Source of the DNA: Glycomyces albidus
GTDB taxonomy: Bacteria; Actinomycetota; Actinomycetes; Mycobacteriales; Micromonosporaceae
Direction of reading: 5' to 3'
DNA: 64,000 nucleotides
Assembly: GCF_009451885.1 (NCBI RefSeq)
Contig: NZ_WIAO01000004.1
Coordinates: 1 to 64,000, forward strand
Both the position numbers and the translations under genes were made by a program. Position 1 is the stretch's first letter; each line of letters opens with the position of its first letter. The notes under the pieces were generated by a model. It had not been told where the DNA came from, made no database searches, and was given only the letters and a program-made list of their open reading frames with translations. Positions 1-64,000 of the stretch are shown here, piece by piece.

Positions 1-2265
1 CCGCAGCCGGGAACCGCGGCGCTGTCGCCGCCGAGCATGACCGCGCCCGTCGGGCCGCCGCAGGCGCCGCCCGCGCAGCACGCGGCGTCGGCGCAGCAAG
101 TGGCGCAGTCGCAGCAGGTGGTGCCCGCGAACGCGGTCGTGTCGCCGCCGCCCGCGCCGTACCGGGCCCCGGCCGCGCCGCTGCCGCAGCCGATCACCGG
201 GCCGGTGACCCGCTCGACCACGACCAGCGCCCGCCAGCGCGGGGGCCTGTCCGACATGCCGCCGGTGCCGCCGCGCGACCCCGCCGAGGCGGTCATGGCG
301 AACCCGCAGGTGCCCGAGCACAAGCGGTTCTGCTCCAAGTGCGGCAAGCCCGTGGGGCGCCCGCAGGCGGGCCGCGCCGGGCGCGTGGAGGGCTTCTGCC
401 CGTACTGCCGCTCCAGGTACTGGTTCACGCCCTCGCTGAGCCCCGGGGACCTCCTGTCGGACCGGTACGAGGTGCTCGGCGCGATCGCGCACGGCGGCCT
501 CGGCTGGATCTACCTCGCGAACGACAAGAACTTCGCCGACGACCTCACCCAGCGGTGGGTGGTCATCAAGGGCCTCATCAACACCTCCGACGAGGACGCG
601 ATCGAGGCGGCGATCAACGAGCGGCGGTTCCTGGTCGGGATCGACCACCCGAACGTGGTCGACATCCACGACTTCGTGACCGCCGCGGACCCGCGCTCGG
701 GCCAGCTCCAGTCGTACATCGTCATGGAGTACATCGCCGGGAAGTCCCTGCGGGACATCCGGGACGCCGTCGACGAGAACGGGGAGCGCAGGCCGCTGCC
801 GCTGGAGCAGGTGCTGACCTACACCGCCGAGCTCCTGCCGGCGTTCAGCTACCTGCACGACCGGGGCCTGCTGTTCTGCGACTTCAAGCCCGACAACGTG
901 ATCCACGTCGAGACCTGGCTCAAGCTCATCGACCTCGGGGCCGTGCGGCACGTCGACGACATGGAGTCGGCGATCTACGGGACGCCCGGGTACTCGGTGC
1001 CGAACGACGAGATCCTCTCGGTCGGCCCGTCGGTGACCTCGGACCTGTACACGATCGGCCGCTCGATGGCCGTGCTGGCCCTGGACTTCAAGGGGTTCAC
1101 CAGCACCTACCGGGACAAGCTGCCGCCGGCGTCGGAGGCGCCGCAGTTCGCCGAGTTCGGGTCGTTCCACCGGCTGCTGCTGCGCGCCTGCCACATCGAG
1201 CCGCGCTCGCGGTTCCAGGACGCCGACGACATGCGCACCCAGGTCCGCGGGGTCCTCCAGGAGGTCCAGTCGGTGCAGCGCGGCGAGCCGCGGTTCGAGC
1301 CGTCGACGCTGTTCACCGGCGAGCAGTCGGTGTTCGGCGAACCGGACGTCGAGTACGACGTCCACGCCGTCGGGGACCCGTTCGACGTCGCGCACTCGCT
1401 GCCGACGCCGATGGTGGACCTCGCCGACCCGATGGCCGCATTCCTGGCGACCCAGCAGGCCACTGACGTGAACGGCATCCTCGCTGAGCTGAACTCGGCG
1501 CCGCAGCAGACCCCTGAGGTGCAGCTGCGGCGGGTGCGGACCCTCGTGAACGCCGGCGAGCTGCACCAGGCCGCGGCGGTGCTGGACCAGTTCGCGCAGC
1601 GCGAGGGCAACACGTGGCAGGTGACGTGGATGCGGGGCATCATCTCGCTCCTGGCCGCCGACTTCGCCACGGCCGCAGCGCATTTCGACGCGGTCTACTC
1701 GCACCTGCCCGGAGAGCTGGCGCCGCGCCTGGCGCTCGCCGCGTGCGCCGAGCTCGCCGGCCGGGCCGACCTGGCGCTGCCGCACTACACGCGGATCTGG
1801 ACCTGCGACCACCGGTTCGTGTCCGCCGCGTACGGGCGGGCGCGCCTGCTCGACCTCGAAGGCAACTCGACCGACGCGATCACGACGCTGCACCAGGTCC
1901 CGAAGACCTCGGCGCAGTACGGGATCGCGCAGACCGCGGCGATCCAGACGGCGCTGCACTCGCGCACCGCGCCGCCGTCGCTGCTGGACCTGCACCACAT
2001 GGCGGGGCGCCTGGACGAGCTCAAGCTCGAGCCGCGGCGCCGGCACCTGGTCTCGACCAGGATCCTGCACCTGGCGCTCGACACGGTCGCGCGCACCGGG
2101 CCCGCGGCCGAGCCGCCGATCTTCGGGGCCCGCCCCGAGGAGCGCGAGCTGCGCCTGGCGCTGGAGCGGTCCTACCGGGACCTCGCCCACGCCTGCACCC
2201 GCCGGGAGGACCAGGTGTACTACTTCGACCTGGCCAACCGCCACCGCCCCCGCACGATGCTGTAG
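1..2265 (+). CDS. pknG: PknG-like serine/threonine protein kinase (5' partial)
   Basis: The reading frame is open from base 1, with Pro/Ala-rich codons before the ATG at 37 and no ribosome site in front of it, so the true start lies left of the window; 754 residues are visible. Counting from the ATG at 37, a disordered Pro/Ala/Gln-rich head is followed near residue 98 by a rubredoxin-like zinc ribbon (FCSKCG ... FCPYC), a kinase domain at about 140-410 (RYEVLGAIAHGGLGWIYLA, lysine in VVIKG, FCDFKPDNV as catalytic loop, LIDLGAV in place of DFG) and a C-terminal TPR-like helical region (about 480-740). Order and motifs are those of PknG, which in other actinobacteria controls glutamate/2-oxoglutarate metabolism through FHA proteins. 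It is followed 12 bases later by a phosphatase and then an FHA protein, a likely signalling operon. Confidence 0.93.
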   Translation, partial: PQPGTAALSPPSMTAPVGPPQAPPAQHAASAQQVAQSQQVVPANAVVSPPPAPYRAPAAPLPQPITGPVTRSTTTSARQRGGLSDMPPVPPRDPAEAVMANPQVPEHKRFCSKCGKPVGRPQAGRAGRVEGFCPYCRSRYWFTPSLSPGDLLSDRYEVLGAIAHGGLGWIYLANDKNFADDLTQRWVVIKGLINTSDEDAIEAAINERRFLVGIDHPNVVDIHDFVTAADPRSGQLQSYIVMEYIAGKSLRDIRDAVDENGERRPLPLEQVLTYTAELLPAFSYLHDRGLLFCDFKPDNVIHVETWLKLIDLGAVRHVDDMESAIYGTPGYSVPNDEILSVGPSVTSDLYTIGRSMAVLALDFKGFTSTYRDKLPPASEAPQFAEFGSFHRLLLRACHIEPRSRFQDADDMRTQVRGVLQEVQSVQRGEPRFEPSTLFTGEQSVFGEPDVEYDVHAVGDPFDVAHSLPTPMVDLADPMAAFLATQQATDVNGILAELNSAPQQTPEVQLRRVRTLVNAGELHQAAAVLDQFAQREGNTWQVTWMRGIISLLAADFATAAAHFDAVYSHLPGELAPRLALAACAELAGRADLALPHYTRIWTCDHRFVSAAYGRARLLDLEGNSTDAITTLHQVPKTSAQYGIAQTAAIQTALHSRTAPPSLLDLHHMAGRLDELKLEPRRRHLVSTRILHLALDTVARTGPAAEPPIFGARPEERELRLALERSYRDLAHACTRREDQVYYFDLANRHRPRTML

Positions 2266-2277
2266 CGAAGGAGCCGT

Positions 2278-3345
2278 ATGCAGCCCTCACCGACCATGGG
2301 CGCCGCGAAGCGTTGCACCGCTTGCGGACTGCCGGCAGACCTCGGCCGTTTCTGCGAGGACTGCGGCGGGGAACTGGAGGAGTTCGAAGTCCCCGCCGAA
2401 TCCGTCACGTGGCGGTCCTCGGCCGCGGCCGAGGAGAACCCGAACCACCCCGGGGGCTCCGACGACCACCTGTCGTTCGAGATGCCGGGGATCGGCGCGG
2501 CGACGGACGTCGGGAAGCGCCACCACTACAACCAGGACTCGATCGCGATCGCACTGGCCGAGGACGGCCGCAAGATCGCGGTGGTGTGCGACGGCGTCTC
2601 GGGCGCCTCGGACTCCGAGCGCGCTTCACTCGCAGGGGTGGAAGCGGCCGTGACGGAGATCCGTTCCGCGCTGGGCGAAGGGCTCTCGGCGGAGGACGCG
2701 TCGCGTCGCGGGGTGGGCGCGGCCCACTCGGCGGTGGCGGCGGTCGGCAAGCAGTACCCGAACTCGCCGCCGTCGTCGACGTACGTCTCGGCGGTGGTCG
2801 AGGGGAACCAGGCGGTGCTGTGCTGGGTGGGCGATTCGCGAGCGTACTGGGCCGGCGAGAAGGAGGCCCGGTGCCTGACGGTGGACGACACCATCCAGGC
2901 CCGGCTTGAGTACCAGGGCGTGGACCCGTCGGACGAGCGGTACCGGAATCCGTATGCGAAAGCCCTGCTGGCGTGGCTCGGAGCGGATGCGCCGACGCTG
3001 AACCCGAACCTCCTCCGCGTGGATCTGGGCGGCGGGCATGTCGTAGTGTGCAGCGATGGTCTGTCGCGTTATTTCAATGACGATCATGACCTTCTGCCAC
3101 TGCCGGACGGCAGTGTTGGCGAGAAGGCGGTAGCGTTGACACGACAAGCGCTCGCCAACGGCGGGCATGACAACATCAGTGTCGCGGTGGTGGAACTCGA
3201 ATCCCCCGGCTCGGCCCAGGTCGACGAACGCGTGCGCGAGCACGCCGGCCAGGACGGACCGGACGGGCAGAACGGGCCCGCCCCGCTGCTTGATGTCGTC
3301 AGCGAGGCCGAGTACACCCAAATGCTTGGAGGGGGACGACCTTGA
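2278..3345 (+). CDS. PP2C-family protein phosphatase with N-terminal zinc ribbon
   Basis: A 355-residue protein. Residues about 12-35 form a short zinc ribbon (CTACG ... CEDCG). From about residue 65 it is a PP2C/PPM metal-dependent Ser/Thr phosphatase: [38 protein letters not shown] and [11 protein letters not shown] carry the aspartates that bind the two metal ions. No membrane segment, so cytosolic. The ATG at 2278 follows GAAGGAG at a good distance. It lies 12 bases after the PknG-like kinase and its stop overlaps the TTG start of the FHA gene, so the three are probably co-translated and the phosphatase probably reverses phosphorylation by the kinase. The partner assignment is inference from context. 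Confidence 0.92.
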
Positions 3346-4499
3346 CCTACCAGCCGACCTACGGCGGTGCCCCACAGCCGGGCGGGTACCAGTGCGCGTG
3401 CGGGGCGTTCCCGCAGGCACAGTTCTGCGAGCAGTGCGGGACCCCCAACCCGGCGTGGCAGCAAGGCCAGCCTCCGCAGTCCCCTGCCGCGTTCGGACAG
3501 GGCTACCCGTCGAACGACCCGTACGGGCAGCCCGACCCGTACGGACAGCAGCCGCAGCAGCCCGGGTACGGGCAGGACCCGTACGGGCAACCGCAGCAGC
3601 AGGACCCTTATGGTCAGCCGCAGCAGGGCTACGGCCAGGACCCGTACGGGCAGCAGCAGCCCGGCGGGTACGGCCAGCAGGACCCGTACGGACAGCCGCA
3701 GCAGCAGGGCTACGGGCAGGACCCTTATGGTCAGCCGCAGCAGGGCTACGGGCAGGACCCGTACGGCCAACCGCAGCCGCAGGACCCGTATGGACAGCCG
3801 CAGCAGCCCGGGTACGGCCAGGACCCGTACGGGCAGCCGTCGCAGCCGCAGGACCCGTACGGCCAGCCGCAGCAGGACCCGTACGGGCAGCAGCCCGGCG
3901 GGTACGGGCAGGACCCGTACGCGCAGCAGTCGTACGCGCCGACCTCGGCTCCGCCCGGACCGCCTCCGGGGGTCCCGGCCGCGCCGTTCGGCGCCCCGAC
4001 CTCCGCGCCGCCCTCGACGGGCACCGGCGGGTTCTCGATGCCGGACGCGCAGCCGAGCGACCTCGCGTCGAACTACGCGCCTCCCGGCCAGGCGGCCACC
4101 CGCTGGGGTGTCGCCGTGACCGCGGACCAGGGCTACTTCAACAAGGTCGCGGCCTCGGACGGGGCCTCGCAGCTCCAGTACCCGTCGTTCGCGAAGCCGC
4201 GCCGCTTCCCGCTCGACAAGAGCGACCTGACGATCGGCCGCTACAGCGCCAAGCGGGGCATCACCCCGGACATCGACCTGTCGGGCGACGTCGCGGACCC
4301 GGGCGTGAGCGCGCAGCACGCGCGGCTGTACGCCAAGCCGGACGGCTCGTGGACGATCATGGACGTCGGCTCCTCGAACGGCACGTTCCTCAACGGCTCG
4401 GACGAGCCGCTGGCGCCGAACGTGGAGTTCCCGGTCGGGGACGGCACCTACATCAACATCGGCGCGTGGACGCGCCTGACGATCCACTACGAGGGTTAA
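3342..4499 (+). CDS. FHA-domain protein with zinc ribbon and PYGQ repeats
   Basis: A 385-residue protein starting with TTG at 3342, overlapping the phosphatase stop; a strong GGAGG at about 3328-3332 supports this start. Residues about 14-40 hold a zinc ribbon (CACG ... CEQCG). Residues about 48-200 are a low-complexity run of Gln-Asp-Pro-Tyr-Gly-Gln units, and a Pro/Ala linker follows. The last 100 residues are an FHA phosphothreonine-binding domain with the expected GR, VSAQHA and SSNGTFLNG motifs. In the PknG pathway of other actinobacteria an FHA protein (GarA/OdhI) is the kinase substrate, but those are short proteins; here the FHA domain sits on a long disordered arm. Likely a scaffold or substrate for the upstream kinase and phosphatase (inference). 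Confidence 0.92.
3517..3930 (+). repeat. In-frame tandem repeat encoding Gln-Asp-Pro-Tyr-Gly-Gln units
   Basis: Imperfect repeats built on the core CAGGACCCGTACGGGCAG, with variants such as GACCCTTATGGTCAG, run through the middle of the FHA gene. They encode alternating PYGQ, QQ and PGYGQ units, roughly a dozen or more copies. The synonymous differences between copies suggest selection on the peptide rather than very recent slippage, although some neighbouring copies are nearly identical. Such Tyr/Gln/Gly-rich tracts are disordered. Confidence 0.85.
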
Positions 4500-4505
4500 A
4501 GCGCA

Positions 4506-4541
4506 GCGAAAGGGCCGGGTCTCGCGACCCGGCCCTTTCGC
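4506..4541. terminator. Bidirectional terminator hairpin
   Basis: A perfect 16-bp stem (GCGAAAGGGCCGGGTC pairing with 4526-4541) closes on a 4-base TCGC loop. It lies between the end of the FHA gene and the end of the convergent hydrolase gene, and A- and T-rich stem ends suit both directions. Confidence 0.85.
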
Positions 4542-4551
4542 GTCGTCCGGT

Positions 4552-5457
4552 TCAGTTCCGCAGGAACGCGGCGACCCGGCTGCTGACGGCCGGGCTGACG
4601 AGGATCTTCCGGTGGCCCATGCCCTCGGTGGCCATGAGCTCGGCGTTCGGCCAGGCGGCGGCGAGCGCCTCGCCGTGGCGGAACGGGTTGGGGCGGTCGC
4701 GGCGGTCGTGGACGATGAGCGCGGGCGATTCGATCTCGAGGCCCCGCAGGGAGAAGTCGTCGAGCTTGACGCCGGCCTTGGCCTCGCCGAGGGGCGCCAG
4801 GCGGTCCATGATGCGCGGGCCCACGGGCACGATCGCGCCGATCGTGTCCCGGAAGCCCTCCTTGCCGCCGATGAACGGCGCGAGCATCGCCAGGCGGACG
4901 CCTTTGAGCTCCACGTCGTTCATGAGCAGGCCGTGGACGGCGCTGAGGCAGCCCATGGAGTGGCCGACGACCGCGTACGGGGCGCCGAACTTGCCGTAGA
5001 CGACGCTCATGGCCTCGACGAGGTGGACGCCGTTGGCGTGCCGGTCGCCCCACGGGCCGGGCCCTGAGTTGCCGTGGCTGGGGGCGTCGAAGGCGACCAC
5101 GCGGAAGCCGGAGGCGACGAGGTTCGCGGCGATGAACGTGAAGTCGCCGGTGGACCCGCCCCAGCCGTGGACGAGGTAGACGAGGGGGCGGTCGCCGGGG
5201 GTGTCGGGGGCCCAGTCGTACCCCCAGAGGGTGGTGCCGAGGCAGTCGAGTTCGAAGACGGTCGAGCCGGCGGGGGCCTCGCCGCGCAGGCGCTTGTCGG
5301 GGCCGGCGGGGAGCCGGAACCACATCTCGGACAGGAACTTCGCGGCAGGGCCGGGGGCGATGTGCTCGGCGGCGGTGAAGGCGGAGCGGAGATACCAAGG
5401 AGCACGAACGGTCGTGCTTTTCTTTTTCGAGGCGGTGCTCGGGGTGGTGGACGCCAT
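4552..5457 (-). CDS. Alpha/beta hydrolase
   Basis: A 301-residue alpha/beta hydrolase. LVYLVHGWGGSTGDF gives the oxyanion-hole HGWG, VVGHSMGCLSA is the nucleophile elbow GHSMG with the catalytic serine, and the C-terminal EGMGHRKI supplies the histidine; DRRDRPNPF probably precedes the acidic residue. No secretion signal; the N-terminal 35 residues are Thr/Ser/Lys-rich. The ATG at 5457 was chosen because it lies 20 bases after the stop of the TetR gene; an upstream in-frame ATG at 5520 would overlap that gene by 43 bases. The substrate cannot be told from the sequence. Probably co-transcribed with and controlled by the neighbouring TetR regulator. Confidence 0.85.
   Translation of the reverse strand: MASTTPSTASKKKSTTVRAPWYLRSAFTAAEHIAPGPAAKFLSEMWFRLPAGPDKRLRGEAPAGSTVFELDCLGTTLWGYDWAPDTPGDRPLVYLVHGWGGSTGDFTFIAANLVASGFRVVAFDAPSHGNSGPGPWGDRHANGVHLVEAMSVVYGKFGAPYAVVGHSMGCLSAVHGLLMNDVELKGVRLAMLAPFIGGKEGFRDTIGAIVPVGPRIMDRLAPLGEAKAGVKLDDFSLRGLEIESPALIVHDRRDRPNPFRHGEALAAAWPNAELMATEGMGHRKILVSPAVSSRVAAFLRN
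5401..5418. promoter_or_regulatory. Palindrome inside the hydrolase gene, possible second TetR site
   Basis: AGCACGAACGGTCGTGCT is a perfect 7-bp inverted repeat (AGCACGA/TCGTGCT) around a 4-base centre, within codons about 14-20 of the hydrolase. Its half-sites match the palindrome in front of the tetR gene at 6071, but the spacing is four bases wider. It may be a downstream operator, or coincidence in GC-rich coding DNA. Confidence 0.4.
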
Positions 5458-5477
5458 GGGTGCGTTGGCCTTCCTGG

Positions 5478-6059
5478 TTATGTTCGGTGGCTGTCGATCA
5501 GCCGGTGGAACGCCGCCCAAGCGCGGTCGGCGGCGTCGGGATAGGACAGGATGCGGCTCATCCAGTTGTAGGACAGCAGGACGCCGAAGACCTCCTGCGC
5601 CACCTGGAAGACGTCGGTGTCTTCGGCGAGTTCGCCCTCGGCCACCGCCGTCGCGGCGATGCGGGCGAGGGAGTCGAGCAGCAGGCGCTGCTCGGCCACC
5701 ATGCGGTCGTGCACGGGTCCGGGCAGGTCGTCGAACTCGGCCGCGGCCGCCAGGAACAGGCAGCCGCCGGGCCGGGAGTACCAGTCCATCCAGTTCTCGA
5801 CCAGGGCCTGGAGGCGGGTGATCCCGCGCGGCTTGGCCAGCGCGGGCCGGAAGACCTCATCGGAGAACTGCTCGGCGTTGCGCTCCATGCAGGCGAGCTG
5901 GAGGGCTTCCTTGGACTTGAAGTGGGCGTACACACCGGACTTGGACATGTCGGCGGCCGCGGCGAGCGACCCGATGGTCACCCCGGACAGGCCGGAGTAC
6001 CGGGCCATCCGGATCGCCACGTCGAGGATGGCCTGCCTGGTGAGTTCGCCTTTGCGCAC
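5478..6059 (-). CDS. TetR/AcrR-family transcriptional regulator
   Basis: A 193-residue regulator with a GTG start at 6059. Residues 1-50 form the TetR helix-turn-helix (ILDVAIRMARYSGLSGVTIG followed by SLAAAADMSKSGVYAHFKSKE); the rest is the helical ligand-binding/dimerisation domain, with CLFLAAAAEFDDLPGPVHD typical of the TetR_C_16/YcdC-like group. The next gene in the same direction encodes an alpha/beta hydrolase 20 bases on, making a two-gene operon. A palindrome at 6071-6084 overlaps a plausible -10 (TATTTT on the minus strand, 6066-6071), which suggests autorepression. The ligand is unknown. Confidence 0.92.
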   Translation of the reverse strand: MRKGELTRQAILDVAIRMARYSGLSGVTIGSLAAAADMSKSGVYAHFKSKEALQLACMERNAEQFSDEVFRPALAKPRGITRLQALVENWMDWYSRPGGCLFLAAAAEFDDLPGPVHDRMVAEQRLLLDSLARIAATAVAEGELAEDTDVFQVAQEVFGVLLSYNWMSRILSYPDAADRAWAAFHRLIDSHRT

Positions 6060-6070
6060 CTCGTCAAAAT

Positions 6071-6084
6071 AGCACGACCGTGCT
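6071..6084. promoter_or_regulatory. Probable TetR operator
   Basis: AGCACGACCGTGCT is a 6-bp inverted repeat around AC, 12-25 bases in front of the tetR GTG start and touching a minus-strand -10-like TATTTT. Position and symmetry fit an autoregulatory operator. Confidence 0.6.
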
Positions 6085-6099
6085 TGAAAAAGCCAGACG

Positions 6100-8076
6100 T
6101 CAGGCGTACGAGTACACCGCCGTCGTGAACTCCACGGTCATCCAGTTCGAGGTGGTCTCCGCCGACACGGACGTGACCTCGGCGAGCACGAGCTGGAGGT
6201 TCCCGGTGTACAGGCACAGCATCATGCCCTCGGTCAGCGGCGCCGCGCCCGGATCCCAGGGGTCGACCGTCCACTCCAGCGCCGGGTAGGTCGCGTCGAT
6301 CTCGGCCCAGCAGTCGTCCGGGGTCACCGCCGCGTCGTAGAACGTCCCGTACGCGCCGCTCGGCGTGTACAGGTAGTTCGTCAGGCCCGTGTTGGTGTCG
6401 TAGTCGATGTCGCAGGGGTTCAGGATCAGGTCGGTGTACGAGGCGGGCGCGTCGCTGGTGAGGTACTCGTAGTAGATCGACCCGGTCGTGCTGATGTCGT
6501 CGAAGTCGACCATCGTGTACTGGCAGGTGCTCGCCGAGTCGAACGTCGTGGTCAGGCTGACGGTGTAGTCGGAGTACACCTCGTTCCACTGCGCTTCGGC
6601 AGCGGGCGTGGTCGTCACGTCGGGCTCGGTCGTCGTGTCCGGGTCGTCCGGCTCGGTCGTGCCCGGGTCCGGGTCGTTCTGGGAGACCGCCGCGCTCGGG
6701 TCGTCGCCCGGGTCGTCGCCGTCGTCGGCCAGGAACCACACCAGGCCGCCGATGACGGCGATCACGAGGATCGAGGCGATCACGGTGATGCCGATCGCCG
6801 TCGCGTTCGAGGCGGGCTGCTGCGGCGGGGACGGCGGCGCGTACACCGGCTGGCCGGGGTACTGGGGCGGCGGCGCCGTGTACTGGGCCGTGGGGGGCGC
6901 GGCCGGGTACTGACCCGGGACCGGGCCCGGTGAGACGTGGCCGGTCGCGTAGCCGGGCGCCGGCGACAGCGGCGGGGCCGACGGCGGCTGGTAGGGCGCC
7001 TGCTGCGTGTACAGCGGCGGCGAGGTCACCGGGTTCGCGGGCGCCGAGACGGGCGCCGCCGAGGCCGGGTACACCGAGGGCGGCGCCGCGCCCGGCTGGT
7101 CGAACACCGACGTCGGCGCGTTCGGCGCCGCCGCGGGAGCGGCACCGGGGGCGGCACCTTCGACCAGGGTGGTCGAGACGCCGGCGTCCCCCAGGAGGCT
7201 CGAGAGCTGCCAGCGCTGGCGCTCGGCGAGGACGTTGACCGAGTCGGGCCAGGGTCGCGTGGAGGGCGCCACCGGGCCGATGAGCGACATCAGCTCGGCC
7301 GGGGTCGGCCGGGCCCCGGGGAGGCGCACCAGGCAGCGCTCCACGATCGCACGCAGCCGCGGCGACAGCCCGGAGAGGTCCGGCTGCGACCGGACCACGT
7401 TGTTCAGCGTCTCCAGAGTGGAGGCCCCGGCGAAGGGGCTCGCGCCGGTGGCGGCCAGCACGAGCACCGATCCGAGCGAGAACACATCGCTGGCGGCCGA
7501 CACGGAGCCGGACTCGGCCTGCTCGGGCGACATGAACCCGGGCGTGCCGATGACGCCGCCGGTCTTGGTCAGGTTCGTGTCGGTCGCGCTGTCGACGGCG
7601 CGGGCGATGCCGAAGTCGATCACGCGCGGGCCGTCTGCGGCGAGGATCACGTTGGCGGGCTTGAGGTCCCGGTGGACCATCCCGGCCGCGTGGATCGCCG
7701 CGAGCGCGGAGGCGAGCCCGGCCGCGAGGCGCAGCACGGCGGCCTCGGGGAGCGGCCCGGAGGACTCGACGACGTCCTTCAGGTCGGGGCCGACCAGGAA
7801 CTCCGAGGCGAGCCACGGGACCGGGTCGTCGGGCCCGGCGTCGATCACCGCCGCCGTGTAGACGCCCGCGACCTGCTTGGAGGCCGCGACCTCGCGGCGG
7901 AAGCGGGCCCGGAACTCCTCGTCCTGGATGAGCGCGGCCGCGATGAGCTTGACGGCCACGGGGCGGCCGTCCGGGGCGCTGGCGAGGAACACCCGGCCCA
8001 TGGCGCCGCGGCCGAGTTCGGCGATGGTCCGGTAGGGACCGATCCGTTCGGGATCGCCGGGAGCCAAGGGCTGCAT
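6100..8076 (-). CDS. Transmembrane serine/threonine protein kinase
   Basis: A 658-residue receptor-type Hanks kinase. Residues 10-265 are the kinase domain: GRGAMGRVFLA, the lysine in VAVKLI, HRDLKPANVI, DFGIA and GTPGFMSPEQ are all present, so it should be active. Residues about 285-410 are a Pro/Ala-rich cytosolic linker, about 420-445 a single membrane segment (GITVIASILVIAVIGGLVWF), and the last 210 residues are extracellular. The outer domain starts with an Asp/Thr-rich stalk and has four cysteines (in STCQY, NPCDID, DDCWAE and MLCLY) that could form two disulfides; there are no PASTA repeats and I do not recognise the fold. GGAGG lies 6 bases before the ATG. What it senses is unknown. 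Confidence 0.9.
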   Translation of the reverse strand: MQPLAPGDPERIGPYRTIAELGRGAMGRVFLASAPDGRPVAVKLIAAALIQDEEFRARFRREVAASKQVAGVYTAAVIDAGPDDPVPWLASEFLVGPDLKDVVESSGPLPEAAVLRLAAGLASALAAIHAAGMVHRDLKPANVILAADGPRVIDFGIARAVDSATDTNLTKTGGVIGTPGFMSPEQAESGSVSAASDVFSLGSVLVLAATGASPFAGASTLETLNNVVRSQPDLSGLSPRLRAIVERCLVRLPGARPTPAELMSLIGPVAPSTRPWPDSVNVLAERQRWQLSSLLGDAGVSTTLVEGAAPGAAPAAAPNAPTSVFDQPGAAPPSVYPASAAPVSAPANPVTSPPLYTQQAPYQPPSAPPLSPAPGYATGHVSPGPVPGQYPAAPPTAQYTAPPPQYPGQPVYAPPSPPQQPASNATAIGITVIASILVIAVIGGLVWFLADDGDDPGDDPSAAVSQNDPDPGTTEPDDPDTTTEPDVTTTPAAEAQWNEVYSDYTVSLTTTFDSASTCQYTMVDFDDISTTGSIYYEYLTSDAPASYTDLILNPCDIDYDTNTGLTNYLYTPSGAYGTFYDAAVTPDDCWAEIDATYPALEWTVDPWDPGAAPLTEGMMLCLYTGNLQLVLAEVTSVSAETTSNWMTVEFTTAVYSYA

Positions 8077-8194
8077 TCGTTGCCTCCGGGGAGCGAGGGG
8101 CGGGCGGTGGCCCCATTCTATTGCCGTTGTGCCAGCGTGCAGTGGACGCGAATACGGGTGCCTTTGGGGCGCAAGCGGATCAGAACACGCGAAA

Positions 8195-8226
8195 AGGGGC
8201 CGCTCCGGAGTTCCGGAGCGGCCCCT
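8195..8226 (-). terminator. Intrinsic terminator of nrdJ
   Basis: A perfect 15-bp stem (AGGGGCCGCTCCGGA with 8212-8226) just past the nrdJ stop. Read on the minus strand it ends in CCCCTTTTC, so it has a short T run. Confidence 0.85.
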
Positions 8227-8241
8227 CTCGATCAGGCGGTG

Positions 8242-11115
8242 CTAGCTGCAGCCGCTGGTGGCGCCGCAGCCCTCGCAGGCGTAGCAGGAGCCGGCGGGGC
8301 GCATCTTGGTGCCGCAGTTCATGCACAGCGGCGCGTCGGCGCTGCGGGCCTGGGCCGAGTTGAGGACGTCCTGGCGGGACGGCTTCGACTCGATCTGGAC
8401 CCTCTCGGTCACCGCCTCCTCGATGGGCGCGGAGGCGCGGAGCGCGTCGAGGTCGACCTCGGGCTGCGAGACCTTCGCGGGGTCCTCGCCGTTGAGCTCG
8501 GCGGTGCGCTCGGCGGTGGTGAGGATGCCGATCGCGGCGCGCTCCTCGTACGGCAGGTAGTCCAGGGCCAGGCGGCGGAAGATGTAGTCGACCACCGAGG
8601 AGGCCATGCGGATGTCCGGGTCGTCGGTCATGCCGGCGGGCTCGAAGCGCATGTTCGTGAACTTCTCGACGTACTTCTCGAGCGGGACCCCGTACTGGAG
8701 CGCGATCGAGATGGACACCGACAGTGCGTCCATGACGCCCGCGAGGGTCGAGCCCTGCTTGGACATCTTGAGGAAGACCTCGCCGAGGCCGTCGTCCGGG
8801 TAGGACGAGGAGGTCATGTAGCCCTCCGCGCCGCCCACGGTGAAGGAGATGGTCTGGCTCGGGCGCTTCTTCGGGAGCTTGCGGCGGACCGGGCCGTGCG
8901 CGGCCACGGTCTCGATCGCCTTCTCCACGGCCTCCTCGACCGCCTGCTCCACTTCCTTCTTCTTCGCGGAGAGCGGCTGGCCGACCTTGCAGTTGTCGCG
9001 GTACACGGCCAGGGCCTTGAGGCCGAGCTTCCAGCCCTGGAAGTAGACCTCCTCGATGTCCTCGACGGTGGCCGACTCGGGCAGGTTGACGGTCTTGGAG
9101 ACCGAACCGCTCAGGAACGGCTGCACGGCGGCCATCATGTTGACGTGGCCCATCGGGGAGATGGACCGCTCGCCCATGGCGCAGTCGAAGACGGAGTAGT
9201 GCTCCTCCTTCAGGTGCGGGGCGTCGATCACGGAGCCGTGCTCGGCGATGTGGTCGACGATCTCCTGCCGCTCGTCCTCGGCGTAGCCGAGGTTCGCGAG
9301 CGCGCGCGGGACGGTCTGGTTGACGATCTCCATGGAGCCGCCGCCGACGAGCTTCTTGTGCTTGACGAGCGCGAGGTCCGGCTCGATGCCGGTGGTGTCG
9401 CAGTCCATCATGAACGAGATGGTGCCGGTCGGCGCGAGCACCGACGCCTGCGCGTTGCGCCAGCCGTTGACGGCGCCGATCTCGTTGCCGCGGGCCCATT
9501 CGGCCTTCGCGGCGTCGAGGACGGTGGCGTCGACGTCGCCGAAGGTGCGGACCCGCTCGGCCGCCTCGGCGTGCTTGCGCATGACCCGCTGGTGCGGTTC
9601 GGCGTTGCGCTCGTACCCGGCGTAGGGGCCGACGACGCCGGCGATCTCGGCGGAGCGGCGGTAGGACACGCCGGTCATGAGCGCGGTGACCGCCGCGGCG
9701 AGGGCCCGGCCGTCCTCCGAGTCGTAGGCGTGGCCGGAGGCCATGAGCAGGGCGCCGAGGTTGGAGTACCCGATGCCGAGCTGGCGGTAGTCGCGGGTGG
9801 TCTGCCCGATCTTCTCGGTCGGGAAGTCCGCGAAGGAGATCGAGATCTCCATGGCGGTGATGACGAACTCGACCGTGGCGATGAACCGCTCGACGTCGAA
9901 GGAGCCGTCCTCGCCGAGGAACTTCATGAGGTTCAGGCTCGCGAGGTTGCACGAGGAGTCGTTGAGGCTCATGTACTCCGAGCACGGGTTGGACGCGTAG
10001 ATGCGGTCCGTGTTCGGGTTGGTGTGCCAGTCGTTGATGATGTCGTCGTACTGGATGCCCGGGTCGGCGCACTCCCACGCGGCCTGGGCCATGCGGCGGA
10101 ACACCTCGCGGGCGTCGCGGCGGCCGATCTCCTCGCCGGTGGTGCGGGCCTTGAGGGCGTAGTCGGTGCCCTGCTCGACGGCGGTCATGAACTCGTCGGT
10201 GACGCGGACCGAGTTGTTGGCGTTCTGGTACTGGACCGAGAACATGTCCTCGCCGCCGAGGTCGACGTCGAAACCGGCGTCGCGCAGCGCGCGGATCTTG
10301 TCCTCTTCGCGGGCCTTGGTGTCGATGAACGCCTCGATGTCGGGGTGGTCGACGTCGAGGATGACCATCTTGGCGGCCCGGCGGGTCGCGCCGCCGGACT
10401 TGATGGTGCCGGCGGAGGCGTCGGCGCCGCGCATGAAGCTGATCGGGCCGGAGGCGTTGCCGCCGGAGGAGAGCAGCTCGGCGGACGAGCGGATCTTGGA
10501 GAGGTTGATCCCGGCGCCGGAGCCGCCCTTGAAGATCATGCCCTCTTCCTTGTACCAGTCGAGGATCGACTCCATGGTGTCGTCCACGCTGAGGATGAAG
10601 CACGCCGAGACCTGCTGCGGCGCGGCGGTGCCGACGTTGAACCAGACCGGGGAGTTGAAGCTGAAGTACTGGTGGAGCAGGAGCCAGGTCAGCTCGTCGG
10701 CGAAGATCTGGGCGTCCTCGGCGGTCGCGAAGTAGCCGTGCTTCTCGCCGGCCGCGTGGTACTGGTGCACGACGCGGTCGATGACCTGCTTGAGGCCGGT
10801 CTCGCGCTGCGGGGTGCCGAGGGCGCCGCGGAAGTACTTCGAGGTGACGATCTGGGTCGCGTTCTGGCTCCAGAAGGCCGGGAACTCGACGCCGCGCTGC
10901 TCGAAGTTGACGGAGCCGTCGCGCCAGTTCGTCATGACGACGTCGCGGGACTCCCATTCGACCTCGTCGTACGGGTGGACCCCGGGGGTCGTGAAGACCC
11001 GCCGGACCGTCAGGCCGCCGTTCTCGGCAGCACCGGCGGGCCCGCTCGCGGTCTTCTTGGCGGCCCTGGTCGTCGTGGTCGTGGCGCCTTCGGCGGCCTT
11101 GGTGGTCTTCGGCAT
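8242..11115 (-). CDS. nrdJ: Adenosylcobalamin-dependent (class II) ribonucleotide reductase
   Basis: A 957-residue class II ribonucleoside reductase, which makes deoxynucleotides using coenzyme B12 and needs no oxygen. Seen: PVWFNVG and QVSACFILSVDD near residues 150-180 (first active-site cysteine), GGSGAGINLSKIRS, the finger-loop NPCSEYMSLNDSSCNLASLNL (NPC..E carries the radical cysteine and glutamate), APTGTISFMMDCDTTGIEPD, and a cysteine-rich tail (CMNCG ... CYACEGCG) ending SGCS that probably rereduces the active site and binds zinc. The ATG at 11115 follows GGGGCGAGG; an ATG at 11139 is also possible. It lies 63 bases after nrdR in one operon with NrdR boxes in front, and ends at a strong terminator. 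Length is normal for actinobacterial NrdJ. Confidence 0.96.
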   Translation of the reverse strand: MPKTTKAAEGATTTTTRAAKKTASGPAGAAENGGLTVRRVFTTPGVHPYDEVEWESRDVVMTNWRDGSVNFEQRGVEFPAFWSQNATQIVTSKYFRGALGTPQRETGLKQVIDRVVHQYHAAGEKHGYFATAEDAQIFADELTWLLLHQYFSFNSPVWFNVGTAAPQQVSACFILSVDDTMESILDWYKEEGMIFKGGSGAGINLSKIRSSAELLSSGGNASGPISFMRGADASAGTIKSGGATRRAAKMVILDVDHPDIEAFIDTKAREEDKIRALRDAGFDVDLGGEDMFSVQYQNANNSVRVTDEFMTAVEQGTDYALKARTTGEEIGRRDAREVFRRMAQAAWECADPGIQYDDIINDWHTNPNTDRIYASNPCSEYMSLNDSSCNLASLNLMKFLGEDGSFDVERFIATVEFVITAMEISISFADFPTEKIGQTTRDYRQLGIGYSNLGALLMASGHAYDSEDGRALAAAVTALMTGVSYRRSAEIAGVVGPYAGYERNAEPHQRVMRKHAEAAERVRTFGDVDATVLDAAKAEWARGNEIGAVNGWRNAQASVLAPTGTISFMMDCDTTGIEPDLALVKHKKLVGGGSMEIVNQTVPRALANLGYAEDERQEIVDHIAEHGSVIDAPHLKEEHYSVFDCAMGERSISPMGHVNMMAAVQPFLSGSVSKTVNLPESATVEDIEEVYFQGWKLGLKALAVYRDNCKVGQPLSAKKKEVEQAVEEAVEKAIETVAAHGPVRRKLPKKRPSQTISFTVGGAEGYMTSSSYPDDGLGEVFLKMSKQGSTLAGVMDALSVSISIALQYGVPLEKYVEKFTNMRFEPAGMTDDPDIRMASSVVDYIFRRLALDYLPYEERAAIGILTTAERTAELNGEDPAKVSQPEVDLDALRASAPIEEAVTERVQIESKPSRQDVLNSAQARSADAPLCMNCGTKMRPAGSCYACEGCGATSGCS

Positions 11116-11178
11116 GTGTCCTCGCCCCTGTCTGCTCATGCCTCGGTGTTCGGGAATCGGTTGTTGCGGGGGTGGTGC

Positions 11179-11643
11179 TCAGCCGCCGTTGCGGGCGGCG
11201 TGCTCCTCGCGGAGCTGCGCGATGGCGGCCTCGAAGTCCTCGAGGGACTCGAAGTCCTGGTAGACGCTGGCGAAGCGCAGGTAGGCGACCTCGTCGAGCT
11301 GCCGGAGCGGCTTGAGGATGGCCAGGCCCACTTCGTGGGCGGGGACCTCGGCCGCGCCGGTCGAGCGGATCTCGTCCTCGACGGCCTGGGCGAGCTTCGC
11401 CACGTCGTCGGCGTCGACGGGACGGCCCTGGCAGGCCTTGAGGACGCCGCTGGCGACCTTGCCGCGGCTGAACGGCTCGGTGGCGCCGCTGCGCTTGACG
11501 ACGGCGAGGATGGACTCCTCGACGGTGGTGAAGCGCTTCTCGCATTCCTGGCAGACTCGGCGGCGCCGGATGATCTTGCCGTCCTCGGCCTCGCGCGAGT
11601 CGACTACTCGGCTGTCGGGATGACGACAGTAAGGGCATCGCAT
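11179..11643 (-). CDS. nrdR: Transcriptional repressor NrdR
   Basis: A 154-residue NrdR, the ATP/dATP-sensing repressor of ribonucleotide reductase genes. It has the N-terminal zinc ribbon (MRCPYC, then [10 protein letters not shown]) and the ATP-cone ([20 protein letters not shown] ... [19 protein letters not shown]). The ATG at 11643 is the canonical start and follows AGGAGA; a longer open frame upstream lacks coding character. It is the first gene of the nrdR-nrdJ operon and two NrdR boxes 110-160 bases upstream indicate autoregulation. Confidence 0.97.
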
Positions 11644-11755
11644 CGCTAGAGTCTCCTTCTCGACCATCGTCTCGCGGGCCGCCGACATTTCCGCGGCGCC
11701 GCGTGCCGCCGCGCCGGGGACAGTCTCCCTCCCGCCATCGCGGCAGGTGCGGGAA

Positions 11756-11771
11756 CCCCAACACCTAGTGA
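11756..11771. promoter_or_regulatory. NrdR box 1
   Basis: CCCCAACACCTAGTGA matches the better box at 11788 at 12 of 16 positions and starts exactly 32 bases from it, about three helical turns, the usual spacing of paired NrdR boxes. Confidence 0.65.
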
Positions 11772-11787
11772 GAGACGATACAGCAGA

Positions 11788-11803
11788 CCACAAGATCTAG
11801 TGG
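11788..11803. promoter_or_regulatory. NrdR box 2
   Basis: CCACAAGATCTAGTGG is a near-perfect 16-bp palindrome of the NrdR-box type, in front of nrdR-nrdJ on the minus strand. No cobalamin riboswitch was recognised between this site and nrdR. Confidence 0.75.
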
Positions 11804-11889
11804 CAAGAATAGCGCAGAACCAAGCCCGGTGATCACGGGGGAAGCCCGCGCCCCGGGGAATCAGTCAACCAGGCCGCGACGTATTATCG

Positions 11890-11907
11890 TTCACCCGTTC
11901 GGGTGAA
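11890..11907. promoter_or_regulatory. Inverted repeat between nrdR and lexA
   Basis: TTCACCCG and CGGGTGAA flank TT, a perfect 8-bp inverted repeat midway between the divergent nrdR and lexA genes. It could be an operator or a small hairpin; no regulator is assigned. Confidence 0.4.
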
Positions 11908-11951
11908 AAGGCGCCGAAACACATTCCTACCAGCGCGGCGACACGCCGATG

Positions 11952-11967
11952 TCGCACGAATGTTTGA
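11952..11967. promoter_or_regulatory. SOS (LexA) box upstream of lexA
   Basis: TCGCACGAATGTTTGA matches the actinobacterial/Gram-positive LexA site TCGAACnnnnGTTCGA at 10 of 12 fixed positions and lies 71 bases before the lexA GTG, consistent with LexA autorepression. Confidence 0.75.
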
Positions 11968-12037
11968 CTAGACCCAGCACGTGAAGTACATTGTCGGAAT
12001 CAGACATACCGTCCCATTTGTCTTACAGGAGCCTCCT

Positions 12038-12694
12038 GTGGCTAGCGAGACCACGACATCCCGTCCGAAAACGCGCAAACTGACGCGTCGTCAACAGCAA
12101 GTCCTCGAGTACATCGAGGAGTTCATCAACAACAAGGGCTACCCTCCCAGCGTCCGCGAGATCGGCGCCGAAGTCGGGCTCGCCTCCGCCTCGTCCGTCG
12201 CCTACCAGATGAAGCAGCTCGAACGGAAGGGCTACCTCAACCGCCTGGCCGGCCGGCCGCGCGCGGTCGGGGTCCGCCAGTCCACGCCGGGCGGCGTCCA
12301 GACCTGCTCCCAGCACCCGCGCCCCCGCTACGTCCCCATGGTCGGCGAGATCGCCGCGGGGCAGCCGATCCTGGCCGAGGAGCGCGACTATGACGTCATG
12401 CCCCTGCCGGCCGAGTTCGTGGGCGAGGGCGTGCACTTCCTGCTGCGCGTCAAGGGCGACTCCATGGTCGAGGCGGCGATCACCGACGGGGACTGGGTCG
12501 TGGTGCGCCAGCAGCCCGACGCGCTCAACGGCGAGATCGTCGCGGCCATGATCGACGGCGAAGCGACCGTGAAGACCTGGAAGCGCAAGAACGGGAAACC
12601 GTGGCTGCTGCCGGCGAACGCGCTCTACGACCCGATCGACGCCAGCGAAGCCGAGATCCTCGGCCGCGTCGTCGCGGTGCTCCGCAAGATCTGA
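12038..12694 (+). CDS. lexA: SOS repressor LexA
   Basis: A 218-residue LexA. Residues about 15-80 are the winged helix-turn-helix (LTRRQQQVLEYIEEF, YPPSVREIGAEVGLASASSV). The C-terminal S24 peptidase-like half has the Ala-Gly self-cleavage site in GEIAAGQPI, the catalytic serine in GDSMVEAAI and the lysine in GEATVKTWKRK. The GTG at 12038 is preceded by AGGAG at 12026-12030; in-frame codons further upstream lie within the promoter region. It represses DNA-damage genes until RecA triggers its self-cleavage. A LexA box at 11952 indicates autoregulation. Confidence 0.97.
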   Translation: MASETTTSRPKTRKLTRRQQQVLEYIEEFINNKGYPPSVREIGAEVGLASASSVAYQMKQLERKGYLNRLAGRPRAVGVRQSTPGGVQTCSQHPRPRYVPMVGEIAAGQPILAEERDYDVMPLPAEFVGEGVHFLLRVKGDSMVEAAITDGDWVVVRQQPDALNGEIVAAMIDGEATVKTWKRKNGKPWLLPANALYDPIDASEAEILGRVVAVLRKI

Positions 12695-12744
12695 GCAAGA
12701 CCCGCCGTGCCGGAAGGCGCGGTCCGAACGCGAATATCGCGCGC

Positions 12745-14580
12745 CTAGCGGCCCCGGCCGTACGTCGTGCCGCCTTCAGGCGGGCCCCAGTAGCCTTCAT
12801 CGGCGTCAGGGGTCCGTTCGGCGTTTCCGGCCCCGTAGACCGAGCCCTGCTGGGCTTCGGGCCCGCCGGCGCCGTAGACGTTGCCCGAGGGCTCGGGACG
12901 GGCCGGACTGCCGCCGTAGACGCTGCCCGACGGCTCGGGCGGCGCGGGTCGGGCTCCGAAGGACTGGCCGGGGCCGGGAGGGGAACCGGCGCTGTCGTAG
13001 ACGCTGCCGTGGCCGCCGCGTTCGAACGCGCCGTACTGGGGCTCCTCGCGCCCGCCGTAGACCCCGCCCGCCGGGGGCTCGCGCCGGGGGCCGGCGCCGT
13101 AGACGTTGCCCGAGGGCTCGGGACGGGCGGGACTGCCGCCGTAGACGTTGCTCGGCGGCTCAGGACGGGCGGGACTGCCGCCGTAGACGTTGCTCGGCGG
13201 CTCAGGACGCGCCGGGCTGCCGCCGTACACGTTCCCGGAGGGTTCGGGACGGGCGGGGCCGGCGCCGTAGACGTTCCCGGAGGGTTCCGGGCGCGCCGGG
13301 GCGGCGCCGTACACGTTGCCGCTCGGCTCCGGGCGGGCCGCGGCCGCGCCGTAGACGTTGCCGCGTGCGACCTCGCTCAGGTCCGGGTCGGGATGGCCCG
13401 CCTCGATGCCGAGGTCGACCGGGTCGTCGTCGGCGAGGAAGCCGTCCTTGCGGGCGAAGCCCTCCTCGGCGGCGAAGCCGGGCTCCTTCCCGTCGTCGTC
13501 GTCCTTCTCGGCGTTCTCCTTGCGGTACTTGCGGATCACGACGATGCCGATCACCATCACGAGCAGGCCGATGATCGCGATGACGACGAGGATGTTCACG
13601 ATCGTGCCGAAGCCGAGGTCGAGGATGCGGTCGACGAGGCTCTTGCCCTCGTCGGCGGGCTGGGCCGCCTCGTCGCCGCCGGCGTCCTCCTCGGCCGCCG
13701 GAGGCGCGGCCGGGGTGTAGCGGGTGAGGGTGCCGAACGTGCCGTCCTCGCCGTCGGTGGAGGCGAGGGTGATGAAGTTGCCTTCGGCGTCGTACACGAT
13801 GCCCTCGGGCGTGCCGCCGTCGGCGACCGGCGTCGTCACCGGCGTGCCGGCCAGGGCCGCGACCACGTCGCCGCCCTCGACGGTCCACTCGTAGACGGCC
13901 GCCTCGGTGCGCAGCGCCACCTTGGTGCCGTCGGCGTTCACGGCCGCGCCGGACACCGAGCCGCCCTCAGGCAGGGCGACCGTGCCGACCTCCTCGAGCG
14001 GCGTGTCCCCCTCAGGGTCGTTCTCGCCGGGCGGGGAGAACAGCGCCGCCTCGCCCTCGTCGGCGGAGAAGAACAGCGGCTTCTTACCGGTGAGCAGCAG
14101 GAACGTCCCGATCTCGCGCGAATCGCCCGGGAAGACGTAGCTGAAGGACACGTTGTTCGAGAAGTCGCCGAGATCGATCTGGTTCAGGGTGATCGAGTCG
14201 CGGTCGGTCGCCTCGCCGATGTCGCCGACCCACAGGAACTCGCCGCCCTCCTGGAGGGCCAGCGCCTGGGGGTCCCAGGGCTCCTGGTCGATGAACACCT
14301 CGTCGTCCGGGCGGGTGTTGCAGTCCTCGCCGACCCGGTCGACCGAGAGCGTCGAGTCCTGCTCGGAGCCGGCGGCCACGATCCACCAGCCGTCGCCGTC
14401 GGTAGCGGGGACGATGCCCGCCGGGGCCTGGGTGCCGTGGAGACTGCACACCACCTCGCCGCCGGACTCCTCGTCCTGCGCGTATACGGGGGACGCGGCC
14501 GCAGCCAGGACGAGCACTCCGGCCGTCCCGGCGACGAGCCGCGCAGGCAGGGGCCTACGACCCACACGGCGCTCTCGCAT
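12745..14580 (-). CDS. Membrane-anchored extracellular protein with NVYG-repeat cytosolic tail
   Basis: A 611-residue type I membrane protein of no recognised family. Residues about 1-35 are a signal peptide (RLVAGTAGVLVLAAAASPVYA). Residues about 36-300 are exported and rich in short beta-like WWIVAAG, EFLWVGDIGEATDRDS and GTPEGIVYDAEGNFITLAS segments, resembling a beta-propeller. A membrane segment follows at about 325-355 (IVNILVVIAIIGLLVMVIGIVVI), then an Arg/Lys stop and an acidic stretch. The last 190 residues are about 14 copies of a unit like ARPEPSGNVYG, each with one tyrosine. The ATG at 14580 is preferred to 14601 because the signal peptide then has a normal basic start. The function is unknown; the tyrosine-bearing repeats could be a phosphorylation or docking tail (speculative). 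Confidence 0.8.
   Translation of the reverse strand: MRERRVGRRPLPARLVAGTAGVLVLAAAASPVYAQDEESGGEVVCSLHGTQAPAGIVPATDGDGWWIVAAGSEQDSTLSVDRVGEDCNTRPDDEVFIDQEPWDPQALALQEGGEFLWVGDIGEATDRDSITLNQIDLGDFSNNVSFSYVFPGDSREIGTFLLLTGKKPLFFSADEGEAALFSPPGENDPEGDTPLEEVGTVALPEGGSVSGAAVNADGTKVALRTEAAVYEWTVEGGDVVAALAGTPVTTPVADGGTPEGIVYDAEGNFITLASTDGEDGTFGTLTRYTPAAPPAAEEDAGGDEAAQPADEGKSLVDRILDLGFGTIVNILVVIAIIGLLVMVIGIVVIRKYRKENAEKDDDDGKEPGFAAEEGFARKDGFLADDDPVDLGIEAGHPDPDLSEVARGNVYGAAAARPEPSGNVYGAAPARPEPSGNVYGAGPARPEPSGNVYGGSPARPEPPSNVYGGSPARPEPPSNVYGGSPARPEPSGNVYGAGPRREPPAGGVYGGREEPQYGAFERGGHGSVYDSAGSPPGPGQSFGARPAPPEPSGSVYGGSPARPEPSGNVYGAGGPEAQQGSVYGAGNAERTPDADEGYWGPPEGGTTYGRGR
12815..13360 (-). repeat. Tandem repeat encoding Pro-Glu-Pro-x-x-Asn-Val-Tyr-Gly units
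   Basis: About 14 copies of a roughly 36-39-base unit in the 3' part of the membrane protein gene. The plus strand shows CCGCCGTAGACGTTG and close variants again and again. Four central copies are almost identical at DNA level, so copy number may vary between strains. Confidence 0.85.
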
Positions 14581-14651
14581 CAGGCAAGTGTTCCAGAACA
14601 CGCCATGTCAGCGCGTGGACCCCCATGAGACATGTTCAGGACCACTGCGAA

Positions 14652-16076
14652 TCAGTTGGTTTCCAGGACGAACGCTCGCAATTCTCCGGCCAGTGCGTCG
14701 TCGACCCGGGCCGTGATCACGGTGCCGTCGCCGCGGTGCTCGGTCGAGAGGACCTCGCCGCGCGAGCGCAGCCGGGAGACGAGGTCGCCGCGCACGTACG
14801 GGATGCAGACCGTCAGCGTGGTGTCCGGCTGCGGCAGCGCCCGCTCGATCGCGTCGCGGAGCTTGTCGATGCCCTCGCCCGAACGGGCCGAGACGAACAC
14901 GGCGTCGGGCCAGTCGGAGCGCAGCTGCAGCATCGTGTCCGGGTCGACCAGGTCGAGCTTGTTGACCACGACCAGCTCGGGGATCTCCTCGGCGCCGACC
15001 TGGGCGAGCACCTCGCGGACCGCTTCGGCCTGGCCGAGCGGGTCGGGGTGCGAGCCATCGATGACGTGGACGATGAGGTCGGACTCGGCGACCTCCTCGA
15101 GCGTGGACCGGAACGCCTCGACGAGCTGGTGCGGCAGGTGCCGCACGAAGCCGACCGTGTCGGTGACGGTGTACTCGCGGCCTTCGGAGGTGCGCGAGCG
15201 CCTCGTGGAGGTGTCGAGCGTCGCGAACAGGGCGTCCTGGACGAGGATGCCCGCGCCGGTGAGGGCGTTGAGCAGGCTCGACTTGCCGGCGTTGGTGTAG
15301 CCGGCGATCGCGACGCCGGGGACCCGGTTGCGGGCGCGCGAGTCGCGCTTGGTCTCGCGGGTGACCGTGAGCTTCGCGAGCTCGCGGCGCAGCTTCGCGA
15401 CCTTCGCGCGGATGCGCCGGCGGTCGGTCTCGAGCTTGGTCTCACCGGGACCGCGCAGGCCCACGCCGCCGTTGGAGCCGGCCCGGCCGCCCGCCTGGCG
15501 GCTCATGGCCTCGCCCCAGCCGCGCAGGCGCGGCAGCAGGTACTGGAGCTGCGCGAGCTCGACCTGGGCCTTGCCCTCGGCGCTCTTGGCGTGCTGCGCG
15601 AAGATGTCGAGGATCAGGGCGGTGCGGTCGATGACCTTGACGTTCACGGCCTTCTCGAGCGCGATGAGCTGGCCGGGGGTCAGCTCGCCGTCGGCGATCA
15701 CCGTGTCGGCGCCCAGCGCCTCGATGGTGTCCTTGAGCTCCTTGACCTTGCCGGAGCCGATGAAGGTGCCGGCGTCGGGCTTGGAGCGACGCTGGATGAG
15801 GCCGTCGACGACCTCGGAGCCGGCCGTCTCGGCCAGTTGGGCGAGCTCGTCGAGGGAGTTCTCGGCGTCCTCGATCGAGCCCTCGGTCCAGACGCCGACG
15901 AGGACGACGCGCTCCAGGCGGAGGCGCCGGTACTCGGCGTCGGTGACGTCTTCGAGCTCGGTGGAGGCGACGCCGGCCACGCGCCGCAGCGCCTGCCGCG
16001 CCTCCAGGTCCAGTTCGCCCGTCGAAGGGGCGTCGGAAGAGAAGTCTTCTCGGGTGTTCTCATACGGTTCTCGCAT
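14652..16076 (-). CDS. hflX: Ribosome-associated GTPase HflX
   Basis: A 474-residue HflX, a GTPase that splits stalled ribosomes. The N-terminal domain has GTFIGSGKVKEL; a glycine-rich linker RGPGETKLETDRRRI is diagnostic; the G domain has GYTNAGKSSLLNAL (P loop), DTVGFVRHLP (G3), NKLD (G4) and SARSGEG (G5). The ATG at 16076 gives the usual N-terminus; codons upstream lie in the divergent promoter region shared with the malic enzyme gene. No ribosome site better than GTGGTG is seen. Confidence 0.95.
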   Translation of the reverse strand: MREPYENTREDFSSDAPSTGELDLEARQALRRVAGVASTELEDVTDAEYRRLRLERVVLVGVWTEGSIEDAENSLDELAQLAETAGSEVVDGLIQRRSKPDAGTFIGSGKVKELKDTIEALGADTVIADGELTPGQLIALEKAVNVKVIDRTALILDIFAQHAKSAEGKAQVELAQLQYLLPRLRGWGEAMSRQAGGRAGSNGGVGLRGPGETKLETDRRRIRAKVAKLRRELAKLTVTRETKRDSRARNRVPGVAIAGYTNAGKSSLLNALTGAGILVQDALFATLDTSTRRSRTSEGREYTVTDTVGFVRHLPHQLVEAFRSTLEEVAESDLIVHVIDGSHPDPLGQAEAVREVLAQVGAEEIPELVVVNKLDLVDPDTMLQLRSDWPDAVFVSARSGEGIDKLRDAIERALPQPDTTLTVCIPYVRGDLVSRLRSRGEVLSTEHRGDGTVITARVDDALAGELRAFVLETN

Positions 16077-16331
16077 CACCACAAGCTTGACACGCCGTGC
16101 CCGCTCGGGCGAGTGATTATGGCCGTGGACATCGGCCGGCCGGGACCGGGTCGGAGATTCGTTCTTATTGGTCACCGGGCCCCGGAGTCCGCGATCCGGA
16201 ACGGCCGGGACGTCGGTGCTGGTCGGAGCCGTCACGACGCGACCGGGCGGGAACGGGCCGAGCGGGCGCGGTGGCATGATTCATGGGTACCGACCCTCGA
16301 GTCCACAACGTGGTGACTGATTAGGAGTGGC

Positions 16332-17720
<1,389 letters not shown>

Positions 17721-17731
17721 CCTGAACGTGA

Positions 17732-17768
17732 CGGGTGCCCTGGGAGCCTCCGGCTTCCAGGGCACCCG
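17732..17768 (+). terminator. Terminator hairpin after malic enzyme gene
   Basis: A 12-bp perfect stem (CGGGTGCCCTGG with 17757-17768) that extends to about 17 bp through GAGCC/GGCTT. No T run follows, as is usual in high-GC actinobacteria. Confidence 0.75.
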
Positions 17769-17951
17769 CGTGCGAGTCTCCGGCTCACGGGCATCGCGTG
17801 CTGTCGCGCTTTCGGGTGACAGGGGCGCCGCGGGCGGCGCGTTCTGTCGGACCCGGGCGGGAGGATCGCACCTACCGTTCCCCCGGGGAGGGTGGGGGTT
17901 CGGGATGGCACTCCTCCTACCCCGCCCACCCGCCCTGCGGGCGGCGCGCGG

Positions 17952-18752
17952 CTAGAGGCGGAACGCGCCCTCGGCGACGATCACGGCCGGGCCGGTCATG
18001 AAGAGCGTGTCCTCGGTGACCGTGATCGTGAGGGTCCCGCCGGGGACGTCCACTTTGCAGGTCCCGGTCTCGAGCCCGGCGTGGCGCAGGGCGACCGCGC
18101 CGACCGCGCAGGCGCCGGTGCCGCACGAGGCGGTCTCGCCGACGCCGCGTTCGTGGACGCGCATGCGCACGTGCGGGGCGGTGCCGACGACGAACTCGAC
18201 GTTCACGCCGTCGGGGAACAGGGCCGCGTCGTACCGGGGCTGGTGGAACAGCTCCAGCGCCTCCAGTTCGGCGTCGTCGCCCAACTGGCACACCAGGTGG
18301 GGGTTGCCCATCGAGACGGCCTGACCGGGCCAGGTGAAGCCCTCCACGGACGCCTGGGACGTCGGCCCGAACGCCGCCGAGCCCATGTCGACGCGGAGTT
18401 CGCCGGAGCCCCCGTCGGCGACGGTGACGGTCTTGATCCCCGCGCGGGTCGCCACGCGGATCTCGGGCCCCTCGGCGAGGCCCTTCTCGAGCAGGTAGCG
18501 GGCGAAGACCCGCACCCCGTTGCCGCACATCTCGGCGATCGAGCCGTCGGCGTTCCGGTAGTCCATGAACCACGCGGCCGCCGGGTCGTCGGAGGGCGCC
18601 ACGCGCAGCAGGCCGTCCCCGCCGATCCCGAAGCGGCGGTCGCACAGGAGCGCGACTTGGGCGTCCTTCAGCGGCAGGGCGTCCTCGAGGTCGGGGACGA
18701 TCACGAAGTCGTTCCCGGTGCCGTGCCCTTTGGCGAACTCGATGGTGGTCAC
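17952..18752 (-). CDS. dapF: Diaminopimelate epimerase
   Basis: A 266-residue DapF, which converts LL- to meso-diaminopimelate for lysine and peptidoglycan. Both catalytic cysteines are present in their motifs, ADGSIAEMCGNGVR and ETASCGTGACA, and GNPHLV and FAKGHGTGNDFV are standard. The GTG at 18752 starts the protein where the family begins (TTIEFAKGHG); it lies only 41 bases from the GTG of the divergent CobT-like gene, so one or both messages may be leaderless or nearly so. Confidence 0.96.
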   Translation of the reverse strand: MTTIEFAKGHGTGNDFVIVPDLEDALPLKDAQVALLCDRRFGIGGDGLLRVAPSDDPAAAWFMDYRNADGSIAEMCGNGVRVFARYLLEKGLAEGPEIRVATRAGIKTVTVADGGSGELRVDMGSAAFGPTSQASVEGFTWPGQAVSMGNPHLVCQLGDDAELEALELFHQPRYDAALFPDGVNVEFVVGTAPHVRMRVHERGVGETASCGTGACAVGAVALRHAGLETGTCKVDVPGGTLTITVTEDTLFMTGPAVIVAEGAFRL

Positions 18753-18793
18753 TGGCCAATTGTGCCCCACCGCCACCGCGCTAGCCTTGTGCC

Positions 18794-20035
18794 GTGACAC
18801 AGACGACCGACGCCGGGCCCCTCGCCGAACTCAAAGCGAAGTTCCCCAACGGGGTGTGGACCACCCGCGCGAACGCGCGGCTCCAGGACGCGCTCATCGA
18901 GGGGGCGGGCCTCGGCCGCCTCCAGGCGGCCGTCGGCTGGGCCGCCCGCATGCAGGCCACCGACGCGCCCGAGCCGTTCACCGCGCCGCGGATGCTCCTG
19001 TTCGCCGGCGAGTACCCCGAAGGCTGGGACGCCGGCGACTACGCGCCCGTCGGCGAGCAGGCCGAGGCCCTCGAGCAGGGCCGGGGCCCGCTCGCCGAGC
19101 AGGCGGCGCGCTCGGGCCTCCCGATCACCGTGGTCCGCACCGGTGCCAGCGAGGGCGCCGAGGGCCCGCTCCTGGACGAGACCGAGGTCGACGCGGCCCT
19201 GCGGCTCGGCCGCGAGACCGCCGACCGCGCCATCGACGAAGGCGCCGACCTGCTGCTCGTCTCCGGTCTCGGCGCGGGCGCCGTGACCGCCTCGGTCGCG
19301 GTCTGCTCGTTCATCGCGAAGGACGAGATCACGAACTTCCAGCCGCAGCTCCACGCCCCCGGCGGCGCGGTCTTCGACGCCGCCTGGATGGGCCGCGTCT
19401 CGGCCCTGCGCGACCACCTCGCGTTCAACCGCGGCTTCAAGCGCAGCCCGCAGGAGCTGATCTCGCGGCTCGGCGGCGCCCAGCTCGGCGCGATGGCCGC
19501 CGCGATCTTCACCGCCGCCACCCGCTCCACCGCGGTCCTCGTCGACGGCCCGGCCGCGATCGCCGCGGTCATGCTCGCCCGCGACTTCGGCCTCGCCGCC
19601 CCCAAGTGGTGCTACGCGCCGAACCGCTCGACCCACCCGGTCGTCGTCAAGCTCGCCAAGCAGGCCGGCCTCGCCGACGACCTCGCCCTCGACCTCGACC
19701 TCCCGGACGGCACCGCGCTCCCGCTCGGCTGGGAGCTGATCCAGGCGGCCCTGCGCATCTCGCAGTCGCTTCCCATGCCCGTCAAGGAAGAACCGGAACC
19801 CGAGCCGAACGAGCCCGTCGTCGGCGGCATCGGCGTCCCCACGCCGGAGGCGAGCGAGGACGCCCTCGCCGACGCCGCGGCGGCCCCGGAGCCGACGGCC
19901 GACGGCACGGCCGCAGCGCCCGAGACGGCGGCATCCCCGCAAGCGTCCGAGGAGGCCCCGGCGGCGTCCCCCGAGGCGCCCGCGGAGTACGCCGACGCGG
20001 CCTCCGAGGAGCCGGTCACCGGCGAGAAGGCGTAA
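18794..20035 (+). CDS. CobT-like phosphoribosyltransferase-fold protein, divergent
   Basis: A 413-residue relative of nicotinate-nucleotide:dimethylbenzimidazole phosphoribosyltransferase (CobT). The family shape is visible from ITNFQPQLHAP to LGGAQLGAMAAAIFTAATRSTAVLVDGPAAIAAV. However, the GEMGIGNTT segment of classical CobT, with its catalytic glutamate, reads VSGLGAGAVTAS here, and the LGEGTGA segment with the second glutamate reads LPDGTALPLG. It therefore may not be a classical CobT. After about residue 330 comes an 85-residue Glu/Pro/Ala-rich tail. GTG start 41 bases from divergent dapF. It may act in lower-ligand attachment for coenzyme B12, needed by NrdJ, or have another role; I cannot decide. 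Confidence 0.7.
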   Translation: MTQTTDAGPLAELKAKFPNGVWTTRANARLQDALIEGAGLGRLQAAVGWAARMQATDAPEPFTAPRMLLFAGEYPEGWDAGDYAPVGEQAEALEQGRGPLAEQAARSGLPITVVRTGASEGAEGPLLDETEVDAALRLGRETADRAIDEGADLLLVSGLGAGAVTASVAVCSFIAKDEITNFQPQLHAPGGAVFDAAWMGRVSALRDHLAFNRGFKRSPQELISRLGGAQLGAMAAAIFTAATRSTAVLVDGPAAIAAVMLARDFGLAAPKWCYAPNRSTHPVVVKLAKQAGLADDLALDLDLPDGTALPLGWELIQAALRISQSLPMPVKEEPEPEPNEPVVGGIGVPTPEASEDALADAAAAPEPTADGTAAAPETAASPQASEEAPAASPEAPAEYADAASEEPVTGEKA

Positions 20036-20044
20036 GCCGGTCCC

Positions 20045-20091
20045 GCATGCGACGACGGCCCCGCCGGCTTCGGGCGGGGCCGTTCGCATGC
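20045..20091. terminator. Bidirectional terminator hairpin
   Basis: Nested inverted repeat: GCATGCGA pairs with TCGCATGC outside, and ACGGCCCCGCC pairs with GGCGGGGCCGT inside, with one 2-base bulge. It separates the convergent CobT-like and BASS transporter genes. Confidence 0.85.
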
Positions 20092-20097
20092 GCAGGG

Positions 20098-21147
20098 TCA
20101 GGCGTCCCGGCCGGCCGGCTCCGGTTCGCGCCCGCTCACCGGTCGGCGGGACCAGTATCCGGCCAGGAGCGAACCGGAGATGTTGTGCCACACCGAGAAC
20201 ACCGCGGCAGGCAGGGCCGCGACGGGGTTGAAGTGGGCGGTCGCCAGGGCCGCCGCCAGACCGGAGTTCTGCATGCCGACCTCGATCGAGACGGCGCGGC
20301 GGCCGGTGGCCGGGAGGCGGCCGAGCTTCGCCAGCCCGTAGCCGAGGACCAGGCCGAGGCCGTTGTGCAGCACCACCGCCAGGATCACCAGGGCGCCCAC
20401 TTCGAGCAGCGCGTCGGCGCTGCCGCCGACGACGGCCATGACGACGAGCGCGATGCCGACGACCGAGACCAGCGGGAGCGCGTCGAGGACCTTCTCGACG
20501 GCGCGGGCGGCGAATCGGCGCAGCAGCAGGCCGACCACGACCGGCACGAGCACGATCTGGATGATCGACACGAACAGGTCGCCGGCGTCGACCGGCAGGA
20601 ACTCGCCCGCGAGCCACAGCACCAGCACCGGAGTCAGGAGCGGCGCGAGCAGGGTCGACACCGAGGTCATCGCCACCGAGAGCGCGGTGTCCCCTTTGGA
20701 TAGAAACACCATGACGTTCGAGGCGGTCCCTCCGGGAGCGGCGCCGACGAGGACCATGCCGACGGCGAGCATCGGGTCCATGTCGAGGGCCCGGGCCAGG
20801 CCGTAGCCGGCCAAGGGCATGACCAGGTACTGGGCGGCGACGCCGAGGAGCACCGGCAGCGGGCGCCTGCCGATGATCGCGAAGTCCTCGGGGCGCAGCG
20901 TCATGCCCATGCCGAGCATGATGACCATGAGGAGGTACGGGACGAGGCCGCCGAGCGGCGCGAACGTACCGGGGGTCGCGAAGGCGACCGCCGCGGCGAC
21001 GAGGACGATGGCGGGCAGCCAGGTGCCGGTGAAGGCGCTGATGCGTTGGATCATCGGGGGGAACCGTTTTCTCTTCGTGTCTTCCGGGAGCGCCTGCACC
21101 TCGGGAGGGGCGGAAGGGGCGGTTGGGGCGGCGCCGACGGCAGACAC
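20098..21147 (-). CDS. Bile acid:sodium symporter (BASS) family transporter
   Basis: A 349-residue membrane protein with about ten hydrophobic helices after a 35-residue Pro-rich N-terminal extension. LVGAAPGGTASNVMVFLSKGDTALSVAMT and EVGMQNSGLAAALATAHFNP are the two crossing-region signatures of the BASS fold. Bacterial members import organic acids such as pyruvate, pantoate or bile acids with sodium; the substrate here is not shown. An ATG at 21054 would give a version without the extension. It lies downstream of the beta-mannosidase but a terminator at 21193 separates the two. Confidence 0.9.
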   Translation of the reverse strand: MSAVGAAPTAPSAPPEVQALPEDTKRKRFPPMIQRISAFTGTWLPAIVLVAAAVAFATPGTFAPLGGLVPYLLMVIMLGMGMTLRPEDFAIIGRRPLPVLLGVAAQYLVMPLAGYGLARALDMDPMLAVGMVLVGAAPGGTASNVMVFLSKGDTALSVAMTSVSTLLAPLLTPVLVLWLAGEFLPVDAGDLFVSIIQIVLVPVVVGLLLRRFAARAVEKVLDALPLVSVVGIALVVMAVVGGSADALLEVGALVILAVVLHNGLGLVLGYGLAKLGRLPATGRRAVSIEVGMQNSGLAAALATAHFNPVAALPAAVFSVWHNISGSLLAGYWSRRPVSGREPEPAGRDA

Positions 21148-21192
21148 TCTACTCGAAAGCCGTGATTCGGAAATCCGGTTCCCACCATGCGA

Positions 21193-21223
21193 ACGGACCT
21201 GCGGGCGGCTCCCGCAGGTCCGT
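21193..21223 (-). terminator. Terminator of the beta-mannosidase gene
   Basis: A perfect 13-bp stem, ACGGACCTGCGGG with 21211-21223, around CGGCT, 12 bases past the mannosidase stop and in front of the BASS transporter gene. Confidence 0.85.
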
Positions 21224-21234
21224 CCTCGTCGATG

Positions 21235-23661
21235 TCAGTCGTTGATCGCGCGCAGCACCGGCTTCGCCGTCAGGGCCGCGGTCAGCTCGGGCGAGGCCGC
21301 GATCGCCTCGCTCATGACGGTGAACGTGGCCTGCTCCCCGGGGATGAGCGTGACGAGCGCCTTGTCCACCACCGCATCCGGGTCGAGGCGGTCGGCGAAG
21401 ACGCAGACGTCCCTGAGCACGGTCTCGGCCGTGATCGTCACCGCCACGCCGCCGTCGACGAGCGCGGTCGCCGCGGTGAAGTCGGCCGCCGGCCAGTCCA
21501 TGTCCTTGTCCTCCTTGGTGAACCAGGTGGCGCGCGGGAACCGCTCGCGGCCGGTCACCAGGAACTCGCCGTCCTTCGGGACGGCGTGGCCTTCCAGGAC
21601 GAGCTCGGCGGTGTCGCGGGCGTCGATGCGGATCTGCATGAGCGCCCGGCCGATGATGCGGCCCTGCGGCGAGCACTTCCAGAACCCGATCACGCCCTTC
21701 CAGGGCTCGGCGGCGTCGTTGATCGCCACCAGTTTGACGCCGTCGCCCTCCGGCTGGAACGTCACGATCCGGTCGGCGTAGGCGTCCCGGAGCGCGTACC
21801 ACAGGGGCTTGAGGCGCCCCTCGCCGTCGATCGCGGCCCACGAGGTCACCGGCCAGCAGTCGTTGAGCTGCCACACGACCGCGCCGGTGCAGTACGGCTG
21901 GAGCGAGCGGAAGTGCTCCGCGCCGAGCCGGACCGCGCGTGCCTGGTTGACCTGCGTGAAGTACAGCCAGTCGTCGAAGTCGCGCACCGGCGGCAGATGC
22001 GCGTCGAGGCCGCGCTGGAGCTTGGCCTGGCCGTCAGCGGCCTTCTGGTGCCACAGCAGGTTCGGCGACTCGGCCTGCAGCGGCTCGTCGGTCGCCATGC
22101 GCCGCACCGTGGCCCACGTCGGCGGGGCCTGGTAGCCGAACTCCGCGACGAACCGCGGCCGCCAGTCCCGGTAGTGGACGTAGTCGCGGTCGTTCCAGAC
22201 GTCCCAGATGTGGACCGACGCGTGCGCCTGCTCGTTCGGGTGCAGCTCCGGCACGCCCGAGTACGGGCTGCCGGGCCAGTACGGGCGGGTCCCGTCGACC
22301 TCGGCCACCAGCTTCGGCAGCAGGTCGTGGTAGTACCCGGCGCCCCAGGTGCGCCCGCCGAGCGACTCCTGCCAGTTCCAGTCGTGCCAGCCCCAGATGT
22401 TCTCGTTGTTGCCCGTCCACGTGACCAGGCTCGGATGCGGGGCCAGTCGGGCCAGGTTGTCCCGCGCCTCCGCCTCGACCTCGGACCAGAACGGCTCCTC
22501 CTCCGGGTATGCGGCGCAGGCGAACAGGAAGTCCTGGCCGACCATGAGGCCGAGTTCGTCGCAGAGCCGGTAGAAGTCCTCCGACTCGTACGTCCCGCCG
22601 CCCCACACCCGGATGTAGTCGATCCCCGCGGCCTTGGCCTGGCGCAGCCGCCGCTTCAGGCGCGCGGCGTCGATCCGGCCGAACAGGGCCTCGTCCGGGA
22701 TCCAGTTGACGCCCTTGACCCAGACGGCCTCGCCGTTGACCTTGAGCGTGTACGGGCGGCCGTCGGCGTCGGGCTCGGTGTCGAGCTCGACGGTGCGGAA
22801 GCCGATCCGGCTCGACCAGGCGTCGAGCTCCTCGCCGCCGGAGCGCAGCGAGACGGCGACGTCGTAGAGCGGCTGGCCGCCGCGGTCGTGCGGCCACCAC
22901 AGCTCGGGGTCCGGGACCTCGACGCGGGCCTGTGCGACCCCGGCGCCGGCCGGGACGTCCACGGTCGTGCTCTGATCGCCTGCGGTGCAGACGAGTTCGA
23001 GGTCCGCGTCGGCGGCTCGCTGGAGGTCGACCGCGAACTCGACCACGCCGAGGCCGGCCTCGACCGAGACGCGCGGGACGACTTCGGCGATGCGCGCGGT
23101 CGTCCAGGTCTCCAGGCGCACCGGGCGCCAGATCCCGGCACCGGCGAGGTTCGGGCCCCAGTCCCAGCCGAAGTTGCAGGCGGCCTTGCGGATGAAGTTC
23201 CCTGGCTCGGGGTAGGCGTTGGGCCGGTCCCCGAGCCGGTCGCGCTGGGCCTCCGCGTACGCGTACGGGGAGGTGAACGCGACTTCGAGGTCGTTCGCGC
23301 CCTCGCGGATCGCCGAGCGCGCGTCGAAGCGGTAGCGGCGGTGCATGTTGGCCGTCTCGCCCACGGCCGTCCCGTTGAGGGAGACGCGGGCGACGGTGTC
23401 GAGCCCGTCGAAGACCAGGTCGATCCCGTCCCACTCGCCCGGTTCGAACGCGAACGAGGTCCGGTAGGTCCAGTCGTGGCGGCCGACCCACGCGACGCCG
23501 CGCTCCGCGTCGTCGGTGTACGGGTCCTCGACCAGGCCGGCGTCCAAGAGGGCGGACACGACCTCGCCGGGCACGGACGCGGGAATGGAATCGACGGCGA
23601 CCGGCGCGCCGGGGTCACCGGAGACGGTCCAGCCCTCGTGCAGGGTTCGCTTGGCGCTCAA
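21235..23661 (-). CDS. Glycoside hydrolase family 2 beta-mannosidase
   Basis: An 808-residue GH2 enzyme of the beta-mannosidase branch, releasing mannose from the non-reducing ends of manno-oligosaccharides. The N-terminal beta-sandwich domains come first; the TIM barrel has WVKGVNWIPDEALFGR, IRVWGGGTYESEDFY, the acid/base glutamate in TWTGNNENIWGW and the nucleophile in PRFVAEFGYQAPP. No signal peptide, so it acts in the cytosol on imported oligosaccharides. The start is TTG at 23661, 5 bases after AGGAG that overlaps the stop of the truncated permease gene, showing an old operon join. The secreted GH5 mannanase and a LacI regulator nearby complete a mannan-use locus. Confidence 0.94.
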   Translation of the reverse strand: MSAKRTLHEGWTVSGDPGAPVAVDSIPASVPGEVVSALLDAGLVEDPYTDDAERGVAWVGRHDWTYRTSFAFEPGEWDGIDLVFDGLDTVARVSLNGTAVGETANMHRRYRFDARSAIREGANDLEVAFTSPYAYAEAQRDRLGDRPNAYPEPGNFIRKAACNFGWDWGPNLAGAGIWRPVRLETWTTARIAEVVPRVSVEAGLGVVEFAVDLQRAADADLELVCTAGDQSTTVDVPAGAGVAQARVEVPDPELWWPHDRGGQPLYDVAVSLRSGGEELDAWSSRIGFRTVELDTEPDADGRPYTLKVNGEAVWVKGVNWIPDEALFGRIDAARLKRRLRQAKAAGIDYIRVWGGGTYESEDFYRLCDELGLMVGQDFLFACAAYPEEEPFWSEVEAEARDNLARLAPHPSLVTWTGNNENIWGWHDWNWQESLGGRTWGAGYYHDLLPKLVAEVDGTRPYWPGSPYSGVPELHPNEQAHASVHIWDVWNDRDYVHYRDWRPRFVAEFGYQAPPTWATVRRMATDEPLQAESPNLLWHQKAADGQAKLQRGLDAHLPPVRDFDDWLYFTQVNQARAVRLGAEHFRSLQPYCTGAVVWQLNDCWPVTSWAAIDGEGRLKPLWYALRDAYADRIVTFQPEGDGVKLVAINDAAEPWKGVIGFWKCSPQGRIIGRALMQIRIDARDTAELVLEGHAVPKDGEFLVTGRERFPRATWFTKEDKDMDWPAADFTAATALVDGGVAVTITAETVLRDVCVFADRLDPDAVVDKALVTLIPGEQATFTVMSEAIAASPELTAALTAKPVLRAIND

Positions 23662-23669
23662 AAAGACTC

Positions 23670-23810
23670 CTATGCCTTGATACCGGAGGGAGCGATGCCT
23701 TCGATGAAGTGCTTCTGGAACAGGGAGAAGAACACCACCGTCGGCAGCGTAGCCAGCATCGAGGCGGCCGTCGCAACGCCCATCACCGCGGTGTTCGCGG
23801 CGCAGGTCAC
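23670..23810 (-). pseudogene. C-terminal stump of a sugar ABC transporter permease (MalG type)
   Basis: Minus-strand translation gives 46 residues ending LPTVVFFSLFQKHFIEGIAP plus SGIKA and stop, the typical C-terminus of MalG-type sugar ABC permeases, in which a full protein has about 280 residues. In frame before it are a stop codon and no other permease segments, so all earlier membrane helices and the EAA loop are gone. A GTG directly follows that stop, but a 46-residue piece cannot work as a permease. The stump ends 8 bases before the mannosidase TTG start, whose ribosome site overlaps its stop. This is the remnant of a lost oligosaccharide ABC transporter operon. Confidence 0.85.
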
Positions 23811-23932
23811 TTAACCGAATAAGTGACCCGAACTGAGCGGCCCCGTCACGCGCCGCCGATGCCTTGACGCCACCGTGATCAGATTGAAATGATGCTTGTG
23901 GATATCTGGATGCCTAAGCCCCCGGCCTCGAC

Positions 23933-23944
23933 TGAACCGGTTCG
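23933..23944. promoter_or_regulatory. LacI-family operator upstream of the lacI-type gene
   Basis: TGAACCGGTTCG contains the perfect 10-bp palindrome GAACCGGTTC with the CG centre typical of LacI-family sites. It lies about 15 bases before a plausible -10 (TACAGT, 23959-23964) for the regulator gene. A near match (TAACCGATTC) occurs before the mannanase gene. Confidence 0.65.
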
Positions 23945-24111
23945 CGGTGCGGGTGAGATACAGTCTGGAAGCCGGTGACGCACGGTCACCCGGCGCCGCT
24001 CTCGGCCTCCCCGGCGACGCCCGCGAGCCGGAGGCCCGCACCGGCCGCGCTCGCGGACCCGGCCCGACGGGCGCGCCCGCGAGCCGAACACCTGCATTGA
24101 GAGGACCACCG

Positions 24112-25149
24112 ATGACCAGGCGTGTGACCATCGCCGACATCGCCGCAGCGGCGGGTGTGTCGAAGGGCGCGGTCTCCTACGCGCTCAACGGCAGGCCCGG
24201 GGTCTCCGAGACCACCCGCACGAAGATCCTGGCGATCGCCGCCGAGATGGGGTTCGTCCCGAACCGGGCCGCCCGGTCGCTGTCGGTGTCCTCGGCCCAG
24301 GCGGTGGGCATCGCGCTGCGCCGCTCGGCCCGCACGCTCGGCATCGAGCCGTACTTCATGGAGCTCATCAGCGGCATCGAGGCGACCCTCTCGGCCGGCT
24401 CGTTCGGGCTGACGCTCCAGATCGTCGACACCGTCGACGTGGAGCTGGAGGTCTACCGGCGCTGGTGGGCCGAGCGCCGCGTCGACGGGGTGCTGCTGTG
24501 CGACGTCGGCACCGATGACCGGCGGCTCGACTTCGTGGCCGACCTGGGCCTGCCCGCGGTCGCGGTCGGCGGCCCCGTCGAGGGGGCGCGCCTCCCGGCG
24601 GTCTGGCACGACGACGCCGAGCCGTGCCGCGAGATCCTGGAGTACCTCCACGCGCTCGGACACCGGCGGGTCGCGCGCGTCGCCGGCTTCGAGCACCTGC
24701 TGCACACCGCGATCCGCGACCGGTCGTACGCCGACACCGCCGCCGGGCTCGAACTCGAGGCGATGGAGACCTTCCACAGCGACTACACCGGCGAGCAGGG
24801 CGCGCGCATCACGCGCCGGATCCTCTCCTCGGCGAAGCGGCCCACCGCGATCATCTTCGACAACGACGTCATGGCCGTGGCCGGGCTCGGAGTCGCCCAC
24901 GAGCTCGGCATCCGCGTCCCCGACGAGTTGTCCATCGTGGCCTGGGACGACTCGCCGCTGTGCCGCCTCACGCACCCGGCGCTCACGTCCCTCACCCGCG
25001 ACATCACCGCGTACGGGTCGCAGTGCGCCGAGGTGCTCCTGTCGGTCATCGGCGCGGCCCCGAGCCCGATCGACGAGCGGGCTTTCTCGGTTCAGTTCCG
25101 CCCCGCGCAGCTCTCCCCGCGCGGTTCCACCGGTCCCGCCCGGCCCTGA
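24112..25149 (+). CDS. LacI-family transcriptional regulator
   Basis: A 345-residue LacI/GalR repressor. Residues 4-60 are the helix-turn-helix and hinge (VTIADIAAAAGVSKGAVSYA, PNRAARSL). The rest is the periplasmic-binding-protein-like sugar domain, with FDNDVMAVAGLGVAHELGIRVPDELSIVAWDDS as the late family signature. The ATG at 24112 follows GAGAGGA; upstream in-frame codons lie in the promoter. Its place between a beta-mannosidase and a secreted mannanase, with similar palindromes at 23933 and 25241, suggests that it represses mannan genes until manno-oligosaccharides appear. Confidence 0.93.
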   Translation: MTRRVTIADIAAAAGVSKGAVSYALNGRPGVSETTRTKILAIAAEMGFVPNRAARSLSVSSAQAVGIALRRSARTLGIEPYFMELISGIEATLSAGSFGLTLQIVDTVDVELEVYRRWWAERRVDGVLLCDVGTDDRRLDFVADLGLPAVAVGGPVEGARLPAVWHDDAEPCREILEYLHALGHRRVARVAGFEHLLHTAIRDRSYADTAAGLELEAMETFHSDYTGEQGARITRRILSSAKRPTAIIFDNDVMAVAGLGVAHELGIRVPDELSIVAWDDSPLCRLTHPALTSLTRDITAYGSQCAEVLLSVIGAAPSPIDERAFSVQFRPAQLSPRGSTGPARP

Positions 25150-25238
25150 CCGCCGAGCGGACATCGTTCCTGGAAGGACAATTCCGGAGCACGCCTTGAA
25201 CCCCATCGATATTTATGGTTCTCTATGTTGAGGTCGGG

Positions 25239-25252
25239 ATTAACCGATTCAC
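25239..25252. promoter_or_regulatory. Second LacI-type operator, before the mannanase gene
   Basis: ATTAACCGATTCAC shares AACCG-TTC-C with the palindrome at 23933 and sits 35 bases before the mannanase ATG. It is an imperfect palindrome, so support comes from the match and position. Confidence 0.45.
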
Positions 25253-25286
25253 CTCTCTACCTGAACCTACAGACGGGATTCAACCC

Positions 25287-26705
25287 ATGGAACACAGCAC
25301 CACCGACGCCGCCCCGGCACGGCGTCGTCGGCTGCACCGCGCGCTTCCGAAGCGGCACGGCCGCATGCGGGTCTGGCTGACGGCGGCCGCCGCCGCGCTC
25401 GCCGTGGCCCTGACCGGCATGTGGCAGCTCGTCCCCGCCAGCGCCCAGCAGGGCGGGTTCTCGATCGAGGGAACGCAGCTCATCGACGCGAACGGGAACC
25501 CGTTCATCATGCGCGGCTCGACCCACCCGGACGTCTGGTACCAGGGCGAATGGGACAGCTACGGCGAGATCAGCGACCTGGGCGCCAACACGATCCGCGT
25601 CGTCCTCGGCTCGGGCCACCGCGCCTGGGGCACCTCCACGCCCGACCGGGTGGCCGACATCGTCGCCGAGTGCAAGGCGCAGCGCGTCATCTGCGTCCTC
25701 GAAGTCCACGACACCACCGGATACGGCGAGCAGTCGGGTGCGGCCAGCCTGGATCAGGCCGTCACCTTCTGGCAGGGCCTCTACAGCGTCCTGGAGGGCG
25801 AGGAGGCGTACGTCCTCATCAACATCGGCAACGAGCCGATCGGCAACACCGACCCCGGCCAGTGGACGCAGGCGACCGTGAACGCGGTCGACCGCATGCG
25901 CGACATCGGTTTCGAGCACACCCTGGTCGTCGACGCCCCCAACTGGGGCCAGGACTGGACCAACACGATGCGGGACAACGCGCCCACGGTGGCCGCGGCC
26001 GACCCGCTCGGCAACACGCTGTTCTCGGTGCACATGTACCAGGTCTACAGCAGTCCGCAGACGGTGATCGACTACTTCGACGCGTTCGAGGCGATGAACC
26101 TGCCGCTCATCGTCGGCGAGTACGCCGACACGCACCAGGGCTCCACGGTCGCCTGGCAGACCATCCAGGCCGAGGCCGAGGCGCGCGGGATCGGCTGGAT
26201 CGGCTGGTCCTACTCGGGGAACTCCGACCCGATCCTCGACCAGGTGCTCAACTTCGACCCGAACCAGATGACCGCGTACGGGGAGCGGATCTTCGAGTCG
26301 ACGTACGGCATCCAGAACACCGCCGAGCGCGCGACGGTCTTCGGCGACGACCCGGACCCGACGACCACGTCGCCGACCGAGGACCCGACCACGGGCGGGC
26401 CGACCGAGGGCGACTGCACCGCGGTCGTGGGGATCGTCAACGACTGGGGCTCGGGCTGGCAGGGCAAGGTGACCGTGACCGCCACCGACGCCGCCCTGGA
26501 CGGCTGGCGGCTCACCTGGACGTGGGCCGGCACCACCCGGATCACGTCCTCGTGGAACGCGACGGTCACCAGTTCGGGCGCGGGCGTGACGGCCACCGAC
26601 GTGGGCTGGAACGGCACGGTCGCGTCGGGCCAGTCGCGTGAGGTCTTCGGGTTCATCGCGTCCACCCCGGCGGCGACGCCGGCGGTAACCTGCGAGGCGA
26701 TCTGA
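25287..26705 (+). CDS. Secreted GH5 endo-beta-1,4-mannanase with CBM2 domain
   Basis: A 472-residue secreted enzyme. A long basic N-region and hydrophobic stretch (WLTAAAAALAVALTGMWQLV, cleaved near PASAQQ) form a signal peptide. Residues about 55-340 are a GH5 barrel of the bacterial mannanase type: FIMRGSTHPDVWY, GANTIRVVLGSG, VLEVHDTTGYGE, the acid/base glutamate in INIGNEPIGN and the nucleophile in LIVGEYAD. After a Thr/Pro linker (DPTTTSPTEDPTTGG), the last 100 residues are a family 2 carbohydrate-binding module (CTAVVGIVNDWGSGWQGKVT, aromatic residues on one face). It cuts mannan outside the cell. The ATG at 25287 has only a weak ribosome site. Probably controlled by the LacI protein upstream. 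Confidence 0.93.
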   Translation: MEHSTTDAAPARRRRLHRALPKRHGRMRVWLTAAAAALAVALTGMWQLVPASAQQGGFSIEGTQLIDANGNPFIMRGSTHPDVWYQGEWDSYGEISDLGANTIRVVLGSGHRAWGTSTPDRVADIVAECKAQRVICVLEVHDTTGYGEQSGAASLDQAVTFWQGLYSVLEGEEAYVLINIGNEPIGNTDPGQWTQATVNAVDRMRDIGFEHTLVVDAPNWGQDWTNTMRDNAPTVAAADPLGNTLFSVHMYQVYSSPQTVIDYFDAFEAMNLPLIVGEYADTHQGSTVAWQTIQAEAEARGIGWIGWSYSGNSDPILDQVLNFDPNQMTAYGERIFESTYGIQNTAERATVFGDDPDPTTTSPTEDPTTGGPTEGDCTAVVGIVNDWGSGWQGKVTVTATDAALDGWRLTWTWAGTTRITSSWNATVTSSGAGVTATDVGWNGTVASGQSREVFGFIASTPAATPAVTCEAI

Positions 26706-26722
26706 CGCCTGAGACGCGGCGG

Positions 26723-26752
26723 AGGCCGCCGGACCCGATGGTCCGGCGGCCT
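26723..26752 (+). terminator. Terminator of the mannanase gene
   Basis: A perfect 12-bp stem (AGGCCGCCGGAC with 26741-26752) around CCGATG, 18 bases past the mannanase stop and before the convergent small gene. Confidence 0.85.
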
Positions 26753-26778
26753 CTGTGCTCGTTCGGGCCGTCCCCGGC

Positions 26779-26982
26779 TCAGCCGTTCTTGGTGGGGAGC
26801 TGGAACTTGCCCGGCCCGCCCTTCGGCATCTGCGAGCGGACCTTCGACTTCTTGTCGCCGATCGCCTGGTGTCCGGCCTTGCCGGTCTTCTTGCCGCGGG
26901 CCAGCGCCCGGCGCTCCTCGCGGTTGAGCGGCGCGTCGGTGTCGGCGGTGTCCTGCTGCGGTTCCGGAGTTTCAGCGGTCAT
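26779..26982 (-). CDS. Small basic conserved-type protein, unknown function
   Basis: A 67-residue protein with an acidic N-terminal third (TAETPEPQQDTADTDAP) and a strongly basic remainder (LNREERRALARGKKTGKAG, KSKVRSQMPKGG). No membrane segment, no cysteines. The ATG at 26982 follows GAAGGGGA at a good distance, and codon use is like its neighbours, so it looks real. The basic half could bind nucleic acid, but I recognise no family. The 224 bases upstream, to the broken hydrolase, hold no other gene I can support. Confidence 0.65.
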   Translation of the reverse strand: MTAETPEPQQDTADTDAPLNREERRALARGKKTGKAGHQAIGDKKSKVRSQMPKGGPGKFQLPTKNG

Positions 26983-27206
26983 GCGGATCCCCTTCTCGGG
27001 TTGAGCTTGAAGAGACGTGAGCGCGAAACGGAGCGATGCTCGACGTCTCAGTGGCACGCATCGTGTCGGCCGGTCGGCGCTCGCGCCCACAGCGGCCGTA
27101 TCTCTTCTAAAGGATCATGCCGCTCACTCTAGCTGGCGCGGACGCCAGGCACAACGGGGATTGCGCGGTGTCGCGCGGTGACCGCCCTCTCGGGGGGTGT
27201 CCCCGG

Positions 27207-27903
27207 TCACCGGACGGTCCTGGCGAGGAAGTCCCGTACCAGCGCCGCGACCTCGTCGAAGTTGGTCTCGAGCGCCCAGTGGCCGCCGTCGAGGAGGTGG
27301 AACTCGGCGTCGGGCAGGTCGCGCAGGTAGGCGCGGCCGGCCTCCTCGGGCATGTAGCGGTCCTGCGGGCCCCAGGCGATGAGGGCCGGCGGCCGGTGCT
27401 CGCGCAGGTACCGCTGGTAGCGGGGGAACCAGTCGAGGTTCTCGCGCAGGCCCTCCATGAGGCCGGTCATGATCGCGCGGCGCTCCGGTGTGCCGAGCTG
27501 CTCCCGGGCGAGGACCCACAGGTCGGGCGGGACGCGTTCGGCGAGGTCTTCGCGGACGTCGTTGAGGAACTCGTCGCGGAAGCCCTCCTCGCTAGAGCGC
27601 GTACCGTTCGAGGCCGAGCCGGGCCGCGAACCGCTCCAGGAACCGCGCGTAGCCGTCGAAGGTGTACGCGAAGGACTCGGGCGTGGCGCTGAGGCCGAAC
27701 CCGGGAAAGTCGGGGGCGACGGTCCTCCAGCGGTCGGCGAGGGCCGGCATGAGGTTCCGGTACTGGTAGGAGGAGCACGGGTACCCGTGCGGCAGCAGCA
27801 GGACCGGCGCGTCCTCGGGGCCGGCCTCGCGGTAGAAGACGCGGATGCCGTCCAGGTCGAGCTCGCGGTGGCGGACGGATCGGGACTGCGGTGGTCGCTC
27901 CAT
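27207..27903 (-). pseudogene. Alpha/beta hydrolase broken by an internal deletion
   Basis: The first part (ATG at 27903 to a stop at 27592) encodes the hydrolase start: VLLLPHGYPCSSYQYRNLMP (oxyanion hole HGYP) and APDFPGFGLSATP, then ends at LERYAL-stop. The rest continues one base out of frame from about 27594 to 27207 with EEGFRDEFLND and the C-terminal WGPQDRYMPEEAGRAYL, DAEFHLLDGGHWALE (acid and histidine). The segment expected between them, which holds the nucleophile elbow and the following helix (roughly 40 residues), is missing. So an out-of-frame deletion removed the active-site nucleophile. It belongs to the epoxide-hydrolase/haloalkane-dehalogenase-like group. A short hairpin (27176-27212) overlaps the final stop. 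Confidence 0.8.
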
Positions 27904-28052
27904 GGGTCCTTCTCTCGGCGGCGGTCCGCGTGGTCTTCCCCGGGCGCACGGCGCTAAACGGGGCCTGGCCCGGCGGCGGGTCCGGACGTTACTGTTCGGA
28001 GACACCGTGCAGGAGGGCCTGCGGCCCTCTCCTCCGTCTGAAAGGCGACCTC

Positions 28053-29297
28053 GTGGCAGCTCCCTTGACCTCGTCCCGGCTCGCCCGCGTGCGGACCGTC
28101 GCACAGGACGCCATGCGGGGCGCGCGGTGGTGGACGCTGCTCGACCTCGAGCCGACCCTGCGCGCCGACGCCGAGTTCTGGCGCGACCTGTGGGCGCCGT
28201 CGCTGGCGATCGCGGCGCACAAGGTCGGCCTCAAGGGCGCGCGGGCGAAGCTCGACGAGGCGATCGACGCCGGCTTCCACCAGACGGACCTGTTCGAGCC
28301 GGAGCTGTCGGCCGCGTTCGGCGCCGACCCGGACTGGGCCGCGGTCCTCGAACGCGCGAAGGCGAACGTGCCGGCGCCGCCGCTGCGGATCACCGCGTGG
28401 CCCCAGCCCGCGCCGGCCGCGCCGCTGTGGCTGGACCGCATCCAGGCCCATCGCGAGGCGCAGCTCCTGACCCGGCTCCCGCGGCCCGCGGCGGGCGCGT
28501 GGCGGACCGCGAGGGACCTGCTGGGGTGGACGTCGGCGCTGTGGCGGCACGCGAACGCCCGGATCAACGCCGGCGACGCGGTCGACGTCCTGGAGCAGGT
28601 CGCCAACGGCGCGCGGTACTCGTGCGTGGAGTACTCGATCGTGCTCGCCCAGGCGCTCAACGCGCTCCGGATCCCGGCCCGCCGGGTGTGGCTGCGGCGC
28701 GGCGACTACCACGACGGGGTGGGCCAGGGGCACGCCGTCGCGGAGGCGTGGATCGACGACCTCGACCGGTGGGTGCTCCTCGACGGCCAGCACGGCGCCT
28801 ACTGGGCCGACGAGGACGGGCGGCCGCTGGGCCTGCCCGAACTCCAGGCCCGCGACCGGCCCGCCCGGCCGGTCCACGTGGGATCGCGCCAGGCGATCCA
28901 GGACCCGGCGCTGTGGTCGGCGTACTTCGCGCACGCGTCGGTCTCCGGCGCGGCGTGGGCGCCCGGCGGGTACGTGCCGGTGTTCCAGGACGGGCAGGTG
29001 CTGGAGACCGACCGGCTCCTGCGCGACCCGGCCGCCGCCTACCCGCGCCTGTCGGACCTCGCGGTCGGCGTGGTGGCCCAGGACGGCGCCCCGGCGGTGC
29101 TGATCCGCCCCGAGCATCCGTACGCGACCGGCGGGGCCTGGAACGGCGAACCCATCGCCGCCGCGCAGAAGGGCCCGCCCGAGCGCCGCTTCACCAGGGC
29201 CCTGGACCGCGACCCCGGCGAGCACAAGGCCGACTTGGCGGCGCTGACACCCTACGGCGCCTTGGCAAGCCGCGAACTGCGCTGGACCGCCGCCTGA
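28053..29297 (+). CDS. Transglutaminase-like (papain-fold) protein
   Basis: A 414-residue cytosolic protein. Residues about 190-250 match the transglutaminase-like core: ARYSCVEYSIVLAQALNALR gives the cysteine and following helix, GQGHAVAEAWIDDLDRWVLLDGQ gives the histidine and aspartate. The N-terminal 170 residues are helical and Trp/Ala-rich, and the C-terminal part holds several aromatic motifs (WSAYFAHASVSGAAWAPGG). The GTG at 28053 follows GAAAGG. Proteins of this kind often act as proteases or amidases; the substrate is unknown. It is divergent from the broken hydrolase. Confidence 0.78.
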   Translation: MAAPLTSSRLARVRTVAQDAMRGARWWTLLDLEPTLRADAEFWRDLWAPSLAIAAHKVGLKGARAKLDEAIDAGFHQTDLFEPELSAAFGADPDWAAVLERAKANVPAPPLRITAWPQPAPAAPLWLDRIQAHREAQLLTRLPRPAAGAWRTARDLLGWTSALWRHANARINAGDAVDVLEQVANGARYSCVEYSIVLAQALNALRIPARRVWLRRGDYHDGVGQGHAVAEAWIDDLDRWVLLDGQHGAYWADEDGRPLGLPELQARDRPARPVHVGSRQAIQDPALWSAYFAHASVSGAAWAPGGYVPVFQDGQVLETDRLLRDPAAAYPRLSDLAVGVVAQDGAPAVLIRPEHPYATGGAWNGEPIAAAQKGPPERRFTRALDRDPGEHKADLAALTPYGALASRELRWTAA

Positions 29298-29400
29298 CGG
29301 CGTCGACCTCGGTGCAGGCAAGCGGCGCGGATCACGCCCCGATCAGGTGACGAGGTCGGCTGAGACTGTCGGTGGCGGCGGGGAAGGTGGGCGGTGTACA

Positions 29401-29418
29401 ACCCACCCTCGGGTGGGT
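29401..29418 (+). terminator. Possible terminator hairpin
   Basis: ACCCACC and GGTGGGT pair around a 4-base CTCG loop about 100 bases after the transglutaminase-like gene. Short, and no T run. Confidence 0.4.
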
Positions 29419-29526
29419 GGACGCCCGCAGCCGGATGCCACCACCGCCGGCCCGCCCGGATGAGCGGCGCCGCCGCGGATGGGCCCCGTACCGGCCTCGC
29501 GCACAGGGCTTCTCCCCCGGCTCCCG

Positions 29527-29652
29527 GCTCCCCGCTCCCCGCTCCCCGCTCCCCGCTCCCCGCTCCCCGCTCCCCGCTCCCCGCTCCCCGCTCCCCGCTC
29601 CCCGCTCCCCGCTCCCCGCTCCCCGCTCCCCGCTCCCCGCTCCCCGCTCCCC
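29527..29652. repeat. 18 perfect tandem copies of the heptamer GCTCCCC
   Basis: Exactly 126 bases made of GCTCCCC repeated 18 times with no variation, flanked by a partial copy on the left. It lies in the intergenic stretch 29298-29750. The 7-base unit would change frame with copy number, and no ribosome site or start supports translation through it. The 98 bases between it and the leader ORF contain AT-rich promoter-like DNA. Confidence 0.97.
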
Positions 29653-29750
29653 GGCGAGAGGATAGGCGCCCCTGTTACCGGGCGGTTAAGGCATCGGTAC
29701 GAGACGACTTATCTCTAGTATTCCGATGGGATTATCGCTATATTCGAGGC

Positions 29751-29825
29751 ATGAAGCCCGCCAACGCATTCGCCCAGCGGCGCGAGGTCGACCAGATGCG
29801 CGTCGCCAGCGCCCTCTGTCGCTGA
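29751..29825 (+). CDS. Leader peptide of the actinobacterial RR-x-VD-x-x-R-x-SA-x-CR type
   Basis: A 24-codon ORF. The peptide begins MKPANAFAQ and ends RREVDQMRVASALCR, which matches the pattern of short peptides annotated as putative leaders in Streptomyces and relatives (RRHVD-type core, SA-x-CR end), often found ahead of sulfur and cysteine genes. GAGG precedes the ATG closely, and AT-rich DNA with TAGTAT (29716) and TATATT (29739) lies upstream. The stop codon is 8 bases before a 16-bp hairpin, as in ribosome-controlled attenuators. The single cysteine codon next to the end would be the sensing codon. Regulation is inferred from layout. Confidence 0.65.
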   Translation: MKPANAFAQRREVDQMRVASALCR

Positions 29826-29833
29826 CCCGGCAC

Positions 29834-29882
29834 CCGCCGGTCCGAGCGGGCTCCTCCCTGCGAACGCCGCTCGGACCGGCGG
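29834..29882 (+). terminator. Attenuator-type hairpin after the leader ORF
   Basis: CCGCCGGTCCGAGCGG pairs perfectly with 29867-29882 across a 17-base loop, giving a 16-bp stem directly behind the leader peptide stop; CCCCTTTC follows. The next gene begins 241 bases further on. Confidence 0.75.
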
Positions 29883-30123
29883 CCCCTTTCGCCGACCTCC
29901 ACTTTCCCTGAGCCCCGAGTCCTTCCCGGCTCCCCCAGCAGTCCACCGGCCTTCGCCTTGGACGGCGCTTCCGATTCGGTTCGATTGCACCGCATCAGGT
30001 TCTGGACGGCGCTACCTCGCGCCGCCCGCCGCCACCGGATTCCCACGCCGTCACCGCGTTCCGCCGTCACCGCTCTCATCCCGTTCCCCGCTTCCCCTGT
30101 CCCACTGCACCGCAAGGAGCACC

Positions 30124-31407
30124 ATGACCACCGATCGCACCCGGACCTCCATCTCCCGCCGCACCGTTCTCGCCGCCGCGCCCGCCGCGGCAGCGGGCAT
30201 CGCCGTCGGGGCCGCCGCTCCGGCCGCCGCCGAGACCGGTTCGAGCGCAAGCGAAGCCGTGTTGAGCTGGTTCGACACCACCAACGCCGCCGTCACGGCC
30301 GCGCCGGCCCCGACACAGGTCACCAACAGCCGCACCTGGGCGATCGCCTGGCTCGCGGCCGCCCGAGCCGTGCGCCGGGTCCCCCACGGCGTCAACGCGA
30401 ACCACTACCGCACGGCCGCGCTCGCCGCCGCCGTCCACCGCGCCCTGTCCGACCTCGCCCCGACGCAGCAGGCCGCGCTCGACACGGCCCTCGAAGCGGC
30501 GCTCGATGCCGTCCCCGACGGCCGGGCCAAGCGCAAGGGCGTCGCCGCCGGCGTCGAGCGCGCCGACGACCTCCTCAGCGAACGCAGCGGCGACGGCCTC
30601 GACCCGGCCTCCGTGAGCCCGGCGTACACGCCCCCGGCGGCCGCACCGGGGGTGTGGCAGCCGACCCCGCCCGCGTTCGCGCCCGCGGCGCAATCCGGCA
30701 CCCGGTTCGCCGTGCCGTTCGCGCTCGACAGCGCCGACCAGTTCCGCCTCGAAGCGCCTCCGGCCATCGGCACCCCGCAGTACCGCGCCGACCTCGAGGA
30801 GGTTCGAATCTACGGCGGCCTCGACAGCACCGCGCGCACCCAGGAGCAGACCGACACCGCGCAGTTCTGGCTCGGCAGCTCGTTCACGCTCTACAACCCC
30901 GTGCTGCGCGCCGCCCTCGAGCACCACACCGGGTCGCTGCGCGCCCAGGTCGAACTGGTGGCGCTCTTCCACGTCGCATCGGTCGACACCCAGATCGCCA
31001 CCTCCGACTCGAAGTACGCGCACCTGTGGTGGCGCCCGGTCACCGCCATCGCCGGCGGCGTCGAGGACGGGGACCCGGCGACCGTGCAGGACCCGTCCTG
31101 GACGCCGCTCCACACCACCCCGTCGCACCCGGACTACCCGAGCGGCCACAACACCTACTCGGGCTCGGCCGAGGAGGTGCTCACCCAGCTCGTCGGGGAC
31201 GGTCCCGGCGCGGCGTACACGATCCCGAGCCCGTCCGCGCCCGGCGTCACGCGCACCTACACCACCTGGAATCCGCTCACCGCGGAGAACGTCGACGCCC
31301 GGGTCTGGTCGGGCATCCACACCCGCTCCGCGGACCTCGCGGGCGTGGAGCTGAGCCGGAACGTCGCGGCCCACGTCCTGAGCCGGGCGGGCGACCTGCT
31401 CGCCTAG
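30124..31407 (+). CDS. Secreted vanadium-dependent haloperoxidase/PAP2-family protein
   Basis: A 427-residue exported protein. The N-terminus has a Tat signal (SISRRTVLAAAPAAAAG). The C-terminal half carries the PAP2/vanadium haloperoxidase motifs: KYAHLWWRPVTAI (Lys and Arg), PSHPDYPSGHNTYSG (SGH), and ARVWSGIHTRSAD (Arg and the His that would hold vanadate or be phosphorylated). Tat export suits folding with a cofactor. It could oxidise halides or act as an acid phosphatase; sequence alone does not decide. AAGGAG lies 6 bases before the ATG. The 241-base stretch from the attenuator hairpin to this start holds no ORF I can support. A strong terminator follows. Confidence 0.88.
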   Translation: MTTDRTRTSISRRTVLAAAPAAAAGIAVGAAAPAAAETGSSASEAVLSWFDTTNAAVTAAPAPTQVTNSRTWAIAWLAAARAVRRVPHGVNANHYRTAALAAAVHRALSDLAPTQQAALDTALEAALDAVPDGRAKRKGVAAGVERADDLLSERSGDGLDPASVSPAYTPPAAAPGVWQPTPPAFAPAAQSGTRFAVPFALDSADQFRLEAPPAIGTPQYRADLEEVRIYGGLDSTARTQEQTDTAQFWLGSSFTLYNPVLRAALEHHTGSLRAQVELVALFHVASVDTQIATSDSKYAHLWWRPVTAIAGGVEDGDPATVQDPSWTPLHTTPSHPDYPSGHNTYSGSAEEVLTQLVGDGPGAAYTIPSPSAPGVTRTYTTWNPLTAENVDARVWSGIHTRSADLAGVELSRNVAAHVLSRAGDLLA

Positions 31408-31427
31408 AACTTCGCTCCTGAGGAGTC

Positions 31428-31465
31428 GGACGCCCCGGCCGCACCGAACGTCGGCCGGGGCGTCC
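31428..31465 (+). terminator. Terminator of the haloperoxidase/PAP2 gene
   Basis: A perfect 13-bp stem (GGACGCCCCGGCC with 31453-31465), 12-base loop, followed by GTCTTT. Confidence 0.85.
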
Positions 31466-31551
31466 GTCTTTGCGCCCCAACGGATCAGGGACCGAGAAGA
31501 GCTCGGGGGGCGGACCCCTGGAGGCACTTGACATTGACGGCCACCAATGTA

Positions 31552-31580
31552 TTGACAGGCAAGCGCTCACACGGTACGTT
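31552..31580 (+). promoter_or_regulatory. Strong sigma-70-type promoter without a gene
   Basis: TTGACA (31552-31557), 17 bases, TACGTT (31575-31580). The spacer contains AAGCGCTC, whose AGCGCT core is that of LacI-family sugar operators. A further TTGACA lies at 31528. Confidence 0.65.
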
Positions 31581-31673
31581 TGCTCCAATTCCCTCAAATC
31601 CATCGCGCGCCAAGTCTCGGCACTCCCCCCGGCGCGGCCCACCCGAACTCCCCGGGCAGGTCCGCGCAACGAC

Positions 31674-31687
31674 TGGGAGCGCTCCAA
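31674..31687. promoter_or_regulatory. CebR/CelR-like operator
   Basis: TGGGAGCGCTCCAA matches the actinobacterial cellobiose/cellulose repressor site TGGGAGCGCTCCCA at 13 of 14 positions. It stands just before a hairpin, with no glycoside hydrolase or sugar transporter gene next to it. Confidence 0.7.
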
Positions 31688-31688
31688 T

Positions 31689-31732
31689 GGGCGAAGACCC
31701 CCGGCTCCCGGCTCGTCGGCGGGTCTTCGCCC
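31689..31732 (+). terminator. Hairpin ending the gene-free transcription unit
   Basis: GGGCGAAGACCC pairs perfectly with 31721-31732 over a 20-base loop. It is 109 bases past the -10 at 31575 and may terminate a short RNA. Confidence 0.55.
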
Positions 31733-31796
31733 GACTACGCGTTCCAGGCACGCGAAACCCATAAAGACGCGCGCTCGCGCCCGCGAACACGAGAAT

Positions 31797-32585
31797 CTAG
31801 CGGAGCGCCTCGTCGAGGATGTACCGCTCCGCGTCCAGCAGCCGCAGGTCCCGCGCCGGCCGGCGCAGATGGCCCTTCTGGACGATCCGCTCGAACGCCG
31901 GGTCGCCGGCCTGCGCCATGCGGCGGATGCCCTCGATGTGGTCGACGATCCGCTTGCGGATGACCTTGATGAAGCGCTGGCGGTCGCGGTCGGAGAGCCC
32001 GTACGCGTCCGCGAACATCCGCAGCCGCCGCGGCCGGTCGGGCTTCTTCCAGCCCAAGGTGATCGAGTCCCGGTCGGTGAAGATCGGCACCCACGTCCAG
32101 GCCGCGTACGCCACGTCGTAGATCCGCGCGCCCGGGCTCGCCAGGTCGAAGTCGATGAGCGACAGCGTCCCGTCCGGACGCCAGACCACGTTGTGCGGCG
32201 CGGCGTCGTGGTGGCAGATGACCTCCGTGTCCGGAGGCGGCGGCCCGAAGGACCGCCAGGTCGCGCCCGGCGGCGGCCGGAAGCCGTACTGCGCGTCGTG
32301 GTACATGCGCAGCATCTTCGCGACCGCGCTCATCGTCTCGTCGGTGGTCCAGTGCGGCGCCAGCGGATACTTGCCCGGCTCGCCCTCCACGAACGAGAGG
32401 ACCTCGCGCGCGTGCTCGTCGATGCCGAGCACCCTCGGCGCGCCCGTGAAACCGGCGCCGTCGAGGTGCCTGAGCAGGGCGTGGACCGCGGGGGTCCAGG
32501 GTCCCGTGTTCCGGCGGACCGTGTCCCCCAGCCGGATGACCGTGCTCGTGTTGCCGCCAATAAGCGGAATCTCGTCTTGGCTCAC
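31797..32585 (-). CDS. Aminoglycoside-phosphotransferase-fold kinase
   Basis: A 262-residue APH-family protein. EVICHHDAAPHNVVW holds the catalytic aspartate and metal-binding asparagine (HxDxxPxN form) and LSLIDFDLA the second metal-binding aspartate; an APRVLGIDEHAREVLSFVEG segment corresponds to the hinge. Such proteins phosphorylate small molecules such as choline, sugars or antibiotics; nothing points to aminoglycosides. The minus-strand stop directly borders the gene-free stretch, and the start at 32585 is 28 bases before the ftsY stop region. No clear terminator. Confidence 0.85.
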   Translation of the reverse strand: MSQDEIPLIGGNTSTVIRLGDTVRRNTGPWTPAVHALLRHLDGAGFTGAPRVLGIDEHAREVLSFVEGEPGKYPLAPHWTTDETMSAVAKMLRMYHDAQYGFRPPPGATWRSFGPPPPDTEVICHHDAAPHNVVWRPDGTLSLIDFDLASPGARIYDVAYAAWTWVPIFTDRDSITLGWKKPDRPRRLRMFADAYGLSDRDRQRFIKVIRKRIVDHIEGIRRMAQAGDPAFERIVQKGHLRRPARDLRLLDAERYILDEALR

Positions 32586-32613
32586 CGGTCCCCGCTGTGC
32601 CCTTGCGTCCTCG

Positions 32614-33756
32614 TCAGCTTTCGGTGCCGTCGACGATCGCGTCGACGAACGCTCCGACCTCGAACGGGGCCAGGTCGTCCGGGCCTTCTCCGAGTCCGAC
32701 CAGCTTAACCGGTACCCCCAACTGCCGCTGAACCGCGATCACGATCCCGCCCTTGGCGGAACCGTCGAGCTTCGTCAGCACGATGCCCGTGACCTGGACG
32801 ACCTCGCCGAAGACCTTCGCCTGCTGCAGGCCGTTCTGGCCCGTGGTCGCGTCGAGCACCAGCAGCGTCTCGGCCACCGGGCCCTGCTTCTCGATGACCC
32901 GCTTGACCTTCCCGAGCTCGTCCATCAGCCCGGCCTTGTTCTGCAGGCGCCCCGCGGTGTCGACGAGCACCACGTCGGCGCCGTCCTCCGCGCCGGCCTT
33001 GACGGCGTCGAACGCCACCGAGGCCGGATCGGCGCCCTCGCCGCGGCGCACGACCCTCGCGCCCACGCGGGCGCCCCACGTCTCGAGCTGCTCGGCGGCG
33101 GCGGCGCGGAACGTGTCGGCCGCGCCCATGACGACGGTCTTGCCCTCGGCGATGAGCACCCGGGCCACACGGCCGCAGGTGGTGGTCTTGCCGGAGCCGT
33201 TCACGCCGACCATGAGGATCACGGCGGGGCCCCCGCCGTCCGGGGCGACCGTCGCGATCGAGCGGTCCAGGCCCGGTTCGAGGACCGCGGTCAGCTCGGC
33301 CTTCAGCAGCCGGCGCAACTCCTCGGGCTCGCGGGTGCCGAGGACCTTGACCCGCTCGCGCAGACGCTCGACGACCGCGGTCGTGTCGGCCAGGCCGACG
33401 TCGGCGGTCAGGAGGGTCTCCTCGACCTCGTCCCACACGTCGTCGTCGAGCTTGTCGCTCGCCAGCAGCGCCAGCAGCCCCTTGCCGAGCGCGTTGTTCG
33501 ACCGGGCCAGGCGCGACCGCAGCCGCACCAGCCGGCCCGCGACCGGCTCGGGAGCCTCGACGGCCGGCGGCGCCTGCACCGCCTCGGCCTTGGGCGCTTC
33601 CGTCTCAGGCTCGGCCTTCCCGCCCTCGACCTGCGGCTCCTCGGCGGGCGCCTCCACGGGCGCCGACCCCGACCGGCCGCGCACGGCGAGTACGACGCCC
33701 ACCACGACGGCGATCGCTACTACGGCGGCGACCACCCAGATCCACAGGTTGTCCAC
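32614..33756 (-). CDS. ftsY: Signal recognition particle receptor FtsY
   Basis: A 380-residue FtsY, the GTPase that docks the signal recognition particle at the membrane. It begins with a membrane segment (NLWIWVVAAVVAIAVVVGVV) typical of actinobacterial FtsY, then a Glu/Pro/Ala-rich acidic region (about 45-85), and the NG domain: VGVNGSGKTTTCGRVA (P loop), DTFRAAAAEQLETW, DTAGRL, and TKLDGSAKGG. The GTG at 33756 follows GGAGG 8-9 bases away; longer frames upstream would lack this support. smc lies directly upstream in the same direction, the common actinobacterial order. Confidence 0.96.
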   Translation of the reverse strand: MDNLWIWVVAAVVAIAVVVGVVLAVRGRSGSAPVEAPAEEPQVEGGKAEPETEAPKAEAVQAPPAVEAPEPVAGRLVRLRSRLARSNNALGKGLLALLASDKLDDDVWDEVEETLLTADVGLADTTAVVERLRERVKVLGTREPEELRRLLKAELTAVLEPGLDRSIATVAPDGGGPAVILMVGVNGSGKTTTCGRVARVLIAEGKTVVMGAADTFRAAAAEQLETWGARVGARVVRRGEGADPASVAFDAVKAGAEDGADVVLVDTAGRLQNKAGLMDELGKVKRVIEKQGPVAETLLVLDATTGQNGLQQAKVFGEVVQVTGIVLTKLDGSAKGGIVIAVQRQLGVPVKLVGLGEGPDDLAPFEVGAFVDAIVDGTES

Positions 33757-33846
33757 AGAAAGCCCTCCAGCGACGGTCTTGCTCGATTGCGCGCACGCGA
33801 AAAGCCCGGTGGCCCGGGCGCACCCCCACACTGTACTGGGAGGCCG

Positions 33847-36800
33847 TCAGTCCTCTTCGCGGGAGAACTTCTGGCTGATGACCTGCGTGACACCCGCGCG
33901 CATGGTGACGCCGTACAGCGCGTCGCCGATCTCCATGGTGCGCTTCTGGTGCGTGATGATCAGCAGCTGCGAGTTCTCCTGGAGCCGGCGCAGCAGATCG
34001 AGCAGGCGGCCCAGGTTCACGTCGTCGAGCGCCGCCTCGACCTCGTCCATCAGGTAGAACGGGCTGGGGCGGGCCCGGAAGATCGCGACCAGCAGCGCCA
34101 GCGCGGTCAGGGACCGCTCGCCGCCGGACAGGAGCGACAGCCGCTTGACCTTCTTGCCGGGCGGGCGGGCCTCGACCTCGACACCGGTGTGGAGCAGGTC
34201 GTCGGGGTCGGTGAGGAGGATCCGGCCCTCGCCGCCGGGGAAGACGGTCTGGAACACGTTCTCGAACTCGCGGGCGGTGTCCGCGAAGGCCTCGGCGAAG
34301 ACCTGCTGGATCCGGTCGTCGACCTCCTTGACGACCGTGGTGAGGTCGGCGCGGGTCTTCTTGACGTCCTCGAGCTGCTCACTGAGGAACTTGTAGCGCT
34401 CCTCGAGGGCCGCGAACTCCTCCAGCGCCAAGGGGTTGACCTTGCCGAGGAGCTTCAGTTCGCGTTCGCCGCGGGCGGCGCGCTTCTCCATGATGGCCCG
34501 GTCGAACGGGGCCGGGGCAGGCTCGGGCCGCCCCTTCTCGGCCGCGGCGGCGATCTCCTCGGCGCTGGGCGGGACGAGCTGGTCGGGGCCGTACTCGGCG
34601 AGCAGGGTCTCGATGTCGACGCCGAACTCGGCGCCGGCCTTCTCTTCGAGGGCCTCGATGCGCAGGCGCTGCTCGGCACGGGCGACCTCGTCGCGGTGGG
34701 CGGCGGAGGTGATGCGCTCGAGTTCGGCGGCAGTGGCGGCGGCGCGGGTGCGCAGGTCGGCGAGCGCGGCTTCGCGGCGGGCCTGCTCGGTGGCGATGGC
34801 GTCGCGTTCGACGGCGGCCGCTTCGAGGGAGTCGGTGAGCTGGACGCCCGCTTCGGAGGCGGCTTCGGCGACGAGCGCGGCGACGGCGGCGCCGCGGGCG
34901 CGCGCGGCGCGTCGGACTGGGCCTGGCGGGCGAGCGCGTCGGCGCGGCCGGCGAGCGCGGAGGCGCGCTCCTCCGCGGTGCGGACGGAGAGGCGGGTCTC
35001 CATCTCGTTCTGGCGGGCGGCGTCGAGCTCGCGGGCGAGGACGTCGCGCTCGTCGGTGGAGGGCTCCTCGATCGCCGGAAGGGACTCGAGCTCTTCGAGC
35101 TGGGCTTCGAGGCCGGCGAGGCCGGCGGTGTCGGCTTCGCGGGCGGTCTGGGCGCGGTCCCTGGCCTGGGCGAGGCGGGCGACCTCGGCTTCGGCGCCGC
35201 GCGCGGCGGCGCCGAGTTCGGCGAGGCGGCGGGCGACGACGCTCTGCGCGGCCTGGGCCTGGCGCTGGGCGGTGCGAACCTGCTCGGCGGCGGCCTCGGC
35301 CTCGGCGTGGGCGTCGCGGGCGGCCTCGAGTTGCTCGCGGAGCTGGGCGGCGAGCGACTCGGCGGCGATCTTCCCGTCGCGGGCCTCGTCGACGGCGGCC
35401 TGGATCTCGATGTAGGACTGGGCCTTCGCGGACCCGCCGTGGGCGGTCGCGGCGCCGAGGACGTCGCCGGAGCGGGTGACGGCGGTGAGCCCGGGGTGGG
35501 TCTCGACGATGGCGCGGGCCTCGTCGAGGTCGTCGGCGACGACCATGCCGGCGAGGACCGCGCGGACCGTGGCGGCGAGTTCGGCGGGGGCGGTGACCGT
35601 GTCGGCCACCGGCAGGAGTCCGCCGGGGACGGCCGGCCGGTCCTGGGCACCGGCCGGGTCGTGCTTCACCAGGAACGCGGCCTGGCCGCCGTCCTCGTCC
35701 CGCAGGAGCCGGATCGCCTTGGCGGCGGCGGCCGGGCCGGTGACGGCGACGGCGTCGGCGAGGCGGCCGAGCGCGGCGGCGAGGACGGCCTCGTAGCCGG
35801 GGCGGACGGTGAGGAGCGCGGCGACGCTCCCGAGGACGTCGTCCGAGGGAAGGCCGGCGTCGTCGCGGTCGGTGTCGGCCACGCGGGCGAGGAGCGCCGC
35901 GGCGCCGTCCTTGCGGCGGAGGCCGACGGCGAGGGCCTCCTCGCGGGCGGCCCACTGGGAGGCCTCGCGGTCGGCGTCGCGCTCGGCGGCCTGGAGGCGG
36001 TCGAGTTCGGCCTTGGCGGCGGCGGTGCGGGCCTTGGCTTCGGCGAGCGCCTCGTCGAACTCGGAGTCGGTCTCGGCGGTCTCGTTCTCGGCTTCGGCCT
36101 CGGCGAGCGCCTCGGCGGCGGCCTCAGCGCGCTCCTTCGCTTCGGCGAGGGCGATCGAGGCGCGCTCGAGTTCTTCGGCCGCGGCGGCGGTGCGGGACTT
36201 GAGGGAGTCGACGCGGCCGCGCAGGGTGGCGAGGGCTTCGCGCCGCTCGGCGGCGGCCTTGACGGCGCCGACGATGCGCTGCTCGGCTTCGGCCAGCGCG
36301 GCCTCGGTCTCCTCGCGGGCCTCGACGGCGGCGGCGAGGCGCTCGGAGTCCTCGGCGATGCCCTCGCGGAGTTCGATCTCCTGCTCGCGGATGCGCTGGG
36401 CCTCGGTCTCGAGGACCTCGGGGTCGCGCCCGGTGCGGTCGTCCTGCTCCTCGGAGAGGTAGCGGCGGCGCTCGGCGGCGAGCTGGGCGGTGGAGCGGAG
36501 CCGCTCGGCGACGGCCTGGAGCCGGTACCAGGTCTCCTGGAGGCGGGCGAGGCGCGGCTTGTCGGCGGCGTGCGCGGCCTCGACCTCGGCGACCTGGGCG
36601 GCGAGGCGGTCGTGCTCGTCGGCGAGGACGGCGCGGCGCTCCTTGAGGGCCTCCTCGTCGGCGAGGTCCTTGGCGATGTTGGTGCGCAGCCCGGCGAGGT
36701 CGTCGGCGAGGAGGCGCAGGCGGGCCTCGCGCAGGTCCATCTGGATGGCCTGGGCGCGGCGGGCGAGCTCGGCCTGGCGGCCGAGGGGCTTGAGCTGGCG

Positions 36801-37397
36801 GCGCAGCTCGCCGGTGAGGTCGGAGAGCCGGTCGAGGTTGCCCTGCATGCCTTCGAGCTTGCGGAGGGCCTTCTCCTTGCGCTTGCGGTGCTTGAGGACG
36901 CCGGCGGCCTCTTCGATGAAGGCGCGGCGGTCCTCGGGGCGGGCGTGGAGGTAGGAGTCGAGCTTGCCCTGGCCGACGAGGACGTGCATCTCGCGGCCGA
37001 TGCCCGCGTCCGAGAGGAGGTCCTGGACGTCGAGGAGGCGGCAGCGGTCGCCGTTGATCTCGTACTCGCCTTCGCCGGAGCGGAACATGCGGCGGGTGAT
37101 CGAGACTTCGGAGTAGTCGATGGGGATGGCGCCGTCGGAGTTGTCGATGGTGAGGGTGACCTCGGCGCGGCCGAGCGCGGGGCGGCCGGTGGTGCCGGCG
37201 AAGATGACGTCCTCCATCTTGCCGCCGCGCAGGGACTTCGCGCCCTGCTCGCCGAGGACCCAGGCGATGGCGTCGACGACGTTGGACTTGCCGGAGCCGT
37301 TGGGGCCGACCACGCAGGTGATGCCCGGTTCGAAGCGCAGGGTCGTGGCCGAGGCGAAGGACTTGAATCCCTTCAGCGTGAGGCTCTTGAGGTACAA
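33847..37397 (-). CDS. smc: Chromosome segregation ATPase SMC, with a one-base frameshift in this sequence
   Basis: SMC compacts and orients the chromosome with ScpA/ScpB. The N-terminal half has the Walker A GPNGSGKSNVVDAIAWVLGE, the long coiled coil and a hinge near residues 510-650; the C-terminal half has more coiled coil, the signature LSGGERSLTALAL and Walker B FYLMDEVEAALDD. The two halves are in different frames: the frame from 37397 holds to about 34915 (ending ARQAQSDA), then the frame one base away continues from about 34895 (GAAVAALVAEA) to 33847. The total of 3551 bases is one short of a multiple of three, and the switch lies in a run of alternating G and C, so a single missing base, probably a sequencing error or else a true mutation, explains it. 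Repaired length is about 1183 residues, normal for the family. Confidence 0.93.
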
Positions 37398-37541
37398 CGG
37401 TCGCTCCGGCTGTCGGCGTCGTCGGGGTACGGGACCGTCCCAGCGTACAAGGCCGCTGTGACCGGGGCGGGGAGATCAAAGGTCGCAAAGGGGACGAACC
37501 CGGACCGGGGTGGGGGGAACATCGCTCCCGAACATGACAAT

Positions 37542-37569
37542 GCGCGCCCGCTGCTGGCAGCTGGCGCGC
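37542..37569 (-). terminator. Possible terminator of the small coiled-coil gene
   Basis: GCGCGCC/GGCGCGC outer stem and GCTGC/GCAGC inner stem with one mismatch, 27-54 bases past the stop of the 62-residue gene. No T run on the minus strand. Confidence 0.45.
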
Positions 37570-37595
37570 CTTTCTTCCGTTGTGCGAGTGACGGT

Positions 37596-37784
37596 CTAGG
37601 TCAACGCGGGCTCGTGCAGCCGCATCAACTCCTCGACCTGATCCTGTTCGATCTCGGCGTCCCGGGACCGGAGCTCGGCAAGCTCGGTCTCGAGGTTGCG
37701 TACCCGCGCACGTAGCTGGACCACTTCTTCGAGCAGGCGCTTGTTGGGAGCCTGGCCGATGTGGCCGTAGAGGGCTTTCGCCAT
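37596..37784 (-). CDS. Small coiled-coil protein, unknown function
   Basis: A 62-residue protein: a short lead (AKALYGHIGQAPNKR) followed by a heptad-patterned helix (LLEEVVQLRARVRNLETELA, then ELRSRDAEIEQDQVEELM). No cysteines, no membrane segment. AAGGAG sits 6 bases before the ATG, which supports real translation. Small actinobacterial proteins of this appearance are seen with no assigned role; dimerisation through the coil is likely. It lies between smc and a CAP-domain protein but is separated from smc by about 200 bases with a hairpin. Confidence 0.78.
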   Translation of the reverse strand: MAKALYGHIGQAPNKRLLEEVVQLRARVRNLETELAELRSRDAEIEQDQVEELMRLHEPALT

Positions 37785-38138
37785 AGTTTCTCCTTGCGAT
37801 CACGTCGTCTGGTGGCGTTGGCGTACGCACCATGAAAAACGTCGCATTTGCTGAGTGAATTTTTTTAGCCGCCGGGGCCGATTGCCCCTTGCCGGACCAG
37901 TGGAGCACGGCTCGTGAACACTGGCCGTCACCCACTATCTTCCGCCTTTCCGGCGGTCTTCGTCAAGCTTTGCACATGCTTTGCCCACCCGATTCGACGG
38001 GGGTCACACCCGGAAGGGGGATGGAGTAGGCGCACGCTCACTGCGTGCTCAGTGCGCGGGCGGTTCGAACCTGGTAGGGTCCCCGGAAACGCGAACTACC
38101 CACGTGTATTTTCCACCCCGCGACGGAGCCGTACCCCC
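37785..38138. other. Intergenic divergent promoter region
   Basis: 354 bases between the small coiled-coil gene (minus) and the CAP-domain gene (plus). It holds an unusual TTTTTTT run near 37861 in otherwise GC-rich DNA, the perfect palindrome GGTTCGAACC at 38062-38071 and a -10-like TAGGGT just after it, probably for the plus-strand gene. No RNA gene or further ORF is supported. Confidence 0.5.
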
Positions 38139-38876
38139 ATGCGAAGACTCCAGGGCGGGCGCCACCGCGACCCCGCCGAGAGCCGCCGCCGGATGCTCAT
38201 CGCCATCCTGGCGTCGTTCGGCCTCGCGGCCAGCGCGACCTCACTGTGGGCGGTCGCGTCGCCACTGGACGGGACCGAGGCGGCCGTCGACGGCCCCACC
38301 GCGAGCGTCACCTCCGCCGAAGCCGCGGCCGAGAGCCCCGCCTCGCCGCCGCCGGCGGACGTCAAGGAAGCCGATATCCTCCCGCAGGAGGCCGAGGAGC
38401 AGCCGACCACCGAAGCCGCGGAAGCGCCCTCGACCACCGCGGAAGCGGACGACGGCGGTTCAGGCGGCGGCGAGGACGAAGGCGGCGGCGACGACGCGCC
38501 CCACGCCGACGCCGAGGCCGAGGTCCTCTCGATCGTCAACGACCGGCGCGGCGAGAACGGCTGCGGCGGCCTGGAGCGCGACTCGCGCCTCGACACGGCC
38601 GCGCGCCTCCACGCCGAGGACATGGCCGTCAACGACTACTTCGACCACACCTCGCAGGACGGCCGCTCCCCCACCGACCGGGCCAACGCCCAGGGCTACG
38701 AGGGCGGCGTCGGCGAGAACATCGCGTACGGCTACCCGGACGCCGAGGCGGTCATGGAGGGCTGGATGAACTCCGAAGGCCACCGCGCGAACATCCTCAA
38801 CTGCGGTTACGACGTGATCGGCATCGGCGCGTACGACCGCGACGGCACCATCTACTGGGTGCAGATGTTCGGTTAG
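38139..38876 (+). CDS. Membrane-anchored CAP/SCP-domain extracellular protein
   Basis: A 245-residue protein. After a basic start (MRRLQGGRHRDPAESRRR) comes one membrane segment or signal anchor at about 19-40 (MLIAILASFGLAASATSLWA), then a 75-residue disordered Ala/Glu/Pro/Gly linker with acidic runs. From about residue 125 it is a CAP domain of the bacterial YkwD type: EVLSIVNDRRGENGCGGL, AARLHAEDMAVNDYFDHTSQ, GENIAYGY and EGWMNSEGHRANILN carry the histidine and glutamate pairs of the putative metal site. The domain faces the cell wall; its activity in bacteria is not settled. The ATG at 38139 has GGAG about 10 bases upstream. Confidence 0.9.
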   Translation: MRRLQGGRHRDPAESRRRMLIAILASFGLAASATSLWAVASPLDGTEAAVDGPTASVTSAEAAAESPASPPPADVKEADILPQEAEEQPTTEAAEAPSTTAEADDGGSGGGEDEGGGDDAPHADAEAEVLSIVNDRRGENGCGGLERDSRLDTAARLHAEDMAVNDYFDHTSQDGRSPTDRANAQGYEGGVGENIAYGYPDAEAVMEGWMNSEGHRANILNCGYDVIGIGAYDRDGTIYWVQMFG

Positions 38877-39044
38877 CCTGCGGCCCTGCATTATCGCAGG
38901 TGAACGGCCCCCGGACCTCGTTCTGTCGTCCATCCGACTCAACGCTGGACTGGGCGATTACCAACAGTCATGCTGGGGTGGCCGCCTGAAGGGCGCGCAT
39001 CTGGGGAGGCGACCGTAGAACACCCGAAGGATGAGGTGCCAACC

Positions 39045-39677
39045 GTGCGTGTCATGCTGTACGACCCGAATCAGGTCTTCTCCGCCAGCATTCGACCCCT
39101 GCTCCACCGACGCGGCGACCTCCCCATCGAGGCCCGCAGCGCCAAGGCGCTCGCCGCCGCCGACGCACAGGTCGACTGCTGCCTGGTCGCACTCGAAGCG
39201 GTCTCCCGGAACCGGGTCCTGACCGACTGCAAGCGACCGGTCTTCCTCATCACCGACCGCGAGGACGGCTCGGTGCTCCGCAAAGCCGTCTCCGTCTCGG
39301 CGGCCGGCATCGCGAACACCCACATCCTGCCGAGCGAACTGCTCCGGGCGATCGACGCCGGCCTGGCGAGCCCGCCGTACTACGACCCGCAGCTCCTGCG
39401 GGCCGCGCTCCAGCCCGCGCCGCTCCTCGGGGACCAGGACGCGCTCGAACTCGCGCACCACCTGACGCCCCGGGAGGACGACGTGCTGCGCCGGATCGTG
39501 CGCGGCGAGCCGACCAGCCACATGGCCGACCAGATGGGCGTCTCCGTCTCGACGGTCCGGTCCCACGTCCAGAACGTGCTCGGCAAGCTCGGCGTGAACT
39601 CGCGCCTCGCCGCGATCGCCTTCGCGATCAACTACGGCATCGACACGGTCCGCGAGAAGCACCCGCAACTGAGCTAG
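39045..39677 (+). CDS. LuxR-type regulator with atypical receiver-like domain
   Basis: A 210-residue DNA-binding protein. The C-terminal 65 residues are a LuxR/GerE helix-turn-helix (LTPREDDVLRRIVRGEPTSH, then MADQMGVSVSTVRSHVQNVL). The N-terminal 120 residues have the alternating pattern of a response-regulator receiver (VRVMLYDPNQVFSASIRPLL), but where the phosphate-accepting aspartate should follow the third strand the sequence is DCCLVALEAV, and the KPF-type lysine region reads ANTHILPSEL. So it is probably not switched by phosphorylation. The GTG at 39045 follows GAGG by 8 bases; ATG at 39054 is an alternative. Target genes are unknown. Confidence 0.85.
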   Translation: MRVMLYDPNQVFSASIRPLLHRRGDLPIEARSAKALAAADAQVDCCLVALEAVSRNRVLTDCKRPVFLITDREDGSVLRKAVSVSAAGIANTHILPSELLRAIDAGLASPPYYDPQLLRAALQPAPLLGDQDALELAHHLTPREDDVLRRIVRGEPTSHMADQMGVSVSTVRSHVQNVLGKLGVNSRLAAIAFAINYGIDTVREKHPQLS

Positions 39678-39702
39678 CCGCTCCCCCGGGCATACTTGAA
39701 AC

Positions 39703-40533
39703 GTGCCAGAGCTCCCCGAAGTCGAGACGGTCCGCCGCGGGGTCGACGCGGCCTTCCGCGGCGGACGCATCAGCGCCGTCGAGGTCTACAACCCGCGGAC
39801 CGTGCGCCGCCACGCCCCCGGCGTCGCCGACTTCCAGGCGAGCCTCCAGGGCGTGGAGATCACCGGCAGCGGCCGCCGCGGCAAGTTCATGTGGCTCGCG
39901 TTGGACGACGGACGCGGGCTCGTGTGCCACCTCGGCATGAGCGGCCAGCTCCACGTCGTCACCGACGGCCGGGAAGCGCACAAGCACCTGCGCGGGCGCA
40001 TGACGTTCACCGACGCGCGCGAACTGTGGTTCATCGACCAGCGGACCTTCGGGTTCTGGGAGCTGGCCGAGATGGACGGGCCCGTCCCGAAGACCCTCGG
40101 GCACATCGCCCCCGACGTCTTCGAGGCGTCCTTCGACGCGTCGGCGAGCGCCGACCGGCTCCTCAAGCGCCGCATCGAGGTCAAGAAGGCCCTGCTCGAC
40201 CAGGGCTGGATCAGCGGCGTCGGGAACATCTACGCCGACGAGGCCCTGTGGCGCGCCCGCCTGCGCGGCCGGCGCACCGGCGACTCCCTCACCCGCCGCA
40301 AAGCGCTCGAACTGCTCGGGCACGTCCGGGACGTCCTCACCGAATCGCTCGCCGTCGGCGGGACCTCCTTCGACGCGCTGTACGTCGACGCGCGCGGCGA
40401 GGCCGGCTACTTCGCCCGCGAACTCGCCGTCTACGGCCGCGCCGGCCAGCCGTGCAAGCGCTGCGGCACCGCGATCGTCCGCGAGGTCATCGGCGACCGC
40501 TCGGCGCACTACTGCCCGAAGTGCCAGCGGTAG
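39703..40533 (+). CDS. mutM: Formamidopyrimidine-DNA glycosylase
   Basis: A 276-residue Fpg/MutM, which removes 8-oxoguanine and opened purines from DNA. The catalytic N-terminus PELPEVETVRRG is intact (proline at position 2 after the initiator, glutamate 3), GISGVGNIYADEALW-type helix-two-turn-helix is present as GWISGVGNIYADEALW, and the C-terminal zinc finger is CKRCG ... CPKCQ. GTG start at 39703, fixed by the need for Pro-Glu at the N-terminus; the ribosome site is weak. It is convergent with rnc, whereas many actinobacteria keep the two in one direction. Confidence 0.96.
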   Translation: MPELPEVETVRRGVDAAFRGGRISAVEVYNPRTVRRHAPGVADFQASLQGVEITGSGRRGKFMWLALDDGRGLVCHLGMSGQLHVVTDGREAHKHLRGRMTFTDARELWFIDQRTFGFWELAEMDGPVPKTLGHIAPDVFEASFDASASADRLLKRRIEVKKALLDQGWISGVGNIYADEALWRARLRGRRTGDSLTRRKALELLGHVRDVLTESLAVGGTSFDALYVDARGEAGYFARELAVYGRAGQPCKRCGTAIVREVIGDRSAHYCPKCQR

Positions 40534-40570
40534 GCGGTTCCCGCCCGTCCGTACGTTCACGTGGCGACGC

Positions 40571-40608
40571 GCGAGGGGCGGCACCGGAGACCCGGTGCCG
40601 CCCCTCGC
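40571..40608. terminator. Bidirectional terminator between mutM and rnc
   Basis: A perfect 17-bp stem (GCGAGGGGCGGCACCGG with 40592-40608) on an AGAC loop, between two convergent stops. Confidence 0.88.
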
Positions 40609-40617
40609 GGAAGTCGA

Positions 40618-41334
40618 TTACCGCTGCTTGACGCCGAGGCGTTCCGACAGCACCTGCCACGCGAGCTTGGCGGCGATCTGCTCGGCGTCCTTCTTCGAAC
40701 CGCCCGAACCCTCGCCGAACTCCTCGCCCGCGACCACGGCCCACGCAGTGAACTCCTTGGCGTGGTCCGGGCCGGACTCGGTGATCCGGTACTCGGGCAC
40801 GCCGAGACCCGAGTCGGCCGTCAGCTCCTGGAGGCTGGTCTTCCAGTCCAGGGCCGCGCCCTGACCGGCCGCGGCCTCCATGAGCGGGTCGAAGAAGTGG
40901 TGCACCACCCGCTTGGCGACCTCCACCCCGTACTGCAGGTAGACGGCGCCGAGCAGCGCCTCCACGGCGTCCGCCAGGATCGAGTTCTTGCCGCGGCCGC
41001 CCGAGGTCTCCTCGCCCTTGCCGAGCAGGAGGTGCGGGCCGATACCGCCCGCGCCCATGCGGCGGGCCACGCCGGCCAGCGCCTTCATGTTGACCACCGA
41101 CGCGCGCAACCGCGCGAGCTGCCCCTCGGGCAGGTTCGGGTGGTTCTTGTAGAGCGCAGTGGTCACCACGAGGCTGAGCACGGAGTCCCCGAGGAACTCC
41201 AAGCGCTCGTTCGTGGGCAGCCCGCCGTGCTCGTACGCGTACGACCGGTGGGTCAGGGCGAGACGCAGCAGGTCGGGGTCGATATCCCTGACCCCGAACA
41301 CCGCTTCGAAATGTTGTACTGCCTTGTCGCCCAT
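40618..41334 (-). CDS. rnc: Ribonuclease III
   Basis: A 238-residue RNase III, which cuts double-stranded RNA in rRNA and mRNA processing. The signature [16 protein letters not shown] with the metal-binding acidic residues is at about 42-57, [15 protein letters not shown] carries the second acidic pair, and the last 75 residues are a double-stranded RNA-binding domain ([38 protein letters not shown]). It is the last gene of yceD-rpmF-rnc, starting 13 bases after the rpmF stop. Confidence 0.97.
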
Positions 41335-41346
41335 AAGCGGGAGGAC

Positions 41347-41520
41347 TTAGGCCTCGAGGACCTGGCGGCCACGGTACGTGCCGCACACCTCGCAGACCTG
41401 GTGGCCGCGCTTCTTGGCGTGGCACTGCGGGCACTCGACCAGCTGGGTCGGCGTCGCCTTCCACTGCGACCGACGGTGCCGGGTGTTGCTGCGCGACATA
41501 CGACGCTTCGGAACAGCCAC
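41347..41520 (-). CDS. rpmF: 50S ribosomal protein L32 (zinc form)
   Basis: A 57-residue L32: [20 protein letters not shown] then [10 protein letters not shown] and [12 protein letters not shown]. The two CxxC pairs mean the zinc-binding form. GTG start at 41520 with GGAG 8 bases upstream; the mature protein would begin AVPKRR as in the family. It lies between yceD and rnc, the standard order. Confidence 0.96.
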
Positions 41521-41547
41521 TTCAGAACTCCATACTTATTCGCTGTG

Positions 41548-42117
41548 CTATTTCGATTCGCCGTCGGTGTCGGCGAGCCGAAGCTTCTCCAAACCCGCCC
41601 AACGGGGGTCCACGGTCTCGTGAGCGTGGTCGTCGGGCAGTTCGTCCCAGGGGACGCCACAATCGGCGCACAGCCCCGGGCAGTCAGGCCGGCACAGCGG
41701 GGTGACCGGCATTGCCAGCACCAGCGCGTCCCGAACCGCGGGCTCCAGATCGAGCAGATCCCCACTGAGCCGCATGATCTCGTCGGCTTCGGTGGTCGCA
41801 TCGGTGACGGAGCCTTCATAAGCGTACAGCTCCTGCACCTGGACCCTGAGAGCGTCCTGGACGGGTGCGAGGCACCTCGCACACTCGCCCTCGGCGACCG
41901 CCGCGACCTCGCCGTCGGCGAGGACGCCCTCGCTGACCGCGGTCAGCGTGAAGTCGAGGTCGAGCGGGGACGACTCCGGGACGGCGTACCCCGCGAGACC
42001 GAGCCCGGCGGGTGCCGGGACCTCGAGCGCGACGTGCATCGTCGTGCCCGAGCTGCGCCCGAGCTCCGCGGTGTCGAACACCAGCGGCGCGGCGGGATCA
42101 GGAGCGGTCGTCGTCAT
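41548..42117 (-). CDS. yceD: YceD/DUF177 family protein
   Basis: A 189-residue DUF177 protein. The conserved centre EGECARCLAPVQD is followed by LCRPDCPGLCADCG, giving three further cysteines in CxxxCxxCG spacing that probably bind zinc with the first pair. In plants and bacteria this family is linked to 23S rRNA accumulation. It heads yceD-rpmF-rnc, and a promoter candidate lies about 57 bases upstream. The length is usual. Confidence 0.92.
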   Translation of the reverse strand: MTTTAPDPAAPLVFDTAELGRSSGTTMHVALEVPAPAGLGLAGYAVPESSPLDLDFTLTAVSEGVLADGEVAAVAEGECARCLAPVQDALRVQVQELYAYEGSVTDATTEADEIMRLSGDLLDLEPAVRDALVLAMPVTPLCRPDCPGLCADCGVPWDELPDDHAHETVDPRWAGLEKLRLADTDGESK

Positions 42118-42173
42118 GGGTGTGCTGCGGTCCTTCAGTCAGGGAGATGCGCCTCGATCGAGGCCGACCGGTA

Positions 42174-42203
42174 ATGCTACATCAGCTCCGGCGCCGGTCC
42201 CAA
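42174..42203 (-). promoter_or_regulatory. Candidate promoter of yceD-rpmF-rnc
   Basis: On the minus strand TTGGGA (42198-42203), 18 bases, TAGCAT (42174-42179), placing transcription start some 50 bases before yceD. The rest of the 227-base gap to sepIVA shows nothing else. Confidence 0.45.
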
Positions 42204-42344
42204 CCCAGGTCGGAGCCGGGCGCGGACGTGATCTCGGCGATATCCCGGACCGGACCCGCCGCGCCCGAGCGCGGAGCCCGGGCGGGGAGCCGACCCGTCC
42301 GGAGGAGGCCGCGCCGAGGCCGGCGCGCTCGCCCCCGTACGGCC

Positions 42345-42884
42345 TTAGATCTGCGGGAGCGGCTTCTCGTCCTCGAACTGCTCCTGCTGCGACGGCGCGA
42401 AGCTGCCGATCTCGCGCAGGGTGTGCATCTTGTCGCGGCCGCGCTCGACGCCCGAGAGGGCCCGGTGCAGGAACTGCTCGAAGTTGGCGAGCGTCGTGTC
42501 GACGTACTCGTCGACCTCGTCGCGCAGGCGCTGGGCCTCGCCGCGGGCCTCCGCGATGATGCGGTTGCCCTCGTGCTCGGCCGAGACGGTGATCTCGTGG
42601 CGCGAGACCAGGCGCGCGTGCTCGGCCTCGCCCTCGGCGATGATCCGCTCGGCCTCGCGCTCGCCGGCGTGGATGATGTTGTCGCGCTCCTGGAGCATGG
42701 CCTCGGCTCGGCGGAGGTCGCCGGGGAGTTCGTTCTGGAGCTCTTCGAGCATGGCGATCATCTCGGCCCGGTCGACTTTGCAGGCCCGCGACATGGGTAC
42801 GGCCTTGGCCTGCTCCACGTAGGCGATGATCTCTTCGATCCGGTCGAGCGCACCCACCGATTTGCTCCCGTCGATGTCTGTCAT
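42345..42884 (-). CDS. sepIVA: DivIVA-domain coiled-coil protein, SepIVA-like
   Basis: A 179-residue, almost wholly helical protein: RIEEIIAYVEQAKAVPMSRA resembles the DivIVA start, and heptad patterns continue through MIAMLEELQNELPGDLRRAE to VDEYVDTTLANFEQFLHRAL. Place (between yceD-rnc and coaD-rsmD) and length match the mycobacterial septal factor SepIVA (Rv2927c group), which is needed for division and polar growth. The ATG at 42884 begins the helical protein; the ribosome site is weak. It runs alone, 36 bases after coaD. Confidence 0.82.
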   Translation of the reverse strand: MTDIDGSKSVGALDRIEEIIAYVEQAKAVPMSRACKVDRAEMIAMLEELQNELPGDLRRAEAMLQERDNIIHAGEREAERIIAEGEAEHARLVSRHEITVSAEHEGNRIIAEARGEAQRLRDEVDEYVDTTLANFEQFLHRALSGVERGRDKMHTLREIGSFAPSQQEQFEDEKPLPQI

Positions 42885-42919
42885 GGGGACATTGTCCCGG
42901 ATGAGGGTGGAAACTGTGG

Positions 42920-43411
42920 CTAATCCTGCCGCAAGCGCTCGATCAGTCGCGATTGGACGATTTCCGGCACGTGCGACGAGACGTCGCCGCCCCATTTCGT
43001 GACGTCCTTGACCATCGAGGACGACAGAAACGAGTACAGGGGGTTGGTCGGGATGAACACCGTCTCGATGCCCGCCAGACCGTAGTTCATCTGGGCCATC
43101 TGTAGTTCGTAGTCGAAGTCGGAGGCCGCGCGGACGCCTCTGACGAGCACTCCGGCGTTGTGCTTCTTGCAGAAGTCGACGACCAGTCCTTGGAAGGACG
43201 CCACTCGTACATTGGGCAGGTCCGCCGTGGTCTCGGTGAGGAGTTCCACGCGTTCCTCGACGCTGAAGAGCGCGTTCTTCGAGGCGTTGTGGAAGACCGC
43301 GACCCACACTTCATCGTACAGCTGGGCGGCGCGCGCGAAGATGTCGAGATGACCGTACGTCACCGGATCGAATGACCCGGAGCAGGCGGCGATTCGGGCT
43401 TCAGGTTTCAC
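42920..43411 (-). CDS. coaD: Phosphopantetheine adenylyltransferase
   Basis: A 163-residue CoaD, the fourth step of coenzyme A synthesis. CSGSFDPVTYGHLDIFARAA has the TxGH nucleotide-binding motif and RGVRAASDFDYELQMAQMN the second signature; FLSSSMVKDVTKWGGDVS is the late motif. GTG start at 43411 overlaps the rsmD stop (GTGA), so translation is coupled; this rsmD-coaD pair is conserved in actinobacteria. Confidence 0.97.
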   Translation of the reverse strand: MKPEARIAACSGSFDPVTYGHLDIFARAAQLYDEVWVAVFHNASKNALFSVEERVELLTETTADLPNVRVASFQGLVVDFCKKHNAGVLVRGVRAASDFDYELQMAQMNYGLAGIETVFIPTNPLYSFLSSSMVKDVTKWGGDVSSHVPEIVQSRLIERLRQD

Positions 43412-43965
43412 AGGGCGTGACCGTAGCAAAGTGCCGTGGTGCCGTAGCGGCGGACGCGGTCTTCTGCGATCTCGGACGGCCACGGGACGGACGCGTCCTT
43501 GCCGCCGCGTTCGACGACCACGTCGGCGTCGGCGGCGAGCCAGCCCTGTTCGACCAGCGCTTCGAGCACGCCCGCGACCGCCGCGTCGGTGACGGCGTAG
43601 GGCGGGTCGGCGAAGACGATGTCGTACGGTTCGGCCGGGGCGCTCTGGAGCGCCTTCTCGACCGGGGCGCAGATCACTTCGCCGCCGGTGACGCCGAGGT
43701 CGGCGAGGTTGCGGCGCAGGAGCTTCGCGGTGAGCGCGTGCGACTCGACGAACAGTGCCGCGGCGGCGCCGCGGGAGAGCGCCTCGATGCCGACCGCGCC
43801 GGAGCCGGCGTACAGGTCGGCGAAGCGGAGCCCGTCGAGGTCGCCGCCGGGGGCGAGCGAGTTGAACAGCGCTTCGCGGACCCGGTCCGAGGTCGGCCGG
43901 GTGCGGTCGCCCTGGGGCGTGGCGAGGCGGCGGCCCTTGAGGCTGCCGGCGATGATCCTAGTCAT
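43408..43965 (-). CDS. rsmD: 16S rRNA (guanine966-N2)-methyltransferase
   Basis: A 185-residue RsmD. IIAGSLKGRRLATP, RPTSDRVREALFN, DLYAGSGAVGIEALSRGA (SAM-binding) and FADPPYAV (DPPY catalytic motif) are all present. It methylates G966 of 16S rRNA. It follows recG by 31 bases and overlaps coaD by 4, one operon. Confidence 0.97.
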   Translation of the reverse strand: MTRIIAGSLKGRRLATPQGDRTRPTSDRVREALFNSLAPGGDLDGLRFADLYAGSGAVGIEALSRGAAAALFVESHALTAKLLRRNLADLGVTGGEVICAPVEKALQSAPAEPYDIVFADPPYAVTDAAVAGVLEALVEQGWLAADADVVVERGGKDASVPWPSEIAEDRVRRYGTTALCYGHAL

Positions 43966-43996
43966 TTGCGCCCAAGTCTAGACCGCCCCGGCCGCC

Positions 43997-46210
43997 TCAG
44001 CCCTTCTCGAGGAACTCGCCCCGGTCGGCGGCGAGGTCGTCGACGAGGGCCGCGAAGTCGGGGAAGCGCTCGAGCTCCGGATCGGCCTCGATCAGGGCGG
44101 TCGCCTCGGCCCGGGACGCGGCGATGATGTCCGCGTCCTTCAGCAGCGACAGCAGCTTCACGTGCGACTTCATGCCGGACTGGGCGGCGCCGAGGACGTC
44201 GCCTTCGCGGCGCTGCTCCAAGTCGAGCTCGGCCAGCGCGAAGCCGTCCGTGGTGGAGGCGACGGCGTCGAGGCGCTCGCGCGACGGCGAGCCCTCCATC
44301 GCTTCGCTGACGAGCAGGCACAGGCCCGGGTGGCTGCCGCGGCCGACGCGGCCGCGGAGCTGGTGGAGCTGGGAGATGCCGAAGCGCTCGGCGTCGAGGA
44401 CGACCATCGCGGTGGCGTTGGGGACGTTGACGCCGACTTCGATCACGGTGGTGGCGACCAGGACGTCGATCTCGCCGGCGGCGTAGGCGCGCATGACGCG
44501 GTCCTTCTCGTCGGCGTCGAGGCGGCCGTGGAGGAGGCCCAGGCGCAGGCCGCTGAGCTGGTCGGCGCGCAGCTGCTCGATGACGTCGGTGACGGCGAGC
44601 GGCGGGCGCTTGTCGCCGTCGGCGCCGCCGACGGCGTCGGCGTCCTCTCCTCCGCCGTTCTTCTGGTCGGCATCGCCGACGCGGGGGCAGACGACGTACG
44701 CCTGTCGCCCGGCGGCGACCTCTTCGCGGATGCGGGTCCAGGTGCGCTGCATCCAGCGGCCGTCGGTGTAGGGCACGACGTGGGTGGCGATGGGGCTGCG
44801 GCCGGCCGGGAGTTCGGTGAGGCGGCTGGTCTCCAGGTCGCCGTAGACGGTCATGGCGACCGTGCGCGGGATCGGGGTGGCGGTCATGACGAGCGTGTGC
44901 GGGGGCCGCTGCGCCTTGGCGCGCAGGGCGTCCCGCTGCTCGACGCCGAAGCGGTGCTGCTCGTCGACGACGACCAGGCCGAGGTCGGCGAAGTCGACGC
45001 CGTCGTAGAGGAGCGCGTGGGTGCCGATGACGATGCCGGCGGCGCCGGTCTTGACGGCGTCGAGGACCGGGCGGCGCTGGGCGGCCGTGGCCGAGCCGGT
45101 GAGGAGGACGACCTGGGTGGCCTCCGGCGGCGCGCCGAGCTGGCCGCCGTTCGCGAGGTCGCCGAGCATCTCGGCGATCGACCGGTGGTGCTGCGCCGCG
45201 AGGACCTCGGTGGGGGCGAGGAGCGCGGCCTGTCCGCCGTGGGCGACGACCTGGAGCATCGCGCGCAGGGCCACGAGGGTCTTGCCGGAGCCGACGTCGC
45301 CTTGGAGCAGCCGGTGCATCGGGTGCTCGCGGGCGAGTTCGGCGGCGATCTCGGCGCCGACCTGCCGCTGCCCGTCGGTGAGGTCGAACGGGAGCCGCGC
45401 GTCGAAGGCGTCGAGGATCGCGCCGCCCTCCGGGTACGGCTTGGCCGCCTCGCCCGCGGACTCGGCCTTGCGGCGGACCAGCACGGTCTGCATGACCAGG
45501 GCCTCTTGCCATTTGAGGCGCTTCTTGGCCGCGCCGAGGTACTCGTGGGACTCGGGCCGGTGGATCTGGCGCAGCGCCGCCCCGTACTCGAGGAGGCCGA
45601 GGCGCTCGCGCAGCGGCGCGGGGAGCGGGTCGGGCGGGTCGGGGACGAGGCCGAGGACGGTGTGGACCGCCTTGGCGATGTTCCAGGTCGGCAGTTCGGC
45701 GGTGGACCGGTAGACCGGGATGAGCGTCCCGGCGAACTCCTCGATGGCGCTCGAGGGGTCGTCGGCGTCCTCGGCGAGGAGCTGGTACTGGGGCGAGTTG
45801 AGCTGGAGGCGGCCGCGGAACTGGGCCACCTTGCCGGCGAACAGGCCCCAGCGTCCGGCGACGAGCTCCTTCGCGCGCCAGCCCTGGTTGAAGAACGTGA
45901 GGGTCAGGGTGCGCCCGGCCTCGTCGGCGACGATGACCTCGAGGAGCTCCCCGCGGCCGCCGCGTCCGCGGCCCCGGCCCGACCGCGGCGTGAAGGTCTT
46001 CTTGACGGCGGCGCGGACCTGGGCGGCGACGGTGACGTCGTCGCCGATCCCGAGCGAGGCGAGGTCGGTGCGCTCGCCGCGCTGCGCGTAGCGGAACGGG
46101 TAGTGCGCGAGGAGGTCCCCGGCGGTCTCCAGGCCCAGTCCGTCGGCGAGGGCTTCGGCGGTCTTCTTGCCCAGGACCTCGCGCAGCCGGGTCTCCAACC
46201 CAACGGTCAT
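43997..46210 (-). CDS. recG: ATP-dependent DNA helicase RecG
   Basis: A 737-residue RecG, which remodels stalled replication forks. The N-terminal wedge/OB region (about 1-170) contains a Gly/Arg insert (SGRGRGRGGRGE). The helicase core has LLQGDVGSGKTLVAL (Walker A), VVDEQHRFGVEQRD (DEQH box), MTATPIPRT, and the late motifs VATTVIEVGVNVPNA and QLRGRVGRG. An extra loop of about 25 Gly/Asp-rich residues (NGGGEDADAVGGADGDK) interrupts the second helicase domain. The ATG at 46210 overlaps the stop of the DAK2 gene (ATGA). Confidence 0.96.
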   Translation of the reverse strand: MTVGLETRLREVLGKKTAEALADGLGLETAGDLLAHYPFRYAQRGERTDLASLGIGDDVTVAAQVRAAVKKTFTPRSGRGRGRGGRGELLEVIVADEAGRTLTLTFFNQGWRAKELVAGRWGLFAGKVAQFRGRLQLNSPQYQLLAEDADDPSSAIEEFAGTLIPVYRSTAELPTWNIAKAVHTVLGLVPDPPDPLPAPLRERLGLLEYGAALRQIHRPESHEYLGAAKKRLKWQEALVMQTVLVRRKAESAGEAAKPYPEGGAILDAFDARLPFDLTDGQRQVGAEIAAELAREHPMHRLLQGDVGSGKTLVALRAMLQVVAHGGQAALLAPTEVLAAQHHRSIAEMLGDLANGGQLGAPPEATQVVLLTGSATAAQRRPVLDAVKTGAAGIVIGTHALLYDGVDFADLGLVVVDEQHRFGVEQRDALRAKAQRPPHTLVMTATPIPRTVAMTVYGDLETSRLTELPAGRSPIATHVVPYTDGRWMQRTWTRIREEVAAGRQAYVVCPRVGDADQKNGGGEDADAVGGADGDKRPPLAVTDVIEQLRADQLSGLRLGLLHGRLDADEKDRVMRAYAAGEIDVLVATTVIEVGVNVPNATAMVVLDAERFGISQLHQLRGRVGRGSHPGLCLLVSEAMEGSPSRERLDAVASTTDGFALAELDLEQRREGDVLGAAQSGMKSHVKLLSLLKDADIIAASRAEATALIEADPELERFPDFAALVDDLAADRGEFLEKG

Positions 46211-47808
46211 TCGGCTCCGATCAGCAGCAGCGGTTCGTCGTCCGAGGCGGCCAACTGCTGGATCTCCACGGTCGGCCACGCCTCGCGCACATGATGGCTC
46301 AGGGCTGTGACAGTTTCGGTGTTCGAACCGCTCCCGGGCAGGACGGTGAGGAGTTCGGCCCCGGCGGCGCAGAGCCGGTCGGCGAGGTCGCGGGCGGCCT
46401 CGGCCGCGTCCGGGGCGGTGCGGACGGTCTCGCCGCTCACGAGGACGGCGAAGCCGCCGTCGCGTTCGCGGACCTCACCGGTGCGGCAGGCGGCGGCCGC
46501 TTCGGCCATCGCGGTGACGTCGTCGTCGAATTGCCGGTCGGGGTCGTGGACGGCGACCGCGGCGAGGCTCTGCACGACCGCGCCCGTGGGGATCACGGTG
46601 ACCCGGTAGCCGTCGCGGCGGGCGGCCTGCGCGGCCTTGCGGGCGGTGCGGGCGGCCTCGTGGGTGTCGACGAGGACGACCGCGCTCAGCGCGCCGCCGT
46701 CGCGCACGGCGGCGAGCTCGGCGGCGACGGTCGCGGCGGTGGCGGTCCGGCAGCCTTCTCCGGCGAGGAGCGCCCGCACGGCGGCGGCGGCGGTGACGAC
46801 CACGACCGTGCGCCGCCTCGGTTCGACCGGCGGCGGCTCGGGCACCGGATGGGCGTGCTCGGCGCCGTCGGCGAAGCGGGTCACGGAGATCCGGTGGACC
46901 CGGCCGCGCTCGATCCCCGCCTCGATGGCCGCGCCGATGTCGTTGACGTGCACGTGGACGTTGAACGTGGTGACGTCCCTGGCGGCGCGGGAGCCGATGA
47001 TGACGACCGAGTCGCCGAGATCGGTGAGCCGGTGGCGCAGGTCCGACGCGGCCTCGGCGTCCGCTTCGAGCAGGTACTGGACCTCGTAGCCGAAGACCTC
47101 GGAGCCGGTCTCGCGCGGGACCTCCTCGGTCTCCTCGACCGCGCGCACACGGTGGCGTTCGAGGAGGTCGAGCGCGCCGGTGGGTACCGAGCCGGTGAGC
47201 GTCGCGACGAGCGCCTCCAGGAGCAGCGCGAGCGCGAGGCCCCCCGAGTCGACGACGCCGGCGCGGGCGAGCGCGGGAAGCTGCCCGGGGGTGGCCGCGA
47301 CCGCCTCAGCCGCGCCCTCGGCGGCCGCGCGGGCCGCGGAGACGAGCCCGAACGGCGCGGCCTTCGCGGCCGCGGACGCGGCGGACTCGGCGACGGTGAG
47401 GATGGTGCCGGCCATGGGGACGGCGACGGCGCCGGTCGCGGCGTCCGTGGCCGAGCGCAGGCCCGCGGCGAAGCCCTTCGCGTCGATCGCGTCGGCGTTC
47501 CAGGCGTCGGCGAGACCGCGGAGCATCTGGGCGAGGATCACCCCGGAGTTCCCGCGGGCCGACAGCAGGGCCCGCCCGGCGGCCTCGTCGAGGAGCGCCT
47601 CGAGCCCGAGCCCGGGGGTGGCGCCCTGGAAGGCGGCCTGGAGGGTCGCGAGCATGTTCGTCGCGGTGTCGGAGTCGGCGACGGGGAACACGTTCAACTC
47701 GTCGACCCCGCGCCGGTGGCGGGTCAACGTGTCGATGCCGCGCGCGGCCCATTCGCGCATGATGTCCGCGTCGAGGAGCTGGCGTCCGGTCTCAGGTATT
47801 TCCACCAC
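46207..47808 (-). CDS. DAK2 (DhaL)-domain protein, FakA/YloV-like
   Basis: A 533-residue protein. Residues about 15-200 form a DhaL/DAK2 nucleotide-binding domain (GVDELNVFPVADSDTATNML, SARGNSGVILAQMLRG, RAGVVDSGGLAL); the rest resembles the FakA/YloV middle and DegV-like C-terminal domains. In firmicutes this architecture is the kinase of fatty-acid kinase. The usual PDGDTGTN core reads ADSDTATN here, with two substitutions near the metal site. GTG at 47808 (or 47805) is the best start, but GGAGG is about 14 bases or more upstream, so the start is uncertain. It overlaps recG, the usual actinobacterial neighbour. Confidence 0.87.
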   Translation of the reverse strand: MVEIPETGRQLLDADIMREWAARGIDTLTRHRRGVDELNVFPVADSDTATNMLATLQAAFQGATPGLGLEALLDEAAGRALLSARGNSGVILAQMLRGLADAWNADAIDAKGFAAGLRSATDAATGAVAVPMAGTILTVAESAASAAAKAAPFGLVSAARAAAEGAAEAVAATPGQLPALARAGVVDSGGLALALLLEALVATLTGSVPTGALDLLERHRVRAVEETEEVPRETGSEVFGYEVQYLLEADAEAASDLRHRLTDLGDSVVIIGSRAARDVTTFNVHVHVNDIGAAIEAGIERGRVHRISVTRFADGAEHAHPVPEPPPVEPRRRTVVVVTAAAAVRALLAGEGCRTATAATVAAELAAVRDGGALSAVVLVDTHEAARTARKAAQAARRDGYRVTVIPTGAVVQSLAAVAVHDPDRQFDDDVTAMAEAAAACRTGEVRERDGGFAVLVSGETVRTAPDAAEAARDLADRLCAAGAELLTVLPGSGSNTETVTALSHHVREAWPTVEIQQLAASDDEPLLLIGAE

Positions 47809-47882
47809 GGGCCATGAGAATACGCCTCCGGGGGACGATGCGGTACCGGTCGGTGCCGCGTCCTCCCCCAGAGCCGCCTCGG

Positions 47883-49133
47883 TCAGGGGCCGAAGCTGAT
47901 GCTGGTGCGGGCCGCTTCGAGGGCTTCGACCTGTTCGGGGGTGGCGACGCCGACGAAGCCGACGTAGCTGCTCCCGTTCTGGACGACCGCGGTCATGACC
48001 GTGCTCCCGGCCACCGTGAACGTGTTGAAGTACGCGGCGCGGGCGTCCACCCGGTACTGGCCGCCGGTCGGGCTCTCGGCCGCGCCGCCGGCCCACCCGG
48101 CGGCGATGTTCTGGAGGTTCGTGCCGAGCGTCTCGAGGTTGACGTCCTCGGCGACGCCGATCGCGGCGTTGTCGAGGGTGCCGAAGTAGACGGTCGGGCC
48201 GGTGCCGCCGAACGTGCTGCCGGTGGCGTCGGTGAACGCGGCGGGCGGGCTCGCGGCCTCGGTCGAACCCTCGGGGACGAGGATGCTCAGACCCGAGCCC
48301 TCGTTCGCGAGGACCGTGTCCGCCGCGGGCGCCGCAGGAGCCTCGGAGGACGGTTCCCCGCTCGGGGTGGCATCGCCCGAGGGCGACGCGTCTCCGGAGG
48401 GCGACGCGTCGCCGGACGGCTCGGCCTCCTGCGAGGTGCCCTGGATGGTGCCGGTCTGCTCGTCGCTCGGATCGCCGCCCGGATTGAACAGGATGAAGCC
48501 GCCCACGCCCAGGGCGACGGCGATGACGACGACGCCGACGAGCAGGAGCCACATCGGGCCCTTGCCGCCCTTCTTCTTGCGCTTGATGGTGTCCGGCGCA
48601 CCCCACGGCTGCGCCCCGCCGCCGCCGGAGACCGGGACGAGCTGGCCGCCCTGGGGGCCGAACTGGCCGCCGCCGAACGGCGGCTGGCCGTAAGGCGGCT
48701 GCTGGCCGTACTGCCCGGCGGGACCGGAGACCGGCATGCCCGAAGCCGGGATCGACGAGACCGGCGGCATGCCCGAGACCGGCATTCCGGAGACGGGCAC
48801 CCCGCCGCCGCCTCCGAACGGGTCGGCCGCGGGCATCTGGTGCGGCATCTGGGGAGGAATGTGCTGGGGCGACTGCGCCGGCTGGTCGAACGGGGAGATC
48901 GGGACGCCCGGGGGCGGGCCGAACGGGGGCGGCGACGGCTGGCCGGGGCCGCCGACGTACTTGACGGTCCCGTCCTCTTCGATCGGGCCCTGCTGCTGGC
49001 TCATCCCCGACATCCGCTGGCTCTCGGGCGACCACGGCGGGGGTTCCTCCGGCGGCTGCTCGTTGGGCCGGTACACGGGGGGCTGTTGCGGGGACTGCCA
49101 ACCGTCGGCAGGCTGCTGCGGGGTGTTGCTCAT
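47883..49133 (-). CDS. Single-span membrane protein with Pro/Gly-rich cytosolic arm
   Basis: A 416-residue protein of no recognised family. Residues 1-185 are disordered, Pro/Gln/Gly-rich, with repeated VSGMP units (VPVSGMPVSGMPP). KRKKKGGKGP precedes a membrane segment at about 195-217 (MWLLLVGVVVIAVALGVGGF). Outside the cell come SGDASPSGDA repeats and a compact C-terminal domain of about 150 residues (GLSILVPEGS, VYFGTLDNAAIGVAEDVNLE, YFNTFTVAGSTVMTAVVQNG). The layout equals many actinobacterial DUF-type surface proteins. It has its own start region before the rpmB gene on the other strand. Confidence 0.8.
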   Translation of the reverse strand: MSNTPQQPADGWQSPQQPPVYRPNEQPPEEPPPWSPESQRMSGMSQQQGPIEEDGTVKYVGGPGQPSPPPFGPPPGVPISPFDQPAQSPQHIPPQMPHQMPAADPFGGGGGVPVSGMPVSGMPPVSSIPASGMPVSGPAGQYGQQPPYGQPPFGGGQFGPQGGQLVPVSGGGGAQPWGAPDTIKRKKKGGKGPMWLLLVGVVVIAVALGVGGFILFNPGGDPSDEQTGTIQGTSQEAEPSGDASPSGDASPSGDATPSGEPSSEAPAAPAADTVLANEGSGLSILVPEGSTEAASPPAAFTDATGSTFGGTGPTVYFGTLDNAAIGVAEDVNLETLGTNLQNIAAGWAGGAAESPTGGQYRVDARAAYFNTFTVAGSTVMTAVVQNGSSYVGFVGVATPEQVEALEAARTSISFGP

Positions 49134-49343
49134 GTTCGACTCACCAAAGAAGCTATGGGCATCGGCACATCATCTGTATGCGGCCAGCCTACGGGATCAA
49201 CGCCCATCCTAGAGTCACCGACGGTAGCGGACGGCGGCAGCCGCCACAGTACAGAGCAGCGGAGAGGCGTCCTGGTTGGACGCGCCGGCGCGGCTGTGGC
49301 GCAGGTCCCCTGACCTGGATGGGCAGGGGTCATCCGGGTCCGT

Positions 49344-49349
49344 TAGAAT
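49344..49349 (+). promoter_or_regulatory. -10 element candidate for rpmB
   Basis: TAGAAT, 57 bases before the rpmB ATG. No good -35 was found at 16-18 bases. Confidence 0.4.
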
Positions 49350-49406
49350 TACCGGGTTGCCCGCCTGCAGGCGGGTCGATTGAACGTCAAGCAGGAGTTT
49401 TGGATT

Positions 49407-49598
49407 ATGTCGAGCGTGTGTGAAGTCTGTGCCAAGCGCCCGGGCTTCGGCAACAACGTCCCGTGGTCCCACAAGAAGACCCGTCGTCGTTGGAACCCGA
49501 ACCTGCAGACCATCCGCATCGCGACTGGCTCCGGCGACAACAAGCGCCGCGCCAAGGTCTGCACCTCGTGCATCAAGGCCGGCAAGGTCACCCGTTAA
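49407..49598 (+). CDS. rpmB: 50S ribosomal protein L28 (zinc form)
   Basis: A 63-residue L28: SSVCEVCAKRPGFGNNVPWS, HKKTRRRWNPNLQ and CTSCIKAGKV. Both CxxC pairs are kept, so this is the zinc-binding form. CAGGAG lies about 10 bases before the ATG at 49407. It stands alone with its own hairpin, between the membrane protein gene and thiL, both on the other strand. Confidence 0.97.
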   Translation: MSSVCEVCAKRPGFGNNVPWSHKKTRRRWNPNLQTIRIATGSGDNKRRAKVCTSCIKAGKVTR

Positions 49599-49620
49599 GG
49601 GCTGACGCCGAGAAGACTTA

Positions 49621-49647
49621 CGCCGCCGGGGCTCGGCCCCGGCGGCG
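49621..49647 (+). terminator. Terminator of rpmB
   Basis: CGCCGCCGGGGC pairs perfectly with 49636-49647 over a TCG loop, followed by CTTTGTC. Confidence 0.88.
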
Positions 49648-49675
49648 CTTTGTCGTCCCCGCGCAGCCGCGGTGC

Positions 49676-50626
49676 TCACGCCGTCGCGAAGTGGTCCCAG
49701 CCGGTCGGGCCGGTCCAGGAGCGGCCGTCGACGGTGACGCCGGCGCCTTCGGCGACCGCGCCGATGCGGCGCCAGCCTTCGGGGAGGAGCACGTCGGCGG
49801 GGAAGGCCGCGGCCATCGCGTGGTCCTCGCCGCCGGTCAGGATCCAGCGGCGGGCGTCCGCGCCGAGGGCTTCGGCGGCGTTGCGCATCGGCTCCGGGAT
49901 CGGCAGCGCGGCGGTGTCGACGTCGATGGCGACCCCCGAGGCGGACGCGATGTGACCGAGATCGGCGAGGAGCCCGTCGGAGACGTCGATCATGGCGTCC
50001 GCGCCCATGAGGGCGGCATGGCGCGCGGCCGCGTACGGCGGCTGCGGCCGGCGGTAGGCGCCGACGAGCGCGCCCGGGGAGCGGAAGCCGCGGGAGAGGA
50101 CGCTCAGGCCGCCGGCGGCCCAGCCGACCTTCCCGGCGAGCGCGACGACGTCCCCGGGCCGGGCGCCGCCGCGGGCGATCGCCTCGCGGCCCTCCAGGTC
50201 GCCGAGGGCGGTGACGGTGACCGTGAGGAGCTCCCCGCGGGTGGTGTCGCCGCCGACGACCGCCGCTCCGGCGGCCGCGGCCTCGGCGGCGAGGCCCGCC
50301 GCGAGCCCTTCGAGCCATTCGACGGGCGTGTCCTGCGGCGCGCACACCGCGGCGAGGAGCGCCGTCGGCCGGGCGCCCATCGCCGCGATGTCGGCGAGGT
50401 TGACCGCGGCGGCCTTGTGGCCGACGTCGGTGGCCGAGCACCAGTCGCGGCGGAAGTGGTTGCCCTCGACGAGCATGTCGGTGCAGGCGACGACCCGGCC
50501 GTCGGGCGCGGCCACGACGGCGGCGTCGTCGCCGGGGCCGAGCAGCACCGCGTCGGTGGTGCCGAAGTGGCGGGTGAAGCGTTCGATCAGCCGGAATTCG
50601 CCGACCTCGGCGACGGTCTCGCTCAC
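49676..50626 (-). CDS. thiL: Thiamine-monophosphate kinase
   Basis: A 316-residue ThiL, which makes thiamine diphosphate from the monophosphate. GPGDDAAVV, TDMLVEGNHFRRDW, GHKAAAVNLADIAAMGA, GGDTTRGE and MIDVSDGLLADLGH are the family motifs with the metal-binding aspartates; ILTGGEDH is near the end. The GTG at 50626 fits the family N-terminus (VGEFRLIERF) and follows GAGGA at about 12 bases. It is divergent from the RAM-domain gene. Confidence 0.96.
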   Translation of the reverse strand: MSETVAEVGEFRLIERFTRHFGTTDAVLLGPGDDAAVVAAPDGRVVACTDMLVEGNHFRRDWCSATDVGHKAAAVNLADIAAMGARPTALLAAVCAPQDTPVEWLEGLAAGLAAEAAAAGAAVVGGDTTRGELLTVTVTALGDLEGREAIARGGARPGDVVALAGKVGWAAGGLSVLSRGFRSPGALVGAYRRPQPPYAAARHAALMGADAMIDVSDGLLADLGHIASASGVAIDVDTAALPIPEPMRNAAEALGADARRWILTGGEDHAMAAAFPADVLLPEGWRRIGAVAEGAGVTVDGRSWTGPTGWDHFATA

Positions 50627-50769
50627 AGTCGGATCAGTCCTCGGTGCCTTGAAGGTCGGTGGATCACTCGGTAATCTTCGCTCAGCGGCGAACGTCAAGC
50701 GGTCAGGCCCACCCGTGTCGGGTTCGGCTCCAGGTCCGCTCGCCGCGGCACGGGGAGGTGGCCGGTCCG

Positions 50770-51003
50770 ATGGTGCAGGCGTACATGCTCATCCAGACGG
50801 AGGTCGGCATGGCCGCGGCGGTCGCCGAGGCCGTGGCCGAGATCGACGGCGTGATCCGGGTCGACACCGTGACCGGGCCCTATGACGTGGTGGTGCTCAC
50901 CGAGGCCGCCACCGTCGACCACCTCGGGCAGGCGGTGGTGAGTAGAGTCCAGCGGGTGGCGGGCATTACCCGCACGCTGACCTGTTCGATCCTCAAGATC
51001 TGA
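50770..51003 (+). CDS. Stand-alone Lrp/AsnC ligand-binding (RAM) domain protein
   Basis: A 77-residue protein consisting only of the Lrp/AsnC effector domain: VQAYMLIQTEVGMAAAVAEA, VDTVTGPYDVVVLTEA and the closing ITRTLTCSILKI. No DNA-binding part. Such small RAM proteins form rings that may bind amino acids or regulate full-length Lrp proteins. ATG at 50770 has GGAGG 11 bases upstream; a GTG at 50758 is an alternative. It sits 13 bases before the DUF3515 gene, near thiL as in other actinobacteria. Confidence 0.9.
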   Translation: MVQAYMLIQTEVGMAAAVAEAVAEIDGVIRVDTVTGPYDVVVLTEAATVDHLGQAVVSRVQRVAGITRTLTCSILKI

Positions 51004-51016
51004 GGGAGGGCGCGCC

Positions 51017-51556
51017 GTGGGCGAGTCGAGGCTTCCGGCGGTCATCGCGACCGCGGTGGCGGTGCCGGTGGCGGCCGTGGCGGGCGTCCTGATCTTCAAC
51101 GCGCTGGCTCCGGCCGCGGAGGACTCGGACCTGGTGCAGGCCGACCTCTCGCCGGTGACCGTCGAGGTCCCCGCGCTGAGCGAGGAGGATGCCGTGATCT
51201 GCCTGGCGCTCACGGCGACCGCGCCGGAGACGGCCGGCGGCCTGGAGGCGCGCCCGGTCGAGGGCGGCGACGGCGCGGCCGAGTCGGTGCTCGCGTACGG
51301 CGACCCGGCGACGGTGGCGACCTGCGGCGCCGAGGCGGTCGCGGTCGAGGACACCGCGGCGGTGTACAAGCTCAACGGCGTCTGCTGGTACTCCGACGAG
51401 GCGGGTCTGGAGTGGACGACCCTGGACCGGCGGGTACCGGTCGCGGTCGCCGTCCCCGAGGAGAACGAGCAGCCGGTGGACGTGCTCAACGACCTGTCGA
51501 CGGTGATCGCCGAGAAGGTCCCCGCCGCCGAGGACGCGCCGACCGGGTGCGCGTGA
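51017..51556 (+). CDS. DUF3515 membrane-anchored protein
   Basis: A 179-residue protein with GTG start. One N-terminal membrane segment (LPAVIATAVAVPVAAVAGVLIF) followed by an exported domain with cysteines in DAVICLAL, VATCGAEA, NGVCWYSD and PTGCA, likely two disulfides; VYKLNGVCWYSDEAGLEWTT is the family core. DUF3515 proteins usually lie next to thiL and D-alanine ligase genes in actinobacteria, and their role is unknown. Its stop overlaps the mpg start. Confidence 0.88.
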   Translation: MGESRLPAVIATAVAVPVAAVAGVLIFNALAPAAEDSDLVQADLSPVTVEVPALSEEDAVICLALTATAPETAGGLEARPVEGGDGAAESVLAYGDPATVATCGAEAVAVEDTAAVYKLNGVCWYSDEAGLEWTTLDRRVPVAVAVPEENEQPVDVLNDLSTVIAEKVPAAEDAPTGCA

Positions 51557-52134
51557 GCCGCATGCTCGACCGGTCGTTCTTCGCCCGAGACTCGGTCGTC
51601 GTGGCCCCGGAGCTCCTGGGCTGCATCGTGACCGCGAACGGCGTGTCCGTGCGGTTGACGGAGGTCGAGGCGTACCGCGAGGACGATCCGGCCTCGCACT
51701 CCTTCCGCGGGGTCACCGGCCGCACGGCGGTCATGTTCGGTCCCCCCGGGTTCCTGTACGTGTACTTCACCTACGGCATGCACTACTGCGCGAACCTGGT
51801 CTGCGGCGCCGACGGGACGGGCGCCGGGGTGCTCCTGCGCGCCGGCGAGGTCGTCGAGGGCGTCGCGCTCGCTCGGGAGCGCCGCGGCGAGAAGATCGCG
51901 GACCGCGACCTCGCCCGGGGCCCGGCGCGCCTGGCGCAGGCGATGGGCTGGGGCCGGGCGGACAACGGCCGCGACATGGTCGGCGCGGTCCGCGCGGGCG
52001 AGCCGACCGCGGTGGTCGCGGGCCCGCGGACCGGCGTCGCGAAGGCCGCCGACACGGCCTGGCGGTTCTCGATCCCGGGCGACCGCTTCGTCTCGCCGTA
52101 CAAGCGCCACCCGAAGGCCCCCGCGGCCGAGTAG
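51553..52134 (+). CDS. mpg: 3-methyladenine DNA glycosylase (Mpg/AAG family)
   Basis: A 193-residue AAG-type glycosylase for alkylated purines. VAPELLGCIV, LTEVEAYREDDPASHSFRG (with the catalytic glutamate), MFGPPGFLYVYFTYGMHYCAN and VLLRAGEVVEG are the family motifs, and RGPARLAQAMG is kept near the end. The GTG at 51553 overlaps the previous stop (GTGA); an ATG at 51562 is a slightly shorter choice. It ends 13 bases before the convergent GH26 gene. Confidence 0.95.
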   Translation: MSRMLDRSFFARDSVVVAPELLGCIVTANGVSVRLTEVEAYREDDPASHSFRGVTGRTAVMFGPPGFLYVYFTYGMHYCANLVCGADGTGAGVLLRAGEVVEGVALARERRGEKIADRDLARGPARLAQAMGWGRADNGRDMVGAVRAGEPTAVVAGPRTGVAKAADTAWRFSIPGDRFVSPYKRHPKAPAAE

Positions 52135-52146
52135 CGCGGGCCGCCG

Positions 52147-54051
52147 CTATTCGAGGCGGACCTTGAAGAACCGGGACTGCATGAGCGCCCTGAACGCCGC
52201 CAGCGCGGCCTCGTCGTGGTGGACCTCGGAGTTGCGGCCCTTCTTGTGGTCGGCGGGCGTCTCGAAGTAGACGATGGCCTTCAGGCGCGGGTAGTGCGCC
52301 ATCTGGTGGCGTGCGGCCTCGAAGACCGAGGCCTGGTGGTCGGGGTACTTGTCCTGGTGGAAGACGCCCCATTCGGCGAGCATCATCGGCTTGTCCGGGT
52401 GCTCCTTGGCGATCCAGTGGTAGAACCCGGGCCAGGCGGTGCCGCTCTTGGTCTGGTCGACGATCTCGCCGAAGTCGGAGCGGCCGTCGTCGTGGAGGGA
52501 CTGGCCGTAGCCGGAGAGGCCGATCCAGTCGACGACGTCCTCGCCGGGGTAGAGCTGGTCGTGCCAGTCCTGTTCGACCCATTTGAGGTAGCCCATGTAG
52601 TTCATGACCGACACGAGGTTGTCGACGCCGTTGGCGCGCAGGCGCTCGATGACGTACCGGAACATGTCGGCGTAGTCGGCGGCCTCCATGCCCGAGCCGT
52701 CCCGCTGGACCACGTCGTTCTCGGGTTCGTGGTGGACGGTGAAGAAGAACGGCTTGTCGAAGTTCGCGGTGATGTGGGCGGCGAGCCGGTCGAGGAAGTC
52801 GTCGGTGCCGGGGTCGCCGGCGGCGATCTCGGCCCAGGTGGCCTGGTACGGCTTCCAGTTGAGGAAGAGGGTGCGCGGCCGCTCGGGGTCCTGGGTGAGC
52901 GCGATCTGCGCGTCGGTCGGGAACAGCTTGCCGGTGCCGCGCTCGTAGGCGTGGTAGATCTGCTGCGTGTGCTGGACGCGCTCTTCGAAGACGAGGAGCT
53001 CGTCCTCTTTGACGCGGTTCGTGTGCGCGGCCGGGGCGACGCCGACGAGGGCGCCGCAGGTCGGGATGAGCTTGTCGCCGGTGGTGCAGTCGCTCGCCTG
53101 CTCTTCGGAGCGGCCGTACTCCGCGAGCGGAGCGGGCGGCGGACCGGCGGCCGGGCCGGTCGGCGGACCCGTCGGCGGCGGGGTCGGTTCGGCGGCGGGG
53201 GCGCCTGGGACCGCGGACGCGGTCGGGCTCGGCGAGTCGGTCGGTCCGGTCTGACCGGCGAGCGGGTCGGTCGGCGGCGGGCTGGACGGGAGCGGCGAGT
53301 CCGTCGGGGCCGGCGAGCCGGAGGGCGCGTCCGTGGGCGCCCCTGTGGGCGCCGGCGGCAGGTCCCCGGGCGCGGTCGGCGGGAGCGGGCCGGTCGGCTC
53401 GCCCGGTTCGGTGACCGTGCGCAGGGCCGGGCCCTGCCGGTACGCGATGCCCGCGAGTTCGAGGTAGGCCTTGCGGTCGGGGCTGGTGACGGCGAAGCCG
53501 TAGCGGCCGGGGGCGCTGATCGCGCCGGTCACGTCGAAGACGATCTCGGTCGTCTCGGCGTCGACCTCGACGGTGTCCCAGACGGTGCCGTAGGGCGGCG
53601 CGGTGGCGGCGGTGAGGGTGCACAGGCAGCTCACCGGGTGGACGGAGGCGACCTCGACGGTCATGCCTTCGGCGTCGGGCGGGACCGCGACCGGCAGCCG
53701 CAGTTCGGCGGTGCGGTCGGGGCCCGCCGTGGCCTCGTCGACGGCGAACTGGAGGTGGGTGACCGCGATGCCGAGGTCGTCGGAGTAGCCGACGGGCAGC
53801 ACCGCGGGCGACTCGGGCGCGTGGTCCGCGACGGCGGTCGCCGTGAAGGAGGCCGCGAGCGGCCGGTGGTCGACCACGCCCTCGCCGTCCTCCCATGCGT
53901 TCGTGACGTCGTCGCCGAACCGGTCGTCGCCGGAGCCGACGCCGTAGCCGATGACGAAGCCCGCGAGGACCAGCGGGAGGACCGCGAGGACGGTCACGAT
54001 CCCGCGGCCGGTCGCGAGCGGGTGCCGCTGCTTCGCGTCGGTGCCGCCCAT
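52147..54051 (-). CDS. Membrane-anchored GH26-type glycoside hydrolase
   Basis: A 634-residue exported protein. Residues about 15-40 are an uncleaved-looking membrane anchor (GIVTVLAVLPLVLAGFVIGY). Residues about 60-215 form a beta-rich domain resembling DNRLRE-type binding domains. A 110-residue Pro/Thr/Ser linker follows. The last 300 residues are a GH26-like barrel: FFFTVHHEPEND has the acid/base glutamate (HEPE) and KPMMLAEWGVFH the nucleophile. GH26 includes beta-mannanases; in polysaccharide clusters of actinobacteria similar enzymes sit beside Wzz/Wzy genes and may trim or release the product. It is divergent from that operon. ATG at 54051 follows AAGGTGG; 54072 is an alternative. Confidence 0.85.
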   Translation of the reverse strand: MGGTDAKQRHPLATGRGIVTVLAVLPLVLAGFVIGYGVGSGDDRFGDDVTNAWEDGEGVVDHRPLAASFTATAVADHAPESPAVLPVGYSDDLGIAVTHLQFAVDEATAGPDRTAELRLPVAVPPDAEGMTVEVASVHPVSCLCTLTAATAPPYGTVWDTVEVDAETTEIVFDVTGAISAPGRYGFAVTSPDRKAYLELAGIAYRQGPALRTVTEPGEPTGPLPPTAPGDLPPAPTGAPTDAPSGSPAPTDSPLPSSPPPTDPLAGQTGPTDSPSPTASAVPGAPAAEPTPPPTGPPTGPAAGPPPAPLAEYGRSEEQASDCTTGDKLIPTCGALVGVAPAAHTNRVKEDELLVFEERVQHTQQIYHAYERGTGKLFPTDAQIALTQDPERPRTLFLNWKPYQATWAEIAAGDPGTDDFLDRLAAHITANFDKPFFFTVHHEPENDVVQRDGSGMEAADYADMFRYVIERLRANGVDNLVSVMNYMGYLKWVEQDWHDQLYPGEDVVDWIGLSGYGQSLHDDGRSDFGEIVDQTKSGTAWPGFYHWIAKEHPDKPMMLAEWGVFHQDKYPDHQASVFEAARHQMAHYPRLKAIVYFETPADHKKGRNSEVHHDEAALAAFRALMQSRFFKVRLE

Positions 54052-54243
54052 CGTCCACCTTCTTCCGTCCAATGTGATCTGGACTCAATATTGCGAATCA
54101 CCATATTAGCGAACAAATGGGTTTTTACTCGCCTCCTCTCGCAAACTCAACCCTCGCCCCGCGCGGCGCGTCGCCGCCCGTCACCTGAGGGACGCGTCGC
54201 TCGTTACTCCTTCGAGATCCCTAGAACCAGAAAGGGCTTCGCG

Positions 54244-55935
54244 TTGAGGACCCCTGCAGCCCGCACGCTCGCCGACTACGGCGTCATCGTCCGCCGCTCC
54301 TGGTGGCTCGTCGCCGGCACCGCCGCCGCGGCGCTCGCCGCCGGCGTGGCCTACACCGAGCTGAGCCCGGAGGTGTACGAGTCGACCGCCTCGGTCCTCG
54401 TGCTGCCGACCGCGGGCGACACCGAGGTCCAAGGGGCCCGCACCGCCGGACAGGTCAATCTGGACACCGAGGCGCAGCTCGTCAAGTCCACCGAGGTGGC
54501 CGAGGCCGCCGCCGAGGCGCTCGGGACCGATCCGGCCGCCGACCTCGTCTCGCAGGTGTCGGTCACCGTGCCGCCCAACACGGCGGTGCTGGAGATCAGC
54601 TTCCGCGCCGGCGACCCGCGGGCGGCGCAGGAGGGGACGGTCGCGTTCAGCGAGGCGTACCTCGCGCACCGGCTCGCCGGGGCCACCGCGTCCCTCGAAC
54701 GCGAGACCACCGCCGCCGCAGTGGAACTCGAGGCCGTCAACGCCGAGATCGCCGCCACCGAGGAGCGGCTCGACGGCGCCGACTCCGGCCGGGGCGGGCT
54801 CGAGTCGGACCTGGCGGACCTCCGCGGCCGCGCCGCCGAACTCGAAGCCTCGATCGCGGGACTCCAGGCCCAGGCCGAGGCCGTCTCGCCCGGCCGGGTC
54901 ATCAACCAGGCGCCGCTGCCGCAGGCACCGATCAGCCCGAACGCCCTGTTCAACCTGGCCGCGGCCCTCGGCGCCGGACTCCCGCTCGGGCTCGTGCTCG
55001 CGTGGGCGAGGCACCGCCTGGCCCGCAAGGTCGCCTACCCGGCCGACCTGGTCGACCGGTGCGAGCTCGACGTGATCGCCTCCGTGCCGCCGGCCGTGAA
55101 GTTCCAGCGGCGCGAGGTCTTCGGCGCCTACAGCCCGGGCGGGCGCGTCTTCTCGCAGCTGCGCAACATCGTCGCCTCGCAGCTCACCCACGACCAGCGC
55201 GTCATCGTCGTCGCCGGGATCGCGCCCGGGCCGGCCGCGAGCGTCGTCGCCGCGAACCTCGCCACCGCGATGGCCCGCGCGGGCGACCGCGTGACCGCCG
55301 TGGCCGCGAACCCGAGCACCACCGTCGGGCTGCCGGAGCTGTTCGGCACCGACCCGGTCCCGGGGCTCGCGGACGCGTGGTCGGGCCGGGTCGACCTCGC
55401 CGAGACCGTCCAGGCCGCGCCGCGGCAGCCGAGCCTGTCGGTGATCGGCCCCGGCGCCGCGGCCCGGGCCGCCGGGCCCACCAGCGAGGCCGCCGCCGAG
55501 ACCTTCGCGAAGCTCGCCGAGGCCGGCCGGTTCGTCGTCGTCGACGCGCCGCCGCTGTCGTGCTCGGCCGACGCGCAGCTCCTCGCCGGGCACGCCGACG
55601 CCGTGATCCTCGCCGTCCAGTCGCAGCGCGACGCGATCGCCGAGACCGCGGCCGCCGCGGTCGCCATGCGCCAGATCGACACGCCGCTGCTCGGCGCGGT
55701 CCTGCTCCCGGCCGTGCTCGGCCCGATGAACAGCGTGCCGCTGCCGACCGCGCGGCGCGAGCCGGCCGCCCGCCCCGCGCCGACCGAGGACGAGACGCCC
55801 ACCGACTCGCTCGAACCGGTCGACGAGGGCGCCACCGAGGTGATCCCCGCCGTCCGCACCGCTTCGGGGGGCGCCGCCGCGAACCGTGCCGCTTCGAACG
55901 CCGGCGCCGCGCCGTCGGCGGCCGAACCGCGATGA
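54244..55935 (+). CDS. Wzz-like chain-length determinant fused to a degenerate tyrosine-kinase-type domain
   Basis: A 563-residue protein of the polysaccharide co-polymerase type. Residues about 8-38 and 225-250 hold two membrane segments around an extracellular Wzz domain with coiled coil (LERETTAAAVELEAVNAEIA) and a proline-rich second segment (PLPQAPISPNALFNLAAALG). The cytosolic C-terminal half looks like a CpsD/BY-kinase domain, but the Walker A expected as GEGKST reads GIAPGPAASVVAANL without the lysine, the A' motif reads VTAVAANPS, and only FVVVDAPPL keeps Walker B. There is no tyrosine-rich tail. TTG start at 54244 with AAAGGG 8 bases upstream. First gene of the polymer operon; ATGA overlap with the next. 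Confidence 0.83.
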   Translation: MRTPAARTLADYGVIVRRSWWLVAGTAAAALAAGVAYTELSPEVYESTASVLVLPTAGDTEVQGARTAGQVNLDTEAQLVKSTEVAEAAAEALGTDPAADLVSQVSVTVPPNTAVLEISFRAGDPRAAQEGTVAFSEAYLAHRLAGATASLERETTAAAVELEAVNAEIAATEERLDGADSGRGGLESDLADLRGRAAELEASIAGLQAQAEAVSPGRVINQAPLPQAPISPNALFNLAAALGAGLPLGLVLAWARHRLARKVAYPADLVDRCELDVIASVPPAVKFQRREVFGAYSPGGRVFSQLRNIVASQLTHDQRVIVVAGIAPGPAASVVAANLATAMARAGDRVTAVAANPSTTVGLPELFGTDPVPGLADAWSGRVDLAETVQAAPRQPSLSVIGPGAAARAAGPTSEAAAETFAKLAEAGRFVVVDAPPLSCSADAQLLAGHADAVILAVQSQRDAIAETAAAAVAMRQIDTPLLGAVLLPAVLGPMNSVPLPTARREPAARPAPTEDETPTDSLEPVDEGATEVIPAVRTASGGAAANRAASNAGAAPSAAEPR

Positions 55936-57317
55936 CACTGCTCGCGGCCGCCCGCTCGGCCGGCCGGCCGCGCCCCAGCGGCGAGCGCGGCGAAGGCGCG
56001 TCGCTGTTCTGGCTCCTGGCGGCCTACCCGCTGTGGTGGGCGCTCGGGCTCGGGGTCCTCGCGATCCCGTTCGTCGCCGCCGTCGCGGCCGTCAAGCTGG
56101 TGCGGCGCAGGTCGATCGCCGTCCCGCCCGCGTTCGGGTGGTGGCTGCTGTTCCTGCTCGCGGTGGTGCTCAGCCTCGCGAACCTCGGCGTGGACCCGCC
56201 CGGCGTGATCCCCGAGACGTTCGTGTCGAGCCTCGCGGGCGCGACCTACCGGTTCGGGTTCTACTGCTGCGTCACCCTGATCGCCCTGTGGGCGTACAAC
56301 CTCGTGCTCGAAGGGGCGCTCCGCCGCGAGCGGCTGATCCGGCTGCTCGCGTGGCTGTTCGCCGTCACCGTCGCCGGCGGGCTGCTCGGGACGTTCGCCG
56401 GCGGCTTCGAGTACACCTCCCCGGTCGAGGCGCTGCTGCCGAACGCGGTCGCGAAGGACGGGTTCGTGCAGTCGCTGGTGCACCCGGCGGCGGCGCAGAC
56501 GATGGACTTCCTCGGCTACGAGACGCCGCGCCCCGCCGCCCCGTGGGGCTACACCAACACGTGGGGCAACAACTTCGCGATCACCGCCGTCTGGTTCACG
56601 GTCGCGGCGTTCTGCATGCCGCTCAAGACGAAGTGGCGGGTCGCCGCGGTGGCGCTCCTGGCCGTCTCGCTCGTGCCCGCCGTCTACTCGATGAACCGCG
56701 GCCTGTGGCTCGGCCTCGCCGCGATCGCCGTCTTCACCGCCCTCCGGCTGCTCGTCTCCGGCCGGCCCGGCGGCATGCTCGCGCTCGGCGGCGCCGGGTG
56801 CGCCGCGGTGCTCCTCGTCGTCCTCACCCCGCTCGGCACGGTCGTGCAGGCGCGGATGGACAACGGCCACTCCGACGAAGGCCGGGCGTTCTCCTCCGAG
56901 CGGGCCGTCGAGCTCGTCGTCGAGCACTCGCCGGTGACCGGGTTCGGGTCCACCAGGAAGACCCTCGGATCCGGCGAGTCGATCGCCGTCGGACCGACCC
57001 CCGAGTGCCCCCGCTGCGGCGGGCGCACGCTCGGCGGGAACGGTCAGCTCTGGCAGGTCCTGTTCGCGCACGGCATCGCCGGGACGGTCACGTACCTCGG
57101 GTTCGCGCTCGCGGTCCTGTGGCGATTCAGGTCCGACCACTCCCCCGTCGGCATCGCCGGGAGCGCGGTCGTCGGGTTCTCGCTGCTGACGATGTTCTAC
57201 TACAACGCCCTCGTCACGCCCCTGCTGCTCACCCTGCTCAGCTACGTCCTCCTCGCCGCCAACAGCACACCAGCGCCCGGGGCCCTCGCCGCGGGTCCAG
57301 AGACGGAGAACCGATGA
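55932..57317 (+). CDS. O-antigen polymerase/ligase-type membrane protein (Wzy-like)
   Basis: A 461-residue membrane protein with about ten to eleven hydrophobic helices. The typical large outside loop near residues 315-375 contains HSDEGRAFSSERAVELVVEH and PVTGFGSTRK, the (S/R)R...E...PxxGxG pattern of the Wzy_C/O-antigen ligase family, and is followed by NGQLWQVLFAHGIAGT. The loop also has a CPRCGG motif. It would join repeat units outside the membrane or ligate the chain. Overlaps both neighbours by 4 bases, so it is tightly coupled to the Wzz-like and phosphotransferase genes. Confidence 0.85.
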   Translation: MTLLAAARSAGRPRPSGERGEGASLFWLLAAYPLWWALGLGVLAIPFVAAVAAVKLVRRRSIAVPPAFGWWLLFLLAVVLSLANLGVDPPGVIPETFVSSLAGATYRFGFYCCVTLIALWAYNLVLEGALRRERLIRLLAWLFAVTVAGGLLGTFAGGFEYTSPVEALLPNAVAKDGFVQSLVHPAAAQTMDFLGYETPRPAAPWGYTNTWGNNFAITAVWFTVAAFCMPLKTKWRVAAVALLAVSLVPAVYSMNRGLWLGLAAIAVFTALRLLVSGRPGGMLALGGAGCAAVLLVVLTPLGTVVQARMDNGHSDEGRAFSSERAVELVVEHSPVTGFGSTRKTLGSGESIAVGPTPECPRCGGRTLGGNGQLWQVLFAHGIAGTVTYLGFALAVLWRFRSDHSPVGIAGSAVVGFSLLTMFYYNALVTPLLLTLLSYVLLAANSTPAPGALAAGPETENR

Positions 57318-58561
57318 GTCGAGCCTTGAACACCGCCGACGACCTGCGCAGGCGGGCGACCTACCTCGCGGAGGTGGTCGACCAGCTCTACCCCGGCGCG
57401 GGCGGGCCGGACGGCGCACCCGAGCGGCCCTACATCGTCGTGCCCGGGCGGCGCAGGCCCCGCGTGCTCATCCCCGCCGCCGACCGGAAGGTCGCCGCCG
57501 CGGCCCTGTCGCGGTACGCGCGCCCGGCCGCCCGCGGCGCCCGCCTCAAGCGCGACGCCGCGGTCCTGGCCCTGCGCCTGGGCCTCGACCGGATCCTGCT
57601 CCCGCACCGCGTCAAGGTCGGCGGCGCCGAGGGCATCGACGACCACCTGGCCGCGGTCCTCGGCCACGAGGTCCACCTGAGCATCCACATCGGACCGGCG
57701 CGGGCGAACCGCAAACCGGTGCTGCAGATCCTCGACGGGGACGCGAAGACGGTCGCGTTCGCGAAGCTCGGCGTCAACCCGCTCACCCGGGAGCTCGTCG
57801 ACGCCGAGACCGCCGCTACCAAGCGCCTCAGCGAGTGCTGCGACCTGAAGCTCCTGCGCGTTCCCGATCTCCTGCACGCGGGGAACTGGAACGGCCACAA
57901 CCTCATGGTGACCTCGGCGCTCCCGGCCTGGGAGGCGCCCGCCGACCTCGGGCCCGGCCGCCGCACCGCCGCCATGCGCGAACTCGCCGACGCGTGCGGC
58001 ACCTCCCGGTTCCCGCTCGGCGAATCCGACTACGCCGCCCGGCTGCGCACGCGCCTCAAGGCGCTCGCCGTCCGCGGCGAACCCGACGCCGACACGCTCC
58101 AGACCGCCGGGGAGGCGCTCCTGGACCGGTACGGGACCGCGACGATGACCTTCGGCGCCTGGCACGGCGACTGGTCCCCGTGGAACACCCGCGAGACCCG
58201 CGACCGCATCTACCTGTGGGACCTCGAGCGGTTCGAGACCGGCGTCCCCTACGGCTTCGACGCCGTCCACTACCGGCTCCAGGACGACATCGTGACCAAC
58301 GGGTCCGACCCGACCACCGCCGTGCTCGCGCTCGTCGCCGACGCGCCCACGGTGCTGGCGCCCATGGGCGTCGCCCCCGGCGAGGCCGAGCCCACCACGC
58401 TTCTCTACCTCGTCGACCTCGCCGCCCGCTACATGGGCGACCAGGCCGAACGCGCCGGCGCGGCCCTGGGGGCGCTCGGCCGCTGGCTCCTGCCGACCCT
58501 GCTGCGCCACATCGCCCGCCAGCGGACCGCGCAGGCCGGCTCCCCCGACGGACCATGTTGA
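57314..58561 (+). CDS. Phosphotransferase-fold protein of the polysaccharide cluster
   Basis: A 415-residue soluble protein. The C-terminal half contains FGAWHGDWSPWNT (HGDxxxxN, catalytic aspartate and metal-binding asparagine) and IYLWDLERFETGVPYGFD (the DxE of APH-type kinases). The N-terminal 170 residues are Arg-rich and unique, with HEVHLSIHIGPARANRKPVL and KTVAFAKLGVNPLTRELV resembling a nucleotide-binding lobe. It may phosphorylate a sugar or lipid-linked intermediate; no known member gives a function. Starts by ATGA overlap with the polymerase gene. Confidence 0.72.
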   Translation: MSRALNTADDLRRRATYLAEVVDQLYPGAGGPDGAPERPYIVVPGRRRPRVLIPAADRKVAAAALSRYARPAARGARLKRDAAVLALRLGLDRILLPHRVKVGGAEGIDDHLAAVLGHEVHLSIHIGPARANRKPVLQILDGDAKTVAFAKLGVNPLTRELVDAETAATKRLSECCDLKLLRVPDLLHAGNWNGHNLMVTSALPAWEAPADLGPGRRTAAMRELADACGTSRFPLGESDYAARLRTRLKALAVRGEPDADTLQTAGEALLDRYGTATMTFGAWHGDWSPWNTRETRDRIYLWDLERFETGVPYGFDAVHYRLQDDIVTNGSDPTTAVLALVADAPTVLAPMGVAPGEAEPTTLLYLVDLAARYMGDQAERAGAALGALGRWLLPTLLRHIARQRTAQAGSPDGPC

Positions 58562-58578
58562 GCTGCAAGGAACCACGA

Positions 58579-59466
58579 ATGACCCATCGGACCACACTGC
58601 GCGACCGCATCCCCACGCAGATCAAGGCCGTCGTCGGCCGCTCCTCGCGCACCTTCGGGCGCCTGACGGCCTCCTCGCGGATGCTGCCCGGCCTGCTCGT
58701 GTGCGGCGGCCAGCGCTGCGGCACCACGTCCCTGTACCGGGCCCTGGCCCAGCACCCGGCGATCCTGAAACCGGTGCTCCACAAGGGCGTCCACTATTTC
58801 GACACCGACTACCGGCGCGGCCCGGCCTGGTACCGCGGGCATTTCCCGACCCAGGCGACGGCCGCGCGCATCGCGGACCGCACCGGCCTCGCGCCGGTCG
58901 CGTTCGAGTCGAGCCCGTACTACCTGTACCACCCGCTGGCCGCGGAGCGCTTCGCACGCGACCTCCCGGGCGTCAAGGTGATCGTGCTCGTCCGCGACCC
59001 CGTCGAGCGGGCGTGGTCGCACCACGCCCACGAAGTGGCGCGCGGGTTCGAGCCGATCACCGACTTCGACGCGGCCGTGGAGGCCGAGGCGTCGCGCCTC
59101 GACGGCGTCGAGGAGCGGCTGCGCGCCGACCCGGCGCTGTACAGCTTCGACCACCAGCACCACGCGTACACCGCGCGCGGGCGGTACACCGACTACCTCG
59201 AGCCGCTCGCCCGCCACGTCGGGCGCGACCGGGTGCTGGTGCTCGACTCGGGCGAGTTCTTCAGCCGGCCCGAGGACGCGTTCGAGCGGGTCCTGCGGTT
59301 CCTGGGGCTGCCGTGGATCGGCGAGTTCACGTTCGCCCGCCACAACGCGCGCGGGCGGCCCTCGCCGATGTCCCCGGCGCTGCGGGAGCGGCTCACCGAG
59401 CACTACGAGCCCTATGACGAACGGCTCGCGGAATGGCTTGGGGGCGTGCCGAGTTGGCGGCGCTGA
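58579..59466 (+). CDS. Sulfotransferase 1 of the polysaccharide cluster
   Basis: A 295-residue sulfotransferase. LLVCGGQRCGTTSLYRALAQ is the 5'-phosphosulfate loop that binds PAPS, and VKVIVLVRDPVERAWSHHAH the 3'-phosphate loop with the conserved Arg and Ser. HKGVHYFDTDYRRGPAWYRG and FESSPYYLYHP are typical of the heparan-sulfate N-deacetylase/sulfotransferase-like group acting on sugars. No signal peptide. AAGGAA precedes the ATG at 58579, 17 bases after the previous stop. It probably sulfates the repeat unit before export (inference). Confidence 0.9.
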   Translation: MTHRTTLRDRIPTQIKAVVGRSSRTFGRLTASSRMLPGLLVCGGQRCGTTSLYRALAQHPAILKPVLHKGVHYFDTDYRRGPAWYRGHFPTQATAARIADRTGLAPVAFESSPYYLYHPLAAERFARDLPGVKVIVLVRDPVERAWSHHAHEVARGFEPITDFDAAVEAEASRLDGVEERLRADPALYSFDHQHHAYTARGRYTDYLEPLARHVGRDRVLVLDSGEFFSRPEDAFERVLRFLGLPWIGEFTFARHNARGRPSPMSPALRERLTEHYEPYDERLAEWLGGVPSWRR

Positions 59467-60911
59467 CCGCGCCGGTCGCCGAGGCCGGACGCGAGGAGCT
59501 GCGCGGCACCGCCCGCGGCGGCCTGGTGAACCTCGTCGGAGCCGCGGTCTCCGGCCTCGGCGGCCTGGCCGTCACGTGGCTCGCGGCCGTCGCCCTCACG
59601 CCCGCCGAAGCCGGCGCGTTCTTCGCGGCGACCTCGGTGTTCATGCTCGCGGGCGCGGTCGCGCGCCTCGGCACGCCCACCGGGCTCGTGTACTGGGTGG
59701 CGCGGCTGCACCGCAACGGCCGGGACGGCGCCATCGGGTCGGCCCTGCGGCTGGGCCTGTGGCCCGCGGCGATCGCGTCGTTCGCGGCGGCGGCCGCGCT
59801 GCTGGCGGCCGCGCCGATGTTCGCTCGCCCGGACCTGGTGCGGCTCCTCGCCGTGTTCATCCCCGCGTCGGTCGCGATGGAGGCGCTCCTGGCGGCCACG
59901 CGCGGCTACCGGCTCATGGGCCCTTCCGTGGTCATCGACAAGCTCGGGCGCACGCTCGCCCAGCTCGCCGGCCTCGCCGCGATCGCGTGGGCGGGAGCGG
60001 CGACGGCGCAGTGGATCACGTTCGCGTGGGTGCTGCCGTACTTCCCGGCGGCACTGGCCGCGGCCTGGTACCTGCTGCGGCGCCACCGCGCGGCCGCGGT
60101 CGACCGGGAGTTCCCCGACCGGGTCTCGGCGCGGGCGTTCTGGGGGTTCACGGCGCCGCGCGCGGTCGCGAGCGTCGCGCAGCTCGGGCTGCAGCGGCTC
60201 GACATCATCATGGTCGCCGCGCTCGCCGGCCTCGGCCCGGCCGCGGTCTACACCGTGGCGACCCGGTTCGTGATCGTCGGCCAGCTCGCCTCGGGCGCGG
60301 TGGGCCAGTCGGTGCAGCCGCGCGCGGCGGCGGCGATGGCCGCCGGCGAACCCGCGTCGGCGCGGTCGCTGTACCAGGAGTCGACGGCGTGGATCGTGGC
60401 CCTCACGTGGCCGGTGTACCTCGCGGTGGGCCTCCTCGCCGACTGGTACCTGCGGCTGTTCGGCTCCGGGTACGCGACGGACGAGGCGCGCTTGGTGGTG
60501 TGGGTCCTGGTGCCCGCGATGATGTGCGCCTCGGCGTGCGGGGTCGTGGACTCGATGCTGTCGATGGCGGGGAAGACCTCGTGGCAGCTCCTCGACGTCT
60601 CGATCGCGCTCGCGGTCAACGTGGGGCTGAACCTGGCGCTGATCCCTCCTCTGGGTGTCGTCGGCGCGGCGATCGCTTGGTCCGCGGCCGTTCTGGTCAA
60701 TAATTTGGTTCCACTCGCGCAGCTGTGGCGCACGTTCGGACTGCACCCCTTCGGGGCGCTGACGAGACGGGCCCTGCTCGCCGCCGGCCTCGCATTCGGG
60801 GCCCTGCCCCTGGCGGCCGTCCCGTTCGGGCCGCTGTGGACGCTCGGCGCGCTCGCCGCGGCCGGCGCCGCGTGGGCGGTGGCGCTCCTGCGCTACCGCA
60901 CCCGGATCTGA
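59433..60911 (+). CDS. Polysaccharide flippase (Wzx/MATE-like)
   Basis: A 492-residue integral membrane protein with 12 to 14 predicted helices, for example LVNLVGAAVSGLGGLAVTWL at the start and LLADWYLRLFGSGYATDEAR with following IPPLGVVGAAIAWSAAVLVN near the end, the pattern of the polysaccharide-export/MVF superfamily. It would move lipid-linked repeat units across the membrane. Its ATG at 59433 overlaps the sulfotransferase gene by 34 bases; a later start is possible because the first 25 residues are not conserved in type. Confidence 0.85.
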   Translation: MAWGRAELAALTAPVAEAGREELRGTARGGLVNLVGAAVSGLGGLAVTWLAAVALTPAEAGAFFAATSVFMLAGAVARLGTPTGLVYWVARLHRNGRDGAIGSALRLGLWPAAIASFAAAAALLAAAPMFARPDLVRLLAVFIPASVAMEALLAATRGYRLMGPSVVIDKLGRTLAQLAGLAAIAWAGAATAQWITFAWVLPYFPAALAAAWYLLRRHRAAAVDREFPDRVSARAFWGFTAPRAVASVAQLGLQRLDIIMVAALAGLGPAAVYTVATRFVIVGQLASGAVGQSVQPRAAAAMAAGEPASARSLYQESTAWIVALTWPVYLAVGLLADWYLRLFGSGYATDEARLVVWVLVPAMMCASACGVVDSMLSMAGKTSWQLLDVSIALAVNVGLNLALIPPLGVVGAAIAWSAAVLVNNLVPLAQLWRTFGLHPFGALTRRALLAAGLAFGALPLAAVPFGPLWTLGALAAAGAAWAVALLRYRTRI

Positions 60912-60924
60912 GAGGGAGAACGCC

Positions 60925-61656
60925 GTGGCAGCCAACTACACCGAGGTCTTCCGCGACCCGACCGCCGTCGAGAAGTACGCGGAGCGCACGTACGCGCCCG
61001 GCAGCTTCTCGTCGATCGTGTCCAGCCGCCAGGCCGGGTGGCTGCGCGGGTTCGTACCGCACGCGTACAGGATGCCGCCGGTGCACCACGACTTCGCATG
61101 CGGCACCGGCAGGGTCGCGCGGATGCTCGCGGGCCTGGTGGCGGTGTCGCACGGCTACGACACATCCGAGGCGATGCTCCGGAAGGCGCGGGAACTGGGC
61201 ACGCCCGGATACGCGCACCTGGTCACGCCGGGCTACGCGATGCCCGTCCCGGACGAGACGCGCCCGCGGCTGGTGACCGCGTTCCGGTTCGCGCTCAACG
61301 TGGACCTGCACCTGCGCGACCAGATGATGGACTTCGCGTCGGCGGCGCTGCCGGACGCCGATGCGGGGCTGCTGCTGGTGGAGAACCACGGGAACGCGTC
61401 GTCGGTGCGGCACCTGCGCAAGACCTTCGGGCGCCTCGACTCGGCCTCCTGGTTCCAGGAGCTCTCGCACGAGGAGATGCGGGAGCTGTTCGACCGGCAC
61501 GGCTTCGACCTGGTCGGCATGCAGGGCTTCACGCTGTTCACGCAGGGCTGCTACCGGCGGCCGTGGCTGTGGGCGGCGAAGACCGCCGACTCGGCGCTGT
61601 GCTCGCCGATGTCCAGATGGGCCACCGACGTCGTCTACGTCGCCCGCAGGCGCTAG
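60925..61656 (+). CDS. SAM-dependent methyltransferase
   Basis: A 243-residue class I methyltransferase. The SAM-binding motif is VHHDFACGTGRVARML, with GYDTSEAMLRKARELG as the second strand; AFRFALNVDLHLRDQMMDFA and SHEEMRELFDRHGFDL follow the usual order. Starts with GTG at 60925 after GAGAGGGAG. In this cluster it may O-methylate a sugar of the polymer, but that is inferred only from its place 13 bases after the flippase gene. Confidence 0.87.
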   Translation: MAANYTEVFRDPTAVEKYAERTYAPGSFSSIVSSRQAGWLRGFVPHAYRMPPVHHDFACGTGRVARMLAGLVAVSHGYDTSEAMLRKARELGTPGYAHLVTPGYAMPVPDETRPRLVTAFRFALNVDLHLRDQMMDFASAALPDADAGLLLVENHGNASSVRHLRKTFGRLDSASWFQELSHEEMRELFDRHGFDLVGMQGFTLFTQGCYRRPWLWAAKTADSALCSPMSRWATDVVYVARRR

Positions 61657-61693
61657 GCCAGGGTCGGGGTCGGGGCGGCCCCCCGCGGCCCGT

Positions 61694-62515
61694 TCAGCGC
61701 CGGTTCCGGCGCTCCCGCGTAGCTTCGGCGAGCAGCCGCAGCGCCTCGGGCAGGTCGTCGCGCAGGTACCGGCGCACGAGCCGGCGCGGCTCCGAGCACA
61801 TCCGGAACACCCATTCGGTGCCGGTGCGCTGCATCCACTTCGGGGCGCGGCGGCGGTAGCCGGCGATGAAGTCGATGCTCGCCCCGCAGCCGAGGAACCA
61901 CGCGCGCGGCGCGACCGCTCGCAGCCGCGCCGCGACGTGCTCCTGCTTGGGGAAGCCGAGGCCGACGTAGACCAGGTCGGGGACGGCGGCCCGGACGCGG
62001 TCCTCCAGCGCGCTCCATTCCGTGTCGTCGCGGTCGAAGCCGATCGGCGGGCACCACGCGCCGACGACTTTCAGCCCCGGGTGGCGGGCCTCGAGGACCG
62101 CGGCGGCGCGCTCGGTCGGGCGCGCGGCGCCGTCAGGGGTGCCGCCGAGGAGCGCGATGCGCAGGCCGCGTTCGGACGCGGCCGCCGAGAGGCTCCAGAC
62201 CAGGTCGGAGCCGGCGACGCGCTCGGGCAGCGGCGAGCCGGCGAGCCGGGACGCCCACACCAGCGGCGCGCCGTCGGCCGTCACCAGGCCGGCGGCGTCG
62301 ATGACGGCGCGCAGGTCGCGGCTGCGGCGCGCGGCCGCGACGATGTCGACGTTCGGGGTCACGATCTGCCCGCCGCGGCCGGCCTCGATCGCCTCGAGCA
62401 CGCGCGCGACCGCTTCGGACTCGGTGACCGGGTCGATGCCGATGCCGCCCAAGCGGATCCGCGTTGAATGTGTGCCGCGCGCGCCGTCGGCGCGCACAGG
62501 GCCCAAGCGCTCCAT
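61694..62515 (-). CDS. WecG/TagA/CpsF-family glycosyltransferase
   Basis: A 273-residue GT26 enzyme. IVTPNVDIVAAARRSRDLR, TADGAPLVWASRLAGSPLPE followed by RVAGSDL, ALLGGTPDGAA and VYVGLGFPKQEH are the family signatures, including the Thr and Asp that catalyse sugar transfer. Members add N-acetylmannosamine or another sugar to a lipid-linked acceptor in wall polymer or capsule synthesis. It is the only minus-strand gene within the right part of the cluster; 108 bases separate it from the divergent second sulfotransferase. Confidence 0.92.
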   Translation of the reverse strand: MERLGPVRADGARGTHSTRIRLGGIGIDPVTESEAVARVLEAIEAGRGGQIVTPNVDIVAAARRSRDLRAVIDAAGLVTADGAPLVWASRLAGSPLPERVAGSDLVWSLSAAASERGLRIALLGGTPDGAARPTERAAAVLEARHPGLKVVGAWCPPIGFDRDDTEWSALEDRVRAAVPDLVYVGLGFPKQEHVAARLRAVAPRAWFLGCGASIDFIAGYRRRAPKWMQRTGTEWVFRMCSEPRRLVRRYLRDDLPEALRLLAEATRERRNRR

Positions 62516-62623
62516 GACATCAGACGCTAGAGCCCGGCGGGCGGTTTTCCGGGTTTTTTCGCGGCAGGGCGTGTCCCCGACCCCACCTCGGATCGTTATA
62601 GGAGTCGACAGGGGAACACGACG

Positions 62624-63688
62624 GTGAGCGAGGGTTCAGTGAGCTGGAGAACGGCCGAGCAGTCCGAGCAGTCCGAGAACCGCGTCAAAGTGGTCTTCAT
62701 CGGAGGCCTGGGCCGATCCGGCACGACGCTCCTGGAGCGGCTGCTGGGGCAGCTTCCCGGGGTCGTCCCGCTCGGCGAGATCACCCACCTGTGGGAACGC
62801 GACCTGGTCGGCAACGAGATGTGCGCGTGCGGGGCGACGTTCTCGCACTGCGAGTTCTGGCAGCGCATCGGCGGGCGGGCCTTCGGGTCCTGGGAGAACG
62901 TCGACGTCGAGCGGCTCAGCGCCTTGAAGGCCACTGTGGACCGCACCCGGCACATTCCGGCGCTCGCGGCGAAGAAGCTCGCTCCGGCGCAGCACCAGCT
63001 CGTCACCGAGTACGCCGAGTACTTCGAGAAGCTCTACGAGGCCGCCGCCAGGGACACCCGGGCGCAGGTCGTGGTCGACTCCTCGAAGCACGCGTCGCTC
63101 GCGTACTGCCTGCGCTGGTCCCCCAAGATCGACCTGCGCGTGATGCACGTGGTGCGCGACTCGCGGGGCGTCGCCTACTCGTGGACCAAGCAGGTGCGCC
63201 GCCCCGAGTCCCCCACCGGCGACCAGATGACCCGCTACTCCCCCGCGAAGGCCGCGATGCTGTGGAACGCGCAGAACGCCGCGTTCAGCCTCCTGGCGCG
63301 GCGCGGCGTCCCGGTGCGGCGGGTCCGGTACGAGCGGATCATCGAGCGCCCGCGCCGGGTCATCGCGTCGCTGGCCCGCTTCTGCGGGCTCGACCTCGTC
63401 GAGTCCGACCTGAACTTCATCGGCGACGGCTGGGCCGACCTCGGCCCCAGCCACTCCGCGGCCGGCAACCCGATGCGGTTCACCGTGGGGCGCATCCCGA
63501 TCCGGCCCGACGAGGCGTGGACCGAGGACCTCCCGGACGGCACCCGCCGGATGGTCTCGACGCTGACGCGACCGCTGCTGGGCCGGTACGGGTACCTTGC
63601 TGAAGACGAGGAACCCTTGGAGGACTCCGCGCGCGAGCGCCTCGTCGACGCCCGCGGAGACGTGATCATGGGGAGTGAGCGCCCGTGA
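62624..63688 (+). CDS. Sulfotransferase 2 of the polysaccharide cluster
   Basis: A 354-residue sulfotransferase with GTG start. VVFIGGLGRSGTTLLERLLG is the PAPS 5'-loop and DLRVMHVVRDSRGVAYSWTK the 3'-loop; VVDSSKHASLAYCLRW and RVRYERIIERPRRVIASLARF are also typical. It contains CACGATFSHCEFW near residues 67-78, a cysteine cluster of unknown purpose. It is more like bacterial sugar/lipid sulfotransferases than sulfotransferase 1 and clearly not a recent duplicate. Its stop overlaps the GTG of the next glycosyltransferase (GTGA). Confidence 0.9.
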   Translation: MSEGSVSWRTAEQSEQSENRVKVVFIGGLGRSGTTLLERLLGQLPGVVPLGEITHLWERDLVGNEMCACGATFSHCEFWQRIGGRAFGSWENVDVERLSALKATVDRTRHIPALAAKKLAPAQHQLVTEYAEYFEKLYEAAARDTRAQVVVDSSKHASLAYCLRWSPKIDLRVMHVVRDSRGVAYSWTKQVRRPESPTGDQMTRYSPAKAAMLWNAQNAAFSLLARRGVPVRRVRYERIIERPRRVIASLARFCGLDLVESDLNFIGDGWADLGPSHSAAGNPMRFTVGRIPIRPDEAWTEDLPDGTRRMVSTLTRPLLGRYGYLAEDEEPLEDSARERLVDARGDVIMGSERP

Positions 63689-64000
63689 CCGACTGGCCCT
63701 CCGTCGGGGTCGTGATCCCGACGCACGACCGGCCCCAGCAGATGCGCGCCGCTCTGAGGTCGGTGCTGACGCAGTTCTACCCCGGCGAACTCGAGGTCGT
63801 CGTGGTCTTCGACCGCGCCAAGCCGGCCGAGGGCCTCGAAGCCGAGCTCAACGGCGGCTCGGGCGAGGCCGCGAAGCGCCCGGTGCGGGTCGTCAGGAAC
63901 GAGCGCACCCCGGGCCTCGCCGGGGCCCGCAACACCGGCATCACCGCCTTGGAGACCGACCTGGTCGCGTTCCTCGACGACGACGACGAATGGCTCCCCG
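63685..64000 (+). CDS. Family 2 glycosyltransferase (3' partial)
   Basis: GTG start overlapping the previous stop; 105 residues are visible before the window ends. SVGVVIPTHDRPQQMRAALR, LEVVVVFDRA, TPGLAGARNTGI and VAFLDDDDEWLP are the GT-A motifs, the last being the metal- and nucleotide-sugar-binding DxD region. It transfers a sugar from a nucleotide donor, probably in building the repeat unit of the cluster's polymer. The rest of the gene lies outside. Confidence 0.93.
   Translation, partial: MTDWPSVGVVIPTHDRPQQMRAALRSVLTQFYPGELEVVVVFDRAKPAEGLEAELNGGSGEAAKRPVRVVRNERTPGLAGARNTGITALETDLVAFLDDDDEWLP

Follow-up and report, generated by a model that had tools for sequence, protein, structure and literature searches.

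The right-hand end of the window, by which we mean the whole 64,000-nucleotide stretch of Glycomyces albidus DNA that we analysed, raises the question of what an actinomycete makes with two sulfotransferases placed among genes for polymer assembly. The earlier note had read this region as a possibly new locus for a sulfated exopolymer, with its right border outside the window. Its gene inventory was confirmed and so was the border: the cluster occupies 52147-64614 of a 268.6-kb contig, ending 614 bp beyond the window. It comprises a divergent GH26 glycoside hydrolase bearing a single hydrophobic anchor at its N terminus (52147..54072, minus strand; PF02156 at cut-off, 20.2 bits) and then, on the plus strand unless stated, a fusion of a Wzz/PCP chain-length protein with a BY-kinase-like domain (54196..55935; PF02706, E 6.5e-9), a Wzy-type polymerase (55932..57317; about 10 hydrophobic segments, with Wzy_C matches among homologues), an enzyme of APH/fructosamine-kinase/choline-kinase fold, hereafter KIN (57314..58561), ST1, a PAPS sulfotransferase akin to heparan sulfate 3-OST/NDST (58579..59466; PF13469, 4.6e-13), a Wzx flippase of the MatE/MOP type (59433..60911; PF01554, 2.1e-7; about 11 hydrophobic segments), a SAM methyltransferase (60925..61656; PF13649, 3.5e-6), a WecG/TagA/CpsF glycosyltransferase (61694..62515, minus strand; PF03808, 1.5e-53), ST2, a PAPS sulfotransferase of a second subfamily (62624..63688), and a GT2 glycosyltransferase (63685..64000 and on to 64614; PF00535, 3.6e-22 for the whole protein). 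The trio of the Wzx/Wzy pathway (flippase, polymerase and chain-length protein) is complete within the window.

A matching gene set is already described in Actinoplanes missouriensis, so the suggestion that the cluster may be new is not borne out. According to the accessible part of a June 2026 report (PMC13390465), the genes of its wps-1 cluster (AMIS_7280-7380) were knocked out one by one, showing that: 1) all except wpsD are needed for normal sporangia; 2) deletion of wpsA, C, G, H, I, J or K gives squashed sporangia; 3) deletion of wpsB leaves sporangium shape normal and lowers spore release only about tenfold; 4) the wpsD deletion has no phenotype and that of wpsE a mild one. In the same part of that report, wps-1 is induced early during sporangium formation and argued to make part of the sporangium matrix, the sulfated polysaccharide is a prediction awaiting verification, and neither Glycomyces nor Streptosporangium, nor the terms conserved, homolog, ortholog or distribut, appear. 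As far as that text goes, the Glycomyces genes match wps-1 in GT2, sulfotransferase, WecG, methyltransferase, Wzx, heparan-type sulfotransferase, kinase-like protein, Wzy and Wzz, and read from Wzz to GT2 they are the counterparts of WpsK, J, I, H, G, F, C, B and A; the window thereby holds the ordered Wzz-Wzy-kinase-ST1-Wzx genes plus WecG, ST2 and GT2. Unlike wps-1 as described there, the window has no in-operon GH26 (WpsE) or DUF4262 (WpsD) but only the divergent GH26, and the 37-bp gap between methyltransferase and WecG is filled by neither; we treat these two genes as accessories that do not define a wps-1-type locus. This equation draws on gene families and on gene order in other Actinoplanes-type loci rather than on the AMIS protein sequences. 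One Amorphoplanes (L128) and one Actinoplanes locus (L164) carry the wps-1-like set with an in-operon GH26 and an APS kinase directly before Wzz, and the latter also has DUF4262. We consider, with a probability of about 80%, that the cluster represents wps-1 in Glycomyces and makes a sulfated, Wzx/Wzy-dependent repeat-unit surface polysaccharide; this reading is supported by which genes are present, by their predicted folds, and by conservation, linkage and co-occurrence.

Conservation was assessed in two sets of loci, after exclusion of those below about 20 kb (12/80 named and 5/60 regional), leaving 68 named loci, which as the best 80 of 562 are biased toward close relatives, and 55 regional loci, the 60 regions having been drawn from 59 genomes (G016 contributes two). 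Among the long named loci (best 80 of 562), which span several actinomycete families, Wzz-Wzy-kinase-ST1-Wzx were ordered in 67/68, all eight genes (core plus WecG, ST2 and GT2) were present in 59/68, the divergent GH26 ahead of Wzz in 60/68, the methyltransferase in 44/68 and an in-operon GH26 in only 33/68. The regional loci kept the core order in 50 of 55, all eight genes in 43 and the divergent GH26 in 37. DUF4956/VTC genes were rejected as cluster members, being found in 6/68 long named loci (best 80 of 562), all of them Glycomyces. A phylum-wide search with the kinase matched 10 genomes besides its own, with G133 lying outside the regions fetched; 7 of 10 distant regions (6 genomes) contained KIN, ST1, Wzx and Wzy arranged differently; of the remaining three, one was a contig of 3.4 kb carrying KIN, Wzy and ST2, and the other two had no core. 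Conserved order, together with these rearranged cores, led us to reject a chance neighbourhood.

With respect to sulfation, the PF00685/PF13469 domain, P-loop and 3'-phosphate motif of PAPS sulfotransferases were all found. The ST1 profile matched PDB entries 3rnl (3.9e-32), 3-OST-5 (8.3e-28) and NDST (5.8e-23), its best characterised matches being the heparan sulfate 3-OST/NDST enzymes (E 8.3e-28 to 2.5e-21). Like heparan sulfate 3-O- and N-sulfotransferases, ST1 retains the PAPS P-loop (GGQRCGTTSL) and the RDPVERAxS motif; unlike 3-OST-5, it aligns a glycine (residue 70) with the glutamate that precedes the IHFF motif, which we take to be the catalytic base, and on account of this replacement the acceptor chemistry of ST1 may differ from that of 3-OSTs. 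Two points on ST2 count against our reading: in structure it resembles protein-tyrosine and polyketide sulfotransferases more than it does 3-OSTs, and the sporangia of A. missouriensis keep their normal shape when its counterpart wpsB is deleted (PMC13390465, accessible part). As for the other sulfotransferases of the genome (C23 and C18), no Wzx/Wzy genes were seen by eye in the printed stretches. The C18 sulfotransferase does, however, have a ManC-like gene about 3.4 kb away.

The cluster itself lacks an initiating phosphoglycosyl transferase (PGT), CysND/CysQ and APS kinase, which counts against our reading. Extending the contig rightward, as the earlier note had proposed, recovered the missing PGT outside the cluster, at 96909-98396, 32 kb to the right and beside CysN-CysD-CysQ; it is one of two PF02397 matches genome-wide (TIGR03025, 416 bits vs. 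a cut-off of 295.6), and it was assigned by synteny in relatives and by co-occurrence. Among the named loci (best 80 of 562), CysN-CysD-CysQ were found in 10/68 and PGT in 11/68, and the PGT/CysN-CysD-CysQ block adjoined the cluster in 10/68. Taking as orthologue-grade a best E of at most 8.4e-144 (next best 1.8e-124), and scoring as negative kinase matches of about 1e-10 to 1e-30 (11 genomes, best 1.1e-33), we found, in counts that ignore relatedness, that: 1) a PGT orthologue is present in 79/85 kinase-positive vs. 6/36 kinase-negative family genomes; 2) by genus, scored positive if any one genome was positive, the figures are 29/30 kinase-positive vs. 4/14 others; 3) the PGT, considering orthologue-grade PGTs only, lies within 7 kb of CysQ in 75/85 kinase-positive vs. 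2/36 other genomes. The 6/85 kinase-positive family genomes with no orthologue-grade PGT speak against our reading.

PAPS supply is present in the genome, with CysD (PF01507), CysN (TIGR02034, over cut-off), APS kinase (TIGR00455, over cut-off) and a CysQ-like protein below the cut-off of its model. An APS kinase is found no more than 20 kb from the KIN gene in 60/85 kinase-positive family genomes, and at 154 kb in the G. albidus genome of the window. Its occurrence in 120/121 family genomes led us to reject its confinement to cluster carriers; since APS kinase and CysQ (118/121) are near-universal, they also serve other needs, which counts against our reading. A dedicated second CysD for sulfation was likewise rejected, the PF01507 search of the genome yielding one CysD and one CysH. 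The latter carries CC...CxxC cysteines, which we assume to mark the APS-reductase type, and assimilation should therefore not need PAPS. In two Actinoplanes loci an APS kinase sits at the position of AMIS_7390, whose loss is severe with an unexplained phenotype in the accessible part of PMC13390465; PAPS supply could explain that phenotype, although AMIS_7390 is not co-induced with wps-1 in the same text, which counts against our reading.

Several of the remaining proteins bear on how the polymer would be made. In the kinase-like domain of Wzz, tyrosine autokinase models match below cut-off, the Walker A region of the window protein reads GIAPGPAAS without the Walker A lysine, and GxxxxGK[ST] is absent past residue 300 in 49/49 homologues checked; judged from these motifs, the kinase domain looks dead. 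PF04932 (Wzy_C) was matched by 21/24 aligned Wzy homologues (best 2.7e-8); the window protein itself gave no PF04932 match. The 50 matches listed for KIN are fructosamine-3-kinase, APH, macrolide, choline, steroid and similar kinases, and it is probably a small-molecule or sugar kinase. The GH26 protein has HHEPEN and AEWG motifs, presumably holding the two catalytic glutamates of GH26, and a single hydrophobic segment near residue 18. Its acid/base motif was found in 11/14 sampled homologue rows, at least 2 of the 3 motif-less rows being other-strand GH26 genes after Wzx; a role in trimming or releasing polymer is plausible at most. WpsI, the KIN counterpart, is labelled a protein kinase in the accessible text of PMC13390465, and the 50 listed matches leave room for a family beyond those named.

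We infer from the gene set the chemistry, sulfate, sugars and role of the polymer in Glycomyces. PGT would load the first sugar phosphate onto undecaprenyl phosphate, WecG and GT2 would add further sugars, and ST1 and ST2, in the cytoplasm, would transfer sulfate from PAPS made by CysD/CysN and APS kinase, with PAP removed by CysQ. The methyltransferase may cap or decorate the repeat unit and KIN may phosphorylate a sugar or precursor, after which Wzx would flip the unit, Wzy polymerise it and Wzz set the length, while the anchored GH26 could cut bonds of beta-mannosidic or similar type on the outer side of the membrane. For the sulfated Wzx/Wzy polymer of the earlier note there is good support from the genes present, from their conservation and from their linkage to PGT and to PAPS synthesis, its sulfate being a prediction. 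The papers found (open-licence PMC) demonstrated no sulfate on the product of this locus, which counts against our reading.

A variant of this reading, which we regard as a serious if minority possibility, keeps the sulfated repeat unit but has the polymer attached to the wall, as a teichuronic- or teichoic-like glycopolymer, instead of released as an exopolysaccharide. Speaking against wall linkage is the effect of the wps-1 genes on the sporangium, part of whose matrix they are argued to make (PMC13390465, accessible part). In favor of it, a WecG/TagA-type transferase is present and the hosts are mycelial Gram-positives, apparently including the non-sporulating Stackebrandtia nassauensis. 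An anchored GH26 could also work near the membrane. A purely developmental role, with the polymer confined to the matrix of sporangia or spores as proposed for A. missouriensis, appears unlikely to us, although many of the named hosts (best 80 of 562) fall in sporangium-forming genera such as Actinoplanes and Streptosporangium. Also in favor of this proposal, wps-1 is switched on at an early stage of sporangium formation, which depends on it (PMC13390465, accessible part). Against it, the genome that is apparently S. nassauensis (G046), recorded as non-sporulating, carries most of the cluster genes: its region (G046:C1, L058) reads GH26-Wzz-Wzy-KIN-ST1-Wzx-methyltransferase, with ST2 0.56 Mb away. 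The hosts (best 80 of 562) also include Glycomyces, Nonomuraea, Actinomadura and Modestobacter, which are not known to form sporangia. It is most improbable that the Wzx/Wzy system is a mere neighbour and that the sulfotransferases and the kinase modify a lipid or small molecule instead, as the same genes stay with Wzx and Wzy in different families and in rearranged loci, ST1 belongs to the polysaccharide-sulfotransferase type, and loss of its counterpart wpsH squashes the sporangia just as the Wzx/Wzy deletions do (PMC13390465, accessible part).

Sulfated polymers elsewhere offer partial parallels to the Glycomyces form of wps-1. In the accessible part of PMC8205485, the xss (synechan) cluster of Synechocystis PCC 6803, for which sulfate was measured in the polymer, likewise joins Wzx/Wzy/PCP with two sulfotransferases of distinct subfamilies; unlike the Glycomyces cluster, with which it is compared here by gene list, it is cyanobacterial and plasmid-borne, has eight glycosyltransferases, and lists no kinase-fold protein or GH26. 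The capsules of Vibrio KMM 8419 and Cobetia marina KMM 1449, whose sulfated structures were solved by NMR (PMC11641403, PMC11766843, accessible parts), also combine PAPS-synthesis and sulfotransferase genes with polymer genes, but with ABC-transporter export and in Gram-negative marine hosts; these show that bacterial sulfated polysaccharides are not confined to cyanobacteria.

Taken more widely, we tentatively postulate, at a little under even odds, that mycelial Actinomycetota share an ancient dedicated machine (Wzx/Wzy core, heparan-sulfotransferase-like enzyme, sugar kinase, own PGT and a PAPS-making/PAP-clearing operon) for a sulfated, methylated and possibly phosphorylated surface polysaccharide with a general hyphal role, the sporangium matrix being one later use. 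As a kind, wps-1 was already known (PMC13390465, accessible part); added here are its wider conservation, the linkage to PGT and PAPS genes, the heparan-type matches of ST1 and an apparently non-sporulating host. With the PAPS and PGT genes, the Actinoplanes hypothesis of 2026 can be put to the test, and the unexplained AMIS_7390 mutant gains a possible cause. If our reading is true, the heparan sulfotransferases would have a bacterial relative in ST1, possibly of use in making sulfated glycans, and sulfated polysaccharides would be a common trait among many filamentous soil actinomycetes rather than a rarity.

All ten genes listed in the earlier note for a sulfated-polysaccharide cluster were found in the window (bases 1-64000 of the 268,608-bp contig C34, in a genome of 5.76 Mb), with their starts corrected, and the cluster spans 52147-64614, its right border being 614 bp past the window end. 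We conclude that the cluster is real and that its functional reading, the making of a sulfated polymer, is probably right (probability about 0.8). The newness proposed for it was not borne out: it belongs to a kind published in June 2026, namely wps-1 of Actinoplanes missouriensis (AMIS_7280-7380), a matching gene set for which the same prediction was made in the accessible text of that paper (PMC13390465). In the papers that we found, sulfate has not yet been demonstrated on the polymer of this locus. The same text calls bacterial sulfated polysaccharides exclusively cyanobacterial (PMC13390465), a statement contradicted by sulfated capsules of Vibrio (PMC11641403) and Cobetia (PMC11766843), as given in the accessible parts of those papers.

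The kinase-fold gene of the cluster (the kinase gene, WpsI counterpart) was matched at E<=1e-10 in 96 of 121 family genomes, 85 of the 121 giving a strong match (E<=1e-50). Sixty regions around it were retrieved, 55 of them 20 kb long; in 50/55, Wzz, Wzy, the kinase gene, the first PAPS sulfotransferase (ST1, WpsH counterpart) and Wzx stood in this order, and this five-gene core together with WecG, the second sulfotransferase (ST2, WpsB counterpart) and GT2 was present in 43/55. Scanning named genomes with ST1 yielded at least 562 relatives, and the best 80 of these, used here, came from Glycomyces, Stackebrandtia, Actinoplanes and kin, Catellatospora, Asanoa, Dactylosporangium, Streptosporangium, Nonomuraea, Sphaerisporangium, Planobispora, Microbispora, Actinomadura, Geodermatophilus, Modestobacter and others, with the core in order in 67 of the 68 long named loci from this best 80. 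The kinase domain fused to Wzz (window 54196-55935) lacks the Walker A lysine, and none of 49 homologues of the fusion checked (49/49) has a Walker A pattern; judged from these sequences, it is a conserved and probably dead BY-kinase.

Across the phylum sample the kinase gene is rare (11/296 genomes at E<=1e-30, own genome counted). Ten regions around these matches were retrieved. In seven of them, which come from six genomes labelled as three other families, the kinase gene, ST1, Wzx and Wzy are all present but differently ordered; an eighth, a contig of 3.4 kb, has the kinase gene, Wzy and ST2, and the core is missing from the remaining two. In some shuffled cores of distant families (L201-L207) the ST2-like, the ST1-like or the kinase gene is present twice. 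A diverged version of the cluster, ordered Wzy-Wzx-ST1-kinase-GT2 and about 30-50% identical, occurs in four genomes, which belong to genera g34, g9 and g4 (L099-L102). In Geodermatophilaceae loci an extra sulfotransferase gene lies immediately 3' of Wzx (Modestobacter, L178:12576-13511; PF13469, 8.1e-26), and by eye a gene in Geodermatophilus L156 resembles it. A fourth PF00685 match in the Glycomyces genome, on contig C18 (L045:8579-9289), has a ManC-like gene (4211-5167; by eye) at a distance of about 3.4 kb.

Directly right of the cluster is a DUF4956-VTC pair (contig 64909-66266; L005:2909-4266), present in 6/68 long named loci, all Glycomyces, followed by a two-component system and the ATP synthase operon (translations read by eye). 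The rightward extension suggested in the earlier note did locate an initiating phosphoglycosyl transferase (PGT; PF02397), at 96909-98396 and outside the cluster. It follows CysN (93734-95011), CysD (95011-95913) and a CysQ-like phosphatase (95983-96729), all 29 to 34 kb past the cluster's end, and pth, rplY, prs and glmU-like genes come after it in Glycomyces (by eye). CysN-CysD-CysQ-PGT come after the cluster in 10/68 named loci from the best 80 of at least 562; in an eleventh, Modestobacter, PGT does so without CysN-CysD-CysQ, and cluster, PGT, pth, rplY and prs are contiguous (the last three by eye), these being PGT neighbours in Glycomyces too. An orthologue-grade PGT (best E 8.4e-144 or lower) was present in 79/85 kinase-positive family genomes vs. 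6/36 others, and by genus in 29/30 vs. 4/14 (Fisher P = 1e-16 and 4e-6, kinship ignored), with PGT <=7 kb from a CysQ gene in 75/85 vs. 2/36 genomes. None was found in the four genomes with the diverged L099-L102 version.

At contig 212.7-214.2 kb (L042:9694-11238), 154 kb from the kinase gene, lies the gene of a protein that joins an APS kinase domain to a sulfurylase-like half. Relatives of this protein occur in 120/121 family genomes, genomes without the cluster among them, and lie <=20 kb from the kinase gene in 60/85 kinase-positive genomes; in L128 and L164, the two Actinoplanes-type loci that were read through, APS kinase is immediately 5' of Wzz. Since the sulfurylase half lacks QxRNP, which we take to be the sulfurylase motif, the sulfurylase role should fall to CysDN. 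In Glycomyces, CysH has the paired cysteines of APS reductases, suggesting that PAPS is not required for assimilation. Initiating transferase and sulfate donor pathway are thus both in the genome, outside the cluster.

In the accessible text on wps-1, deleting any one of wpsA, C, G, H, I, J and K gave squashed sporangia, the wpsE and wpsF mutants were abnormal in other ways, the wpsB mutant released about tenfold fewer spores and the wpsD mutant was normal; AMIS_7390, an adjoining sulfurylase/APS kinase family gene, was 'unexpectedly' also needed (PMC13390465). PAPS supply is the likely reason: the gene that corresponds to AMIS_7390 in relatives encodes an APS kinase, and this enzyme would provide both sulfotransferases with PAPS. 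The two glycosyltransferases counted there by the authors (PMC13390465), plus PGT, suggest a repeat of at least three sugars. The cluster-linked GH26 has a precedent: one of two A. missouriensis glycoside hydrolases that cut the sporangium matrix is encoded beside another polymer cluster (PMC12691653, accessible part).

The authors regard wps-1 as a sporangium locus, as far as that text goes (PMC13390465). Stackebrandtia nassauensis (6,841,557 bp) is recorded as non-sporulating in the accessible part of its genome report (PMC3035245), and a region of what is apparently its genome (G046:C1) carries GH26-Wzz-Wzy-kinase-ST1-Wzx-methyltransferase; WecG and GT2 are absent from that region, and an ST2 66% identical lies 0.56 Mb away. 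If the identification holds, the locus is not for sporangia only. Beyond the published wps-1, our data show how widely the locus occurs, assign PGT and PAPS genes to it, offer a likely explanation of the AMIS_7390 phenotype and make a case against a role confined to sporangia.
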